Source: a virus. Taken from it: DNA of 54,387 nt. The stretch covers positions 1-54,387 of the IMG/VR virus record IMGVR_UViG_3300028610_002189. One strand, 5' to 3'. Below the pieces are notes generated by a model that searched no databases, had not been told where the DNA came from, and saw only the letters and a list, made by a program, of their open reading frames with translations. The translations under genes and the position numbers were made by a program. Shown here piece after piece: positions 1 to 54,387 of this stretch (positions are counted from its first letter, which is position 1; every line of letters starts with the position of its first letter).

Positions 1-166
1 CCCCATCATCACTATCTGGATGATCACTCATGTCAACATATCCTATACTGTTCATAACTTGTTCCGCAGTAATAATACAGTGATTGATATCATCTGTGGT
101 CAATTTAATTCCCTCATTTGGAATAATTGTCAATACAATTTCAGCTTTACATACTATTTTTTTCAT
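1..166 (-). CDS. Hypothetical protein, C-terminus beyond the window
   Basis: The reading frame runs off the left edge after about 55 codons. It starts at an ATG with AAAGGAGG seven bases upstream and begins MKKIVCKAEIVLTI. The first 20 bases overlap the end of the next gene, so the two are probably translationally coupled. I recognise no family; the visible part is a plain soluble sequence ending in an acidic stretch. Confidence 0.6.
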   Translation of the reverse strand, partial: MKKIVCKAEIVLTIIPNEGIKLTTDDINHCIITAEQVMNSIGYVDMSDHPDSDDG

Positions 167-344
167 TTCGTTCCTCCTTTTCTTGTGACTCGTTTACAGT
201 TTTCCATAAGCTATCTCCAACATATTTTATTCGCTCACCGCATACACCATGTAGACTATTATGAATACCTGCAACAAATTCACCTTTAGTTTCTCTTAAT
301 ACTTCTTTAATACGATTCGCTACCATATCAAAGTCTAGTATCAT
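147..344 (-). CDS. Hypothetical protein, 65 aa
   Basis: An ATG with AGGAGG at good spacing opens a 65-residue soluble protein of unknown function. Residues 46-57 (LWKTVNESQEKE) match a segment of the protein at 2738-3262 almost exactly, and the DNA beneath is a 39-bp near-identical repeat that also carries the ribosome binding site of the next gene. The gene is leftward and overlaps that next gene by 20 bases. Confidence 0.65.
   Translation of the reverse strand: MILDFDMVANRIKEVLRETKGEFVAGIHNSLHGVCGERIKYVGDSLWKTVNESQEKEERNEKNSM
172..210. repeat. 39-bp dispersed repeat, copy 1
   Basis: This stretch is identical to 3111-3149 except at one base (T at 202, C at 3141). Here it covers the 3' end of the gene at 147-344 and the SD of the following gene. 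In the second copy it is inside a longer open reading frame. Confidence 0.85.
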
Positions 345-434
345 AATACCTCCTTCTAAAATAGAAAGTTATAGTTTATACTTCATGCTCTCTAATTGAA
401 ACATATATAGAAAACACTTTACTGTGTAGTGTTG

Positions 435-470
435 TTATACCAGTATAATTTTCCCTTTTGTTTGTTTCAT
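435..470 (-). CDS. Possible 11-codon leader-size ORF
   Basis: In the 137-base gap between two genes an ATG preceded by GGAGAG opens an 11-codon frame, MKQTKGKIILV. It could be a leader peptide or chance. Nothing else with gene character is visible in the gap at 345-481. Confidence 0.2.
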   Translation of the reverse strand: MKQTKGKIILV

Positions 471-481
471 TTATTCTCTCC

Positions 482-796
482 CTAAAATTTGTTTGCACAA
501 TGTTTAGGACTTTCCCAAGCTATATCTTTCCAAGCAGGATTATCATATGTAACTTTCCCGTCCTCGTCTTTTACATGGAAACCAAGAATTTTATTACAGG
601 AACCTCTAAAATAAAGGGGTTCATTTTCTTCACTACGTTTATATTCTCCTCTGCAAATAAAAAGAATAACTTCTGTTTCTTCACTTTGAGCTTCTGGTAT
701 ATAAGACTCTTCAACAGATTCTCCATTCTCATCTACAAAAATATCGTTGCCATGATCCCATTTCCATTCCTTGCCACATCTTGGACATTTAGCCAT
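482..796 (-). CDS. Small Cys-rich (zinc-ribbon-like) protein, 104 aa
   Basis: The start is placed at the second in-frame ATG because GGAGG lies five bases before it, whereas the upstream ATG contains that SD. The protein begins MAKCPRCGKEW, a zinc-knuckle CPxCG motif, and has further cysteines near residues 50-70 and at the C-terminus, so it probably binds one zinc ion. The rest is acidic. It is the first gene downstream of the terminator at 818-845. Function unknown. Confidence 0.65.
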   Translation of the reverse strand: MAKCPRCGKEWKWDHGNDIFVDENGESVEESYIPEAQSEETEVILFICRGEYKRSEENEPLYFRGSCNKILGFHVKDEDGKVTYDNPAWKDIAWESPKHCANKF

Positions 797-817
797 ACTT
801 ACCTCCATAGTTTGTTA

Positions 818-845
818 GAAAGGAGGAGCCGAAGCTCCTCCTTTT
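818..845 (-). terminator. Stem-loop with UUCG tetraloop
   Basis: Read on the minus strand, an 11-bp GC-rich stem is closed by C(UUCG)G and followed by CTTTC. It lies just downstream of the stop of the basic-protein gene at 860-1423. The UUCG loop is a common feature of intrinsic terminators, but the U-tract is short, so it may be leaky or protect the mRNA 3' end. Confidence 0.6.
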
Positions 846-859
846 ATGTAAGTAGGATG

Positions 860-1423
860 TCAAGCCTTTGCTGTTGCCAACTTCTTACCGAGCTTTGCAG
901 GGACACGAGTAGCTTTTGCTTTCTTAGTTCTTTTCTTAAGAACTTTTCCAGCAGCTTTTACATCCCTTTTCATAGCAGTTTTTACCTTTTTTGTAGCCTT
1001 AAGAGTTTTCCCTGCTTGAGCTTTCTTGTACTTTAGATGACACGGAGCAACTCCGCCTTCAGACTTGTATGTTGCTCTTTCCACCTCTGCAGAAGTTCTC
1101 TTATCAGCAATTCTCGCTGCCAGGATATCTTTTGTGATCTCACCATACGGCACGATAGTCATATGTTGAGCTTGCACCGCTGATTTACTGTTCTTGGTTT
1201 CGCACTTGTGAGTGACTTTAACACCCTTCGCAAGACCGGCAATTATCACATCTCCATCTCTACGAATTTGGAAACCACCTCTTTTGGTCTCACCCAAAGA
1301 GAGGTTTTTGTTTTTTGCCAACAGGGGATTGAGAAGCTTCCTTATTCTTAGCTTATCTTTTTGAGATGCCCTTGTTGGAATTACTGCCTTTTTCATGACC
1401 TTTTTTGTCTGTGACTTTTTCAT
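860..1423 (-). CDS. Lysine-rich basic protein, 187 aa (diverged member of a three-paralogue family)
   Basis: The start is the ATG with AAAGGAGAG upstream (MKKSQTKK); the frame is open further upstream but has no SD. Residues 1-25 are basic. A globular core of about 100 residues contains a QAxHMT...ILAARIADK...APC signature that is also present in the proteins at 10103-10633 and 12547-13380. The last 50 residues are almost only Lys, Ala, Arg and Thr, like a histone-H1 tail. I infer a nucleic-acid-binding role, perhaps genome compaction or host nucleoid remodelling. A stem-loop terminator follows the gene, which suggests it ends a transcript. Confidence 0.6.
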   Translation of the reverse strand: MKKSQTKKVMKKAVIPTRASQKDKLRIRKLLNPLLAKNKNLSLGETKRGGFQIRRDGDVIIAGLAKGVKVTHKCETKNSKSAVQAQHMTIVPYGEITKDILAARIADKRTSAEVERATYKSEGGVAPCHLKYKKAQAGKTLKATKKVKTAMKRDVKAAGKVLKKRTKKAKATRVPAKLGKKLATAKA

Positions 1424-1495
1424 TACTTCTCTCCTTTTTTGGTTAAGGTTAAATTGATACCTAACTACTCCTACCCTACACTCTATCACCTCCCT

Positions 1496-1714
1496 TTAAG
1501 AAAGATTTTCAATTTCTTGATCAAGATCATCTAGAAAACTACCAATGTCATCCTCACTAATATCCAAATCTTCCCTTTCCTCTTCATTTATAGATCTCAA
1601 CGCTTCTTTAGCATCTAGATTGCTAAGACCAGCCCGAAATATTACAATATCTTTTCTACTTTGTAACACAACACTTATAGAACGAAACTTCTCCCCTTCT
1701 CTAATAACCTTCAT
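1496..1714 (-). CDS. Hypothetical acidic protein, 72 aa
   Basis: The start is the ATG with AAGGAGGTGAGA before it. The C-terminal half is strongly acidic (EEEREDLDISEDD), while the N-terminal half has beta-strand character. It lies between the basic protein gene at 860-1423 and a 70-aa gene whose stop it nearly touches. No family recognised. Confidence 0.6.
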   Translation of the reverse strand: MKVIREGEKFRSISVVLQSRKDIVIFRAGLSNLDAKEALRSINEEEREDLDISEDDIGSFLDDLDQEIENLS

Positions 1715-1733
1715 ATTCTCACCTCCTTCCTTA

Positions 1734-1946
1734 TTACCATTGTGATGAATCAATAATCATATTAATATTTCCTATCATATTATCAAAATCAACATAACCT
1801 TTTTTCATTACTACTAACTTGTCCTCTCCTCCACGCATAAGAAATACTTCTGCATACTTGGCAAAGAACCAAGTATTTTTAGGTCTATCTTTTATAACTT
1901 TTTTTAGCTTCTTCAGATACTCTAATTCCTCTTTTGTTGGTGTCAT
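1734..1946 (-). CDS. Hypothetical protein, 70 aa
   Basis: An ATG preceded by AAGGAGG opens a 70-aa soluble protein with a charged helical N-terminus. No recognised domain. It is the first gene downstream of an intergenic palindrome at 1982-1997. Confidence 0.6.
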   Translation of the reverse strand: MTPTKEELEYLKKLKKVIKDRPKNTWFFAKYAEVFLMRGGEDKLVVMKKGYVDFDNMIGNINMIIDSSQW

Positions 1947-1981
1947 AAATCCTCCTTGTTTTATGTTATACCCTACATATA

Positions 1982-1997
1982 CATTGTATATACAATG
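1982..1997. promoter_or_regulatory. 16-bp perfect palindrome (TGTATATACA family)
   Basis: CATTGTATATACAATG is a perfect palindrome in the gap upstream of the leftward gene at 1734-1946. The core TGTATATACA recurs in other intergenic gaps (9.57, 9.72, 9.75 and 15.95 kb), so it may be an operator. Confidence 0.4.
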
Positions 1998-2044
1998 GAT
2001 GCAAGCATTATTTTGGGGTTTTCTATTCCTAATTTTGTTATATT

Positions 2045-2260
2045 TTATGTCCTGTATTTAACTCCAAAGCGACTTTTTCTTATTTCTTTAAGATTAGGAT
2101 TATCACATTCCATGCCATGACCATCATGCCTACTTTTTAATTCTGCATCTGAATGTGGGATGTTCATTGCTCTACAATCACCCTCATAAGCCTGCGAACA
2201 TTTAATACAGACCTCATCAGGCGTATCAGGACATATTTTTCCCATTATTTTTGTTTTCAT
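2045..2260 (-). CDS. Cys-rich hypothetical protein, 71 aa
   Basis: The ATG has AAGAGGT upstream. Five cysteines (CPDTPDEVC, then C, C and C) and histidines suggest a small metal-binding fold. The protein is unrecognised. An alternative start is the Met at codon 6. Confidence 0.55.
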   Translation of the reverse strand: MKTKIMGKICPDTPDEVCIKCSQAYEGDCRAMNIPHSDAELKSRHDGHGMECDNPNLKEIRKSRFGVKYRT

Positions 2261-2288
2261 GTTTGTTTACCTCTTAACTAATATGCTA

Positions 2289-2558
2289 TTATGATAAAAT
2301 AGCATCTTTGTTCTTCCAAAACTCTATTTTAACTTCATCCATCCATTCATTAGTCTTAATGTCTATATTGCTTTCAATATCGTGTTCACGATCTCCCGAG
2401 CAATAAAAATTCAGGCGAGGATGATAACCACCATACATTACATCATTGTTATCATCTCTCTCAAATTCACCTTCCGCAGTAATCCTAAATGACTGTTCTG
2501 GTATGAACCACTCAACAAAAATTTCCTTTCCACAAACTCTACAAAATCTTTGTTCCAT
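2289..2558 (-). CDS. Hypothetical zinc-knuckle protein, 89 aa
   Basis: The ATG has GAGAGGAGG upstream. The protein begins MEQRFCRVCGKE, a CxxCG knuckle, with one further cysteine near residue 53. The remainder is acidic and aromatic. No function can be assigned. Confidence 0.6.
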   Translation of the reverse strand: MEQRFCRVCGKEIFVEWFIPEQSFRITAEGEFERDDNNDVMYGGYHPRLNFYCSGDREHDIESNIDIKTNEWMDEVKIEFWKNKDAILS

Positions 2559-2588
2559 CTTGTCCTCCTCTCTTTTTCTTCTAAAATG

Positions 2589-2738
2589 TTAAGCCTCCAA
2601 CTTTTCTATTTTAAATAGATCATTTGGATGCATTTCTTGAGCTTGTTCTAATTCTACTTGTGCTTTACAATAAGACAGAGGCACTACGCTTTCTGGATCT
2701 GGGTCTACCCTCATATAACAAACAACTTGATATTTCAT
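2589..2738 (-). CDS. Hypothetical protein, 49 aa
   Basis: This 49-residue frame (starting MKYQVVCYMRVDPD) has AGAGGAGG upstream, and its ATG overlaps the TGA of the preceding gene by one base, a typical coupled arrangement. No family recognised. Its 3' end shares the string CTTAACATT(C/T)TAGAAGA with the 3' end of the preceding gene. Confidence 0.6.
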   Translation of the reverse strand: MKYQVVCYMRVDPDPESVVPLSYCKAQVELEQAQEMHPNDLFKIEKLEA

Positions 2739-3262
2739 CACTTAACCTCCTCTTCTAGAATGTTAAGTCTTCCATTTTGTTTCTTCACTACGGCTACAAG
2801 ATTTCCAACAAGGACATTAATATGTTCAATAAGTATTTTTAGTCCATCTTTTATGTTATAATAACCTTTTATATTAAATCTATTATTCCAAAAATCACGT
2901 TTAGCCCTTTCTGTAGACGTTATAAGAGTACTGATAGAATAATTAACTTTACTCCAACTAGAATCCTCAGAATTACAACTCCCACTCACATATGTTAAAG
3001 GACAAAATTTACATTCATCATCATCGTTATCACTAACATAGCATAAAGCACATGTGTCACTTGCTAACTCAAAATTATATAGAAATACATGAATTTCTTT
3101 GATTATAAACTCCTCCTTTTCTTGTGACTCGTTTACAGTTCTCCATAAGTCCATAATAGCAGTTTTATTTTCTCTCCAATGTTTCAAACTCAACTCTGCT
3201 GCTGAATATCCTTCCTTCAACAAAGCTTCTATATCATCTCCATTTTCAATATGAATAAACAT
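2738..3262 (-). CDS. Hypothetical protein with zinc-ribbon-like Cys cluster, 174 aa
   Basis: The ATG has AAAGGAGTG upstream. Residues 39-50 (LWRTVNESQEKE) nearly repeat the C-terminal part of the 65-aa protein at 147-344, and the underlying DNA is the 39-bp repeat. A CALC...CKFC cluster at about residues 72-90 looks like a zinc site. The C-terminal half is helical. The repeat carries an SD-like AAGGAGGAG in mid-gene, so the gene may be a fusion of a small gene like 147-344 with a downstream zinc-binding gene. Confidence 0.6.
   Translation of the reverse strand: MFIHIENGDDIEALLKEGYSAAELSLKHWRENKTAIMDLWRTVNESQEKEEFIIKEIHVFLYNFELASDTCALCYVSDNDDDECKFCPLTYVSGSCNSEDSSWSKVNYSISTLITSTERAKRDFWNNRFNIKGYYNIKDGLKILIEHINVLVGNLVAVVKKQNGRLNILEEEVK
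3111..3149. repeat. 39-bp dispersed repeat, copy 2
   Basis: This copy matches 172-210 at 38 of 39 positions. It is wholly inside the gene at 2738-3262 and encodes the shared TVNESQEKEE segment. Confidence 0.85.
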
Positions 3263-3274
3263 TTTTCACTCCTT

Positions 3275-3535
3275 TCAAATATTTTTATATCTGTTGGCAA
3301 TATATCTACAAACCAATCCTTGTTTTAGTTCATGCAATCTATCCTTAACTATTGTTTCCTCAGTAGAATCTAACTTGTTTCTCATGGCTCTTTTGAAGTA
3401 TTTCATTGCAAGTGCCACACTTTCTTTATCACCACGGAAGCATCCTCCCACTTCTCTTCCTTCCTCAATATCTGTAGCTTTTGCAAGGGTGCGATTGCCC
3501 TCTAAAATATGTTTATTGATCTTCTTCTTGCTCAT
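3275..3535 (-). CDS. Hypothetical protein, 86 aa
   Basis: The start is the ATG with GGGAGG upstream (MSKKKINKHI); an upstream in-frame ATG lacks an SD. The protein is basic and helical with a central GGCFRG turn. Its start lies inside the end of the preceding gene, overlapping by 23 bases. No family recognised. Confidence 0.6.
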   Translation of the reverse strand: MSKKKINKHILEGNRTLAKATDIEEGREVGGCFRGDKESVALAMKYFKRAMRNKLDSTEETIVKDRLHELKQGLVCRYIANRYKNI

Positions 3536-3740
3536 AGAATCCTCCCATATCTTCTTCAATTTGCTCTAAGATGTTGCATACAAAATAATGGAGTTCATTA
3601 TCCTTATCATGTTTTTTAACCTGTATTAGATGACTAATCTCTCCCACTGAAATTGTAAGTACAAATTCACGTTCCTCATCTTCTGGCCTAGATCCTGGTA
3701 ACATATCTTCTGTTACTCCTGGTGGCAAATTACTTAGCAT
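3513..3740 (-). CDS. Hypothetical acidic protein, 75 aa
   Basis: The ATG has AAAAGGAGG upstream. The protein has a Pro-rich N-terminus (MLSNLPPG), a beta-rich middle and an acidic C-terminus ending EEDQ. Function unknown. Confidence 0.6.
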   Translation of the reverse strand: MLSNLPPGVTEDMLPGSRPEDEEREFVLTISVGEISHLIQVKKHDKDNELHYFVCNILEQIEEDMGGFYEQEEDQ

Positions 3741-3766
3741 AATGCCTCCTTTTCATTATTAGATTT

Positions 3767-3967
3767 TCAAAATACCCTAACTGGTCTTTTCAAGGCATCA
3801 AAACATTCCAAAACTTCTTCTTGTAGTTCTTTTAATATCCTTGTAGTATATAACTCTCTACATGCATGTGTCACGCTTCCTTCTTGTTTGTAAGATGCAA
3901 AGCAATCTTCATGAAATCCTATCCTACGTACAAATAGTTTTTTTATTTTACCTTCTACTTCTCTCAC
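3767..3967 (-). CDS. Hypothetical protein, 66 aa, GTG start
   Basis: The start codon is GTG with AAAGGAGGTATT immediately upstream. The product is a small mixed-charge protein with three cysteines and a helical C-terminal half. No family recognised. Confidence 0.6.
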   Translation of the reverse strand: MREVEGKIKKLFVRRIGFHEDCFASYKQEGSVTHACRELYTTRILKELQEEVLECFDALKRPVRVF

Positions 3968-3985
3968 AATACCTCCTTTTATATT

Positions 3986-4261
3986 TTAGTCATCTTTCAA
4001 AACTTCTTTTGCCCAATTTTGAATATCATTCCAAGTATATTTACAGAGTAAGTAAATAGGTTCATTCATTCGTATATCAAAACCTTGCTCCCTTACTGCT
4101 TTTCTAGCTGCCTGGGATATACTTAAACTATAACATTCAGTAAAATCACGAGCCTCAGCCTCAGTTTTTTCCAAAGCATCGGCTTTTCCATGATCAAAAC
4201 TCTCTTCTCTTAGTTTTTGTGCTCCTAAAATTGCTCTTGCAAATCTCTTTTCAAAATCCAT
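3986..4261 (-). CDS. Hypothetical helical protein, 91 aa
   Basis: The ATG (MDFEKRFAR) follows AAAGGTGGTAGAA. The protein is mostly alpha-helical and charged. It begins three bases before the stop of the metallopeptidase gene upstream, so it is probably translated from the same message. Function unknown. Confidence 0.6.
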   Translation of the reverse strand: MDFEKRFARAILGAQKLREESFDHGKADALEKTEAEARDFTECYSLSISQAARKAVREQGFDIRMNEPIYLLCKYTWNDIQNWAKEVLKDD

Positions 4262-4263
4262 TT

Positions 4264-4794
4264 CTACCACCTTTCTTTGCTATATTTCAAATATAGCATA
4301 TAACTCTTCATTTTTCTTTCTACATACTTTGCCAGAATTTCTGTTGTCTTTTTAGGTATCTTCTTCCTAAAGTAATCCCTAATAACGGAGTGAGTCATTT
4401 CGTGTGCTAGAACTCCCACTCTTATACTTTGACATGATAGGTGGATCGTTCTTGCTTTGTGATAGTAAAACGCTATTGGAGACTTCTTCTTCTTGTTTAT
4501 TCTCTTCCACGCTGCATTAACTCCAAATTTGTTTGGATAAATTCTTATCTTAATCGCAGAAGGTAATTTATACATCCCTAAAATGCCTTGTGTAATGTTA
4601 ACCATATCATCTATCATAATCGGTAGAATTTCCATTCCAATGTTCATATTTTTTGAAAAGGTTATCAGGTCTCTTATATTGTTATACTGTATCAGTATTT
4701 TCTTTCCTTTCATCATTTTCTGTTCTGCATATACATTTGTTGTAAAGAAAGATAAGATTATGGTAAATACTATAAAGCGTATTTTAAATTTCAT
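4264..4794 (-). CDS. Secreted zinc metallopeptidase-like protein (HExxH), 176 aa
   Basis: The start is the ATG with AAAGGAGAAGT upstream. Residues 1-23 are a Sec signal peptide: basic N-end, hydrophobic core 7-19, and a VYA cleavage box before E24. The mature part has an HEMTH motif at 131-135, the zinc-binding and catalytic HExxH of zincin peptidases. A downstream helix with Glu at 152 and 159 could give the third ligand. I infer a small gluzincin exported to the periplasm or cell surface. Possible roles are cell-wall or envelope modification or cleavage of a host surface protein; the substrate cannot be read from the sequence. It sits in a run of tiny cytosolic genes, which makes an exported enzyme stand out. 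Confidence 0.65.
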   Translation of the reverse strand: MKFKIRFIVFTIILSFFTTNVYAEQKMMKGKKILIQYNNIRDLITFSKNMNIGMEILPIMIDDMVNITQGILGMYKLPSAIKIRIYPNKFGVNAAWKRINKKKKSPIAFYYHKARTIHLSCQSIRVGVLAHEMTHSVIRDYFRKKIPKKTTEILAKYVERKMKSYMLYLKYSKERW

Positions 4795-4814
4795 ACTTCT
4801 CCTTTCTTTTTCAT

Positions 4815-5027
4815 TTACTTTACTTTTACAAGTACACCCTCTTTCAATATCCCTTGAGCATACCATTTATGTGGTTCTGGATAGTGGGGACCTTCAAGAT
4901 AAACAGTCCCTGTGTGGTATGTCAAATCAGGCCCAAGCCCAGGATTATAACAACGTACCTCTTTTTCCTCTTTCACAGCCTCTTTTAAGGCTTTCTTCGT
5001 CTTGAAGTTCTCTATTGTATAAGCCAT
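4815..5027 (-). CDS. Conserved phage hypothetical protein, 70 aa
   Basis: The ATG has AAAAGGAG upstream. The sequence (KTKKALKEAV near the start and YLEGPHYPEPHKWYA near the end) resembles a small protein seen in many unrelated phages, from memory of such sequences. It has no assigned function. A basic N-terminal helix is followed by a beta-rich C-terminus. Confidence 0.65.
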   Translation of the reverse strand: MAYTIENFKTKKALKEAVKEEKEVRCYNPGLGPDLTYHTGTVYLEGPHYPEPHKWYAQGILKEGVLVKVK

Positions 5028-5063
5028 ACTCTTACTCCTTTTATTAGGTATCTATTTTTCTAT

Positions 5064-5459
5064 TTAATAAGCTGGTACAAGAGCTTGTGCAACAACGGCT
5101 CTCATACCGGCTCCAATATAACTATAGTCAAACTTACCATCTGGTATTCTCCCTATTTGATATTTTGCGCCAAATGGAATTCGATATTTCTTTACCACAG
5201 TACCTATCACATTATCCTTCCCATCCTCCTTTTTGAACTCCTCAGCTTCCTCCTCGGATAAGAAACCAGAGTACCCATGTCGTTCTTCCATTGGAACACT
5301 TGACATACAACTTAATTTTTCCTCAGGCAAAGACTTCCATTCACATCCTCTAGAGGAAGAAAACCTTGTAAAAAGAATACTATCTATATCCTTCATAAGT
5401 TTCCAGATAAAAACCTCTCCATCACTAACAAGCACTTCACCTCTCTCTTCTATACACAT
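5064..5459 (-). CDS. Hypothetical protein, 131 aa
   Basis: The ATG follows AAAAGGGGATTG. The protein is soluble with an acidic central segment (SEEEAEEFKKEDG) and a more hydrophobic C-terminus. No recognised domain. Confidence 0.6.
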   Translation of the reverse strand: MCIEERGEVLVSDGEVFIWKLMKDIDSILFTRFSSSRGCEWKSLPEEKLSCMSSVPMEERHGYSGFLSEEEAEEFKKEDGKDNVIGTVVKKYRIPFGAKYQIGRIPDGKFDYSYIGAGMRAVVAQALVPAY

Positions 5460-5489
5460 AACAATCCCCTTTTATTTATTTTTTATGTT

Positions 5490-5708
5490 TCATATCTTCT
5501 TCCTTCGTTTATCCTTAGAAATATGCAAATCAAGTAATTCTCCAATCTTAGAGGGAATATATTTGAGATTCAAGCCACAAATTCTCAGCATCGTGCCACC
5601 AGCCAAGTCTCCTTCAGTAGGATCGAAGTAAATAACTTTACCATCTGCTCTAATTCTAAGATAGCCCCGAATATTGACATCAGCCTCACCCATGCTTAAT
5701 CTTTTCAC
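5490..5708 (-). CDS. Hypothetical protein, 72 aa, GTG start
   Basis: The start is GTG with AAAAGGAGGTGGT upstream. The protein is predicted beta-rich (RGYLRIRADGKVIYFDP) and ends in a basic KDKRRKKI tail. Function unknown. Confidence 0.6.
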   Translation of the reverse strand: MKRLSMGEADVNIRGYLRIRADGKVIYFDPTEGDLAGGTMLRICGLNLKYIPSKIGELLDLHISKDKRRKKI

Positions 5709-5725
5709 AATACCACCTCCTTTTC

Positions 5726-6160
5726 TTATTTCTGGTCTAAAGAAGCTATATTTTGATCTAAAGAAGCCATAGCTGCTCTTTTACTTGGCATACTCAATTC
5801 TTCAAATTCAAGCATTAGTTTAGCAGATTCTAATACAATATTCAGTGGTTTTGAACCAAAACTACCAATCGCTTGTTCAATATTTCTTAAAGCGTGTTTC
5901 GATATATTGAGTAAATTGACCCACTGTCTTTTCCTTGTCAACGCTTCAATTCCATCATTTACTTGTTTGTTATATAGTTGAATTTGCCTTGAATAAATAT
6001 CGGATAGAAAAGCTGCAATAAGTTCCAAATGGTCAAATAGCTTTTCTGGGTCTTTTCCATATGCTTTATCCTCGTCAATTAATTTTAGTAGGAACATCGT
6101 GTCATCCGTCCCAACTTCTCTCAAACAATATTTTAAGGTTTCTAACCTTTTTTTATCCAT
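5726..6160 (-). CDS. Hypothetical helical protein, 144 aa
   Basis: The ATG has AGGAGGAGGC upstream. The protein is nearly all helix. The C-terminus carries a recent tandem duplication: ASLDQN is followed at once by ASLDQK, matched by two adjacent 21-bp DNA units. No family recognised. Confidence 0.6.
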   Translation of the reverse strand: MDKKRLETLKYCLREVGTDDTMFLLKLIDEDKAYGKDPEKLFDHLELIAAFLSDIYSRQIQLYNKQVNDGIEALTRKRQWVNLLNISKHALRNIEQAIGSFGSKPLNIVLESAKLMLEFEELSMPSKRAAMASLDQNIASLDQK

Positions 6161-6181
6161 TCTTTGCCTCCTCCTATTTAC

Positions 6182-6457
6182 TTATTTGTCTAATTCTTCA
6201 ATTGCTTTCAAATGGTGAATAATTGGATTATTTGGGTCTATTATCCTTTCTAAATTTAACTCCCCACCCCATTTATCATAAACCTCTTTCCCAATCTGCA
6301 CAATTTTCTTATCACGAACAACGAACCAGCCCTCATAAGAAATGTGTAACCCATCAGGAAGATCAATGTTATCTCCATCCATATAACACTTCATTTCGGG
6401 ATTCGGAGTACTCTTTATCTGAATCCGTTCATCTCCAATAAAATCCATTACTCCCAT
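6182..6457 (-). CDS. Hypothetical protein, 91 aa
   Basis: The ATG has AAAAAGGAGGC upstream. The gene overlaps the end of the preceding gene by 10 bases in another frame. The central WFVVRDKKIVQIGKEVYDKW suggests a beta-hairpin/helix fold. Function unknown. Confidence 0.6.
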   Translation of the reverse strand: MGVMDFIGDERIQIKSTPNPEMKCYMDGDNIDLPDGLHISYEGWFVVRDKKIVQIGKEVYDKWGGELNLERIIDPNNPIIHHLKAIEELDK

Positions 6458-6786
6458 TTTACTGCCTCCTTTTTCTCTTTACATTCTTTTCCTTCTGTTG
6501 CCAGTTGTATCCCAGCAAGAGAAGCAAGAAGAATGGTTTTAGTATGTTCATCACTCCGTACAATAGTTTCATTTATAGATTCACTCAAAGCCCTGTTTGC
6601 AGTCTCATGGGCCGACATGATTTCATTGGATATCGAATACAGAGTCTTTCCCATATTTTCGTTTCCTGTGGCAAAGAAGGCATCAGCAATACCCTTGAGT
6701 TCATAAGAGAGATTGAACAATTTACTCATTGCTCTACCGTGATCATTCAACCATCCTACTTTACCATTTGCTTTATTTTTTTTCAT
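6448..6786 (-). CDS. Hypothetical helical protein, 112 aa
   Basis: The ATG has AAAGGAGG upstream. The protein is long and helical with a basic N-terminus. It may oligomerise through the helical region at 20-90. No recognised family. Confidence 0.6.
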   Translation of the reverse strand: MKKNKANGKVGWLNDHGRAMSKLFNLSYELKGIADAFFATGNENMGKTLYSISNEIMSAHETANRALSESINETIVRSDEHTKTILLASLAGIQLATEGKECKEKKEAVKWE

Positions 6787-6821
6787 TAAACCTCCTTTCT
6801 TTAAGATATTTTAAACATCTC

Positions 6822-7076
6822 TTAGATAACGTCAACCCAATCCATTGTCGTACCTATCACATTATCATAGTCTCCACTTGTAGCCTCTTTCTTATACTTG
6901 TCAATTTGCTCTTTCGTAGCTCCTGCTTTCCTCAAGGCTTTAATGGTTTTGCCGATAATAAAGAGAGCATTTCCATCCTCTCCACTTAGCTTAACTGTTG
7001 GTTTCTTATAACCACGTTGAAACTCTAATCCTTTTTCCTCATCATCTTCTACATCAGTCATTTCTTCTATAATCAT
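6822..7076 (-). CDS. Conserved phage hypothetical protein, 84 aa
   Basis: The start is placed at the ATG after GGAGGAAGTTTATT. The core GEDGNALFIIGKTIKALRKAG and the C-terminal ATSGDYDNVI match a small protein I recall as widespread in phages of many hosts. No function is established for it as far as I know. It is the first gene downstream of a promoter-like sequence at 7171-7199. Confidence 0.7.
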   Translation of the reverse strand: MIIEEMTDVEDDEEKGLEFQRGYKKPTVKLSGEDGNALFIIGKTIKALRKAGATKEQIDKYKKEATSGDYDNVIGTTMDWVDVI

Positions 7077-7170
7077 AATAAACTTCCTCCAAACACATAA
7101 CAAGTTTAATTTCTATTGTTTCATTAAGCATATATACAGTTACATATACGGTGTTGAAAGCTATATGTAA

Positions 7171-7199
7171 AGGTTAAAGTAGTTATATTCTACTGTCAA
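7171..7199 (-). promoter_or_regulatory. Promoter-like sequence, leftward
   Basis: On the minus strand TTGACA (7199-7194) is followed after 17 bases by TAACCT (7176-7171). The -35 box is perfect and the -10 box is weak. It lies in a 135-base gap upstream of the gene at 6822-7076. No transcript evidence is available. Confidence 0.3.
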
Positions 7200-7211
7200 A
7201 GAGCCTTAGTA

Positions 7212-7622
7212 TTAATCCATTTTACGCATATCTTCCTTAGAGATTTCTATGCAGTCGATCTTTGACATATGATTTCCGAGAAAGATATGTATCCATGGTA
7301 AACTTATTCTTGGACACACACCACGCACAAGAGTATTTCCATTATTGTCCAAGTGTTTCCATACAGGAACATTGAACTTATTATATCCCCATCCATATTC
7401 AAATTTCTCAAATATTGAAATTGTGACTTTATAATGAGACTCGAAAAGATTAAAACCCTTTGGCATTCCAAGTAATATCTTACCAGCACCAGATATAACT
7501 GTTCCAGGACAATGTTTGCTACATCCAAAGTCAAGACCTTCTGCATAGCAAGAAGTATCACTACCACAAACACACCCAGGACATTGATATCTCTCTACTG
7601 CTTTCTTAATTTCTTCTTTCAA
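7212..7622 (-). CDS. Conserved phage Cys-rich hypothetical protein, 136 aa, TTG start
   Basis: The start is TTG with AAGGAGGATAAGAAA upstream. The N-terminal YQCPGCVCGSDTSC, then GCSKHCPGT and LLGMPKGFN, follow a pattern I recall from phage proteins of unknown function. About seven cysteines and one histidine in the first 40 residues suggest a metal-binding domain. The C-terminal 80 residues are beta-rich and aromatic. Confidence 0.6.
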   Translation of the reverse strand: MKEEIKKAVERYQCPGCVCGSDTSCYAEGLDFGCSKHCPGTVISGAGKILLGMPKGFNLFESHYKVTISIFEKFEYGWGYNKFNVPVWKHLDNNGNTLVRGVCPRISLPWIHIFLGNHMSKIDCIEISKEDMRKMD

Positions 7623-7646
7623 TTTCTTATCCTCCTTTTCTTTTAT

Positions 7647-7817
7647 TTAGAATAATATAGCTGCAATGGTCAAAAGGACAAAGAACATAAAGGTGGCAGT
7701 AAAAAGGAATATTTTCCTCGTTCGACTTATATCCTTTATCCCTTGCAATGAAAGTCCAACATATATTATAATCATACTGGAGAGGACTATAATGAGGGAA
7801 ATAAGTGGTGTTTTCAT
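7647..7817 (-). CDS. Small membrane protein, 56 aa, two TM spans (paralogue A)
   Basis: The ATG follows AAAGGAGTAAAAG. Two hydrophobic spans (about residues 4-23 and 37-55) flank a short basic loop. It is clearly related to the protein at 7951-8157: both begin M(K/E)T.(S/L)I(P/S)LII, share a basic loop with RKIF, end ILF, and have the same SD sequence. I infer a tandem duplication. The function is unknown; a holin-like or membrane-signalling role is possible. Confidence 0.65.
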   Translation of the reverse strand: MKTPLISLIIVLSSMIIIYVGLSLQGIKDISRTRKIFLFTATFMFFVLLTIAAILF

Positions 7818-7820
7818 CTT

Positions 7821-7925
7821 TTACTCCTTTCTTTCATCTGAAGTATTATCATATACTTCAAGATTATCTTCACACCCACCAATACAATCTTCACAGTCTA
7901 AACCTGTATTGCAAATGTATAGCAT
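7821..7925 (-). CDS. Small acidic Cys-rich peptide, 34 aa
   Basis: The ATG has AAGGAGGATATT upstream and the frame encodes 34 residues with a CNTGLDCEDCIGGC cluster. The stop overlaps the region giving the SD of the next gene. It sits between the two paralogous membrane-protein genes. It may bind a metal ion; nothing more can be said. Confidence 0.55.
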   Translation of the reverse strand: MLYICNTGLDCEDCIGGCEDNLEVYDNTSDERKE

Positions 7926-7950
7926 AATCTAATATCCTCCTTCCTTTCAA

Positions 7951-8157
7951 TTAGAATAATATAAATACAATGACCATAAATACAATGAATGTAATAACAG
8001 TAAGGATGAATATTTTTCTTCGGTGAACGTGATGGTGTTGTATTTGACTTCTATCTTTTATCTTTTGTGAGTAAAGCATAACATTTACTATAACCATGTA
8101 GAAGAGGATTACGATACATATAAAGGCTATAATGAGAGGAATGGATGATGTTTCCAT
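7951..8157 (-). CDS. Small membrane protein, 68 aa, two TM spans (paralogue B)
   Basis: The ATG follows AAAGGAGTAAAAG. Two hydrophobic spans (about 6-29 and 48-67) flank a basic, His-rich loop (QHHHVHRRK). It is the longer paralogue of 7647-7817. Upstream lies a 316-base gap holding repeated TAGAA motifs. Confidence 0.65.
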   Translation of the reverse strand: METSSIPLIIAFICIVILFYMVIVNVMLYSQKIKDRSQIQHHHVHRRKIFILTVITFIVFMVIVFILF

Positions 8158-8175
8158 CTTTTACTCCTTTCTTTT

Positions 8176-8391
8176 AAGGTTCTCAATAAGAAGTTTCTAA
8201 AAGAATTCAAGGTCTCAACAAGAAATATCTAAAAAGGACGAAAGAGTTGAGGTCCTCTAGAACACTTTCTAACTCTATAGAGTAGAAGCATTTCTAATCG
8301 AAATAGAAGTATTTCTTTTGAACTATACATAATCTTTACTATACCTCCTTAAGAGATGTAGTAGAAATGTTTCTATATACACTTTCTATAG
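8176..8391. repeat. Array of degenerate TAGAA(N4)TTCTA repeats in an intergenic gap
   Basis: Six or seven copies of a 14-bp imperfect inverted repeat lie at 8189-8199, 8221-8231, 8258-8271, 8283-8296, 8304-8317, 8362-8375 and, partly, 8378-8391. The first two belong to a longer degenerate direct repeat that starts near 8176 and 8209. The best copy, TAGAAATGTTTCTA, is symmetric apart from the centre. More copies occur up to 9996. This fills most of the 316-base gap at 8158-8473. It looks like a protein-binding array. Confidence 0.6.
8229..8330 (-). CDS. Doubtful 33-codon ORF inside the repeat array
   Basis: An ATG lies 13 bases downstream of GGAGG and opens 33 codons (MYSSKEILLFRLEMLLLYR). 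The spacing is long and the frame is made of the repeat motif itself. It could equally be noncoding. Confidence 0.2.
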   Translation of the reverse strand: MYSSKEILLFRLEMLLLYRVRKCSRGPQLFRPF

Positions 8392-8473
8392 ACATATGTA
8401 ATTTCAAGAGTTCATACTGAACAAGGGAAAGTGCTATGTTGCATACATACGGTTATACCATTGTATAGAAGTT

Positions 8474-8674
8474 CTACATATCTTCTACTAACTTTTCCAT
8501 TAGTTTTATAATCTCACTATCGTTTTCTATAATTCTAATCATTATATCTTTTGTTGTTGTTGGTTTATGATGCATTGCAAGTCGTAAGATCTCTATCTGA
8601 GCACGATTATTTTGAGACTGTAAAAACTGGACTTTGCTGAGAAGAATATTAGCTTCACCTATTTTATATTTCAT
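8474..8674 (-). CDS. Hypothetical helical protein, 66 aa (paralogue of 8685-8888)
   Basis: The ATG has AAAGGAGG upstream. It aligns end to end with the next protein: A.IL.K.Q.L..QN......I.RLA..H.....KD..I.I.EN...IIKL. Both are predicted coiled helices, possibly forming dimers. Function unknown. Confidence 0.65.
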   Translation of the reverse strand: MKYKIGEANILLSKVQFLQSQNNRAQIEILRLAMHHKPTTTKDIMIRIIENDSEIIKLMEKLVEDM

Positions 8675-8684
8675 AAATCCTCCT

Positions 8685-8888
8685 TTAGAAATATTTCTGT
8701 TGCTCTTTAAATAACTCTGTTCTTAGTTTTATAATCTTAGCAACATTCTCCTCAATTTTGATCAATCTATCTTTTATAGGTGATGATGCATGTGCTTTCG
8801 CAAGTCTTTCTATGTTTACCCAATGGTGATCATTTTGAGTTTTAAGAGACTGAATTTTATTGAGGATAGCATCAGATTTGCTTATCAT
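8685..8888 (-). CDS. Hypothetical helical protein, 67 aa (paralogue of 8474-8674)
   Basis: The ATG has AGGAGGTACT upstream. It is the tandem paralogue of the following gene. Its stop codon lies inside a TAGAAATATTTCT inverted repeat, and its leader contains a second copy (8916-8929). Confidence 0.65.
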   Translation of the reverse strand: MISKSDAILNKIQSLKTQNDHHWVNIERLAKAHASSPIKDRLIKIEENVAKIIKLRTELFKEQQKYF

Positions 8889-8915
8889 AGTACCTCCTTC
8901 TTAATAACCTCTCTG

Positions 8916-8929
8916 TAGAAACATTTCTA
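8916..8929. repeat. TAGAAACATTTCTA inverted repeat
   Basis: This copy has perfect arms and sits at the end of the 8927-9154 gene, in the leader of 8685-8888. About 30 bases around it are nearly identical to the region around 9180. Confidence 0.7.
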
Positions 8930-9154
8930 TTTTGTCTCTTGAAAGAGTTGAACTAAATTAAAGTTTATTGTATCTACCACTATGATGAATATTATATGAC
9001 CACAACCCTTACAATAAAAGATCTCTAATGCAGTATCTTTCTTGAAAAAAGGAACTTCAGGAAATAGTTCTATTCCACTTTCCTTGTCTATGAAGTCACT
9101 TTCACTCTTACCATAATAGTACTCTTTTTTACAGGTCTTACAGATTACTATCAT
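8927..9154 (-). CDS. Zinc-ribbon-like protein, 75 aa
   Basis: The ATG has AAGGAGGTTAAT upstream. CKTC at residues 5-8 and CKGC at about 48-51 form a two-knuckle zinc-ribbon pattern. The C-terminal third is hydrophobic (HIIFIIVVDTI). Function unknown; nucleic-acid binding is possible. Confidence 0.6.
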   Translation of the reverse strand: MIVICKTCKKEYYYGKSESDFIDKESGIELFPEVPFFKKDTALEIFYCKGCGHIIFIIVVDTINFNLVQLFQETK

Positions 9155-9164
9155 ATTAACCTCC

Positions 9165-9497
9165 TTAATAACCTCTTTGTAGAAACATTTCTTTTCTTCT
9201 TTTTGTTAATTCTATCTTTATTAAGTACTCTTTGGGCCATTCAGACTCAACAAGGTACTCTCTACATACCTCTACTACTCTTTTGAGGGGTAAGTATGAA
9301 TATTTGACTTGGAGTCCTTGAGCGAGTATTTTAGCCTTCTGATCACGCATTTCCTCTATCACCGCTAACTTAAACTCATATGGAAATATTTCTTCTCCTT
9401 CTTTTGCCCTGACTATATCTTTATCTATTGTTTCTCTTGTCCTATGTATGAATGTGCCAAACAAAGTGCATTGTTCTCTTACTCTTTGCCAATTCAT
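9165..9497 (-). CDS. Hypothetical basic helical protein, 110 aa
   Basis: The ATG has AAGGAGGTATT upstream. The protein is helical, rich in Arg, Lys and Glu, and ends KRRKEMFLQRGY. The 3' end carries a TAGAAACATTTCT copy as coding sequence (9180-9192). No family recognised. It is the first gene after the long gap at 9498-10102. Confidence 0.6.
   Translation of the reverse strand: MNWQRVREQCTLFGTFIHRTRETIDKDIVRAKEGEEIFPYEFKLAVIEEMRDQKAKILAQGLQVKYSYLPLKRVVEVCREYLVESEWPKEYLIKIELTKRRKEMFLQRGY
9180..9192. repeat. TAGAAACATTTCT repeat copy
   Basis: This copy lies at the 3' end of the gene at 9165-9497 and leads into the SD of the next gene. The surrounding CTTAATAACCTCT context is shared with the copy at 8916. 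Confidence 0.65.
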
Positions 9498-9571
9498 TTA
9501 ATACCTCCTTGGCTATTGTTTGGTAGAAGTGGTTATTGCCCTTTGCCCTACATATATGCAGTTTATATGCC

Positions 9572-9583
9572 ATGTATATACAT
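9572..9583. promoter_or_regulatory. ATGTATATACAT palindrome
   Basis: A perfect 12-bp palindrome in the gap upstream of the gene at 9165-9497. It belongs to the TGTATATACA family. Confidence 0.4.
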
Positions 9584-9720
9584 AGAGTTTACATTTGTAA
9601 GTTGCTGTATATATAACATAAAATAATATCTATTTATACATATGTCTTTAGATGTTAGTAAAAGTGTGTTGTTTTATATACATGAGTGTGTTAATAATAA
9701 CACAAGAGGTTTATAAGTTG

Positions 9721-9732
9721 TTGTATATACAA
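9721..9732. promoter_or_regulatory. TTGTATATACAA palindrome
   Basis: A perfect 12-bp palindrome with the same core as 1985-1996. It lies 26 bases (start to start) before a related 14-bp palindrome. Confidence 0.4.
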
Positions 9733-9746
9733 GGTTTAGAGGCAGG

Positions 9747-9760
9747 TGTGTATATACACA
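9747..9760. promoter_or_regulatory. TGTGTATATACACA palindrome
   Basis: A perfect 14-bp palindrome. The start-to-start distance of 26 bases from the site at 9721 is close to two and a half helical turns. Confidence 0.4.
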
Positions 9761-9982
9761 GACTATATCAAAATATACACAGTCTATAGAGGTATTGTAA
9801 GGGTTAAAACAGGGTATAAGGTTGTTAATAAAGGGAAGTGTTATGGATATGTTTCTGTTGGAGATATATATCTATCTCTTTTTGATACACTAATGGGGCG
9901 TAGTCTTGTTAGAGGTGGAAGTATATCTATGTGGGGGAGATTCTACAAAGTAGCTCATACGTCAGGATCTGCGTGTACGAAG

Positions 9983-9996
9983 TAGAAACATATCTA
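9983..9996. repeat. TAGAAACATATCTA repeat copy
   Basis: This is the most distal recognised copy of the TAGAAA-N2-TTTCTA family, with one arm mismatch. It lies 3' of the basic-protein gene at 10103-10633. Confidence 0.5.
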
Positions 9997-10102
9997 GAAG
10001 CTCCCTATGAGCGGAGCAGACCAGTAGGGCGTAGTCAGTTTTTGAGGTTAAGTGCTATCTAGAGGTTATAATCTTATAGAGTTATTTTATGTTAATCTAT
10101 AT

Positions 10103-10633
10103 CTACGCTGTTGCTACAGCTACCTTAGTTTTAGAACCCTTCTTAGTCTTACGAGTTCTTATTTCAGCTTTGAGTGCTTTTTCTTCTTTAGCAATCTTAG
10201 CCTTTTTAGATTTCATGTTCTTAAGCTTGTCTTTTGTAGTTTTCTTAGCTATCTTAGTCTTACTCCAACAAGGAGCTTTTTCTGTACCATATACGTCTTT
10301 TGAAAAATCATACATGGTCTTCTTACTTTTAATACGAGCAAGAATAGCTTTCTTCAGCACAACTATGGGTATATCAAACTGAAGCCATGTCATATGGAAG
10401 GCTTGTGCTGCTTTCTTACCATACTTCGTAGCTTCTTTTGGTAATGCATCTACCGGCATGGTAATCTTCACAAGACCAGTAGATCCTTTCTTGCTAATTC
10501 CAACTTGTACTTCTTTAGTCTTTGAATTAACAAGTTGATTCCCATCTCTTGCAAGATGATGTGTTTTGACATTAGCTTTGGCTATCTCTGATAATAACTT
10601 TGCTGCTCTTCTTCTTGCTTCTTTCTGATTCAT
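10103..10633 (-). CDS. Lysine-rich basic protein, 176 aa (paralogue of 12547-13089)
   Basis: The ATG has AGGGAGGTAAC upstream. A globular core at about residues 10-115 (HHLARDGN, VQVGISKKG, AAQAFHMTWLQFD, KAILARIK, APCW) is followed by a basic tail of about 60 residues. It aligns along its whole length with the third-start product of the gene at 12547-13380 and shares the QAxHMT/ILARI/APC core with 860-1423. The shape suggests a DNA- or RNA-binding phage protein. No experimental role is known to me. Confidence 0.65.
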   Translation of the reverse strand: MNQKEARRRAAKLLSEIAKANVKTHHLARDGNQLVNSKTKEVQVGISKKGSTGLVKITMPVDALPKEATKYGKKAAQAFHMTWLQFDIPIVVLKKAILARIKSKKTMYDFSKDVYGTEKAPCWSKTKIAKKTTKDKLKNMKSKKAKIAKEEKALKAEIRTRKTKKGSKTKVAVATA

Positions 10634-10634
10634 G

Positions 10635-10961
10635 TTACCTCCCTAGCATTTTTCTAATAAGATTATTGAATCTTGGACCTCTATCATAACCACAACGGCT
10701 ATGATAATCACATTTCATACCAGTACTAGCATCAAGATAATGCATAATGTCTTGATCAAACTGGTCTAGTACTTCATGTTCTTCTTTTACAAAGGGTCTG
10801 CTTTTAGGTTTAGATTCTTGACATCTTACATCTCCAGTCTTTAATACTATCCAATATAGTGTCCTCTTATCTTTTTTAGGAAAATGCACCTCCCATTCTT
10901 CTGTATCTAATAATTCCTCTGCATCCATTGTTTCAAAATTAAAAACTTTAGCTTTATTCAT
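10635..10961 (-). CDS. Hypothetical protein, 108 aa
   Basis: The ATG has AAAAGGAG upstream, supplied by the joint element at 10965-11010. The protein is acidic at the N-terminus with a Cys/His/Arg-rich C-terminus (MKCDYHSRCGYDRG). Function unknown. Confidence 0.6.
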   Translation of the reverse strand: MNKAKVFNFETMDAEELLDTEEWEVHFPKKDKRTLYWIVLKTGDVRCQESKPKSRPFVKEEHEVLDQFDQDIMHYLDASTGMKCDYHSRCGYDRGPRFNNLIRKMLGR

Positions 10962-10964
10962 TTA

Positions 10965-11010
10965 TCTCCTTTTAGGTAGTTTAATGACATACCTAGGTCT
11001 TTGAGGTTAG
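10965..11010 (-). repeat. Stop-to-start joint element, copy A
   Basis: This 46-base segment runs from the TAA of the upstream gene (11007-11345 frame) to the SD of 10635-10961. It is nearly identical to 13384-13429 and related to the copies at 11382 and 11961. A conserved ACCTxGGTATG...ACTACCTA could form a small hairpin upstream of the SD. Confidence 0.75.
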
Positions 11011-11339
11011 ATGTTTATAACAAACGTATCATTATACTTTACAATCTCATGTCTTTCACCTGTTGACCAGTAAATATGTTCTTCACATATTCCAGTTGGG
11101 TTCTTATCTTTTGAGCATTGTACATATAATGTTGTCCATCCTATGCTGTCAAAATGTGATATGTTTACCATAGCTACACATATTTGACAAAGTTCGTTAA
11201 CTTTATCTTCCCAACCTGAATAGATCTTATTAGTTAAAGGATTAGAGAATATATTATGCAGTATACTACACATCTCTTCTTCGTCGTCAGCAGTTTCTAT
11301 CGTTACTTCTGTTTCATCATCAAGATTAAATGTTCCCAC
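11007..11339 (-). CDS. Hypothetical acidic Cys-containing protein, 110 aa
   Basis: The GTG at 11339 is chosen because GGAG lies six bases upstream of it; the ATG two codons earlier abuts the SD with no spacing. The protein is acidic and has a pattern of cysteines (C...C..C, C, C) in its second half. Function unknown. Confidence 0.55.
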   Translation of the reverse strand: MGTFNLDDETEVTIETADDEEEMCSILHNIFSNPLTNKIYSGWEDKVNELCQICVAMVNISHFDSIGWTTLYVQCSKDKNPTGICEEHIYWSTGERHEIVKYNDTFVINI

Positions 11340-11381
11340 TTTCATCTCCTTTCTTCATCAAATAACAGAATTGTTTTATTT

Positions 11382-11417
11382 GAGCAGTTTAATGTCTTGC
11401 CCAGGACTCTAAGGTTA
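11382..11417 (-). repeat. Stop-to-start joint element, copy B
   Basis: This copy starts with the TAA of the gene at 11415-11705 and carries CCTTAGAGTCCTGGGCAAGA like copy C. Unlike the others it is separated from the next SD by about 35 unrelated bases. Confidence 0.7.
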
Positions 11418-11705
11418 ACTTACTTCGTCAAGCAATACTTCAGCTTTCTTTAACAAGTTAGGAAGTTTCTTACTTATTTTCTTGAAATCTTCGCCTATAA
11501 GCCTTGGCATCTTTGAGGTTGTAATAGTGTCTTTAGAGTTTTCAGCACCGTACTTTGTTTGCTCAATGTTTATTGCAACCTTTGGCATACCATTTCCATA
11601 TTTCATTATTCTTACAACTATAGCTTGAAACTGTTGACCATCATCAACTAACACTATCTTGCCTACTTTCTTTAACTCCTTGTCTTTTTTGCTACTGTAA
11701 GCCAT
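11415..11705 (-). CDS. Hypothetical basic protein, 96 aa
   Basis: The ATG has AGGAGGTAAATAAC upstream. The N-terminal part looks beta-barrel-like (KIVLVDDGQQFQAIVVRIMK) and the C-terminal part is a Lys-rich helix. An OB-like or single-strand-binding fold is conceivable but not shown. Confidence 0.6.
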   Translation of the reverse strand: MAYSSKKDKELKKVGKIVLVDDGQQFQAIVVRIMKYGNGMPKVAINIEQTKYGAENSKDTITTSKMPRLIGEDFKKISKKLPNLLKKAEVLLDEVS

Positions 11706-11717
11706 GTTATTTACCTC

Positions 11718-11957
11718 CTAATATTTAAGGGTACGGTTATCTATATTTTTATCGGCGAGTATAAATCCTATTTCACTACGAACTTTTCTTAGTTTTTCAC
11801 AGATTGTCTTATATTTCTTCTGTAAACTATGAGTTTTGTGTATTAGATGTACAGGTCTACATACTATGCTGTTGTAGACTTTTTGTGCTTGGCATCTTAA
11901 ACTTCTAGCTTTCCTACATAAGTCATCTAATTTTGCTCTTACATTATTTTTATTCAT
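11718..11957 (-). CDS. Hypothetical basic helical protein, 79 aa
   Basis: The ATG has AAAGGAG upstream. The protein is strongly basic and helical with five cysteines. The SD belongs to joint element copy C. Function unknown. Confidence 0.6.
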   Translation of the reverse strand: MNKNNVRAKLDDLCRKARSLRCQAQKVYNSIVCRPVHLIHKTHSLQKKYKTICEKLRKVRSEIGFILADKNIDNRTLKY

Positions 11958-11960
11958 ACT

Positions 11961-12006
11961 TTCTCCTTTAGGCAGTTTAGTGTCTTACCCAGGACTCTAA
12001 GGTTAG
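11961..12006 (-). repeat. Stop-to-start joint element, copy C
   Basis: This copy begins with the TAA of the gene at 12003-12290 and ends with the AAAGGAG SD of 11718-11957. It is closest in sequence to copy B. Confidence 0.75.
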
Positions 12007-12290
12007 GCTACTTCATTAGGCCAAGTGCATATGCAATAATAATTCTTTTTTACTTCAGGATTATGAGGTATTGGACTTTGAAACACTATCTTATTACTGA
12101 AATTACATTTATAGTCACCTGCTGGATCCAGTTTGTCTATTGTCCTACAACTCATTGGAATTCCATCTTCTATTTCTCTTGGGTCTTCAGCCATTATAGG
12201 ACAGTGCCAGTCATCTTTTGGAATGTGCCTTATTTCGCTATTATGTGTTTCCATTAATACATGAACATATCTAAACTCGCCATATTTCAT
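12003..12290 (-). CDS. Hypothetical Cys/His-containing protein, 95 aa
   Basis: The ATG has AAAAGGAGG upstream and overlaps the stop of the preceding gene (TTATGA). CPIMAEDP...CRTIDKL resembles CPMAGEDG...CMFIDEL in the protein at 13426-13689, so the two may be distant paralogues. Cysteines and histidines suggest metal binding. Confidence 0.6.
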   Translation of the reverse strand: MKYGEFRYVHVLMETHNSEIRHIPKDDWHCPIMAEDPREIEDGIPMSCRTIDKLDPAGDYKCNFSNKIVFQSPIPHNPEVKKNYYCICTWPNEVA

Positions 12291-12493
12291 AATTCCTCCT
12301 TTTGTAGTTCAGTCTCTCTAAATTCATGAAAAGAAGTTTGGACAACTGGAATCTCTTCTCTATATTCACATTCTGGTACTAAACAAACTAACATTACTCT
12401 TACTGCGACTCCATAACGGATAGCAGTCCCTTTTACAACTACATTTTCTTCATCACATTTTTTGCACCTAATTGTGAATCCATCTATTTTCAT
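12287..12493 (-). CDS. Zinc-ribbon-like protein, 68 aa
   Basis: The ATG has AAAAGGAGG upstream. CKKC at residues 10-13 and CLVPEC at about 37-42 give a four-Cys ribbon. The gene overlaps the next start by four bases. Function unknown. Confidence 0.65.
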   Translation of the reverse strand: MKIDGFTIRCKKCDEENVVVKGTAIRYGVAVRVMLVCLVPECEYREEIPVVQTSFHEFRETELQKEEL

Positions 12494-12515
12494 AATTCCT
12501 CCTTTTGTGGGTTAA

Positions 12516-12536
12516 GGGGGAGCATTTAACTCCCCC
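12516..12536 (-). terminator. Stem-loop after the basic-protein gene
   Basis: A 7-bp GGGGGAG/CTCCCCC stem with a 7-base loop follows the stop of the gene at 12547-13380. No U-tract follows on the minus strand, so it may act as a processing or stability element rather than a full terminator. Confidence 0.45.
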
Positions 12537-12546
12537 CATAGATTAA

Positions 12547-13089
12547 CTAGACAGTCGCTGGAGCTGTTTTTATACCTTTAACTACCTTTGCACCTTTTTT
12601 GGCTTTACGGTTCTTGATTTCGGCTTTAAGTGCTTTCTCCTCATCAGCAATTTTAGCCCTCTTGGTTTTTATATCTTTAAGCTTATCCTCTACACTTTTC
12701 TTGACTGAACTTACCTTATTCCAGCAAGGAGCGTCTTTTGTACCGTATACATCCTCTGCAAATTCGTACATTGTTTTATTATTTTTGATTCTTGCAAGAA
12801 TAGCTTTCTTAAGGCTATTTCTTGAAATGTCGAACTGCAACCATGTCATATGGAAAGCTTGTGCTGCTTTCTTACCATGTTCTGCTACTTCTCTAGGAAG
12901 CACTCCTAATGGCATGGTAACTTTGACAAGTCCAGTACCGCCTTTCTTAGAAATGCCTACCTGAACCTCTCCAGTCTTGCTGTTAATTAACCAGTTTCCA
13001 TCTCTTCCAATGTGATGAGTCTTAGCATTAGCTTTGGCAACCTCTGCTAACACTTCTTTAGCCATTTTACGGGCCTTAGTGTGATTCAT
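12547..13089 (-). CDS. Internal-start product of the basic-protein gene, 180 aa
   Basis: This start (MNHTKARKMAKEVL) has an ideal SD and matches the start of the paralogue (MNQKEARRRAAKLL) position for position. It is probably the ancestral gene start. Confidence 0.55.
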   Translation of the reverse strand: MNHTKARKMAKEVLAEVAKANAKTHHIGRDGNWLINSKTGEVQVGISKKGGTGLVKVTMPLGVLPREVAEHGKKAAQAFHMTWLQFDISRNSLKKAILARIKNNKTMYEFAEDVYGTKDAPCWNKVSSVKKSVEDKLKDIKTKRAKIADEEKALKAEIKNRKAKKGAKVVKGIKTAPATV

Positions 13090-13380
13090 GTTTTCCTCCT
13101 TTTTGGATGATTTGGTGTTAATTTTAGCAGGTTTTGTGCTATTTGCAACCTTTTTGGTTGAGGTTTCTACATTTTTGACCTTCTTTGCTTGCTTTCGCAC
13201 ACCTTTTAAGGCTTTTCGTGGTTTTGGACTCTTTCGGTCGTCAATAATAACAACTTCTCCGGCTTTGTTCAATATTTCATTCTTTTCCACAATGTTTCCT
13301 CCTTTTTCGTTGTTTTTAGCTGTTTTTTCCTCTTTTTCATTAACCTTCTCCAACTTGCTTCTTAGTGCATTTAAGCTCAT
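12547..13380 (-). CDS. Lysine-rich basic protein, 277 aa, with two further in-frame SD-preceded starts
   Basis: The outer ATG at 13380 has AAAGGAGG upstream. A GTG at 13290 (codon 31) is preceded by AAAGGAGGAAACATT, and an ATG at 13089 (codon 98) by AAAGGAGGAAAAC. The last start gives a 180-aa product collinear with the 176-aa paralogue at 10103-10633. The first 97 codons form a low-complexity basic extension absent from that paralogue. The core contains HHIGRDGN, VQVGISKKG, AAQAFHMTWLQFD and KAILARIK; the tail is Lys/Ala-rich. I infer a nucleic-acid-binding family. Up to three nested products may be made, or the frame may be a fusion of genes that lost their stops. Confidence 0.65.
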   Translation of the reverse strand: MSLNALRSKLEKVNEKEEKTAKNNEKGGNIVEKNEILNKAGEVVIIDDRKSPKPRKALKGVRKQAKKVKNVETSTKKVANSTKPAKINTKSSKKEENMNHTKARKMAKEVLAEVAKANAKTHHIGRDGNWLINSKTGEVQVGISKKGGTGLVKVTMPLGVLPREVAEHGKKAAQAFHMTWLQFDISRNSLKKAILARIKNNKTMYEFAEDVYGTKDAPCWNKVSSVKKSVEDKLKDIKTKRAKIADEEKALKAEIKNRKAKKGAKVVKGIKTAPATV

Positions 13381-13383
13381 ATT

Positions 13384-13429
13384 CCTCCTTTTAGGTAGTT
13401 TAATGACATACCCAGGTCTTTAAGATTAG
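13384..13429 (-). repeat. Stop-to-start joint element, copy D
   Basis: This copy begins with the TAA of the gene at 13426-13689 and ends with the SD of the 277-aa gene. It differs from copy A at only a few positions although the flanking genes are unrelated. Confidence 0.75.
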
Positions 13430-13689
13430 ATTACTTTATATCTACAGAATACTGTGTTAATTTCAAATCCACAACAATTTGGACATAAGCCATGATCATC
13501 ATGTAGTTCATCTATAAACATACATGGTCGTGCTCCTCCATCTTCACCAGCCATAGGACACTCTTCAGCAGAGATAGAAGCTCCATTTGGATTAGATAGG
13601 TTAAGTTTCTCTTTTTCACCTGGGGATAATATTCCTTCTCCCATATGTCCAATCCAAACTTTTATTTTAAACTGTTTCATTAAGCTCAT
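13426..13689 (-). CDS. Cys-rich hypothetical protein, 87 aa
   Basis: The start is the ATG with AAGGGAGGTAAT upstream (MSLMKQFKIK). The C-terminal half is Cys-rich (CPMAGEDG...C, then CPNCCG and C), consistent with one or two zinc sites. It may be distantly related to 12003-12290. Function unknown. Confidence 0.6.
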   Translation of the reverse strand: MSLMKQFKIKVWIGHMGEGILSPGEKEKLNLSNPNGASISAEECPMAGEDGGARPCMFIDELHDDHGLCPNCCGFEINTVFCRYKVI

Positions 13690-13690
13690 A

Positions 13691-14032
13691 TTACCTCCCT
13701 TTCCAAAAGTATTCATAACAATTAACACGCTTTCCACTAAGAGGCAGTGTTACCCATGTTCTCTTAGCTGCGTTAGCCAACACACCATCACCTCCTTTTC
13801 TGTTATAACTTATAGACTTAGATTTTCTTGGTGCTTTGTATGGCATGAATTTCAAGTGACTACACGAGCGTCTGTAAGAATATCCCTTACAGTTGCAATT
13901 CCATGCCGTTTCCACCCATCTAAGTTCATAAGCATCTCTCTTAGCTTTCCATTCAGGCCAACATAATACAAGATCCTTAGTATCTTTCTTGTAGCAATAT
14001 CTACCCTTATTAGGTATCAGTATTACCTTCAC
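13691..14032 (-). CDS. SWIM-type zinc-finger protein, 113 aa, GTG start
   Basis: The start GTG overlaps the TGA of the preceding gene and has GGAG six bases upstream. CNCKGYSYRRSCSHL (about residues 46-60) fits the SWIM pattern CxC-xn-CxH, a zinc finger seen in nucleic-acid- and protein-binding proteins. The C-terminal half is basic. I infer a DNA-binding or adaptor role. Confidence 0.6.
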   Translation of the reverse strand: MKVILIPNKGRYCYKKDTKDLVLCWPEWKAKRDAYELRWVETAWNCNCKGYSYRRSCSHLKFMPYKAPRKSKSISYNRKGGDGVLANAAKRTWVTLPLSGKRVNCYEYFWKGR

Positions 14033-14241
14033 ACCCTAGTCTCCAAAACTTCGAATATCATTCTAGGTGGTATATCATATACCTCATTACTAATAATCAC
14101 TCTAAAACCATACTTTTTAGTCAGGTGTATTTTTAGATGTGGTACTAATATTGCACAACTCTTTGGCTTGGTTTCACAAATACCAAGCAGACATATGCAT
14201 CTTCTACCTCTTTGTTTTTTGTGGTATGTTCTTACTAACAA
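14029..14241 (-). CDS. Hypothetical basic protein, 70 aa, TTG start
   Basis: The start is TTG with GGGAGGTGATATCTA upstream. The protein has a basic N-terminus, a CICLLGIC cluster and a beta-rich C-terminus. The end overlaps the next start. Function unknown. Confidence 0.55.
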   Translation of the reverse strand: MLVRTYHKKQRGRRCICLLGICETKPKSCAILVPHLKIHLTKKYGFRVIISNEVYDIPPRMIFEVLETRV

Positions 14242-14258
14242 TAGATATCACCTCCCAT

Positions 14259-14378
14259 CTATAATGTTTCATATACGCAATATGCCATTATCTTAGCTAC
14301 AACTAATACAAATCCCATTACTTCTACTGGAAATAATGGAGCTCCTACAATTAGACCTTTGTAGTTAACAACTATCAT
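14259..14378 (-). CDS. Small hydrophobic peptide, 39 aa
   Basis: The ATG follows GAGGAGGTGAAATAAACA. The product has one long hydrophobic segment (about residues 9-33), probably a single membrane span. Function unknown. Confidence 0.5.
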   Translation of the reverse strand: MIVVNYKGLIVGAPLFPVEVMGFVLVVAKIMAYCVYETL

Positions 14379-14381
14379 TGT

Positions 14382-14591
14382 TTATTTCACCTCCTCACCT
14401 TCATAAAATTTCTCTGTTACTAAATAAGGATATCCCGGCTCTATTTGATAATCTTCAGGGTCTGCAATTTCCATTCCATATACAATCATATGTTCATTAC
14501 TATTATGTTCAAACGAATACACTGTTGCAGTTTTGTCTTTAAGCTCTTCAGGTAATTGGTTTATTTGCTCTGCTAATTCTCTAAATGTCAT
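14382..14591 (-). CDS. Conserved phage hypothetical protein, 69 aa
   Basis: The ATG has GAGGAGGTGAAG upstream. The pattern MTFRELAEQINQLPEELKD, then TVY near residue 23 and EPGYPYLV near the C-terminus, resembles small phage proteins I have seen annotated as hypothetical. It starts one base after the stop of the upstream gene. Confidence 0.65.
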   Translation of the reverse strand: MTFRELAEQINQLPEELKDKTATVYSFEHNSNEHMIVYGMEIADPEDYQIEPGYPYLVTEKFYEGEEVK

Positions 14592-14867
14592 TTACTTCAC
14601 CTCCTCTGTACCTATGAACTCTTTTGCCTTTCTAAAGCTCCAAAGTTCTGGCTGAAGAATCGTACTCTTATCTTTCCAACCTCCAGGATTGTTAACATTG
14701 AACCATACCATTCTACCACGCTTGCTATCTTCAGTGATATCAAGTAGGATCAACATATCCTTTTCTACCTTATGCCTCTTGGCTGCTAAAGCTCGCATGT
14801 TGTCAATAAACCCACTCAATTCAGCTTCAGCAGACTCAAGCACTGCTATTTTGTCTGCTATTGTCAT
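14592..14867 (-). CDS. Hypothetical protein, 91 aa
   Basis: The ATG overlaps the TGA of the preceding gene (ATGA), and no close SD is seen, so it probably relies on translational coupling. An N-terminal coiled helix is followed by a beta-rich part. Function unknown. Confidence 0.6.
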   Translation of the reverse strand: MTIADKIAVLESAEAELSGFIDNMRALAAKRHKVEKDMLILLDITEDSKRGRMVWFNVNNPGGWKDKSTILQPELWSFRKAKEFIGTEEVK

Positions 14868-15022
14868 TCAACTTGCTTGTAGTGCCTCCATGTTATTCCA
14901 AGTTTGTTACACAATCGTCTACGACCAGATCGCCCTAGTCCAGACAACATCATGTTTTTAATAGCTTCTTCTATGTTTTCAAAGTAGTCTGGTACGACCG
15001 ATTGTACAGGCTTTTTCTTCAT
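14864..15022 (-). CDS. Hypothetical basic protein, 52 aa
   Basis: The ATG has AGAGGAGGCGTAT upstream. The 52 residues include GLGRSGRRRLCNKLGI, which looks like a basic helix-turn-helix-sized region. It ends in a four-base overlap with the next gene. Confidence 0.6.
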   Translation of the reverse strand: MKKKPVQSVVPDYFENIEEAIKNMMLSGLGRSGRRRLCNKLGITWRHYKQVE

Positions 15023-15034
15023 ATACGCCTCCTC

Positions 15035-15271
15035 TTAGTTGTTGTTGAATTTGTTAGCTAGCATACGAACACAATTATTCATCGTGCTTTTCTTCCTAAT
15101 ACCTACAATGGCATTAGGTGATACATAAAAGACCTTATTGTTCTTAAGGACTCTTACTGTTACTGTATTCTTACATATACCCATGACTTCAGCAACCATA
15201 GAACCCTTGCGAGTTCCATCATTGAAGTGTGTCAAATGAGTATATACTGTATACCCACGTTTTACTAACAT
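15035..15271 (-). CDS. Hypothetical small beta-rich protein, 78 aa
   Basis: The ATG has AAAAGGAG upstream. The sequence alternates hydrophobic and basic residues (TVTVRVLKNNKVFYVSP), suggesting a small SH3-like or KOW-like barrel that might bind nucleic acid. This is inferred from pattern only. Confidence 0.6.
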   Translation of the reverse strand: MLVKRGYTVYTHLTHFNDGTRKGSMVAEVMGICKNTVTVRVLKNNKVFYVSPNAIVGIRKKSTMNNCVRMLANKFNNN

Positions 15272-15347
15272 AGTCTTTCTCCTTTTGTTAAGTGTTAGAT
15301 TCCAAGTTACAAACCAACAGGACTATAGCATATTATTATCACCTCCC

Positions 15348-15554
15348 TTATATTGTTCTAACCCTAATGGTATTCTTACTAATACGCCTACCACACACAA
15401 TTCTAGACATACCTATTATTGGCTTACACGCACCTACAAGTTTGCTGTTCTTAGTCATAGCTAAAGTAACACAAGCTTTCTGGTTTGTGCTACCAGCTTT
15501 CAGCTTACGCCTATAGTCTTTTAGTACCTCTTTCCAATGTTTACCATTTGCCAT
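15348..15554 (-). CDS. Hypothetical basic protein, 68 aa
   Basis: The start is the ATG after AGGAGGTGAGAACT (MANGKHWKEV). The protein is strongly basic, with three cysteines in the second half. Nucleic-acid binding is likely from charge alone. Downstream lies an SD followed by a two-codon frame (ATG CTA TAG). Confidence 0.55.
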   Translation of the reverse strand: MANGKHWKEVLKDYRRKLKAGSTNQKACVTLAMTKNSKLVGACKPIIGMSRIVCGRRISKNTIRVRTI

Positions 15555-15570
15555 AGTTCTCACCTCCTAA

Positions 15571-15645
15571 TTAGGTTATTAGATATGAAATAACGATTGA
15601 TGCTATAACACTGATAGCCAACAATACAGCTTCTGATGTTTTCAT
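15571..15645 (-). CDS. Tiny membrane peptide, 24 aa
   Basis: The ATG follows AGAAAGGACATA and the frame MKTSEAVLLAISVIASIVIS... encodes one hydrophobic span of about 18 residues. It may be a regulatory or holin-like micro-protein, or chance. Confidence 0.4.
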   Translation of the reverse strand: MKTSEAVLLAISVIASIVISYLIT

Positions 15646-15655
15646 TATGTCCTTT

Positions 15656-15772
15656 CTATAATGTATGCACATGCACATACATACTCTTAAGGTTAACTTG
15701 CAACAGGTAGCCTCTGCAATAAAAGGCTGTGCAACCATACTTCAACAACGCCTTAAGTTTCTCAACTAACAT
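15656..15772 (-). CDS. Small hypothetical protein, 38 aa
   Basis: The ATG has AAAGGAGGTGATAGC upstream, an almost ideal SD. The 38-residue product is mildly basic with a CTAFYCRGYLL stretch. Function unknown. Confidence 0.5.
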   Translation of the reverse strand: MLVEKLKALLKYGCTAFYCRGYLLQVNLKSMYVHVHTL

Positions 15773-16150
15773 GCTATCACCTCCTTTATAACTATCTATT
15801 AAAGGTTTTGTAGTTTGTTAACAAGTCAACATATCTTAACTATGCATATGTACAAATATAAACACCCTACCCCTACTTGCCATAAGCAATTGATATACAC
15901 ACATAAGCTCCCCTCATCTAGAATGAGAAATAAAATTTAGAGGTAAAAAAAATGTATATACAAAAGAATTATATCAAGAAGGGAATTAAGAATATAGGTA
16001 TGGCCTTACATAGCCTATATATGCGGCTACGGCTGTTGGAAATAGAAAATTATTGTTGTTTTTGGGAGAGATGTTAAATTAGATTAGGATATGTAGGTGA
16101 TGATGGGGGTTTCGATATGTAAGAGGTATATCAGAAAAAAAAATAGGCAT
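15773..16150. other. 378-base gap, no convincing gene
   Basis: The gap is AT-rich and holds one TGTATATACA site (15953-15962), a short TAGCC/GGCTA stem (16011-16029), and a weak AATAG/CTATT hairpin followed by eight T residues on the minus strand near 16139-16157, which might end the membrane-protein transcript. A 22-codon minus frame starting at 15904 has an SD too close to be convincing. A leftward promoter for the genes to the left may lie here, but I see no good match. Confidence 0.45.
15953..15962. promoter_or_regulatory. TGTATATACA palindrome
   Basis: A perfect 10-bp palindrome upstream of the leftward genes ending at 15772. It has the same core as the sites at 1982, 9572, 9721 and 9747. 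Confidence 0.35.
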
Positions 16151-16309
16151 CTATTGGGGGGTTATGTTAAAGAACATGTATATTACTATCACAGCTATTA
16201 CTTGACAACATGCCATTATAAGTATAAGAAATCTAAAGGAGTAGTTATACCTATAAAGAAAGTAATTACCTACTATCACCCCTGTTATTGTTGCGAAGAG
16301 AAATTGCAT
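16151..16309 (-). CDS. Small membrane protein, 52 aa, two TM spans
   Basis: The ATG follows AGGGAGGAAAAACA. The protein has two hydrophobic segments (about 3-18 and 27-48) separated by a short polar YRYNYSFR loop. The good SD and amphipathic layout favour it over the opposite-strand frame that covers the same DNA. Function unknown; a holin-like or superinfection-exclusion role is possible. Confidence 0.55.
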   Translation of the reverse strand: MQFLFATITGVIVGNYFLYRYNYSFRFLILIMACCQVIAVIVIYMFFNITPQ

Positions 16310-16360
16310 TGTTTTTCCTCCCTATTTTGCTATTATGTAAATGGGTTGACAACTACGAGA

Positions 16361-16567
16361 TCATGCATTTGTTGGATGGCGTTTATAATACTCACTTGTG
16401 ATAAAATCTACATTGCTAAGACCTGTTAAAGAGAATTTATCTAATGCTTCTTTGCTAATAGCAACTACTATACCATTCTTAAGGAATTCTATATCCTCTA
16501 GTCTCTCTCTGTTAATTTTACTTAATTCTTCTCTGAGCCATAATATACGCTCTATTGATACTCTCAT
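16361..16567 (-). CDS. Hypothetical protein, 68 aa
   Basis: The ATG lies 12 bases after GGAG, so initiation may be weak. The protein has a charged N-terminal helix and a C-terminus of mixed character. Function unknown. Confidence 0.55.
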   Translation of the reverse strand: MRVSIERILWLREELSKINRERLEDIEFLKNGIVVAISKEALDKFSLTGLSNVDFITSEYYKRHPTNA

Positions 16568-16585
16568 TGTCTCTCTTTTCTCCTT

Positions 16586-16747
16586 TTATTTATTTATCTT
16601 AAGACCTATATTTCTTTGTTTTAAGATATATTTATAATTTGGATAATACCAGGTACATGCACATTTGTCACAAGATCCTTCATTGGCAAAATGATCTTCG
16701 GGATAATGACCACAATCACATTTAACTCTTGAGTATTTTTTGTTCAT
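16586..16747 (-). CDS. Small zinc-binding protein, 53 aa
   Basis: The frame starts MNKKYSRVKCDCGHYPEDHF and continues with CDKCAC, a CxCGH...CxxCxC pattern that I recall from small phage and bacterial proteins. The cysteines and histidine strongly suggest a zinc site. The SD (AGTGAGAAG) is weak. Confidence 0.55.
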   Translation of the reverse strand: MNKKYSRVKCDCGHYPEDHFANEGSCDKCACTWYYPNYKYILKQRNIGLKINK

Positions 16748-16785
16748 ATGTTTATCTTCTCACTTTGTTTTATATTGTTTAACTG

Positions 16786-17001
16786 TTATGCAAATGGTTC
16801 AATAATTTCAAGTTCAAAACCAGTAATATCTGATAACGCCTCTGATAATGTCTTAGCCCACTTTTCAACACTGTCATTAGAAAAAGATAGTGCTTGTGCT
16901 TTATCAGCTTCTGATACCCATGATACATAACATGCGCCTTTTAATTCATGAATATACCATCTTGGATGAGTTTTGGTTCGCAACCAAAAGAATTTCTCCA
17001 T
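16786..17001 (-). CDS. Hypothetical protein, 71 aa
   Basis: The ATG has AGGAGGAAAA upstream. The N-terminal half is aromatic (WLRTKTHPRWYIHELKG) and the C-terminal half is helical and acidic. Function unknown. Confidence 0.6.
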   Translation of the reverse strand: MEKFFWLRTKTHPRWYIHELKGACYVSWVSEADKAQALSFSNDSVEKWAKTLSEALSDITGFELEIIEPFA

Positions 17002-17009
17002 TTTTCCTC

Positions 17010-17279
17010 CTAAAATTTTCTAAAGAGTATTTCTATTCTTTTCTTATCTGTCATAATATCACTTATCTCTATTGCCCAACTAGTTTTATGAAAACCCTTT
17101 AAATGCTCTGTTAAAACTTCCGCCAACGCCCTCCAATCTAACTGTCGAATCTCTGGGGCATGATACAAGGCATCGGACCAAACCTTATTTAAAGCTTTTA
17201 TAAGTCCTGTTCTACCTTCAAAATTTGCTGGAATCTCTTTTTCTATTTGGTCAATCACTTTCCAAATATCTCTTTCCAT
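17010..17279 (-). CDS. Hypothetical helical protein, 89 aa
   Basis: The ATG has GAAGGAGGG upstream. The protein is helical with several conserved-looking Trp residues (DIWKVIDQIEK, LDWRALAEVL). No family recognised. Confidence 0.6.
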   Translation of the reverse strand: MERDIWKVIDQIEKEIPANFEGRTGLIKALNKVWSDALYHAPEIRQLDWRALAEVLTEHLKGFHKTSWAIEISDIMTDKKRIEILFRKF

Positions 17280-17294
17280 TTTCTTTCCCTCCTT

Positions 17295-17537
17295 CTATCT
17301 ATGATGCCAATGCGGATTACTTCGTTTGTTAGTAGTGATTTTTGTCTTTTCTTTTACCTTTGGTTCGAATATTATTACTTTTTCGTCTATCAATGCTTGT
17401 ATTATCTCTTTATCTGTCGTTAATAACTTGTTGTCACTCTTGCGATAGTGCTTTGTTCCTGCTGCTAAAGCTTCGCGTATTGAAGCTAAAATTGTAATAG
17501 CCTTATCTACCCTTTCAATTTCTTTATCGTCATACAT
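17295..17537 (-). CDS. Hypothetical protein, 80 aa
   Basis: The ATG follows AAAGGAAGTGACATATA and overlaps the previous stop by one base. The protein is helical with a basic, His-rich C-terminus. Function unknown. Confidence 0.6.
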   Translation of the reverse strand: MYDDKEIERVDKAITILASIREALAAGTKHYRKSDNKLLTTDKEIIQALIDEKVIIFEPKVKEKTKITTNKRSNPHWHHR

Positions 17538-17860
17538 TATATGTCACTTCCTTTATATTCAATGCCTTCTGATTTGGCCCAATCTTTTGCATACATTATA
17601 GCTTGTTTTCTCTTCATGCCTGGACCAGTGTTGATTGGCTCATACGCATCAAACTCATCATTCCATCCAAATAATACTGCTTTTGGCCCACCAATCGAAC
17701 TCATTATAGTAACGTAAGGAGGTCTTTCTTCTTCCATAATCTCATAAGTTACATAACAGCTAGGACAATGATATTTAGTTTCACCTTTTTCATTGACTCC
17801 AATAAATATCATTCTAATTTTACACTTTTTACACTTTCTTTTTCTTACAATAAGATCCAT
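17537..17860 (-). CDS. Zinc-ribbon protein, 107 aa
   Basis: The ATG has AGGAGATTAAT upstream. CKKC (10-13) and CPSC (about 32-35) form a classical zinc ribbon. After a linker the C-terminal 55 residues are of mixed fold. A role in nucleic-acid handling is possible; it sits next to the nuclease group. Confidence 0.6.
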   Translation of the reverse strand: MDLIVRKRKCKKCKIRMIFIGVNEKGETKYHCPSCYVTYEIMEEERPPYVTIMSSIGGPKAVLFGWNDEFDAYEPINTGPGMKRKQAIMYAKDWAKSEGIEYKGSDI

Positions 17861-17869
17861 ATTAATCTC

Positions 17870-18361
17870 CTATAATTTGCTTACAGGCAACCATTTCGAA
17901 ATTTTATAATCATTAAGATCTCTGGGTTTGGTTATTGTAGGTAATGGGTCTTTTATTGAAATTCCATTCCAATATATTGCATGATGTTGACATTCACATT
18001 CTGCTTCAGTTATTAATATGGCTGGTTGATTCATATATACATCTATACATATTTTACTTTCTACTATATCATGTTCTTGTGGGTTTTTTATATATAGTCC
18101 TAATATATATCCTTTATCTAATAGAAAACCATATATTTCATATTCATAATAACCTTTTTCACCTGTATTGCCTGTTTTATTTTTGATATATTTTTTTATT
18201 TCCTGTATCGGAGTATTTGTTATCATACTTGCTACTGCTGGTAAGCAGTCATTAGAAAAGAGACTTTGTTTAATTGTTTGTTCATGTATATTTTTTCTTA
18301 GGCTATCTATTAGTTCTTTAACCAGTTCTGGTGATTTTTTATAATCTTTTAATGTCAACAT
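17870..18361 (-). CDS. C39/papain-like cysteine peptidase-fold protein, 163 aa
   Basis: The ATG follows AGAGGTAAATAAAAA. NDCLPAVASMI (37-47), with Cys39, and HHAIYWNGISIKDP (126-139), with His127 and Asp138, match the Cys/His/Asp layout of C39-like and papain-like cysteine peptidases. I recall a similar small family in phages and bacteria (NDCLRA...HAVxxxG...DP). The family's substrate is unknown to me. It is a single-domain protein without signal peptide, so it should act in the cytosol. It lies four bases from the macro-domain gene, so the two may be co-expressed. Confidence 0.6.
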   Translation of the reverse strand: MLTLKDYKKSPELVKELIDSLRKNIHEQTIKQSLFSNDCLPAVASMITNTPIQEIKKYIKNKTGNTGEKGYYEYEIYGFLLDKGYILGLYIKNPQEHDIVESKICIDVYMNQPAILITEAECECQHHAIYWNGISIKDPLPTITKPRDLNDYKISKWLPVSKL

Positions 18362-18364
18362 TTT

Positions 18365-18814
18365 TTATTTACCTCTAGATATTATATAGAATCTATTGTC
18401 TAATATAGGCTCTAAAATCTTTTTTACATATTTCCATTTTAATCTTCCATTTGCACAACCTGGACGTGGCAAAATAACTCTCTTATACTTTGGATTACCG
18501 CATATTCTAACCAGTGCTAAAGCACTAGTTTTTATTAACTCAGGACTTGACTTTTCCCACCAGTTGTATTTGGTGGGAAAAGACCATATATCAGTTTTCT
18601 TTTTTAGTCCCAAAATTAATAATCCAGGTACATTGCCATTTTTTGTTATATGTTCTGCTAATACTTTGTCTATCTCTGGGAATTTTAGTTTTGCTTGTAA
18701 TGCACACCCCCTACCCATTACGGCTTTACCATTTCTTTTTATGAAGCTGTTAGTGGTTATGCATATTAAATCTGCATCTTTTTGTTCCCAAAGATCTCCT
18801 TTTATTTCTTTCAT
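18365..18814 (-). CDS. Macro-domain protein (ADP-ribose-binding), 149 aa
   Basis: The ATG overlaps the previous stop by one base. KGDLW near the start, ICITTNSFIKRNGKAVMGRG (about 17-36), NWWEKSSPELI and RPGCANGRLKW match phage-type macro domains, which bind or hydrolyse ADP-ribose derivatives. Asn22, Asn28 and the GRG turn fit the ligand-binding loop. Such proteins can remove ADP-ribose from proteins or nucleic acids, or degrade ADP-ribose signals. In a phage this could reverse a host defence or recycle NAD products. Activity is inferred from family only. Confidence 0.75.
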   Translation of the reverse strand: MKEIKGDLWEQKDADLICITTNSFIKRNGKAVMGRGCALQAKLKFPEIDKVLAEHITKNGNVPGLLILGLKKKTDIWSFPTKYNWWEKSSPELIKTSALALVRICGNPKYKRVILPRPGCANGRLKWKYVKKILEPILDNRFYIISRGK

Positions 18815-19734
18815 TATGTCTCCAATTCAAGTTCTTCTATAACTTTATTTTTTAGCTTCTTTTGGTTCTTAGATATAGCTTTTAGAATTCTTTTATTTGC
18901 ACCCTTTAGAAGAGTGTGACATTCTAGTTCTGCTAACAGATTTGTATACTTGCCTTTTATTGAGCAACGAGCTAATTGTACTTCATCAGGTATTAGTATC
19001 TTAGTTATATATGTCATTGTATCTAGTAATTTAAGATCCTTTCTAATCAATTTATTTAATCTTACATATTTACTTTCTGTTTCATTAATATTTTTAGTTA
19101 CTCTTCTGGCAGTTCCATATTTTTTTATAAGATATGTGGCAAATTCATTGCCTATTCCTTTAAAACCAGCTACATTGTCTGTTCTACACCCTGCAAGTAT
19201 TTTAATTTCTTTAGCTTGTCTTGGTGTCAGACCTTTTTCTTTTTTTAATTCTTCTTTATCCATTATAAGAAATTCGCCGTCAACATTATTTATAAGAACA
19301 AATCTATTACGTATCATAGCAAATGCATCACTATCATTAGTGTAAAAATATCCAAATCTGTTTTTACCATCTAACTTTCTTTTTATGTAATTTGCTATAT
19401 CTTCTCCTTCATAACCTTTGTGGAATAAATTAGGTATTTGTAATGATTTTAATATTGCTTTAGTTACTTCACTTTCAGTGTGGATATCTATTTCAAGTGG
19501 TTCACGCTTTTCTTTATATTGTGGATAAATTGATTTTTTTATAAGAGGATGTCCTTCCCATGTTACCAATATAAAATCTGGGTTGAACTTTATTTTCATG
19601 TCTATCATTGCTTTTATAAACCCAAATGGTATGCCAGATATTATTTCTTTATCTCTAAAGGTGGCAGTTAATTTTTGGTGACTGAAGAGTGATTTATATG
19701 TTAAAAATTGCCCATCAATTATAAGAAATTTCAT
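18814..19734 (-). CDS. Flap-endonuclease-like 5'-3' exonuclease, 306 aa
   Basis: The ATG has CTAGAGGTATAGAACT upstream and is the first gene of the leftward operon. The PIN-like N-terminal half carries Asp7 (IIDGQ), YEGEDIANYI (108-117) and NDSDAFAMI (133-141); the H3TH region is GCRTDNVAGFKGIG (182-195). This is the order in T4 RNase H, T5 FEN and PolI 5' nuclease domains, which remove RNA primers and flaps during replication. Two departures stand out: Cys183 replaces the first Asp of the usual GDxSDN motif, and the EADD motif reads EGED. The enzyme may use an altered metal site. No polymerase gene is in the window. Confidence 0.75.
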   Translation of the reverse strand: MKFLIIDGQFLTYKSLFSHQKLTATFRDKEIISGIPFGFIKAMIDMKIKFNPDFILVTWEGHPLIKKSIYPQYKEKREPLEIDIHTESEVTKAILKSLQIPNLFHKGYEGEDIANYIKRKLDGKNRFGYFYTNDSDAFAMIRNRFVLINNVDGEFLIMDKEELKKEKGLTPRQAKEIKILAGCRTDNVAGFKGIGNEFATYLIKKYGTARRVTKNINETESKYVRLNKLIRKDLKLLDTMTYITKILIPDEVQLARCSIKGKYTNLLAELECHTLLKGANKRILKAISKNQKKLKNKVIEELELET

Positions 19735-19976
19735 AGTTCTATACCTCTAGGATTAATTTAAAAAGTTTATATATTTTGCTGTACGGTACTTAAAGCAATA
19801 AAAACAAAAATATATTTTTTCGTTCAAAATACTAACATGGTTTCTATTTGAGTTGATTGGCATTTGTCATATAGAATTTGTTCTGCCATTGTAATTATGT
19901 TATGGTTATATAAATTGTAAAAGAAAACTATAGATTTTAGTAGAGTTAATAGAACTTTAGTTCTGGAGGAGGTGTT
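19735..19976. promoter_or_regulatory. Divergent control region between early and late genes
   Basis: About 240 bases separate the leftward nuclease gene and the rightward terminase gene. On the plus strand TTGAGT (19848-19853), an 18-base spacer and TAGAAT (19872-19877) form a plausible promoter. On the minus strand an AT-rich TATATA lies about 45 bases before the nuclease start with a weak TTGCTT upstream. GTACGGTAC at about 19782 is a possible operator half-site pair. No consensus phage promoter is evident. Confidence 0.4.
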
Positions 19977-20525
19977 ATGTCTTTTGATGAAAAAGGACTA
20001 AGTCTTGAACAATGGAAGGCTGCTGAAATTTTTGCTTTGGGTGTTAAAGTTAAAGATAAGGCTATTGCAAAAGATTGTAACGTAAAAACTAGTACTATTA
20101 GAGAATGGAAGAAAAATCCTATATTTAGACTAGCAGTTTTAAAGAAATTTGAAGAAAATATATCAATATTAAGATCAAATAGAATAGGTAACATTACTAA
20201 GTTTTTATCTCCCATGTATAAAGCTATTGGGGAAAAATTAGAAGATGAGGAGATGGGTGAAGAATATTCCTTGAAACAACTTGTTGATATGGTAACTAAG
20301 CTACATAATGAAATTAGACAAGATTCAGTACAATTTTTAAGAAATAAAGGATTATTGACTATGCTAGCGGAGTATACTGGCAGGGATCCAAGTGAAATAA
20401 GTGAAGAAGGTATGGATGTGTCTGATGCTGCTGAACAAAGATATATTAAGCGTAGGAATAAAGCTAAAAAACATTCTGAGAAAAAGGTTGTGAGTATTGC
20501 TAAAAAGAGGTCATCAACTGGTTAA
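19977..20525 (+). CDS. Terminase small subunit-like DNA-binding protein, 182 aa
   Basis: The ATG has GGAGGAGGTGTT upstream. An N-terminal helix-turn-helix (LSLEQWKAAE, then KDKAIAKDCNVKTSTIREWKK) is followed by a helical region and a basic C-terminus. The fold and the position just before the large terminase gene match small terminase subunits, which recognise the packaging site. It is the first gene of the rightward operon. Confidence rests on context and HTH pattern. Confidence 0.65.
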   Translation: MSFDEKGLSLEQWKAAEIFALGVKVKDKAIAKDCNVKTSTIREWKKNPIFRLAVLKKFEENISILRSNRIGNITKFLSPMYKAIGEKLEDEEMGEEYSLKQLVDMVTKLHNEIRQDSVQFLRNKGLLTMLAEYTGRDPSEISEEGMDVSDAAEQRYIKRRNKAKKHSEKKVVSIAKKRSSTG

Positions 20526-20530
20526 TATTA

Positions 20531-20839
20531 ATGAAAACAGTTCAAGAGATTTATGCTGGTGTGTTTAAATTTGAGCTTGAAGATGGCACATTTATAGAAA
20601 CTATAGTTAAGGGTATTTTTAATAATTACTATGAAATTACTGTAACTACTTATTATGAGCAGGTTTTTGATTTAGTGCGACTATGTGAAAGTATATTTAG
20701 ATCAAAATTAAGAGTAGTAGATCTTCCTGGTAAATTGATTAGTTGGAAGTTGATATGGTTTAGTGCTAAAGGAATTGAGGAACTTGATAAGAATATATAT
20801 CTTGATCAATTAAAAGATTTTGATGGTACTGTTCATTAA
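20531..20839 (+). CDS. Hypothetical protein between terminase genes, 102 aa
   Basis: No strong SD precedes the ATG; it follows the preceding stop by five bases, so coupling is likely. The protein is mixed alpha/beta and acidic. It sits inside the packaging gene group, but no packaging-related motif is visible. Confidence 0.5.
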   Translation: MKTVQEIYAGVFKFELEDGTFIETIVKGIFNNYYEITVTTYYEQVFDLVRLCESIFRSKLRVVDLPGKLISWKLIWFSAKGIEELDKNIYLDQLKDFDGTVH

Positions 20840-20842
20840 ATT

Positions 20843-22741
20843 ATGAGACGTTATCCTGTAATAATTAAAGAGAAAAAGAAAAAGGAAGTAAAGCGTAGTC
20901 CTGTAATTGTTAAGAGTGCAAAGAAAGCAAAAAGAAAGAAGAAAATAAAAAGATATCCTGCTTCTTCCTCAGGTCCATTAATAATTTCCTATGTTGATCC
21001 CACCGAAGATCCGCAAGGCTTTAGAGAATCTACTAAAGAAGCTATGAAGAGTTTTGCTGAAGCCATTTCTACCGAAGCTGGTTGGATAGAAAATCTTACA
21101 GAAAGCCCTAGTGATGTTGGTTTTGCTCCTTCAGTTTTATATCCCTATCAAAAAGCTCACATGAGTAACTATAACAAGTATCGTTGGATGAATAAAAGCA
21201 GGCAGATAGGTGCTAGTTTTGGATTTAGTTGTGAAGGACTTGCTAAATGTCATTTGTTAGATCATTATACAAAAATATTTGTTAGTTATAATCAGGAAGA
21301 GGCTAATGAGAAAATTAATTATGCTCGTTCATTATATGAAAGTTTGCCTTTTAAATATCAACGTAAATTAACTGTAGATAGAGTGACTGCTTTAGAATTT
21401 GAGAAACGAACAGTTGGTGGCCGTCGTTGTATTACAAGATTAATTTCTCATCCTCAAAGGGCTGTACGTGGTAAGGGAGGAAATGTTGATGTTGATTTAG
21501 ATGAGTTTGCACATTTTACTTGGGATACAAAAATATATGTGGCTGCTGTGCCAGTAATTACTCGTGGTTTTGGTCAAATTACAGTAGGGAGTTCTCCACT
21601 TGGCAGATTAGGATTGCATTGGCAAATTGGTGAAGATAGAAAACGCTATCCTACATATAGTAGACAAAATATTTTTTGGTGGGAATGTCCAGTATTTGTT
21701 AATAATTACGGTAATTTACATTTTGCAGAAGTACAGAAAAAAGCTCCTCTTATGTCTACAGAGGAGCGTGTATTGACATATGGAAGTGAAGCAATTATAC
21801 AGGCTTATTACTCATCTATACTTGAAGATTTTCAGCAAGAATATGAATTGCGTCCATTTGATGAGAGGGAGTCATACTATCCTATTGATTTAATTAAGTC
21901 TTGTACTTTTGAAAAACTAAGAGGAATAGTGGAGATTAGTGAAGATGATAGTTATGGAGATAATCCAGAACAAATTAAGCCTGTGCATCCTGGATTAGAA
22001 TATAAGATTTATGATACTATAAATGAATTGGCTAGAGATATTCAAAGAGGGAAAGTAAGTAAATTTCTATATGGTGGTTATGATGTTGGTAGACATGAAA
22101 ATACAAGTGAACTTACAATTTTAGAAGAAATTAGAGATTCTGATAATTTTCAAATGATTAGGCTGTCGTTAACTGGAAGAAATATGGAGTTTGAAGCGCA
22201 ACGCCAACTCCTTGATAAGGCTTTTAAGTTTTTACCAATAAGGAAGCTTTCTATAGATTCAACTGGAATGGGTAAAGATTTAGGTGAATATATAAAGAAG
22301 CGTTATAGAAGTAGAGTTGATTGTGTAGATTTCAATAATCAAAATAAGCAAGATATGTGTGTAAATATTAAAATAAGAATGGAAGATCAGATGATTGGCT
22401 ATCCATCTGATAAAGATTTAATTAGACAAATACACTCTATTAAGCGTGAGATATCACAAACTAATCAAGTTAGATTTAATGCTGAGAAAAGTAGAACTCA
22501 TCATGGTGATAAGTTTTGGTCTTTAGCTCTATCTTCTGTAAGTGGCTCTCCAATACAGAGACTTAGAGCTTTCATTACTCCAAAAGTAGAGGTTGTGAGC
22601 CAAACTGCAAATGTAATTGTGTTAGATGAAAGACGCAAATTTCCAAAAAATAAAGATATATTTATCTTGCCATCTGGTATTGAAAAACCACCTATGCACA
22701 TAGACTCTTTAGGTGCAACTATTTTAAAAATAGGGAGATAA
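20843..22741 (+). CDS. terL: Terminase large subunit, 632 aa
   Basis: The protein is the DNA-packaging motor and nuclease. Its ATPase has a Walker A-like KSRQIGAS (118-125), Walker B VDVDLDE (215-221) and coupling VGSSPLG (248-254). The RNase H-like nuclease has Asp414 (GGYDVG), Asp472 (LSIDSTG) and Asp556 (HHGDKFW). The first 40 residues are very basic and contain three related motifs, RRYP, KRSP and KRYP; a fourth KRYP ends the portal protein. No clear SD precedes the ATG, which starts three bases after the previous stop, so coupling is likely. Confidence 0.9.
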   Translation: MRRYPVIIKEKKKKEVKRSPVIVKSAKKAKRKKKIKRYPASSSGPLIISYVDPTEDPQGFRESTKEAMKSFAEAISTEAGWIENLTESPSDVGFAPSVLYPYQKAHMSNYNKYRWMNKSRQIGASFGFSCEGLAKCHLLDHYTKIFVSYNQEEANEKINYARSLYESLPFKYQRKLTVDRVTALEFEKRTVGGRRCITRLISHPQRAVRGKGGNVDVDLDEFAHFTWDTKIYVAAVPVITRGFGQITVGSSPLGRLGLHWQIGEDRKRYPTYSRQNIFWWECPVFVNNYGNLHFAEVQKKAPLMSTEERVLTYGSEAIIQAYYSSILEDFQQEYELRPFDERESYYPIDLIKSCTFEKLRGIVEISEDDSYGDNPEQIKPVHPGLEYKIYDTINELARDIQRGKVSKFLYGGYDVGRHENTSELTILEEIRDSDNFQMIRLSLTGRNMEFEAQRQLLDKAFKFLPIRKLSIDSTGMGKDLGEYIKKRYRSRVDCVDFNNQNKQDMCVNIKIRMEDQMIGYPSDKDLIRQIHSIKREISQTNQVRFNAEKSRTHHGDKFWSLALSSVSGSPIQRLRAFITPKVEVVSQTANVIVLDERRKFPKNKDIFILPSGIEKPPMHIDSLGATILKIGR

Positions 22742-22744
22742 CTA

Positions 22745-24355
22745 ATGAATCAGGAAGCAATAATAAATCCTAATAGATCTTTAGCACTTTCTAATTATGG
22801 AAGATTTAGGAATGATAGTAGAGAAGTAATTGGTATAATGCGTAATCTAGGTGTTGATAAGTCTGTTAGAGATAAAATGAGAGTTTTTTTAGCTGATGCT
22901 GAAAAGTCTATGAAGATTAACAGAAAGGCTATGCAGAAGGAGTTAACAAAATCTGGTCATCCTACGTTTGTTTATACTATGATGCCTGAAACCATTGGTG
23001 CATATTATCCAGATGATATACCAGTTGATACTTATATGAAAATGAAACAAGATCCGCAAGTATCACTTGGACTTGCTATAATTAAAATGCCGCTAATGTC
23101 TTTGAAATGGGTTATAGAATGTGAAGATAAAGATATAGCAGCGTTTGTTACTGAAGCTATTAGTATGATTTGGAGAAAGTTATTGAAGTCTATGTTAACG
23201 GCAATTGAGTTTGGTTTTGCTAGTCATGAAAAAGTATGGTGGATGTTTCCTATGGATGTGCATTCTACTACTGCCGCTGGTAGAAAAAAGACTCATTTCA
23301 AAGGTAAAGCTGAGGTATATAAAAAGGTAAAAGCACATTATCCTAGTACAATAAGGATTAGAACTGATGGAAATACAGGCGATTTCCTTGGAATAGTGCA
23401 AGATATTGGTGGTGGTAGTGTTGTTTCGCTTGATAGAGATAAATGTTTTTTATTTTCTCTTGAAGATGATTTTGGTAATTACTTTGGAGGTAGTAGATTA
23501 AAACAAGCTTATAAGCCTTGGTATTGGAAAGAAGTTCTATATCAATTTATGTTAAGATATTATGAGAGAAGAGGTAGTCCTCCAACGATTGTTACATATC
23601 CTATGGGAGTAAATATAGACCCAAGTGGGAATGAGGTAGATAATTGTACTATTGCTCTTAGGGTAGGTCAAAGTCTTATTGAAAATAGTGTTGTTACTCT
23701 ACCTTATGAGGAGACTAAGGATGGAAGAAGTAATCAATGGCAAGTTGATTATTTAAAAGATGAGAAACGTGGTGAAATGTTTATAGATTGTATAACACAT
23801 TTAGAAACTCAAATATTACGTGGATTACTTGTACCAGAGAGAGTGGTTACGCAAGATATATCTACTGGTAGTTATAGTATGGCAGCTACTCATGCTGAGG
23901 CTTTTCTTTTAGCACAGGAAGGTCTTACTAGCACAATTGAAGATGCTGTGAATGATCAATTAATACCTCCGCTTGTTGAATTTAATTTTAAACCAAAAGA
24001 AAGGATATCTTGTAGGTTGCAACTTGAAGGTATACAACATGATAGGAAAAGATTACTTAAAGAGATATTTATTGCGATAATAAATAATATAAATACGTTT
24101 GCTAAAATGGGACAGATACCTAATGTGTTACCAAGTATTGTTGAGATGGCTAAGGTATTGAAAGTTCCATTGCAACCATTTTCTGAGGAGTATGTAAGTG
24201 GTGAAGAAGTTGGTTTGCTAGAAACTACAGGAGATAAAGCAAGAGGTAAAGGAGGTGATGATAAAGTTACTAAGGAAGAAGTTGCTGAGAGTAAGAAAGT
24301 TATTCCTATTAAAAAGAAGACTGCTAGTGTAAAGCGTTACCCTATAACTTTATAG
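22745..24355 (+). CDS. Portal protein (DUF935/Mu gp29-like), 536 aa
   Basis: The ATG has GGGAGATA upstream and follows the terminase stop by three bases. Features of this portal family include DPQVSLGLAIIK, LTAIEFGFASHEKVWW, GGSRLKQAYKPWYWK and the RRGSPPTIVTYP region. Twelve copies form the DNA gate of the capsid and bind terminase and connector. The C-terminal 40 residues are Lys-rich and end VKRYPITL. Family name from memory of pattern; role well supported by context. Confidence 0.8.
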   Translation: MNQEAIINPNRSLALSNYGRFRNDSREVIGIMRNLGVDKSVRDKMRVFLADAEKSMKINRKAMQKELTKSGHPTFVYTMMPETIGAYYPDDIPVDTYMKMKQDPQVSLGLAIIKMPLMSLKWVIECEDKDIAAFVTEAISMIWRKLLKSMLTAIEFGFASHEKVWWMFPMDVHSTTAAGRKKTHFKGKAEVYKKVKAHYPSTIRIRTDGNTGDFLGIVQDIGGGSVVSLDRDKCFLFSLEDDFGNYFGGSRLKQAYKPWYWKEVLYQFMLRYYERRGSPPTIVTYPMGVNIDPSGNEVDNCTIALRVGQSLIENSVVTLPYEETKDGRSNQWQVDYLKDEKRGEMFIDCITHLETQILRGLLVPERVVTQDISTGSYSMAATHAEAFLLAQEGLTSTIEDAVNDQLIPPLVEFNFKPKERISCRLQLEGIQHDRKRLLKEIFIAIINNINTFAKMGQIPNVLPSIVEMAKVLKVPLQPFSEEYVSGEEVGLLETTGDKARGKGGDDKVTKEEVAESKKVIPIKKKTASVKRYPITL

Positions 24356-24425
24356 TAAAATATTTTTTCAAAGGTGTGATATTTATATTTTTGAATTGAC
24401 TGGTTATAATTTAGAATGTTCTAGC

Positions 24426-24454
24426 TTGTGAATACTGTATTTGTAGTATATATA
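24426..24454 (+). promoter_or_regulatory. Promoter-like sequence before the capsid gene group
   Basis: TTGTGA (24426-24431), a 17-base spacer and TATATA (24449-24454) lie in the 141-base gap after the portal gene. The alternating TA run makes the exact -10 box uncertain. Confidence 0.3.
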
Positions 24455-24496
24455 TAGTATAGATTTAAAAAAATAGAAAAGAAGGGGGGATAATTA

Positions 24497-24829
24497 TTGT
24501 CATTAAAAGTAAACATTAACTTTCCATTATTTAGAGAACTTAAACAAATGGGAATCGTTGTTAATGACGGTTCTGTCGAGCGTGTATCTGGTCCTTTTGG
24601 AATTAAAATGGAAACTATAAAAGGGCTGAATACTGGAGGTACACGTACTTTGGCAAAAACACCCATCGCAAATGGTGTCATAGGAGTAATTGCTTTAGAA
24701 CCTGGCGCTCCAGATTCAGATGCAACTAATATGACGTTGACTACGGATTATACATTGTCTGGAACTACATTTACATTTGTTGGTGATTGGTCACATCATT
24801 TTATTATTACAACCTATGCCTATGGCTAG
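24497..24829 (+). CDS. Hypothetical structural protein, 110 aa, TTG start
   Basis: The start is TTG with GGGGGGATAATTA upstream. After a short helical N-terminus the protein is beta-rich (TLTTDYTLSGTTFTFVGDW), as expected for a virion surface or head-fibre protein. Its place between portal and protease supports a head role. Not recognised by name. Confidence 0.55.
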   Translation: MSLKVNINFPLFRELKQMGIVVNDGSVERVSGPFGIKMETIKGLNTGGTRTLAKTPIANGVIGVIALEPGAPDSDATNMTLTTDYTLSGTTFTFVGDWSHHFIITTYAYG

Positions 24830-24853
24830 GATAGAAATTAAATGGAGGGTAAT

Positions 24854-25453
24854 ATGTTAGATCGCATGATTAAGTTTGGTGAGCTTAAGATTACAACTCT
24901 ATATACTAGCCAAGACCATAGTGACGTACATTATTTGTGGAAGATGCGAAAAGCACTATCTATTTTATGTGTTGAAGATTCAATAAAAGTTAGTGAAGTA
25001 GAGATTGTTGATTTGCATACTTCTATGGTAAGAAACATGATTAATATAGGTAAGGGTCATTGGTATGACGAGTGGGAACCAGGTTTAGATTCTACTCTGC
25101 CTGATGATCTTAAGCTTGCCAGTGATGGATATAATCCACCTGAGGGTAGTGGATTATTTGATTTGACTGAAAAAGATATAGAGGAAAGACAACTCTATAT
25201 GGATTATGGTGCTATAAAATGTTGGACAATTTCTACTAAGCGGGAGAATGTTCCTGCTGGTCATTTTTTTGATTCGAAGAATAAAAAATATCCTTATAAG
25301 AATTCTAATGGTACTATAAACTGTGAAGGTATTTTAGCAGCAAAGCGTATGGCTGCTGGAGTTAAAAATAGTGAGAAGGCTTCTGCTGTGATTAGAGTTA
25401 AAATAAATCGTATGTGGAGTGGTAAATGTAAAGAAAAGGAAGATAAAAAATAA
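24854..25453 (+). CDS. Head-module protein with DUF6582-like motif, 199 aa
   Basis: The start is the ATG with GGAGGGTAAT upstream (MLDRMIKFG); the in-frame ATG 12 bases earlier contains that SD. FFDSKNKKYPYKN followed by a helix (ILAAKRMAAG, then AVIRVKINRMW) resembles the short DUF6582-type domain that often accompanies phage prohead proteases. It probably belongs to head assembly, before the protease gene. Confidence 0.5.
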   Translation: MLDRMIKFGELKITTLYTSQDHSDVHYLWKMRKALSILCVEDSIKVSEVEIVDLHTSMVRNMINIGKGHWYDEWEPGLDSTLPDDLKLASDGYNPPEGSGLFDLTEKDIEERQLYMDYGAIKCWTISTKRENVPAGHFFDSKNKKYPYKNSNGTINCEGILAAKRMAAGVKNSEKASAVIRVKINRMWSGKCKEKEDKK

Positions 25454-25471
25454 ATAGAGGAGGTAAGCATC

Positions 25472-26587
25472 GTGAAAGATAAGTTTATTAGTTTCATTAA
25501 ATTGACTGATACTGGAACCGACGATGACGAGCTTGTACACGTTGAAATGCTGCGAGTTGGCAAGTTTGATCATCCTTTTCATGGCGAACTTGATATTACA
25601 CCAGAGCTTCTTGGAGGTATAGTTACAAATTTTGAAAACAATGTGTTAAAAAGAGATGTAAGTTTTGATTGGAACCACGACCAAAAAGAAGCTTCAGCTT
25701 GGTTGAAAGACCTTGAAATTGTTGATGATGTGCTTGTTGGTAGTGTTAGTTTTACTAAAAAAGGTACGGAAAGTGTTAAAGAAGATGAATATGGTTATTT
25801 CAGTATAGAGTATGCTGATAATTATGTTGATCCTGAAACTGATGAAGAATTTGGTCCTACTCTGTTAGGTGGTGCATTAACTAACAGGCCATTTATTAGT
25901 GATCTTAAGAAAATAGAATTTGAAAATCCAGATTTTGATGGTAAAGTTTATAGACTTGAGGAGGCTAAGAGTATGAGAAAAAAGGTAAAGAGGGAGCCTG
26001 TAACTACCGATGATCCTGCTGAGGTTAAAAAGTTGCAGGATGAGAATGATAAACTCAAACAAGCTCTTAAAGATAAAAAGGAAGAGTTAGATGATGTAGA
26101 TAATATTGATGGTAAAGTTAAAAAACTCACTTCTACTGTCAAAAAGATGGTGGAAACTAATAAAGATTTAGAAAAGGAAATTAAAACTCTTAAAGGTGAT
26201 GTTGAAACAAAAGATGAAGAAACACGTAAGCTAAGAGTAGAATCTTTATGTGAAAAATTATCTATAGATGATGGTCATCATAGAGGTGTTATTGAAGTTG
26301 CTAAAGAAATTATGTTAGCTGATAAAACTGGTCGAAAAGTAGTTAAACTATCTGAAACAGTTGGTGAAGGTGATGATGCTGTAACTACTGAGTATGAACT
26401 TAGTGTTACTGATTCTGTTCTTAAGCTTCTTGAAGCTATACCTGATTCGCAACGTACTGACCTTAGTGAAAAAACAAGTATAAAAGATGCTAAAACAATT
26501 GATGATGAGGCTGAAGATAAAGGTATAAAAGCTGCTTTTGAGAGGAAAGGTGTTAAAACTCTCAATGAAAAAAGAAAAGCAGCCTAG
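25472..26587 (+). CDS. Prohead protease with C-terminal scaffold (Mu gpI-like), 371 aa
   Basis: The start is GTG after GAGGAGGTAAGCATC. The N-terminal 140 residues match Mu I-type capsid maturation serine peptidases: HPFHGELDITPE, SFDWNHDQ with His69, YGYFSIEY with Ser111, and GGALTNRPFI. Residues 165-320 are a charged coiled coil, as in scaffold proteins. The protease cuts scaffold and head proteins during maturation. An internal start at codon 168 probably makes the scaffold alone. Confidence 0.85.
   Translation: MKDKFISFIKLTDTGTDDDELVHVEMLRVGKFDHPFHGELDITPELLGGIVTNFENNVLKRDVSFDWNHDQKEASAWLKDLEIVDDVLVGSVSFTKKGTESVKEDEYGYFSIEYADNYVDPETDEEFGPTLLGGALTNRPFISDLKKIEFENPDFDGKVYRLEEAKSMRKKVKREPVTTDDPAEVKKLQDENDKLKQALKDKKEELDDVDNIDGKVKKLTSTVKKMVETNKDLEKEIKTLKGDVETKDEETRKLRVESLCEKLSIDDGHHRGVIEVAKEIMLADKTGRKVVKLSETVGEGDDAVTTEYELSVTDSVLKLLEAIPDSQRTDLSEKTSIKDAKTIDDEAEDKGIKAAFERKGVKTLNEKRKAA
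25973..26587 (+). CDS. Nested scaffold protein from an internal start, 204 aa
   Basis: Within the protease gene an in-frame ATG (MRKKVKREPV) is preceded by GAGGAGGCTAAGAGT, an ideal SD. The product would be the coiled-coil scaffold without the protease, the same arrangement as lambda C/Nu3. Confidence 0.6.
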   Translation: MRKKVKREPVTTDDPAEVKKLQDENDKLKQALKDKKEELDDVDNIDGKVKKLTSTVKKMVETNKDLEKEIKTLKGDVETKDEETRKLRVESLCEKLSIDDGHHRGVIEVAKEIMLADKTGRKVVKLSETVGEGDDAVTTEYELSVTDSVLKLLEAIPDSQRTDLSEKTSIKDAKTIDDEAEDKGIKAAFERKGVKTLNEKRKAA

Positions 26588-26610
26588 TTATAAGTTATAG
26601 GTGATTATTT

Positions 26611-27150
26611 ATGTCTCTACAAAGTAATTTTCCTGCTGATGGATGGGGAATACAGTCAAAGTACTATGATGAAGATTTACTTTTTAATGGTACTTATGAA
26701 GTTATCTCTGTAACTTTAGATAAAGATTCTAGAGATAATAACAATACGACTGTAACAACACTTAGAAAAGGATTATTGCTTACTAAACGCAATGATGGCA
26801 AATATGAACCACTTAATACGGCAGATGGTTACTTAAATGGTAACAATCCAACACACTTTATGAAAGATATAGTTATACTTGGATATGAGTTTAAAATAAC
26901 AACTCATACAGTTAAACTTATTAAGAAGGAGAAAGTTGCGGAAGATCTCATAGTTCCTGTTTACTGGTCGTGTAATATAAAAGAAGCTAAATTACGCTAT
27001 AATAACAGTGTAAATGTTGAGATTACAGATGCTCAGTGGATAGAAGTAAATGGTAGAATAGACGTAGTACCTTCTACAATGCGAAAATTCACAAGTGACT
27101 ATGGTGAATTAAGAGTTCTTCCTGGTATTCAAAATGTTGTAACAATTTAA
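26611..27150 (+). CDS. Head decoration-like protein A, 179 aa
   Basis: The ATG follows AGGTGATTATTT. The protein is beta-rich and aligns with the next gene product: YEVISVTLD, LRKGLLL, FMKDIVIL, VPVYW, a later LRY and DAQWIEVN. The layout resembles gpD-like capsid decoration proteins (K(A/G)xLL, AxxIxxxV, VPVYWxxx). It has a longer insertion in the middle than its paralogue. It would stabilise the expanded capsid. Confidence 0.6.
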   Translation: MSLQSNFPADGWGIQSKYYDEDLLFNGTYEVISVTLDKDSRDNNNTTVTTLRKGLLLTKRNDGKYEPLNTADGYLNGNNPTHFMKDIVILGYEFKITTHTVKLIKKEKVAEDLIVPVYWSCNIKEAKLRYNNSVNVEITDAQWIEVNGRIDVVPSTMRKFTSDYGELRVLPGIQNVVTI

Positions 27151-27176
27151 GAAAAAACTTTTAAGGAGGTACAAGA

Positions 27177-27605
27177 ATGAAAACGGGTTACGTTCGACAA
27201 ACTGGAGAATTTGATTCTGAAATTCTGCGTAGTAGTGATTTTCAGTTGATGTCTATCACCCTAGATGATTCTGCTACTTATGGTGGAAATGCAGAAATTC
27301 CCAAAGGAGCATTACTTGTAAAACAGGCAGTTGATACTGATGGTACTTATAGAGTTCTTAGTACTGCTAGTAATTATCTTAATAGTCCTGCTGGTGATAC
27401 TGCACAGTATATTAAGGATCTTGTAGTACTTGCTGAAACTATTAAAGACGCAAGCGCAATGGATCAGCCTGTTAAGGCTTATTTGGCTGGTACATTTGAT
27501 CTGCGTAAGCTTGTGTATGATAATATGGGCTCTGTTGTTATTACAGCTACACAGTGGGCCAAGGTCAATAGAATTAAGGTTGTGGATATTGAAGATACGA
27601 CATAA
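27177..27605 (+). CDS. Head decoration protein B (lambda gpD-like), 142 aa
   Basis: The ATG has TTAAGGAGGTACAAGA upstream. IPKGALLVKQAVD, YIKDLVVLAE and VKAYLAGTFDLRKLVYD fit the decoration-protein pattern, directly before the major capsid gene. It is the tandem paralogue of 26611-27150. Confidence 0.7.
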   Translation: MKTGYVRQTGEFDSEILRSSDFQLMSITLDDSATYGGNAEIPKGALLVKQAVDTDGTYRVLSTASNYLNSPAGDTAQYIKDLVVLAETIKDASAMDQPVKAYLAGTFDLRKLVYDNMGSVVITATQWAKVNRIKVVDIEDTT

Positions 27606-27686
27606 GAAATAATATTAGATAAAGGCTTACGAAATTATTTAGTATGTGGGCCAGTAATTTTAAATTAAACTAAGGAGGTTTATGTT

Positions 27687-28922
27687 ATGGACGCATTAGT
27701 AAATAGTACCCTACTTAGCCCAAGATATTTACTCAAGGTTATTGATGATATTCCTAGTGACACCGCAACATATCGTGGTGGTGAAATGATGTCATTGATT
27801 ACTAAACCTGGGCCATTAATTGAATGGGATATTAGGAAACCCCTCGGAGGCATGACTCAAGCTGTCGCACGTGGAGCTGAATCTCCACTCGTTCATCGTA
27901 GAGGCGTAGGACAAAAATCTTTTGAACCTGGACATTTTCGTGAGAAAACTGTGTTGGGTGAGTCTGATGTTACAACTCTACGTAAGCTTGGAACTCTTGA
28001 AGAAAGAGCAAAAGCCGCCGAGCTCGTTGCAGAAATTCTTGTTGATCTTAATTCAAGACTTGATACACGTATTGAATGGTTGCGTTGGGAACCTATTATT
28101 AATAATTCTGTTACTATTAACAGTAATAAAGTTCAATATACTGTCAATTATTATTTACCAACTAGAATGAGACCTACCGCTTCTCCTCTATGGAGTACAG
28201 TTGCTACTGCTGATCCTATTACTGATATTCAGACCTGGGTAAGACTTGCTAGAGGAACTGGTGGTAAGATTAAGCAATTCTGGTATAATAGTAAGGTTGA
28301 ACAGTATCTGATGCAGAATGCTCGTATGTTGAGCTTGATTGACCGTGTTGTTACTGGTGGTAATTTGGGTTTGATGGGAAAGGATATTCTTGATAGTTTG
28401 CTGAGAATGTATATTGGTAACTATCCGACTCAGATGTATGATGCTGGATATAACATGGTTACATATTTGACATCTTCTTTAACTGCTGGTCAGACAAGTC
28501 TTACTGTTGATGATGCTTCTGTATTTGAGGCTAATGATACTCTTGTTATAACAGATCCTACTGAGATCTATGAAGAATCTGATACTGTTAGTTCTACTAC
28601 ATTGCCTGGTACAATAGTAGTAGGTACTGGATTTTCTAATACCTATGCTGCTAATTCTATGGTTAGAGCATATAAGACCTTTTTGCCAGATAATGTATTT
28701 ATTATTGAACTTGAGTTCCCGCCTGGATCTGGTGATAAAGGTGAAATTATCAGTGTTGATTCTGTTTATGGTAGAGGTAGTTTAACTAATCCAGTTCCTG
28801 GTAAATTTGCTGAAACTTTGTTTATAACTAAAGATCCAAAACAAATTGAGATCATTGTTGGTATTAATGCTCTCGGTGTAATTTATCGTCAACGTGGCTG
28901 GATTGTTGCTACAATAGCATAA
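27687..28922 (+). CDS. Major capsid protein (lambda gpE-like, HK97 fold), 411 aa
   Basis: The ATG follows AAGGAGGTTTATGTT. Sequence and position match gpE-type capsid proteins: basic R/F-rich N-arm segment (about 60-95), helical 100-130, and the C-terminal ITKDPKQIEIIVGINALGVI. An extra domain at about 261-327 (LTSSLTAGQTSLTVDDAS, then GTGFSNTYAANSMV) has the pattern of small beta modules usually found in tail fibres or surface proteins, and probably projects from the capsid. Confidence 0.85.
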   Translation: MDALVNSTLLSPRYLLKVIDDIPSDTATYRGGEMMSLITKPGPLIEWDIRKPLGGMTQAVARGAESPLVHRRGVGQKSFEPGHFREKTVLGESDVTTLRKLGTLEERAKAAELVAEILVDLNSRLDTRIEWLRWEPIINNSVTINSNKVQYTVNYYLPTRMRPTASPLWSTVATADPITDIQTWVRLARGTGGKIKQFWYNSKVEQYLMQNARMLSLIDRVVTGGNLGLMGKDILDSLLRMYIGNYPTQMYDAGYNMVTYLTSSLTAGQTSLTVDDASVFEANDTLVITDPTEIYEESDTVSSTTLPGTIVVGTGFSNTYAANSMVRAYKTFLPDNVFIIELEFPPGSGDKGEIISVDSVYGRGSLTNPVPGKFAETLFITKDPKQIEIIVGINALGVIYRQRGWIVATIA

Positions 28923-28992
28923 ATCCATTGTCTAACAACTGTTCGTTTTGTAACTAGTTAGCTCTAATTTAACTGAGAGAGAGGAGGAAAAT

Positions 28993-29346
28993 ATGGCAAA
29001 GAAACAAGCAGTTAGGATATTGTTTGATAATCTTACTCATGCTAGTAAACAATATAAGGCTGGTGAGATTGAATTAAACCCTACAGAACATTTGATAAAT
29101 ATGGCTACTAAAGGTACAAGATATTTTCACAGAGAGTTAAGGGAAAAAATAAAGGTTTGTGAGTTTGTTACTGTTGATACTGAGGTGAAAGAAGAAGGGG
29201 AATATACTATTGAAATGCTCAAGTCTCTTCAGGATTTAGATTTGATAAGGATACTTGTTAAGAAATTTGGTTTTAGTAGAGGTAGAGCATGTTCTTTCCC
29301 TAGAGTTAGAATGGAGAACTATATTATTAATCTTCAGGAGTTATAA
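28993..29346 (+). CDS. Hypothetical head protein with Rho-N/SAP-like C-terminus, 117 aa
   Basis: The ATG has GAGAGGAGGAAAAT upstream. The N-terminal half is beta-rich (VRILFDNLTH, YKAGEIELN). The C-terminal 45 residues (YTIEMLKSLQDLDLIRILVKK...) look like a helical Rho-N or SAP-like module. A comparable C-terminus occurs in 32126-32539. It lies directly after the capsid gene and probably belongs to head completion. Confidence 0.5.
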   Translation: MAKKQAVRILFDNLTHASKQYKAGEIELNPTEHLINMATKGTRYFHRELREKIKVCEFVTVDTEVKEEGEYTIEMLKSLQDLDLIRILVKKFGFSRGRACSFPRVRMENYIINLQEL

Positions 29347-29349
29347 TTC

Positions 29350-30177
29350 ATGCCTGATTCTGATTATACAACTTTAGATAAAGTTAGACGCATAATTAGA
29401 AGCGTTAGTGGAGACCCATCTGTACAGAAGAAGATAAAGTTCTCAGATGCTCATTCATTGCCAAAGAAACATAGTGGCAATTCTGGTAGTGGTATGCTTC
29501 TAGATATTACTATTAGTGGTAGTTATGTTGGCAATGAGAATTGGAAAATAACATTTACATCTGCAACAGGATTTACTTTGTATAGAGGTCAAGATGAGCT
29601 TAGTATTGATGGTACAGGTGATATCAATTTACAGTTTATCAGTTCAAGTAAAATAGTAACCATAAACACTACTGATTGGACAAGCACTATTGCTACTGGT
29701 GATTCTTTTACTTTTAGAACAGAATCTAATATTTCTAATAAAGATGCTGAGGGTTTTATTTCTGATGCTGAAGATATAGTTAATGTAATGCTGCAAGAAT
29801 TTTTAGATCCTTCTAATGTTCCTTTTACTGGTAGTGTTCCTAAACAAATAGATACAGCTACAGCGTATATTGCAGCATATGTAATATTTAGTTCTATATA
29901 TTCTACAACAAATCAAGGCGACATACCAGAATTAGTTAATCGTTGGTATAGAATTGGTTCTAATCTTGTTAGTGGCTATATTGAATCTATTCCTGGTATT
30001 TTAGCCAGACATGCTGTAAATATTCCAAGGTTTCTTGGAAGAGAACCTCTGTTTGATTATGTTGGTCTAACTGAAGTTGCAGGTATTGGAGGTGTAATGG
30101 GTGATAAGCATGGTAAGGTTGAAACTACTGATATAGGATATGATAAATTCTTTAATACTGAAGAAGGTGGTGACTAA
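29350..30177 (+). CDS. Head-tail connector-like protein, 275 aa
   Basis: The ATG is close to the previous stop without a strong SD. The helical frame (DKVRRIIRSVSGDP, later DAEDIVNVMLQEF and TAYIAAYVIFSSIYS) resembles head-tail adaptor proteins of the DUF1320 type. A beta-rich insert of about 80 residues sits between the helices at about 45-125. Location after capsid genes supports a connector role. Confidence 0.5.
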   Translation: MPDSDYTTLDKVRRIIRSVSGDPSVQKKIKFSDAHSLPKKHSGNSGSGMLLDITISGSYVGNENWKITFTSATGFTLYRGQDELSIDGTGDINLQFISSSKIVTINTTDWTSTIATGDSFTFRTESNISNKDAEGFISDAEDIVNVMLQEFLDPSNVPFTGSVPKQIDTATAYIAAYVIFSSIYSTTNQGDIPELVNRWYRIGSNLVSGYIESIPGILARHAVNIPRFLGREPLFDYVGLTEVAGIGGVMGDKHGKVETTDIGYDKFFNTEEGGD

Positions 30178-31616
30178 TGCCTTATAATGATGATCCAATG
30201 TATGATGCATGGGGAAGTGTTATAGACCCTGGTGAGGCAGATATGTTGGATCTTGCATTAGATTTTGTTAATAGTAAACTTGTACTACCTGAAGGTGTTG
30301 TTACAGAAGGATCTAGGTTAGAAGCTAGTAGAGTTGCTGAAAGTACAGCACTTGATATGGCTTCATTCGAAAGTTACTTAAGAAGTAATGTTATAGCAGG
30401 TGCAGCGTATTATGAACATCCTGGACGTGTAGAGACTGAGGATGTAGAAATGCCTGTTGAGGCATTTATGGATATAATGCAGTCTATACTTTCTCATAGT
30501 GTTGATCCTCTTAAAGCTGTGTTAGCCATATCTGCTTTAGCTCCTAAAGCTAAGTTTAAAAAATGGCAAACTGAGAAAGTTAAAAGAATGATTACTAGGG
30601 GTGTAACTAAAGGGAGTTTGTTTATAGATTTTAACTTTAATACAACTGAGATTGAGAAAGTAGTTAATAATTTTGAACAGCGTGTTGCAACATGTTTTGG
30701 TAGTAATGATCTTTGGAAACAGGTAACAGAAGCTGTACTTGATAGAACTATTGTTAAAACATCTATAGAGGATTTGTTACTTTCTTTGACGCAGAGTGCT
30801 AAAATTAAAGAAACAGAATATTCTGCTATTCCTGGTACTATGAAATTTAAGAGAATTGGTAGAAAATTAATAGGTTCATTAGGTAAGGTTAGAGATATAG
30901 CTTTTAACGTAGTAAGGGCTGGGAGCATAATGGGTACTGGTGAAATTGCAACAGAATGGTTTACTGGTAAGGTGGAAGGATGGGATGTTGGTAGATTAAC
31001 CAGTTTAGTTGATAGAATAATGAATCTTTCTATGGATGTTGAGAATGATATTGGTGCTTTAGAAGATGTGGATTCTATAAGTGAATACACTGAAAGTATT
31101 GACAATTATGTTGTAGAACTTGAAGATATATTTCAAGAAGTTGGTAACATGTATGGAAATTTTAAAGATGTTTTACCAGATTATTATAACAATGTTTTAT
31201 CAAATATTGCTGTATTACAATTTTCAGTAAAGAAAACCGTTGAATCGCTTTATAAGGGTCGTGAAAGTATTGAAGGTCGTAGAAGTGAAGTTACTGAACT
31301 TAGAGGAACTGATGCTGCTAGAACTGCTGTTGCTGATGCTGGTAAAGGTGATTTTCATACGCTTAAAGCTACTAAGTTTTGGGATTTTTACTATAACTAT
31401 ATAGATCCTATGGGGGGTATTAGTATGATTGAGTATATCTCTCGCGGGTTTAGTGAAGATCTTGAAAAAAGACTTGAAGAAATGAATGTATTTAGTGAAA
31501 GTATTAGAAAAGAATTTGCTGAGGCAGAAAGAATTATATTTGAAGAGGCTGATGATAGAGCTGAGAGAACATTTGGAACTTTTGTTAAACAACATTTTGC
31601 TAATTTATCATTATGA
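30177..31616 (+). CDS. Large helical protein of the connector module, unknown function, 479 aa
   Basis: The ATG overlaps the previous stop by one base. The protein is almost entirely helical, acidic and free of obvious motifs. Between connector and tail-terminator genes it may be a minor head or neck protein, or a non-structural assembly factor. No family recognised. Confidence 0.5.
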   Translation: MPYNDDPMYDAWGSVIDPGEADMLDLALDFVNSKLVLPEGVVTEGSRLEASRVAESTALDMASFESYLRSNVIAGAAYYEHPGRVETEDVEMPVEAFMDIMQSILSHSVDPLKAVLAISALAPKAKFKKWQTEKVKRMITRGVTKGSLFIDFNFNTTEIEKVVNNFEQRVATCFGSNDLWKQVTEAVLDRTIVKTSIEDLLLSLTQSAKIKETEYSAIPGTMKFKRIGRKLIGSLGKVRDIAFNVVRAGSIMGTGEIATEWFTGKVEGWDVGRLTSLVDRIMNLSMDVENDIGALEDVDSISEYTESIDNYVVELEDIFQEVGNMYGNFKDVLPDYYNNVLSNIAVLQFSVKKTVESLYKGRESIEGRRSEVTELRGTDAARTAVADAGKGDFHTLKATKFWDFYYNYIDPMGGISMIEYISRGFSEDLEKRLEEMNVFSESIRKEFAEAERIIFEEADDRAERTFGTFVKQHFANLSL

Positions 31617-32074
31617 GTCCTATAGATACAGACAATATTGTTAGTGAGTTTATTGTAAATACAAATATTATTCTTAGGAATAATATGGAGGATTTGCATA
31701 TCAAAAAAGTATATGATGAAGATGTGAGTGTTGTAGATGTTGTTCCGTCTATAGCAACTTCTGTTATGAATATCGTTTTGGAGCGCAGATCTCTTGGTTC
31801 TGTTCAAGCTAGATTTGAAGCTGATATAATTGGCGAGTTATGGTATTATCACGAAGGAATTTCTGTTGATACTCGTAAGAATGAAGTAATGTGTACTGCG
31901 TGGAGTATATGTAAGGTGTTACAGGAAAATGCTACTCTTAATGGGTGGCTTGCTTCTACTAGAGCATATGTGAGAACTTGTACGTGGGCGTTAAGACGTA
32001 ATTCTAATTTGTTGTTGGCTTCAGCTAGAATTATTTTAGTTGCACGTAAACAACTAAGAATTACTACAGTTTAG
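31613..32074 (+). CDS. Tail terminator/completion-like protein, 153 aa
   Basis: The ATG overlaps the previous TGA (ATGA). The fold pattern (VPSIATSVMNIVLERR, later ELWYYHEGISVDTR, VLQENATLNGW, SARIILVARKQ) resembles neck/tail-terminator proteins that cap the tail tube. Position just before the tail tube gene agrees. Identification is by pattern and context. Confidence 0.5.
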   Translation: MSPIDTDNIVSEFIVNTNIILRNNMEDLHIKKVYDEDVSVVDVVPSIATSVMNIVLERRSLGSVQARFEADIIGELWYYHEGISVDTRKNEVMCTAWSICKVLQENATLNGWLASTRAYVRTCTWALRRNSNLLLASARIILVARKQLRITTV

Positions 32075-32125
32075 AGCATAGCTAGTTACAGAACGATTAC
32101 AAATATTGGTTTTAAAGGAGTGATA

Positions 32126-32539
32126 ATGTGGATAAAAAAGAATTATGGTGCGCCGACTATGGTTCCCTTAATCGGCAAGATTGTTGGTAGTGATGAGTGG
32201 GTTGAAGTTGAAGATTCTACGGGGAAAAGATTAATAAAATCAAATCCACTATATAGTGGTAGATATGATAATCCTTTTGTAGAAAATGTTGTTGAAGAGG
32301 TTGATAGTGATGTAGAAAGTAATTTTGTAAAAATGACAGAAGAAAAACTTGAAACTACAACAGGTTTTTATGACACACATAAGGAAGAGAAAGACATTTA
32401 TAGTATGAATAAGGTTGAGTTAATTAAATTTGCAAGAAAAGTTGCAGAAGAAAAAGGAACTGAAATAAAAGGTATATGGAGAAAAAATGTGGATGAGATT
32501 CGTGAATTAATTATTTTCTTGCAAGAAAATGATATTTAA
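32126..32539 (+). CDS. Hypothetical tail-module protein, 137 aa
   Basis: The ATG follows AAAGGAGTGATA. The N-terminal 60 residues are beta-rich, then an acidic linker, then a helical SAP/Rho-N-like end (SMNKVELIKFARKVAEEKG). Small proteins of this type before tube genes are often neck or tube-associated, but no specific role can be assigned. Confidence 0.5.
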   Translation: MWIKKNYGAPTMVPLIGKIVGSDEWVEVEDSTGKRLIKSNPLYSGRYDNPFVENVVEEVDSDVESNFVKMTEEKLETTTGFYDTHKEEKDIYSMNKVELIKFARKVAEEKGTEIKGIWRKNVDEIRELIIFLQENDI

Positions 32540-32553
32540 GAGGAGGTATTGTT

Positions 32554-34581
32554 ATGGTAACAACAACTGGTCCAGCGGTAGGGGCCAAGGCTCAAATAGG
32601 ATTTGCTGAAGAATCTAAATGGGGATATCCTAAGAGTCCCCCTGCTTCATTTGTTGAATTTACATCTGAGGGTGTAGTTAGTGAATTTACTAATCTTATT
32701 AGTGCTTCACTTAGAGCCGATAGGGCTGTACATAAGCAACGTATTGGTACTGAAGCTGCTGGAGGTGATATTAATTTTGAACTTTGTCCGGCAGGTTTTG
32801 GAACATTATTAAAACATGCGCTTGGTAAGAAACGTACGAAACGTGTAGATATTGCTTTTTTGATGGTATATACAGGTAGTGGAATACCATCAGTTACTTT
32901 ATCTGCTAATAGTTTGACTTCTGTAGATGCTGATACTAATCTTAATATAACCATTAATAATAGTGATACTGTACAAGTTGTACTTGATGCTGTTGAAGCT
33001 ATTGCTGGTTGGGAAGCTTATGCAGCTTGGGGTGATGGAAGTACTGGTTATTTTGCAGTAACGAGTAAAATTACTGCTGTAACTACTCTTGGTAGTGGTG
33101 ATTATGCTAATGGTAAACTTGCTAAGACTGCCGGTGGAGTAATCAATCTTGAAACATTTACTTCTGTACCATGTGGTGCTGATGGCGGTACTACGCATGA
33201 AGTATTTTTCCCAATCAATATGAAATATGGTATTTATGAACATACTATTAAAAGTTATCAAGATTTGCCTGAAGTACCAGAAGGATTGACACTTGAAATT
33301 GGACGTGATGTTGCAGCATTTAATTACTATGGTTCAAAAGTTAATAGTCTTGCTTTAAATGCTACTCCTGGTGAGATTGTTACTGGTACATTAAATGTTA
33401 TGTCTAAAGGAGCTTCTACTTGTGGAGATGTTTCTGCTGATAGTGGAAATACTGGCTGGCAGGATCCTATTGTTGGTCTTAAATATGCTGGTTCTGAAAC
33501 TTCATGCAAAATTGCTGTTGATTCTACTAACGAAACATTTTATATGGAAGATGGAGGTTCTGGAACAGAGGTTGCTAAATGGCATTTCTCATTGGAAAGA
33601 GGATATTATGATCATGAAGGTAGTTATTATAATGTACAGACTCTAGGTGGTTTTATAGAGTTTTTACAAGCTTGTAATAGTAGTGGTGATTTTAATCTTG
33701 TTAAGAAACCTTCTGTTGGTTATCCAAGTAATTCTACTGATATTGCAGGTTATGGAAGTGCTGCAAGTCCAAATACTTTATCTGCCGATACTGAAACAGA
33801 ATTGAATTTTGATTCAACACTTAATGCTGATGCTGTTCCACTTATTCGTGGTGACTATACTAGTGATGATACTGGTGACTCTGGTACTATATATGTCAAA
33901 GTATCAACTAATGGAGCAGTTGATGGCACGGCAGCGTTTACAGGTTCTACGAATGATTCTTCTTATGGTAGTGCAACTTCAATTACTTATGGAGTCTGGT
34001 ATGATATTCTTGATGGTAGCGATGTTGATACTGGATTTGATGTAATGTTTCCTAATAATGAATCTCTAACACTTGATGATAAGTGGTCGTTTACAACTTT
34101 TAAAGATGCAAATGAAAGTGTTAGTTATGCTACAGAAGAAACATTTGTTGGTGCTCATGGTTCAGCTACAATTGATGATGATGATGCTGTTATTATGGGT
34201 CTTTCTTCTACTATTACTAATAATCTCTTTGGAGATAAATATGAACTAGGGGATAGACAACGTGCTGCTTTGAAAGAACAACAAATGGCAGTTGAAGGCA
34301 CTGTTACACTTGAGTTTGATAATCTAGATTTATATAGAAAGTTTATTAATGGTACTGCTATGGATCTGGATTTTACATTCACTAGCGATGAATATATCAA
34401 TGATAGTACTACTAAATATTCTGCTATAGTTACATATGCAAATGCTAAATTTAGTGGTACAACTCCTGTTGCTGGTGGGCCTGAAATTATTACAACAGAC
34501 TTTCCATTTGTTGGTTTGTATGATGATACATTAGGATGCAGTATGCAAGTTGTCTTGACAAATAATGAGTCTTATATATAA
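32554..34581 (+). CDS. Tail tube protein with large inserts, 675 aa
   Basis: The ATG has AAGAGGAGGTATTGTT upstream. The N-terminal GAKAQIGFAEESKWGY, the IGTEAAGGDINFEL segment and the C-terminal AVEGTVTLEFDNLDLYRKF match major tail tube proteins. At 675 aa it is about twice the usual length. Extra beta-rich, Thr/Ser/Gly-rich domains at about 100-215 and 400-540 probably decorate the outside of the tube. A strong terminator follows. Confidence 0.75.
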   Translation: MVTTTGPAVGAKAQIGFAEESKWGYPKSPPASFVEFTSEGVVSEFTNLISASLRADRAVHKQRIGTEAAGGDINFELCPAGFGTLLKHALGKKRTKRVDIAFLMVYTGSGIPSVTLSANSLTSVDADTNLNITINNSDTVQVVLDAVEAIAGWEAYAAWGDGSTGYFAVTSKITAVTTLGSGDYANGKLAKTAGGVINLETFTSVPCGADGGTTHEVFFPINMKYGIYEHTIKSYQDLPEVPEGLTLEIGRDVAAFNYYGSKVNSLALNATPGEIVTGTLNVMSKGASTCGDVSADSGNTGWQDPIVGLKYAGSETSCKIAVDSTNETFYMEDGGSGTEVAKWHFSLERGYYDHEGSYYNVQTLGGFIEFLQACNSSGDFNLVKKPSVGYPSNSTDIAGYGSAASPNTLSADTETELNFDSTLNADAVPLIRGDYTSDDTGDSGTIYVKVSTNGAVDGTAAFTGSTNDSSYGSATSITYGVWYDILDGSDVDTGFDVMFPNNESLTLDDKWSFTTFKDANESVSYATEETFVGAHGSATIDDDDAVIMGLSSTITNNLFGDKYELGDRQRAALKEQQMAVEGTVTLEFDNLDLYRKFINGTAMDLDFTFTSDEYINDSTTKYSAIVTYANAKFSGTTPVAGGPEIITTDFPFVGLYDDTLGCSMQVVLTNNESYI

Positions 34582-34604
34582 GCCATGTTCTTAACTTCAA
34601 TTAT

Positions 34605-34649
34605 AAGTGCGCTGTTTGCAGGAATAATTCCTCTACAGCGCACTTTTTT
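34605..34649 (+). terminator. Strong intrinsic terminator after the tail tube gene
   Basis: An 11-bp stem (AAGTGCGCTGT / ACAGCGCACTT) is followed directly by a run of T. The 19-base loop can form an inner AGGAA/TTCCT helix. It lies 24 bases after the tail tube stop and would reduce transcription of the tail genes relative to capsid and tube genes. Confidence 0.85.
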
Positions 34650-34659
34650 AAAGGGGGTG

Positions 34660-35232
34660 ATGTTATTAATTTTTAGTATTTATGTTATGGTATCGGTAAT
34701 GTTCTGGATGCCCTACATAGTCTGTGTAGCACTTTCTGCAGTTTGGTTATGGTTTTTGTTAATAATTTGTTTGAAGTTTCTAGAGGGCACTAGAGATGGT
34801 AATTTTGGTATCAAATTAAAGTTAGCTTTAAAGATACAGAAGTATCTTGCTAATCAACTAATAGAGGAGGAACAAATGAAAGGAAAAAGATTTGATAAGC
34901 CGCATGATTATGTTTGTAAATGTGATGCAGGATTACCTGTAAAAGAGCAAACTAAATTTAAAGTGAGATTCTTGACTATTAAAGAACAAGCTGAATTAAG
35001 AGATGATATGTATCGTGTATCTGGTTTTGGTGAAAAGCGTCAAGAGAAGTTAATGACTGGCTCAGTTGCTCTTAAAGCTTTAATTAAAGGTATATTGGGT
35101 TGGGAAAATTTTAAATATGATGACACTGGTGAAGATATTCCTTTTAATGAAGAGAATTTTAGTTGTATACCTCCTGAACAGAGGGATGAAATTGCTGGTT
35201 ATATTAGAGGCGTTCCCGAAGAAGAAGTATAA
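34660..35232 (+). CDS. Membrane segment fused in frame to tail assembly chaperone-like domain, 190 aa
   Basis: The ATG follows AAAGGGGGTG, but the SD nearly abuts the codon. An ATG farther upstream lies before the terminator stem and is unlikely to be used. Residues 1-45 contain one long or two short hydrophobic spans (MLLIFSIYVMVSVM, then VALSAVWLWFLLIICLKF). A helical linker leads without a stop into a soluble domain that also has its own start at 34876. The upper part could be a holin-like remnant or an anchor. The soluble domain resembles the next gene product. Confidence 0.45.
   Translation: MLLIFSIYVMVSVMFWMPYIVCVALSAVWLWFLLIICLKFLEGTRDGNFGIKLKLALKIQKYLANQLIEEEQMKGKRFDKPHDYVCKCDAGLPVKEQTKFKVRFLTIKEQAELRDDMYRVSGFGEKRQEKLMTGSVALKALIKGILGWENFKYDDTGEDIPFNEENFSCIPPEQRDEIAGYIRGVPEEEV
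34876..35232 (+). CDS. Tail assembly chaperone-like protein, 118 aa
   Basis: The ATG has AGAGGAGGAACAA upstream, a far better site than any earlier one. The C-terminal half (LGWENFKYDDTGEDIPF...) aligns with the N-terminal part of the following protein (VGWKNFKYEDNGEDISF...). Small proteins with this GWxNF...D/E-x-G pattern directly before the tape measure gene are usually tail assembly chaperones. No clear slippery heptamer is seen for a gpG/gpGT-style frameshift. Confidence 0.6.
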   Translation: MKGKRFDKPHDYVCKCDAGLPVKEQTKFKVRFLTIKEQAELRDDMYRVSGFGEKRQEKLMTGSVALKALIKGILGWENFKYDDTGEDIPFNEENFSCIPPEQRDEIAGYIRGVPEEEV

Positions 35233-35237
35233 AGGTC

Positions 35238-36119
35238 ATGTTTGTAGGGAACCCCTCGCTGGTATTGAGGTTTGACCCTGAGCATATATTTGAGTATGTT
35301 TGTGATGAAGAAGTTGATCCTAAAGACATTACTATTTTTAATGTTAGGCCTCTTACCATTTTACAGTATACAATCTGTAGAAATGTTCTTATGGGAAATG
35401 GGGAGGGGTCTGGCACAAATTTAGGCACTTTTAGTTTAGAGGTGGTGAAATTTGGGCTAGTGGGATGGAAGAATTTTAAATATGAGGATAATGGTGAAGA
35501 TATTTCTTTTTGTTCAAATAATCTTAATGCTTTGTCAGTTAAGATTGTAGATGAAATATCTAGAGCTATATTATCGTTAAGTGAAGTTGATAGTAAATGT
35601 GAAAGATCTATTAGATTTACTATTAAATGGTCAGAATATGTTGGTAAACTACAAAATCCTGATCAATGGAATTGTGATATATGTACGAAAAAGAAGCTTG
35701 CAGGCAGTAGAAATTGTGAAGGAAAAGATCTTCGTCTTTGTAGGAAGTGTAAACTAGAAACTCTGCTTTCTATATGTCCTAAGTGTGATAAAGTTACCTC
35801 TCCTAAGTTTATTCTAAAGCTTAATAATAAACAAACTAGATATGCTAATGAAGGCTTTGATTATGTTACTAGGTGTCCTGTGAGATTTTTGGAGCCTAAA
35901 ATAATGAGCATAATTAACATGGCAACTTTTATTGACGAGGCTGGAAGTTTTCCTGTGAAGGGAGCAGCATTAGAGCAAAGTAATTATTATTATCAAATAA
36001 GGCAGATGATATTAACTGAAAGAAATCTTGCATTAAAAGATGATAATAAACAAAATATACCTAATGTTCCAAAAGAAGTGAATTTAGAATCTTCTAGAAT
36101 GGGTAGAATGGGGAAATAG
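35238..36119 (+). CDS. Second tail assembly chaperone-like protein with zinc clusters, 293 aa
   Basis: The ATG follows AAAGGTC. The first 110 residues are related to the preceding chaperone-like protein. Residues 140-190 contain CDIC, CRKC and CPKC plus further cysteines, a likely zinc-binding insert. The C-terminal third is helical. Placed directly before the tape measure gene, it probably acts in tail assembly in place of a frameshift product. Confidence 0.55.
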   Translation: MFVGNPSLVLRFDPEHIFEYVCDEEVDPKDITIFNVRPLTILQYTICRNVLMGNGEGSGTNLGTFSLEVVKFGLVGWKNFKYEDNGEDISFCSNNLNALSVKIVDEISRAILSLSEVDSKCERSIRFTIKWSEYVGKLQNPDQWNCDICTKKKLAGSRNCEGKDLRLCRKCKLETLLSICPKCDKVTSPKFILKLNNKQTRYANEGFDYVTRCPVRFLEPKIMSIINMATFIDEAGSFPVKGAALEQSNYYYQIRQMILTERNLALKDDNKQNIPNVPKEVNLESSRMGRMGK

Positions 36120-36120
36120 A

Positions 36121-39100
36121 GTGAAAAAAGCCTTATTTCAGATAACTACAAAATATGAAGCTAAGGAACTAAGAGCTTTTAAAGCAGATATTGGTGCTAT
36201 AAAGAAGATAGCTAGTGAACTTAATGTTCTGGCTTCTGCAACAACTGGTATGCAAGCTGCTGGTAGAAATGTACAAACTTTTGTTGCAGAAGTAGCTAAA
36301 ATAGATCCACGACATTCTCGTACTCTACATCAAATTGCAATGAGTATGGAGTATATGCGTAGAAGTACAAAGGATTTGAGTGGAGCTACAGGAACACTTA
36401 AAGGATTTGGCAATGTAGTATTGGAGATTGGTAAAAGAGTAAGCAAATCTACTAAAGCCTGGCCTGCTGGTATGGAAGCTATTAAACAAATGGCTGTTGT
36501 TATAAGACAATTAGGTACTGGTGGTCAAGGTGTTCCAGCCATATTAAATTTAGTAGGGCAGGTGCAGGCTGATACTAGACATGGTAGTATATTGTGGTCT
36601 CTAATGAATTTAGAGTTTGCTGTTAGACCAGTTCAACAGATTTTAAGTGCTTTTCAACAAATTAGAGGCATGAAGGGTGGTTTTGGAATGCCTGGAGTTG
36701 GTGGGGTTGGAGGAGGTGGTGCAGTAGGAGGCGCTACTCCTGGTGTTTATAGTTTTGGTGATCCTGAACATCAGAAATGGATTACTAGACAAACTGGAGA
36801 AGCTTTGAAACCTGGTGGCGCAACCAAGAGAGCTAGAGATCTTGGAGAAGCAGGTGAAAAGTTTTTAACACAGTACTATAAGTATGAGCGTGGTAGCATT
36901 GAAGAAATGCGTCATACATATGAAACCATTGCAAAGATAGAGAATATTAAGGTTGAACAATTTAAAACTGAAACTGAGTATTTAGCCTTTTTGAAACGGC
37001 GGTATGCTGAATCATATAGAGGTACAGTTTCAGCAACTACTGTAGCAGGAATAGCTACTAGAGGATTAAAATTTGGTGAGATTACTACTGGTAAGGGGGC
37101 TGCTCCTATTGGTGCTCAGGGAGTTAGAGGTACTCTTGTACACAAAGGTGTTGAGAAAAGTATGTTAGGGCTAGGAATATCAAAAACAACTGGAGCATTA
37201 AGTCCTGAGCTTGTAGAAACAATAGCTACTGGAAGATTTGCAACTGATCCACAATTTGCTAAGGATTTAGAGACTACTGGAAAGTTTGCTGGTAAGGAGT
37301 TTGAAAAATATGCCAAAGGTGCTTTTGGCGAAGGAGTAACAAAGCAACCTTGGTATCAGAAAGAATTGAATACTATAAGAGGAAGTATTAAAAAGTCAAC
37401 TTTAGGTATTTTAAGAGAATTGTGGAAACAGGCTGCAACTGCACAAAAAGGAAATGTACGTAAAGGGTTGCAAGAAATGAGACTTTTTGTTGAAAAACCT
37501 TTCAAGCCTGTTCAAGTAATTAAAGCTGGTGCTGAACCTATAGCCAAAAGAATATTGCCTGAATTTAAAGGTGTCATGGATCCTTTTCTAAAAAATCTTC
37601 AAAAGGGTCTTGGTCCTAGTAAGTGGTTAGAGTTTGAAAAAGCTACACAAAAATTAGGAATGAGTGTCACTGGAATTGCTGATTATGTTGGTAAAATAGG
37701 AGCTAAAGGATTTGTTATAGACGTTAAAACAGCTAAACAGTCTTTACAAAATGCAAAATATTTTGTGAAACAAGTAAAAGAATTATATGCCAGGATGGGA
37801 AAAAGATTATTTCCAGAGCAAGGTACTCAATTCCAGGCTCTAATTGCTACTGCTGAAGGGGTTGTAAAAGATGTAGATCTTATACACAAAGAAGCTAAAA
37901 CAGCAAAAAAAGCTGAAGGTATATCTGCAAGAGCTATTACTAAGGGTCCATATGCTGAGCGTGTAGGTGTGGAAAGAGCTCGCAGGGAAGAGTTGGAAAA
38001 GGAAAATAAAATTGTTGCTGAAAATAAAAGACTTGATGAAGAAGCAGTTAGAGTTAAAGAAAAGTCTTTAGCTATTGAAAGAGAAATTACAAATGCTAAG
38101 AAACAACAAAATGTTGAACAGACAAGATTAATTGGTGGTGGTGCGGGAAGAATACCTCCTAGCGGAGGAGGTGGTGTATTTGGCGGACGGTTTAGTCTTC
38201 GTGGTACAGAAGGTCTTGTTGATCCTATGACAAGATATGAGCGTGAAATGAATAGAGCTACACTTGAATCTGTAGCATTTGGTAAAAGTTTAGATGTTGC
38301 AGATATAAAAGCTAAACTTATAACTCGCAGTATAAGAGATATGGCTGGTAATATGGCACGTATAGTAGCTTTAGAGAAAGTTAGAAAAAAGGATCCAACT
38401 TTTCTTAGAGCTGAAGCATATGAAAGGCTTAATAATGAATTACGTGAATACGCTACATTACAAGAGAGGGTACTTGAATTTAGAAGGAAAAGTGGAGTTA
38501 TACTTAGAGAAGCTGGAGTTACTGTAGGAGGAAAGAGAGAACTAGAAAAAAGAGCTGGTATAGATAAGAAATTAGCTACTGAATCAGAAGTTAGAGAAGC
38601 TAGAAGGGCTACTACAAGTTTAGCAAGTTTTGAGAAATTAGAAAAACAGTATGGCACAAGCATAAAATATACTAAGGAATTTAGAGGTGCTATAACTGAA
38701 GCAATGACTTCTGGTGGGAAAGGCATTAGTGGTTTGACAGAAAAACTTCATAATATGTTAAAGCCTTTAGGTCTGACAGGTATTAAGGTTAAAGATGCTG
38801 ACCATGCTATGAAATTGCTAGCAAAAACTAGTAGAGAACTATACATGGAAGTTCAAAATGATAGAAATGCTTATAATGCGCTTAATAAAGAGCTCGATAA
38901 AAATAAGATTTTAATTGAAAGAGTTTTAGGTAAGTCAAAGATGAGCAAGCTAAGTACTGTTGAACTTGCTGTTGCTAATAAAATGTTACAACAATATCTA
39001 AGTAGAATAAGTAGAGAATTAGAATTAGTAGAAGGTAAACTTATAGAAGCAGAACAGGCAGCAAAAAGAGATACTGTGGCTATAAAAAGGTTAGGAGATC

Positions 39101-42100
39101 AACATAGACAATTACTTGCTAGATATAAAGAATTTGAGTCAAAGTCAAAAGATGTAAATAAAGCTTTTAGATTACAACGAGGTAGTGCTGAAGGATTACG
39201 TGGTAGTTTGCGTACTACTCTTATGGGCTTCAGAGACATGATAAAGTCTCAGATGATGTGGGTAGCTGGTTATGGTTTGATGTTTGGAACTTTAAGGAAG
39301 TTTAAAGAAGCATTAGGTAGTGTTATAGAGATGGAACATGAATTAGCTCGTGCTATGCGTACAGTGCGCTCTGAAATTCAAACTAATATACAAGTGTATG
39401 AGGGGTTTAGAAGAGTTTCAGTTGATACAATGCTGCGGCTTGGTGTAGGTATTGGTGAAGTTGCTGAAGTTTTATATCAATTAGGTAGTGCTGGCCTGAC
39501 TGCTGAAGAATCAATGGCTGCATTAAAATCTACAATGGATGCTATTGTTGGTACAGAGGCCGATGTTACTAATTATACCAAGGCTGTGGCTGCTACATAC
39601 AATAATTTTAAAGATGCAATTATTCATGTTATTTCTTTACAGGAGAAATTCAAATATATAAATGATTTGTTAGTTGCTACTTTTAGAGATCATCAGGTTG
39701 AAATGGATGAGCTTACCCAAGGATTAAAACATCTAAGTGCTATGGGTAAAGAATCAAACTTAGAGTTTGATGAGATGGTAGGAATTCTTGCTACACTTAA
39801 TGATCATCTAATAAAATCAGGAATGGCTGGTAGAAGTGTGCAATCAGTATTAAGTAGGATATCTAGGCAAGGTAGAGAGTTTTCTGATGCTTTTGATATA
39901 GAAATAGACATGACTCAGCCTATGGATTTTATTAAAATCCTTAAAGATATTAATCTTCGTATGAGAGAAGGTAAAATGTCTGCTGAAAAAGTGGGATTGA
40001 TATTTGAAAGATTAGGTCTTAGAGGAGCAAAGGCTTTTGTGATATTAGCTAGATATATTGGCGAGTTGGAATATAATATTAGTACACTTAGAAACACTTC
40101 AGAAGGCGCAGCCGAGCAGATGGCTAATATTATGACTGCTACTCCTGGTGCTGAACTTAGAAAAACTGGTCAAGCTATTGCTGAATTGACAAGGCAAATA
40201 TTTGGTACATATGTGGAGTTGGCTAGAGTAAGTGCTTTTTTAACTAACGTAAGTGCAAGAGCTATACGTAAAAATAATATAGATATGGGTGAAACTGGTA
40301 ATGTAATTTGGGATATGACAAGAGCTATAATTACACATGGGCTTGCTATAATTGTTCTTTCAAAACTTTTTGGTTTTCTAAGTGGTACAAAAGCATTACA
40401 GGGAGTAGTTTCAGCCTTTAAGAATTGGCGAGTTTTGCTCAAGTCGACTAATTTAATTCTCTTAACTATTACTGTTGCTATAGTAGTGTTCACCAAATAT
40501 CTTTGGAGATCTAGGGACGCTATGAAAAAAGCTAGTGATACTGCAAGAGATTCATATAATGAATATGAAGTAGCATCAAATAAAGTTAAAAATTTAATTA
40601 CAAAACATAGAATATTAACTGATGTTATAAAAAGATGGGGTGAACTTGATAGGTCTGAAAAGCAAAGTTTAATGTCTAGAATAGATGATCTTGTAGATCA
40701 TTATGATAGAGAAGGCATTGCTCACATGAAAAGCATAGAACTTCTTGAAAAAGAAATTGAACTTATCAGAATACAAAGAAAAGAAATGGAGGCAATAGAG
40801 CGTGTAAAATTAGGTAGATATATTGAAGATCAACTTAAGGCAACTATTGGTGTCATTGAAAATGCTATGAAGGTTATGGGTAGGGCTGAATCATTTAAAG
40901 AAATGAAAGAAGCTGGTCCAAGAGGAATGTTAAGGAAAGGTGAGAAAATTGCAGGTATGCCGATTGGTTTTTATCCACAATTAATTTCTATGTGGTTAGC
41001 TGGTGCAAAACCAGAAGATGTAAAAAAAGTACAAAAAGAACTTGAGCAACAGTGGATAATATTAAATGAAAAATTGTCTAAGACAAGAAGTATATTTAAG
41101 GAAAATAGCGAAGAGGTGCGTGGATTAGAGGGAGCTATAAATCAAGTTGAGGTGGCTATTGGTACATTAGCTAGAGAAACTGGTATGAAGTTTAGAGGAA
41201 TAGCTAAGAATATAAATGATGTAGAACAAGAAATTAATGATGCTACATTTAGAATAGGTGAATTTAGAAAAGAAACCGAGAATGCTCTTAAACGCATAGG
41301 TGCTTCACCTGAAGATATATTTGTAGTAAAAGTTTTTGGAAAATTAAGAGAACAAGTAGAAAAAATTAGAAAAGAAAGACCAAATGAGCTTATAAAGAAT
41401 ATAATTAAAGAATTTATGGAATTTAAACCTGGTGTTGAAAAAGTAATATCTAAAGGATTGGAAAGTTATCTTGGTAGGATAGCTAAAGATGCAATGTTTA
41501 AACTTGAGGAACAAATGAAAGTTTCTGAAGAGAGGATGAAGAAATATCAACCATCTGTAGTAAGAGAAGCCTCTATAGCTTTACTTACGACTGGAGGCGA
41601 TATACAAAGAGTTGAAAAGAGACTTAAAAAAGTTGCTCAAGAAATATTTAAGAGATATGGATTGGAAGTAAAAATAAATAATTTAGGAAAACAGGGAGAA
41701 AAAATACTGGATCGAACTAGACAATTAATAACTAGGATAGTTAATGAAACTGCAAAAATAAGAGCCGCAGGTATGCCTGCTGGATTGCCATCTGAAATTA
41801 GCCGTTTGCGTGAAGATGCTAAAGCTAAAATTAAAACAATGAAAGATACTGTAGAAGCTCAGATAAAAATTGTTGAAGATCAAGTAGAAAAGAATTATAG
41901 GTTAAAGGCAGAAGGAGAAGTTGAAATAGAAAAATTAAGAAAACTTGTTTCTGAACGTGAAATAGCCATTACGGAAGAAACTCAGAAAAAAGTAGCTCTT
42001 GCAATAGAAAAGGGAAATACTAAATATGAACGTGCAATACGAAAGAGAACTGAAGAATTGAGAAAACTTAGTTTTCAAACAATAAAATATAAAGACACTG

Positions 42101-43440
42101 AAGATAAACTTGTTTTGGCTATTCTTGAAAGTCGTATTCAACAAACAAAGCATACTGAAACAATAGAAGATGCAAGAAGAGAATTAACTCGTTTATATAA
42201 AGCTTATGATCCATTAATTAAAGAAAAAGAAAGAGGTAAAGATGTTGATGAAAAACTTGTTAAAGTGTTAAAGGAAAAAATAGATTTACATAATAGAGAA
42301 ATTAAAGATAATGAAAAATTTATAGAGGCTTTAAAAATAATATTGAAACTTAAAGAAGAGGAAATTATTAGAACTGGTGAAGGTGAACATACGAAAAGAA
42401 TACAACGTATGAGAGAAGAAATTAACACTATAGAAGCGAGAAAACAAAAGCGTATTGAAGAATTACGTATATTGGGTAAGTATAACATTGAGGCTGAAGG
42501 TAGAACACTCAAACAACGATTTACAGGTATAGGCCAAAGTTTCTTTGCTGGTATAGCACAAGAAACTGGAACTGGTGGTGTAGCTGAAATGATGCAAGGG
42601 TTAGGTGGTACTGCGACACAGGGATGGGTGGAAGCATGGCAATCTACTATATTACCTGATGAACAGGCTATAATTAGAGTATCTGAACAGATAGGTAATT
42701 TAACAAAGCAACGTGATGAACTTTTAGCCAAAGGATTAAGTAGTCCTGAAGATGTTAGAAGGTTAAATGAAATTAATAGTGAACTTCAGAAACAAAATAA
42801 TGAATTAGAAAAACTTACAGATCCAATGGAAAGAGCTAAAGAAGCTTTTAAAAGCTTCACTAAATCATTTTTAGAAGAATTGCAAAAACAAATTATAGCT
42901 TTATATGCTCTTGCTATTGCTAAAAGAATAGCTGGATTCTTTATGAGTTCTCCTAGTGCTCCAGATACTGGAGCAGGGTCAGCATATCAAGGTCAGTTTC
43001 AAGGACAATATAGTAGTGGAGAAATGAGTAATGTAGTGGCTAATGTACCTGGTCAACAAACTGGTGGTTTTATAAGAGGAATTAGGCGTGGAAGGGATAG
43101 TGTTCCTATTCTTGCACAGCCTGGAGAATATTATATTCGTAAGTCTGCTGTAGATTATTATGGTAGAGATTTATTTAGAAAATATAATAGTATGGAAGTG
43201 CCTCGTTACCAAAGTGGAGGTTATGTGCCTAGTAGGAATGAAACTATCAATGTTAGTGGTACACAGAGCAGTTCTGAACAACAAACTGGTAATAACTATT
43301 ACTTTATACAAGCAAATGATGTTGATAGTTTTAGACGCTTATTAGAGGCTAATGGTGAAACTATAAATGACATATCTATGGCAGGATTATATAGAGATAT
43401 AGATATGGATGGACCCATGAGCAAAACTTTAGGTGGATAA
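36121..43440 (+). CDS. Tape measure protein, 2439 aa
   Basis: The start is GTG two bases after the preceding stop. It is the longest gene in the window and lies before the distal tail gene. Long helical, Lys/Glu-rich regions alternate with two hydrophobic segments (about 1405-1420 and 1444-1461). The C-terminal GGFIRGIRRGRDSVPILAQPGEYYIRK (from about 2314) is typical of tape measure C-ends. It sets tail length and enters the host envelope on infection. At the usual 0.15 nm per residue the tail would be about 350 nm; this is an estimate. Confidence 0.9.
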   Translation: MKKALFQITTKYEAKELRAFKADIGAIKKIASELNVLASATTGMQAAGRNVQTFVAEVAKIDPRHSRTLHQIAMSMEYMRRSTKDLSGATGTLKGFGNVVLEIGKRVSKSTKAWPAGMEAIKQMAVVIRQLGTGGQGVPAILNLVGQVQADTRHGSILWSLMNLEFAVRPVQQILSAFQQIRGMKGGFGMPGVGGVGGGGAVGGATPGVYSFGDPEHQKWITRQTGEALKPGGATKRARDLGEAGEKFLTQYYKYERGSIEEMRHTYETIAKIENIKVEQFKTETEYLAFLKRRYAESYRGTVSATTVAGIATRGLKFGEITTGKGAAPIGAQGVRGTLVHKGVEKSMLGLGISKTTGALSPELVETIATGRFATDPQFAKDLETTGKFAGKEFEKYAKGAFGEGVTKQPWYQKELNTIRGSIKKSTLGILRELWKQAATAQKGNVRKGLQEMRLFVEKPFKPVQVIKAGAEPIAKRILPEFKGVMDPFLKNLQKGLGPSKWLEFEKATQKLGMSVTGIADYVGKIGAKGFVIDVKTAKQSLQNAKYFVKQVKELYARMGKRLFPEQGTQFQALIATAEGVVKDVDLIHKEAKTAKKAEGISARAITKGPYAERVGVERARREELEKENKIVAENKRLDEEAVRVKEKSLAIEREITNAKKQQNVEQTRLIGGGAGRIPPSGGGGVFGGRFSLRGTEGLVDPMTRYEREMNRATLESVAFGKSLDVADIKAKLITRSIRDMAGNMARIVALEKVRKKDPTFLRAEAYERLNNELREYATLQERVLEFRRKSGVILREAGVTVGGKRELEKRAGIDKKLATESEVREARRATTSLASFEKLEKQYGTSIKYTKEFRGAITEAMTSGGKGISGLTEKLHNMLKPLGLTGIKVKDADHAMKLLAKTSRELYMEVQNDRNAYNALNKELDKNKILIERVLGKSKMSKLSTVELAVANKMLQQYLSRISRELELVEGKLIEAEQAAKRDTVAIKRLGDQHRQLLARYKEFESKSKDVNKAFRLQRGSAEGLRGSLRTTLMGFRDMIKSQMMWVAGYGLMFGTLRKFKEALGSVIEMEHELARAMRTVRSEIQTNIQVYEGFRRVSVDTMLRLGVGIGEVAEVLYQLGSAGLTAEESMAALKSTMDAIVGTEADVTNYTKAVAATYNNFKDAIIHVISLQEKFKYINDLLVATFRDHQVEMDELTQGLKHLSAMGKESNLEFDEMVGILATLNDHLIKSGMAGRSVQSVLSRISRQGREFSDAFDIEIDMTQPMDFIKILKDINLRMREGKMSAEKVGLIFERLGLRGAKAFVILARYIGELEYNISTLRNTSEGAAEQMANIMTATPGAELRKTGQAIAELTRQIFGTYVELARVSAFLTNVSARAIRKNNIDMGETGNVIWDMTRAIITHGLAIIVLSKLFGFLSGTKALQGVVSAFKNWRVLLKSTNLILLTITVAIVVFTKYLWRSRDAMKKASDTARDSYNEYEVASNKVKNLITKHRILTDVIKRWGELDRSEKQSLMSRIDDLVDHYDREGIAHMKSIELLEKEIELIRIQRKEMEAIERVKLGRYIEDQLKATIGVIENAMKVMGRAESFKEMKEAGPRGMLRKGEKIAGMPIGFYPQLISMWLAGAKPEDVKKVQKELEQQWIILNEKLSKTRSIFKENSEEVRGLEGAINQVEVAIGTLARETGMKFRGIAKNINDVEQEINDATFRIGEFRKETENALKRIGASPEDIFVVKVFGKLREQVEKIRKERPNELIKNIIKEFMEFKPGVEKVISKGLESYLGRIAKDAMFKLEEQMKVSEERMKKYQPSVVREASIALLTTGGDIQRVEKRLKKVAQEIFKRYGLEVKINNLGKQGEKILDRTRQLITRIVNETAKIRAAGMPAGLPSEISRLREDAKAKIKTMKDTVEAQIKIVEDQVEKNYRLKAEGEVEIEKLRKLVSEREIAITEETQKKVALAIEKGNTKYERAIRKRTEELRKLSFQTIKYKDTEDKLVLAILESRIQQTKHTETIEDARRELTRLYKAYDPLIKEKERGKDVDEKLVKVLKEKIDLHNREIKDNEKFIEALKIILKLKEEEIIRTGEGEHTKRIQRMREEINTIEARKQKRIEELRILGKYNIEAEGRTLKQRFTGIGQSFFAGIAQETGTGGVAEMMQGLGGTATQGWVEAWQSTILPDEQAIIRVSEQIGNLTKQRDELLAKGLSSPEDVRRLNEINSELQKQNNELEKLTDPMERAKEAFKSFTKSFLEELQKQIIALYALAIAKRIAGFFMSSPSAPDTGAGSAYQGQFQGQYSSGEMSNVVANVPGQQTGGFIRGIRRGRDSVPILAQPGEYYIRKSAVDYYGRDLFRKYNSMEVPRYQSGGYVPSRNETINVSGTQSSSEQQTGNNYYFIQANDVDSFRRLLEANGETINDISMAGLYRDIDMDGPMSKTLGG

Positions 43441-43442
43441 TT

Positions 43443-44033
43443 ATGGAAGTTTATACTTGGACACCAGATTATGTATATTCAGAATCGATAGCATTCTCTA
43501 CACAAATTACTGGTTTCGCAAGTGGAGTAGAGCAACGTAGAAGAATACGTTCTAGAGGATTAAGAACTTTCCAGTTGAAATATAATCTTTTAGATCAAAG
43601 TGAAATTAATGAAATATGGGATTTTTTTATTGCTCGTTATGGACAATTTGAAGCTTTTAAGTTTCGTAATTATCCTAATGAATATCAAAATACACTTGAA
43701 GCTGTAGGAACTGGAGATAGTACAAATGATTCTTTTTATCTAGATAAATCTTATATAGTGGATCCTACTATTACTACTCTTAGTCCAATAGCTATAGCTC
43801 CTAAAATATATGTTAATGGTGTATTAAAAATTGAATTAACACATTATACATTAGATTATGAAGTTGGTAAAATAACTTTTACAGGTGGAAATGAACCAGG
43901 AAGTGGATTACCCATAACTGCTACATATGAATTTTATTATAAAGTAAGATTTTCTTCGGATACTATGAATAGAGAGTTATTTGAAGTGATGTTATATAGG
44001 ACAGGTTTAAATTTGAAAGAGTTGTTTCCTTAA
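43443..44033 (+). CDS. Distal tail protein (DUF2460-like), 196 aa
   Basis: The ATG lies two bases after the tape measure stop. FSTQITGFASGVEQRR, KYNLLDQSEINEIWDFFIARYGQFEAFKFRN and the C-terminal VMLYRTGLNLKEL fit the DUF2460 family of distal tail proteins (lambda gpM position, gene transfer agent baseplate relatives). It probably forms the ring joining tail tube and tip. Confidence 0.8.
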   Translation: MEVYTWTPDYVYSESIAFSTQITGFASGVEQRRRIRSRGLRTFQLKYNLLDQSEINEIWDFFIARYGQFEAFKFRNYPNEYQNTLEAVGTGDSTNDSFYLDKSYIVDPTITTLSPIAIAPKIYVNGVLKIELTHYTLDYEVGKITFTGGNEPGSGLPITATYEFYYKVRFSSDTMNRELFEVMLYRTGLNLKELFP

Positions 44034-44231
44034 CAACATATATTATAATTTCTTCCTTCCTCCGCTCTAGCTCTTAAGGTAGAGCTATTATAGCATATTT
44101 TTATGTGTAATGCAAAAATGTTTTTGTTATTGTTAAGGCTAGATGATAACTTCACTTGGAAGATAAATTGTTGTACTTATTAAAAAAATATTTAAAAATA
44201 ATTTAATTAGATATAAGATGGGTTGGTTTTA
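44034..44231 (+). promoter_or_regulatory. 198-base intergenic region in the tail operon
   Basis: After the distal tail gene the region holds a stem-loop (44068-44087) and an AT-rich stretch. The following gene has only a poor SD. A weak promoter could restart transcription of the tip genes, but no good -35/-10 pair is seen. Confidence 0.35.
44068..44087 (+). terminator. Stem-loop, probable terminator
   Basis: TAGCTCT/AGAGCTA forms a 7-bp stem with a 6-base loop, 35 bases after the distal tail stop. A T-run appears only about 10 bases further on, so termination may be partial. Confidence 0.45.
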
Positions 44232-45350
44232 ATGTATGAAATAAATGATGCATATAGAGAACAGATATCAAAAGAAGAGAATACGCCTATTACTCTTTTG
44301 AGAGTTAATACTGGTTATTATTGGGATAATATAGATAGTATAGAAACTGATGATTGGGTTTCTAGTGGAGATTATGCTGTTTCTTCCCAGACTACTAGAT
44401 ATAAGTCTTATAATAATTCATATAAGATAATTTTGGATACAGTTGTAGCTGATCGGTATGGTCAAGTTAGTAAAGATTTTGTTTTTAGTGATAAACAGGG
44501 ATTAAGAGTGTGGTATTATGTAGAGTGGGGTTTAGGTAGTTGGGTTATGGATCCAAATAATTATGGATGTCTTTATGTTCAATTAATTGTTGATGGTATT
44601 GTAAAGGTCGAAAAAGATATTGCAAATTGTCAAAATCGTTGGGATCATTTAGAACTTATTGAAGATTTAGATGGTACTAAAACTGTAGTTTTGAAGTTTG
44701 TTTCTAAAAATACTCGTTTAGTGTCTGGTGTTGATGTTCCAGTAGTGTATTTTGATAATCTTGATCAATATATACAAGATGCTCCTCTTTATATAACAAC
44801 ATTTGATCAAGATGTGTCTTGGTATATTCCAGGAACAAGTACTCCTCAGATTTATACAACATTTCCTATTAGAGTTGATGATATGAAGTCTCAATTGACT
44901 GGTGAGGTTGAAGGTGTTACTATTACTCTTGGAAATGCTAGTTTAGAAATTATATCATTATTACTTTCTAATGATGCTTTATATGGTGAGGAGGTTACTA
45001 TTGTTAAAACTTTTTGGGAGTGTAGAGTTGGAGGTCCTGAGGAAAGTTATACAGCTTATCAATTGGATTTATTTGAAATTGATTCTCCTGCTGCTGATGA
45101 GGGGAAGGGTGTTGTATCGTTTGTATTGAAGTCTAAGTTTGCTGTTAATAAAGTATCTATACCATTAGAGCCATTTGATAGAGATTTTTGTAGACATACT
45201 TATAAAGATCCTGTGACTTGTCAATATGCTGGTGCTCTTGCTGATTGTGATCAAACTAAAGGAGGTCCTAATGGTTGTCAAGTACATGATAATGTGATAA
45301 ATTTTGGTGCATGTCCTGGAATACCTTCTGGAAGAGTTATGGTGGGATAA
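44232..45350 (+). CDS. Tail-tip protein, lambda gpL-like (DUF2163), 372 aa
   Basis: The ATG (MYEINDAYREQ) is chosen although its SD is weak. The C-terminal part carries FCRHTYKDPVTCQYAGALADC, then C...FGACPG, the four-Cys pattern of gpL-type tail-tip proteins, which in lambda binds an iron-sulfur cluster. The N-terminal half contains an insert of beta-sandwich type (about 35-190) absent from lambda gpL. It probably forms the hub below the distal tail ring. Confidence 0.75.
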   Translation: MYEINDAYREQISKEENTPITLLRVNTGYYWDNIDSIETDDWVSSGDYAVSSQTTRYKSYNNSYKIILDTVVADRYGQVSKDFVFSDKQGLRVWYYVEWGLGSWVMDPNNYGCLYVQLIVDGIVKVEKDIANCQNRWDHLELIEDLDGTKTVVLKFVSKNTRLVSGVDVPVVYFDNLDQYIQDAPLYITTFDQDVSWYIPGTSTPQIYTTFPIRVDDMKSQLTGEVEGVTITLGNASLEIISLLLSNDALYGEEVTIVKTFWECRVGGPEESYTAYQLDLFEIDSPAADEGKGVVSFVLKSKFAVNKVSIPLEPFDRDFCRHTYKDPVTCQYAGALADCDQTKGGPNGCQVHDNVINFGACPGIPSGRVMVG

Positions 45351-45351
45351 T

Positions 45352-45828
45352 ATGGTTTCTATTGAAGATAGAGAAAAGATAAGACATGTTAGGAATCTTA
45401 TTGGATTAAATTATAAGTTTCTGGGAAGAATTAATGATATTCCTGAATCTAGGTCTGAAGTGGTAAGACTAAATAGAGAGGGGTTTGGTATAGATTGTTA
45501 TGGCACACTACTAGTCGTATATAGATTTCTTGGTTTTAATATCAAGGATTATTTTTATAAGCATAATTGGTATAGAAGAAATAGTGAGAATGGTTTGTTT
45601 GATAAAAGTTATGATAATAATTTCATAAAGGTAAAAGATTTGCAAGTTTGGGATTCAATTACTTTTAAAATAAAAAGTATAGTTCCTAATCATATTGGTA
45701 TATATCTTGGCGAAGGTGAGTTTATACATTGTTTGGATAACTCTTCTGTTTGTGTTAGTAGAATTGCTGGTTTTTGGCATAAATTGAAATGTGATTTTTA
45801 TAGGATAAAAGATGAATGTAGGAGTTAA
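45352..45828 (+). CDS. NlpC/P60 peptidase, lambda gpK-like tail protein, 158 aa
   Basis: The start is the ATG after GTGGGATAAT. GIDCYGTLLVVY (47-58) holds the catalytic Cys49; NHIGIYLG (113-120) the His114; and FIHCL (124-128) a third polar residue His126. This is the NlpC/P60 order, cutting peptidoglycan stem peptides. Its place between gpL- and gpJ-like genes matches lambda K, which helps the tail pass the cell wall. Confidence 0.8.
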   Translation: MVSIEDREKIRHVRNLIGLNYKFLGRINDIPESRSEVVRLNREGFGIDCYGTLLVVYRFLGFNIKDYFYKHNWYRRNSENGLFDKSYDNNFIKVKDLQVWDSITFKIKSIVPNHIGIYLGEGEFIHCLDNSSVCVSRIAGFWHKLKCDFYRIKDECRS

Positions 45829-45831
45829 TTT

Positions 45832-48800
45832 ATGTCTGTAAATTTTGAATATTTACCTGTAGTTCTTGAAGATAAAAAAGTTACTGCTTTGCTCAAACCG
45901 ACAATGTTGCTTGAAGTTATTGAACAATTTACTGAGCAGTTTCCTGAGTATGAGGGGATACTTAGGCAAACTGTTCAGATATTTGTTAACGGTGAGCTTA
46001 TTGCTCCTGAGCGTTGGCATTTATGTATGTTGAATACTGGTGATAGAGTTCTTGTAGTACCAATTATTGGATGTGGTGGTGGTGGAGTTGTTCAGATTGT
46101 TATAGGGGCTGTTCTAATAGCTGTTGGGGTATTAATTCCTGCTGATCCAGGAACAAAGGCATATTTAATTAAAACTGGTCTTATAATGATGGGTGCTTCT
46201 ATGGTTATTAGTGGTGGAATGCAGCTATTATGGCCTATGAAGCTTCCTTCAATACCTAATATATCTGGAAGCTATGCTTCAGAAGATCCTGTTTATCGTT
46301 GGGATGGTAGACAAATTCAGTTTGGTGTTGGTAATAGAATTCCAATAATTTATGGTAAGACCTATGCTGCTCCTCAATGTATAATGCAATATATTGATAC
46401 TTCTGATGATGGTAAAAAGAATTATATAAATCTATTGCTTTGTTTGGGTTATGGGGAGATAGATGGAATATGTATGGAAAATGGTGATCCAGATATTTTA
46501 ATAAATGGTCAACCATTTTCTAATTATGAAAATATAACATGGGATTGGAGACCAGGAACGTGGGCTCAAACTGCTATGGAAGGATTTAGAGATGTTAGAG
46601 TATATTATTCAAGTTCTGCTAAAGTTACAACTAATTTAGATAAAGTATATACTACTTATGCTGATGATGTTGAAGAGTTTTGGGTACATCTACAATGTCC
46701 TTCTTTATATAAAGTAGATGGGGCTAATGTTATTGAAAATAGAGTTGAATTTCATATCTATTATGCTAGAAGAATTAGTACTAGTCCTGATATATATGAG
46801 AGTTATATAAGTTTAGGAGGGTTTGATATTACTGGTAATTCAAAAGCTGCTTTAAATAAGATTGTTAAAAATGCTTCTAATCTTACAGCAGGTAAATATA
46901 GAATAAAGGTTTCTAGAATTTCTGCTGATTATGAAGATGACTTTGAGAATTTTTCAGATTTATATGTTGTTGGATTTACTGAAACTGAATATGATGAAAT
47001 AGCATATCGTGGTTTAGCTTTACTTGGGGTTAAAGCTTTGGCAACTGAGCAGTTAAGTGGAGCAACACCGAATGTTATACCTAAAGTAAGAGGAATTAAA
47101 GTAAAAGTTCCTAAGTTAACATATGTTGGAGATGTTGTTAACTATAATAATTGTTATTGGGATGATGATGCTGGTGTATATAAGAAACTTTCTGATGATT
47201 CCATTGTAGTTGATACTGGTGTATATACTGGAGATACTGAAAAACAATGGGTACAAGATCCTATATGGCAAGCTAATGATTTAAGTGTAAGTACTGCGTA
47301 TGGTCTTGGAAAGTATACTAATAATGCTGATGCTGATCTTGATCAATTAAAACTAGAATCAAGATATGGAAGACGATTGGTTGATGATGGTGAAGGAAAT
47401 CAAGAAATACAATTTCAATGTGATATACAACTTTCTAGACCTCTTAGTGGTAGAGATGCGGTTGCTGAAATATTGAAAACATGTAGAGGATGGGCTTTTT
47501 GGGTAGAGGATAAGATTAAAATGCTTATAGATAGACCGCAAGATCCTGCATATGTTTTTAATGAAGGTAATATAAAAGAAGGTTCTTTGAAGATTAATTT
47601 TATACCTAATAGCAGTATACCCAATGTACTTGATGTTGAATGGGATAATCTTGATGATAATGCTAGTTTAAATAGATTTAGACTTGTTGATCAGGAGGAG
47701 AGAAAAAAGAACAAACCTTTTAAGCCATCTCAATTAGAATTACATGGTGTTATAAGACGTGGTCAAGCAATAAGAGATGGGTGGTTTAATCTTAATTGTA
47801 CTAGGAATAGAGGTAAGATATTACAATTTGATTCTGCTATAAATGCTGTACATTGTACTCCTGGTGCTATTGTAACTGTACAGAATGATATGGCAGGATG
47901 GGGTGATGGTGGCAGGGTAGTTCGTGGAACTTCTGATAGTATAACTCTTGATATTAATATCACTATAGAAGCTAATAAAACATATCGTGTTGGATATATA
48001 TTATCAACTGGTGTTATAGAAAAGAAGACTGTAACTAATTCTGCTGGAACACATAATACTTTGACTATAGATGGTGCTTGGAGCGAAGTTCCTGCTAGAT
48101 ATGGAATATGGATATTTGGTGAGAGAGATGCTGAAGGTAAAGATTTTAGAGTAACAACAATTACTCGTAAGAACATCGGTGAAGTTACTCTAAGTGTGTT
48201 AGAGTATAATAGAACCGTGTATGGACACTATAGTTCTATTGGTAGAGCTGAAGTAATTAGTACTCTTCCTACAAGACATGGTATGGCAGGTGATGTTGAA
48301 AGTTTGCAATTGACTGCTTTGATGATTCAAGTTGGATTTACAATATCTTTTAATATTCCTAAGAATGATTTTTCTTTTTATGATGCTTTCGTTGAGATTA
48401 GCCCAGATGGTGTTTATTATAGACATATATATACAGCTAGTGGTGATGCTAGTTTTGATATTATACAAGATGTTGAGCCATATGGTACTTATTATGTAAG
48501 AGTTTATAGTCGTAATAGAGATGGATTAAAGTCTCTTGTTCCTGTAGAGACTTCAATAACTTTAGATAATTTGAATATTCAACCATTTGTTCCTACGAAA
48601 TTAGAAATAAAAGGGCAAGGTAATGATACTGTTTTTAATAGTAGGAATTGTGAATTTGAATGGACTGAGACTACGCCTCTTGGAGGGGAATTGTTTGAAT
48701 TTGGAGGCGGTAGATTAGGATATGGTGTTGTTGGTTCTACAACACAATCTTATGAAATTGCTATATTGGTTAATGGGGTTGAAATTGGTGATAGGAGATA

Positions 48801-49074
48801 TACAGAGAATACATTTTTTATTTATACCTTAGAACAGAATATTGCTGATAATGGTGGTACTTCTGCTTCGAGTTTTGAGATTAGAGTTTGGTCTATAGAT
48901 AGGTTTGGTAATAGGTCTGCTGCATATGCGAAGCTTGGTGTTAGTAATGGAGTTCCAACTTTGATTGGATTAGCTGCTGTTGCTGAAGAGGATGCTGTTA
49001 GATTTAATTGGGATAAGAATGAAGATACAGATTTGTTAGGGTATAAATATAGATTGCAAATACATGAATATTAG
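45832..49074 (+). CDS. Tail-tip central protein, gpI/gpJ-like fusion, 1080 aa
   Basis: The ATG is coupled to the previous stop. Residues 1-82 look like the beta-grasp of gpI (VNGELIAPERW...GDRVLVVP) ending in GCGGGG; residues 86-135 are a hydrophobic hairpin. From about 150 the sequence follows gpJ-type tip proteins (QIQFGVGNRIPIIYGK, WQANDLSVSTAYGLGKY). The last 300 residues contain FNIII domains. The final FNIII breaks off at ...LGYKYRLQIHEY, and its missing strands seem to appear in the next gene. It is the likely receptor-proximal tip. Confidence 0.8.
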   Translation: MSVNFEYLPVVLEDKKVTALLKPTMLLEVIEQFTEQFPEYEGILRQTVQIFVNGELIAPERWHLCMLNTGDRVLVVPIIGCGGGGVVQIVIGAVLIAVGVLIPADPGTKAYLIKTGLIMMGASMVISGGMQLLWPMKLPSIPNISGSYASEDPVYRWDGRQIQFGVGNRIPIIYGKTYAAPQCIMQYIDTSDDGKKNYINLLLCLGYGEIDGICMENGDPDILINGQPFSNYENITWDWRPGTWAQTAMEGFRDVRVYYSSSAKVTTNLDKVYTTYADDVEEFWVHLQCPSLYKVDGANVIENRVEFHIYYARRISTSPDIYESYISLGGFDITGNSKAALNKIVKNASNLTAGKYRIKVSRISADYEDDFENFSDLYVVGFTETEYDEIAYRGLALLGVKALATEQLSGATPNVIPKVRGIKVKVPKLTYVGDVVNYNNCYWDDDAGVYKKLSDDSIVVDTGVYTGDTEKQWVQDPIWQANDLSVSTAYGLGKYTNNADADLDQLKLESRYGRRLVDDGEGNQEIQFQCDIQLSRPLSGRDAVAEILKTCRGWAFWVEDKIKMLIDRPQDPAYVFNEGNIKEGSLKINFIPNSSIPNVLDVEWDNLDDNASLNRFRLVDQEERKKNKPFKPSQLELHGVIRRGQAIRDGWFNLNCTRNRGKILQFDSAINAVHCTPGAIVTVQNDMAGWGDGGRVVRGTSDSITLDINITIEANKTYRVGYILSTGVIEKKTVTNSAGTHNTLTIDGAWSEVPARYGIWIFGERDAEGKDFRVTTITRKNIGEVTLSVLEYNRTVYGHYSSIGRAEVISTLPTRHGMAGDVESLQLTALMIQVGFTISFNIPKNDFSFYDAFVEISPDGVYYRHIYTASGDASFDIIQDVEPYGTYYVRVYSRNRDGLKSLVPVETSITLDNLNIQPFVPTKLEIKGQGNDTVFNSRNCEFEWTETTPLGGELFEFGGGRLGYGVVGSTTQSYEIAILVNGVEIGDRRYTENTFFIYTLEQNIADNGGTSASSFEIRVWSIDRFGNRSAAYAKLGVSNGVPTLIGLAAVAEEDAVRFNWDKNEDTDLLGYKYRLQIHEY

Positions 49075-49104
49075 TATATAAATAGTATGGAATAGGATAT
49101 TGTT

Positions 49105-51540
49105 ATGCCTGGAAATATCTTTAGTGCTGATTCTACTTCTGATTTAATTTATAAACACTCAGGTTTCACTGATACTATATTAGATAGTTTTAGTAGTCCT
49201 AGTACTATTCCAATAGGACTTACTTGGGATGGTACTAATTTATATAGTAATGATTCTACTTCTGATTTAATTTATAAACACTCAGGTTTCACTGATACAA
49301 TATTAGATAGTTTTAGTAGTCCTAGTACTAGTCCTAGAGATCTTGCTTGGGATGGTGCTAATATATGTAGTGTTGATGGTAATACTAATAAAATCTATCA
49401 ACACTCTGGTTTCACTGATACAATTCTAGATAGTTTTAGTAGTCCTGACTATTCCCCTTCTGGTTTAACTTGGGATGGCAGTAATTTACTCAGTGCTGAT
49501 TACTCCATTCCTGATTTAATATTTAAACACTCTGGTTTCACTGATACAATTCTAGATAGTTTCAATAGTCCTGGCGGGATGACTGAAGGTCTTGCTTGGG
49601 ATGGTGCTAATATATATAATAGTGATAATTGGTTATCTAATAATAAAATCTATCAACACGATGGCTTTACTAATACAATTCTAAACAGTTTTAATAGTCC
49701 TAGTAACAGTCCTAGAGGACTTACTTGGGAAGAAATAAGTTCAAGTTCTTCTTCAAGTGAGAGTTCTTCTTCAAGTTCTAAGAGTAGTTCAAGTTCTTCA
49801 AGTGAGAGTTCTTCTTCAAGCTCTGAGAGTTCTTCTTCAAGTGAGAGTTCTTCTTCAAGCTCTGAGAGTTCTTCTTCAAGCTCTGAGAGTTCTTCTTCAA
49901 GTGAGAGTTCTTCTTCAAGCTCTGAGAGTTCTTCTTCAAGCTCTGAGAGTTCTTCTTCAAGTGAGAGTAGCTCTTCTAGTAGTGGAAGCTCTTCTTCAAG
50001 CTCTAAGAGTTCTTCTTCAAGTGAGAGTTCTTCTTCAAGTGAAAGTTCAAGTTCTTCAAGTGAAAGTTCTTCTTCAAGTAGTGAAAGTTCTTCTTCAAGT
50101 GAAAGTTCTTCTTCTAGTTCTGAGAGTTCTAGTTCTTCTTCTAGTAGTGAAAGCTCTAGTAGTAGTTCTGCTGGATGGACTGATTGGGTTACTATAGAAA
50201 ATAATTCTATAATAAGGAAATTAGATACTGCTGAAATTGCAAAACAAGGTGCTGGTCAGGCAAACATTAATATAGAAGTGAAAGCAGTTGATATGTATGG
50301 TAATGAATCAAGTGTTATTAAAGTAGGTTCAGATTGTCTTAATTATAAGGCCGGATATAATGTTAGTCCTACAGAGGGGGTGGGTCATTTTCAGTACATT
50401 CAAGAAGCCTTAAATGCTATACCTCCTGGAGGAGGTAAATTAACTCTTAAAGAAGGTATATATGATTTGTCTCGTGAAACTGGTATAGCAAATTACAATA
50501 ATGGAATTGTTATTCCAGATAGAAATATTGATATTGAAGGAGTTAATAGGGATTCTGTTATTATTAAAAATAATCCTGGAGATCATGGATTTATATTGCC
50601 TAATTTAACTAAAACTTTTAAATTTTCAAATTTTGCTATTGATAGTCAAAATATATCTTCCTATACAAATATGATATATATTTATGGAAGTGTAGCTTCA
50701 AATAATACTAGTAATGTAAGAACAAGCTCTATGAAATATTCTTTGGCTGATAATGGAGATTTAAGTGCGCCGGATGGAGATTGTGGAATAAGAGCAGATA
50801 AAGGCGATGGAAGAATAGTGGCATATGATTGTGAGCTTGAGAATGGCTTATATGGAGCTCATATATATGATTATCCTTATGTTTTGTTTACTCAGACTGA
50901 GTTGTCAGGACAGTTATATGCTTCTTTATATACAGATTTGTCAGCTGAATTGCATTTTATAAGTAATCGAATATATGATTTTCAGACTTTTGGAATTCTT
51001 TTTATGGGCTTTAATATTATTAGAGATTGTGAATTGCATAACAATGTTATTAAGAGTAAGAATCATAGTACAGATGTTAGTACTACTGCTGTAAACATAG
51101 AAGCCCAATCTGTTAGCTTTCTTAATAATATTATTCAAATTATAAATACAATGTCAAGTGGAGTGCAAAAAGGAGTGTTAATGCGAGTAGTTGATTCTAT
51201 AGTTTCGAATAATATTATTAAGTTAGATGTTGATTCTAGTGATGAGTTATATGGATTATATGTAAATGATTTAATAGATAGTCAAGTTTGTAACAATACT
51301 GTAAAAGTAGATGGAAGTAATAATACTAGTAACCATTACGGTATGCGCTTACAGGATTCAGATCGTAATGTGCTACAAGGTAACAATATAGATTTGGTAA
51401 GTAATAATGTTAAGGATATTGGTGTTTATCTTAGTACTAATTCTGATAATAATCAAGGTGGAGATAATATTACTCATAATGTTGGAACCTCTATAGATGA
51501 TAATGGTATTGGAAATGTTGTGACAGCGAAGGATGTGTAA
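49105..51540 (+). CDS. Tail spike: beta-propeller repeats, Ser-rich linker, half FNIII, beta-helix, 811 aa
   Basis: The ATG follows AGGATATTGTT. Five repeats of about 41 residues (LIYKHSGFTDTILDSFSSP...GLTWDG) span 1-210, likely propeller blades. Residues 211-355 are nearly all Ser with Glu or Lys. Residues 356-410 (GWTDWVTIENNS...VKAVDMYGNESS) are the C-terminal strands of an FNIII domain. From 420 (FQYIQEALNAIPPGGGKLTLKEG) onward a pectate-lyase-type right-handed beta-helix follows. This is typical of receptor-binding polysaccharide depolymerase spikes; catalytic residues cannot be assigned. Confidence 0.7.
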   Translation: MPGNIFSADSTSDLIYKHSGFTDTILDSFSSPSTIPIGLTWDGTNLYSNDSTSDLIYKHSGFTDTILDSFSSPSTSPRDLAWDGANICSVDGNTNKIYQHSGFTDTILDSFSSPDYSPSGLTWDGSNLLSADYSIPDLIFKHSGFTDTILDSFNSPGGMTEGLAWDGANIYNSDNWLSNNKIYQHDGFTNTILNSFNSPSNSPRGLTWEEISSSSSSSESSSSSSKSSSSSSSESSSSSSESSSSSESSSSSSESSSSSSESSSSSESSSSSSESSSSSSESSSSSESSSSSSGSSSSSSKSSSSSESSSSSESSSSSSESSSSSSESSSSSESSSSSSESSSSSSSSESSSSSSAGWTDWVTIENNSIIRKLDTAEIAKQGAGQANINIEVKAVDMYGNESSVIKVGSDCLNYKAGYNVSPTEGVGHFQYIQEALNAIPPGGGKLTLKEGIYDLSRETGIANYNNGIVIPDRNIDIEGVNRDSVIIKNNPGDHGFILPNLTKTFKFSNFAIDSQNISSYTNMIYIYGSVASNNTSNVRTSSMKYSLADNGDLSAPDGDCGIRADKGDGRIVAYDCELENGLYGAHIYDYPYVLFTQTELSGQLYASLYTDLSAELHFISNRIYDFQTFGILFMGFNIIRDCELHNNVIKSKNHSTDVSTTAVNIEAQSVSFLNNIIQIINTMSSGVQKGVLMRVVDSIVSNNIIKLDVDSSDELYGLYVNDLIDSQVCNNTVKVDGSNNTSNHYGMRLQDSDRNVLQGNNIDLVSNNVKDIGVYLSTNSDNNQGGDNITHNVGTSIDDNGIGNVVTAKDV
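49114..49737 (+). repeat. Five tandem repeats of about 125 bp (propeller blades)
   Basis: DNA units of about 123-130 bp, best conserved over the part encoding KHSGFTDTILDSF, lie in tandem. The first two units are nearly identical, which suggests recent duplication or recombination. Confidence 0.8.
49738..50169 (+). repeat. Ser-codon low-complexity tandem repeat
   Basis: This 432-bp block repeats AGTTCTTCTTCAAGCTCTGAG-like units encoding SSSSSE, with length variation between units. Ser codons of several types are mixed, so the peptide is likely selected. Such tracts change length easily. Confidence 0.85.
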
Positions 51541-51959
51541 TGAACTGTGCAATATATCAACATGATTCTGATAAGATAGAACATTTTGTTTTGAATTGTG
51601 TGAAGCAAGGCAATGATTTTATTGGTTCAAATTGTAAAAAATATGGAATCAAACCTACTCATTGGTCTGTTAAATGGACTGATGATGTGGCAAATCCTAT
51701 TTTTGATGAAGAGAATCAAATTGGATGGGATAAAAAAGTATCTGAACTAAATGGAATTGATGATTCTATAGATATAATTAAAACAACAATAGATGATGTT
51801 CAAGAAGCTGTAATGATTCGTAGGCAATTATCTACTACGACTTATAAAGAGATTGATCAATATGTAGAAAGTAATATAATTGATTTACCATCTGCTAAGA
51901 TGTATATTAAAAAGTTATCTAAAGTAGTTTTGGCTATAATTAAAATGATGGATAAATAA
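51540..51959 (+). CDS. Hypothetical protein after the spike, 139 aa
   Basis: The ATG overlaps the previous TAA by one base (TAATG). The N-terminal half has Cys and Trp residues (HWSVKWTDDV), and the C-terminal half is helical. It could be a spike or fibre chaperone by position. No family recognised. Confidence 0.5.
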   Translation: MNCAIYQHDSDKIEHFVLNCVKQGNDFIGSNCKKYGIKPTHWSVKWTDDVANPIFDEENQIGWDKKVSELNGIDDSIDIIKTTIDDVQEAVMIRRQLSTTTYKEIDQYVESNIIDLPSAKMYIKKLSKVVLAIIKMMDK

Positions 51960-51977
51960 AAAAATTAGAGGTGTATT

Positions 51978-53084
51978 ATGTCTCAATATGGACCTGGAAC
52001 ATTATTAACAGTAGATACTACACAAGGAGAAACTTTATTAACTTTTAGTAGTGAGTGTTTATTACTTACTGAAGTCAATAGAGGTGATTGGTTTACTATT
52101 GATGATGATACTTCACCTACTTTTGAATTACAAGCTCCACTTACTAATATAACAGCACATTTGACTGCTGCGTGGAGTGGTAACAGCGAATCTGGAGCTA
52201 GTTTTGTTATAAGTAGGGATTTCACCTCACGTAAAAATTATCCTATATTTAGACAGGGCGATAAGCGTGTTGCAAAGAATCTTGCTAGACTTGTTAGTGC
52301 CATTGATGATGATATGTCTACTGTTGGAACTGTAAGTGCTGATACAACTACTAATAATGTGTCTAATTATGATTTAGTCTATTATTCTGCTGCTAATAAT
52401 GTAGTTGATGAAGCTGATGCTACTGATTTAACAAAACCAGCAATAGCTGTTGTTTCTAGATCTGGTTTTGTTAAGCAAGCAGGTCAGGCTACTATTAATA
52501 TAGAAAGTGGTATTGCAATATCTAGATTGGATAAATTGTATCTTTCTACATCTGCTGGTAAAATAACTAATATATGTCCAACTGGAGGAGCTAATAGAAA
52601 ACAACTTGTTGGGATAGCTGTGGAAGATGGCAGTGTTGTTGGAGGTACTGTAGGGGCTGTTTTATTGATAGATTGTGGAAAGTTTACTTCTCCTAATAAG
52701 TTAGAAGCTATAACTACACATGATCAATCTGGTGAAAGTTCTGTTACGGTTCTTACAATAGGAATACCTACTGTTGGTTCGTTTATAAATGGTATGGTAA
52801 AAATTGGTACTAAAAATAAGGTCAACCCCGTATATGCTTTATGTAGAAATTATTCTATTCATATTTATAAAGAGAATAGTACTACTTTTCAATGTCAATT
52901 TGATGGGCTTGGTACTGAGTGCCAAGGAAGTGGAGGTAATGCTGTTGATAGTATATCTATTGATGATACTAGCTCAGATGATTATGTATATATTAAGGCT
53001 GTTCCTTCTGATACAACTGCTGGAATTGAAGGATATGTGTCTTTTAATGGTAGTTCTAACAAAGCTGATATAACAATATCTTAG
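51978..53084 (+). CDS. Fibre-like virion protein, 368 aa
   Basis: The ATG has AGAGGTGTATT upstream. The protein is beta-rich, with a short helical segment (KRVAKNLARLVSAIDDDM, 97-114) that could trimerise, and many Thr/Ser/Gly residues. It is probably a tail fibre or tip-associated protein. The last third, with IHIYKENSTTFQCQFDG, may be a separate beta-domain. Confidence 0.55.
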   Translation: MSQYGPGTLLTVDTTQGETLLTFSSECLLLTEVNRGDWFTIDDDTSPTFELQAPLTNITAHLTAAWSGNSESGASFVISRDFTSRKNYPIFRQGDKRVAKNLARLVSAIDDDMSTVGTVSADTTTNNVSNYDLVYYSAANNVVDEADATDLTKPAIAVVSRSGFVKQAGQATINIESGIAISRLDKLYLSTSAGKITNICPTGGANRKQLVGIAVEDGSVVGGTVGAVLLIDCGKFTSPNKLEAITTHDQSGESSVTVLTIGIPTVGSFINGMVKIGTKNKVNPVYALCRNYSIHIYKENSTTFQCQFDGLGTECQGSGGNAVDSISIDDTSSDDYVYIKAVPSDTTAGIEGYVSFNGSSNKADITIS

Positions 53085-53095
53085 GAGGTGAGGAA

Positions 53096-53461
53096 ATGAT
53101 TAGTAAAATTGCTGATATTTTTGATTTGGTTACTGTTGCTCCTGGTGGTGATACTACTTCTGTTGCTATAAATATAACTAATGTGTCTCCAGATGCTAAA
53201 TTTTATTTTGATCTAGATATAAATCATAATGGTACTGGAGCGTTATCTTTTTTAATTGGAGATACTGAAGATGGTAGTTTTTATGAGCCAGCAAGCAATA
53301 GTATTGCTGCTGGTCATACAAAGACTACTAATACTAGTGGTAGAGATAGGTATACTATTGCAATGGAGGGTACTCTTTGGATTATATTTAAACTTGAAGA
53401 GACTGGAGGAGCGAGTGATATAATTGCTTCTGGTGATTTTTATGTTAATGATAAGGTCTAG
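53096..53461 (+). CDS. Hypothetical beta-rich protein, 121 aa
   Basis: The ATG has TTAGGAGGTGAGGAA upstream. The protein is a predicted beta-sandwich (VAINITNVSPDAKFYFDLDI). It may be a further virion component. No family recognised. Confidence 0.5.
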   Translation: MISKIADIFDLVTVAPGGDTTSVAINITNVSPDAKFYFDLDINHNGTGALSFLIGDTEDGSFYEPASNSIAAGHTKTTNTSGRDRYTIAMEGTLWIIFKLEETGGASDIIASGDFYVNDKV

Positions 53462-53479
53462 GCTTACTAGGAGGTGTTT

Positions 53480-53866
53480 ATGGATTTTCTTCTTGAAATT
53501 TTTTATATAATTATTGGACTTGGAGCACTTTTGGGAAGTGCTATTGGAGGTTATAAGGCTAAATCTATTAGAAAAAATAGTAGTTGTAATCCTGGCGGTG
53601 TTGTTTTTAAAAGGCCACAATTAATGAGTGCAGAGACAAAGGGGGAGGTTGATAAATTAGATGCTAAGATAGATAAAGAGGTGCAGAAAGTTACTATGTG
53701 TGGTGAAATACACAAAAGGGTAGATGAAAATTTGATAGATATAAAGGGGGATATTGGTAAAGTTAAGGATGAACTTGTTATTTTAAGAGATGTTGTTGTA
53801 GATTCGAATGGTAAAATTGTTAGTGAAGTAGCTGACGCTGTGGTGAAGGCAATAAAGAAGAGGTAA
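53480..53866 (+). CDS. Membrane-anchored coiled-coil protein, 128 aa
   Basis: The start is the ATG with TAGGAGGTGTTT upstream (MDFLLEIFYIII). Residues 4-24 form one membrane span with a GxxxG-like end (GALLGSAIGG), followed by a basic stretch and a coiled coil (about 52-105). This layout occurs in XhlA-like and spanin-like lysis proteins, and the place after the tail genes fits. Identity as a lysis gene is inferred. Confidence 0.5.
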   Translation: MDFLLEIFYIIIGLGALLGSAIGGYKAKSIRKNSSCNPGGVVFKRPQLMSAETKGEVDKLDAKIDKEVQKVTMCGEIHKRVDENLIDIKGDIGKVKDELVILRDVVVDSNGKIVSEVADAVVKAIKKR

Positions 53867-53892
53867 TAGAGTTATATATAATAGGGGTTACT

Positions 53893-54081
53893 ATGAAAAA
53901 TGGTAAGAGAAACCCCATTGAGCATTATCTTAATCCTCTACATATTAAATGTAGGTTGGTTGAATTGGGTATTAGTAAAAGAATTGTTAATAAAACTATA
54001 GATGTGTATGAGCATATTGTTAGAAGGTGGTTATATTATAAGTTGTACAGAAAAGAGAGGAGAAAGGAAGATGGCAGATGA
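53893..54081 (+). CDS. Small basic protein, 62 aa
   Basis: The ATG follows ATAGGGGTTACT. The protein is helical and strongly basic. Its end overlaps the next gene by 11 bases. Function unknown. Confidence 0.5.
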   Translation: MKNGKRNPIEHYLNPLHIKCRLVELGISKRIVNKTIDVYEHIVRRWLYYKLYRKERRKEDGR

Positions 54082-54387
54082 GATTAGAGAAAGGCTTTTA
54101 AAAGAGTATGAAGATATAAAGAAAGTAAAAGGTATTTATGGGCATGGTAGAGTAAGTGCTGCTATAGTAGGGCTTAAATTTGAAGATGGACATACTCATT
54201 GGCATTATCCTGATGAAGAGTCTGCTCTTCATATGTTTAAAGTAGCTATGGAGCATAAAGGTATAGTATCTAGTAACAATTCTCGAAATCATGTTAATAC
54301 TTCTTCTGATAAAATATATAAGCATGATAATTTTATTAAAGCCCCTATAGTTAAAAATGTAGAGTCTGCTGGTGAAAAAAGAAAGAT
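54071..54387 (+). CDS. Hypothetical protein, C-terminus beyond the window
   Basis: The ATG has AGAAAGGAAG upstream. About 105 codons are visible, starting MADEIRERLLKEYED, with a His-rich centre (HTHWHYPDEE). No family recognised; the frame is open to the right edge. Confidence 0.55.
   Translation, partial: MADEIRERLLKEYEDIKKVKGIYGHGRVSAAIVGLKFEDGHTHWHYPDEESALHMFKVAMEHKGIVSSNNSRNHVNTSSDKIYKHDNFIKAPIVKNVESAGEKRK

Follow-up and report, generated by a model that had tools for sequence, protein, structure and literature searches.

The closest described systems are the tail tips of phages lambda and T5 and an engineered FNIII domain. In lambda, the FNIII domains and the fibre of the tip protein gpJ reside on a single chain (PMC10721106), whereas in T5 the hub (pb3) and the central fibre (pb4) are separate proteins that are joined through FNIII domains (PMC10038345). 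The break in T5 falls between whole FNIII domains, two of which are on pb3 and three on pb4, and this pair offers an earlier example of a tip divided where one domain ends and the next begins. Complementation between fragments of a single FNIII domain has reportedly been described by Dutta et al. in 2005. In a split monobody, an FNIII domain was cut in its CD loop (residues 4-45 and 46-98); on mixing, the two peptides form the domain again and recognise the target, the thermal stability falling from about 78 degrees C to about 45 degrees C (PMC11666773). Because so much stability was lost, docking via a split domain can be expected to have a cost.

The window analyzed here, i.e. the whole stretch of 54,387 nt of one viral record in IMG/VR (54 kb, 34% G+C) from an uncultured phage, contains genes for a terminase, a Mu-type portal, a protease, a major capsid protein and a tape measure protein of 2439 aa, and further tail genes are arranged in the order DUF2460, minor tail L, NlpC/P60 and tip. 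This order (tape measure, minor tail proteins, NlpC/P60, tip) is that of lambda, and the tip also shares the hub core and the FNIII domains behind the hub with the gpJ/TipJ proteins (phrog_31, PF13550, NF040662). In gpJ the fibre is on the same chain, but in the window the chain breaks inside the third FNIII domain and the spike is encoded by the next gene. The locus resembles T5 in that the hub and the fibre, here a beta-helix spike, are separate proteins, but its break lies inside one domain, and it has a propeller and a Ser linker, neither of which is described for pb3 or pb4. With the split monobody it shares a CD-loop cut yielding two chains that would be able to refold together; the monobody was engineered in the laboratory, whereas the split in the window is natural and the association of its chains is inferred. 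A narrow and partial literature search did not yield a paper on a natural FNIII split of this kind. The best overall explanation, to which we assign a probability of about 0.7, is that a propeller-polySer unit was inserted into the third FNIII domain of a gpJ-like gene and that the two halves of this domain dock again. The positions of the features are given in Table 1.

Table 1. Features of the tip-spike region, in window coordinates.
Feature	Position	Strand	Details and evidence
Tail-tip gene	45832..49074	+	1080 aa; phrog_31 6e-112, phrog_32 (tail assembly protein) 3e-18; PF13550, ThiS; PDB gpJ/gpI relatives
FNIII domain 2 of tip, complete	48583..48945	+	aa 918-1038; aligned with L010/L011/L012/L083 J proteins
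Split FNIII, first half (putative strands A-B-C)	48946..49071	+	aa 1039-1080; profile positions 3-19 only; relatives continue beyond
Two in-frame TAG stops between ORFs	49072..49095 (49072-49074, 49093-49095)	+	
Spike SD-like AGGA (49094-49097), 7 nt, ATG (49105)	49094..49107	+	sequence; homologue starts
Spike gene	49105..51540	+	811 aa: propeller, poly-Ser, FNIII second half, beta-helix
Predicted five-repeat beta-propeller	49105..49737	+	~41-aa (123-129 nt) repeats, family D2; AlphaFold; Foldseek
Poly-Ser linker	49738..50172	+	~145 mostly-Ser residues; 18/21-nt repeats; Ser codon counts
Split FNIII, second half (putative C'/D-E-F-G strands)	50173..50340	+	fills the J FNIII profile together with first half; resembles FNIII 2 of tip; low confidence folded without first half
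Predicted right-handed beta-helix spike domain	50341..51537	+	L006 (37%), L007 (31%); AlphaFold; Foldseek
Small gene after helix	51540..51959	+	tblastn to L006: 37.6% over 141 aa, 5e-21

The tip protein starts with a gpI/ThiS-like part and a gpJ-like hub, continues with two complete FNIII domains and the initial half of another, and ends in ...NGVPTLIGLAAVAEEDAVRFNWDKNEDTDLLGYKYRLQIHEY*. Besides its phrog_31 match, it scores 28.9 bits with the hub core family PF13550, above the cut-off of 23. Its score with the NCBIfam TipJ-related family NF040662 (99 bits) is below the cut-off of 140, and it is only a distant relative of that family. Its first part (45832-46422) gives it the appearance of an I-J fusion, in which a gpI/ThiS-like domain is joined to a gpJ-like hub. 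The genes for gpI and gpJ are separate in lambda and in the compared Rhizobium phages, and gpJ itself, unlike the window tip, has no gpI-like domain fused at its N-terminus. The junction between tip and spike is also present in a second IMG/VR record (18,205 nt) with 100% identity, and misassembly of a single contig is therefore an unlikely cause; the two records possibly come from the same sampling series. Apart from this identical contig, no close relatives of the tip protein were found in the viral and genome collections, and the split arrangement is known from a single phage lineage represented by two identical contigs.

The initial annotation had proposed that one FNIII domain is shared by the two genes. 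We analyzed this with a profile of 67 positions, which was built from seven FNIII domains of J proteins and grown to 130 domains, excluding the window sequence. The J relatives, 79 in number, were retrieved from IMG/VR with an alignment of the tip and one distant J protein; one that combined five J proteins proved too heterogeneous for scanning. When joined, the two halves align with positions 3-65 of the profile, without overlapping or leaving a long gap where they meet, while the tip part alone covers positions 3-19 and the spike part alone positions 51-65; each half therefore fills only its own end, and neither chain carries a complete domain. The joined-domain score, 16.1 bits, is modest; joining 200 shuffled versions of the second half to the tip half gave a mean of 5.4 bits and a maximum of 10.8. 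The assignment as FNIII rests on this J-specific profile, since Pfam FN3 matched neither the joined peptide nor either half at E<=10. The second half begins with GWTDWV at nt 50173 (spike aa 357), exactly where the initial annotation had placed it, as it had the end of the tip gene (49074). In addition, this spike segment has a 39-aa ungapped match to the last strands of tip FNIII 2 with a score of 46, which is reached by 0.2% of shuffled sequences (mean 24.5, sd 4.4).

In J proteins of other phages the domain is uninterrupted at this position, which supports the suggestion of a once continuous gene. In five of them (L086, L059, L105, L083 and L040) the domain extends dozens of residues beyond the point where the tip stops, and the same applies to the Rhizobium phage J proteins L010-L012. 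None of the 81 J proteins with a recognisable FNIII domain ends inside it. Only two, L089 and L039, have an FNIII domain within 15 residues of their end, and these are whole domains because their matches reach positions 67 and 65 of 67, respectively. Neither of the two observations that would have spoken against a split, a last FNIII domain that is complete within the tip protein or a two-gene layout in relatives, was made. A search of phage genomes with the joined peptide gave a single weak continuous match, to the J protein of Rhizobium phage L338C (E = 4). Judged from the alignment, from which the strand names are also taken, the break appears to fall in the CD loop, with strand C before it and strand D (C') after it.

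The spike gene starts with the propeller. AlphaFold predicted 20 strands in five repeats, mostly with a pLDDT above 90, and Foldseek matched the model to many propellers in the PDB with a probability of 1.00; the model thus has the repeated four-stranded blades of a beta-propeller, with a presumably closed ring. The DNA of the Ser linker (49743-50177) is built of successive repeats of 18 and 21 nt, and its length may therefore differ between isolates by slippage. Relatives of the propeller were found on 32 other viral contigs and on one contig of a bacterial MAG (L118), where the propeller is often a gene of its own or the start of a gene. In at least a dozen of them it opens the gene at the residue that matches the spike start, mostly with M-A/G/P-N-x-x-S-x-D, and on L016 four such genes lie close together. 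A Ser/Thr-rich run follows the propeller in L003, L118, L126, L128 and L129, and such runs are located between or before propellers in L018, L121, L122 and L125; in L022 the propeller forms the C-terminus of a fibre-like protein, and other positions occur elsewhere. Nine propeller genes or contigs (L003, L016, L017, L018, L019, L023, L126, L128 and L129) are ~37-57% identical to the window propeller and mostly have the same start and in many cases a Ser/Thr linker of the same type. They stand alone or are modules of other genes and, unlike the window gene, none is accompanied by a J-type FNIII domain; such a domain was not detected in or near the propeller gene in any of the 28 propeller loci scanned.

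These comparisons argue that the propeller/Ser unit is an exchangeable module, usually with its own start, and insertion of such a module fits the arrangement in the window. A search for the propeller-Ser cassette in unrelated genes, which had been proposed as a check, indeed found it in genes of uncultured phages. The idea that the cassette is exchangeable or mobile was supported for the first property, by the own start and the occurrence in unrelated phage genes. For mobility it was not: there are no terminal repeats or target duplications at the junctions, the insert encodes the propeller and the Ser linker only, with no recombinase or endonuclease, and it lacks the hallmarks of a mobile genetic element. 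Nor did we find recombination scars at the insert, and its composition and codon usage do not differ from those of the remaining genome. Across the end of the tip gene, an imperfect tandem repeat of 34 nt (49016-49084, 71%) was considered as an insertion scar and was discarded as too weak in AT-rich DNA. Evidence for a role in host range was not found either, and mobility and host range are offered as suggestions.

Most of the beta-helix that follows the FNIII segment was modelled with a pLDDT of ~80-94. The model has the right-handed beta-helix fold of tailspikes; Foldseek matched it to the alginate epimerases AlgE4 and AlgE6 and to the tailspikes of Sf6, P22 and CBA120 at 10-15% identity, and because identity is this low no enzymatic activity can be claimed. 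Sequence relatives were found only in L006 and L007, where the helix forms the C-terminal part of a tail protein that is unrelated in its other parts; in L006 the helix-bearing gene is also followed by a relative of the small gene behind the spike gene (Table 1). On these grounds the helix probably belongs on a tip protein, being normally part of a tail protein as it would have been before the split.

We propose the following sequence of events. The ancestor would have been a gpJ-like tip gene, an I-J fusion with three FNIII domains followed by the beta-helix spike. The CD loop of the third FNIII domain would then have received the 5' portion of a propeller-polySer gene, complete with that gene's ribosome-binding site and ATG, so that the tip now stops at a TAG after strand C and the spike consists of propeller, Ser linker, remaining FNIII strands and helix. 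The two would be made as separate proteins, and strands A-B-C of the tip would pair with strands D-E-F-G of the spike to rebuild the FNIII domain non-covalently, thereby anchoring the helix to the tip, with the propeller and Ser arm extending from the junction and adding a further module to the surface. We regard the insertion itself as highly probable: the frame is shared across the insert, the domain is continuous in relatives, and propeller homologues start at the spike ATG. The initial annotation's account of a cassette entering a continuous gpJ-like gene stands as far as the split domain, the continuous relatives and the own start are concerned; terminal repeats at the junctions and an empty-site relative were not found, the viral and genome collections scanned containing no uninterrupted relative alignable at the DNA level. 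Docking of tip and spike by fragment complementation, argued by analogy, may be judged at close to even odds. A natural split FNIII domain, in which two virion proteins are held together by one shared domain that arose by propeller-polySer insertion in its CD loop, is proposed somewhat more tentatively.

The halves might instead be functionless leftovers, with the virion assembled through other contacts (e.g. a trimeric beta-helix and FNIII 2) or with the spike located off the tip. We consider this unlikely, though it is the strongest of the alternatives. AlphaFold gave both halves low confidence, with pLDDT mostly below 60 in the read-through translation and ~30-37 for the second half when modelled with the helix alone, which would suit leftovers; this says little either way, because neither alignment contained J sequences over the FNIII halves. 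The occurrence in a single lineage, which gives no handle on selection, is likewise compatible with leftovers. Against this explanation, ends released from constraint should degenerate, yet residues of the FNIII core (W, Y, the AVDMYGNES motif) are retained in both halves, and neither contains internal stops or frameshifts.

Independent truncations are a less probable origin. The spike would have arisen at another site by fusion of a propeller-Ser gene with the C-terminal part of a different J protein, and the tip would have lost its FNIII end and helix separately; the complementarity of the halves would then be a coincidence or reflect the CD loop being a common recombination point. The high mosaicism of phage tail genes, the attachment of the helix module to another tail protein in L006/L007 and the missing empty-site relative are compatible with such a history, but it needs two events with matching cut points, frame and adjacency, and the joined halves follow on from one another in the profile.

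The tip and spike ORFs are in one reading frame, kept across ~1.1 kb and interrupted by just two TAG codons. This configuration could also permit programmed read-through of both stops, by which some copies would become a ~1,900-aa fusion with a covalent FNIII domain carrying a large loop insertion. Such read-through is very improbable. TAG also terminates the portal gene and several other genes of this genome and is therefore a real stop, and its reassignment was rejected. Moreover, there are two tandem stops, no stimulatory RNA fold was detected at them (z = 0.9), and the spike has its own SD and a start that coincides with the conserved start (mostly M-A/G/P-N) of freestanding propeller genes. 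For these reasons, tip and spike are most likely translated separately. Excision of the insert from the RNA, as its size (~1.1 kb) and preserved frame could suggest for an intron, can be dismissed: Rfam yielded no match to an intron, be it of group I/II or of another kind, and the insert encodes a well-formed propeller with homologues that are genes in their own right.

If the proposed insertion is correct, it would illustrate a route from one-gene tail fibres to multi-protein tips in which a surface module is gained in one step, the split tip being a plausible intermediate between lambda-type (one chain) and T5-type (separate hub and fibre) tips. The arrangement further suggests that a structural domain of the virion can tolerate an inserted gene that has a start of its own, provided that the halves still co-fold.

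The analysis also exposes a module of propeller and Ser/Thr linker that is widespread in uncultured phages and gave no convincing PHROGs or Pfam match. Five-repeat propeller proteins are encoded in L016 (3058-6575), L121 (1800-10763), L128, L018, L126 and L129, and many linkers in the family are long Ser/Thr and sometimes Ser/Cys runs; the L121 ORF of 2988 aa contains many propellers and a Ser/Thr run of more than 400 residues. The freestanding propeller genes of L003, L016, L017 and L023 sit among glycosyltransferase genes, neighbours which suggest that the Ser/Thr arms may be glycosylated, and a pyruvyltransferase gene is also present near those of L016. Adjoining the propeller genes on the latter phage contig is a gene (L016, 1714-3048) whose first ~110 residues match the catalytic domain of class I (Glu/Gln) tRNA synthetases. 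Finally, the first 120 residues encoded by the window gene at 51978-53084 are 47% identical to a gene near the L018 propeller (L018, 47-400).
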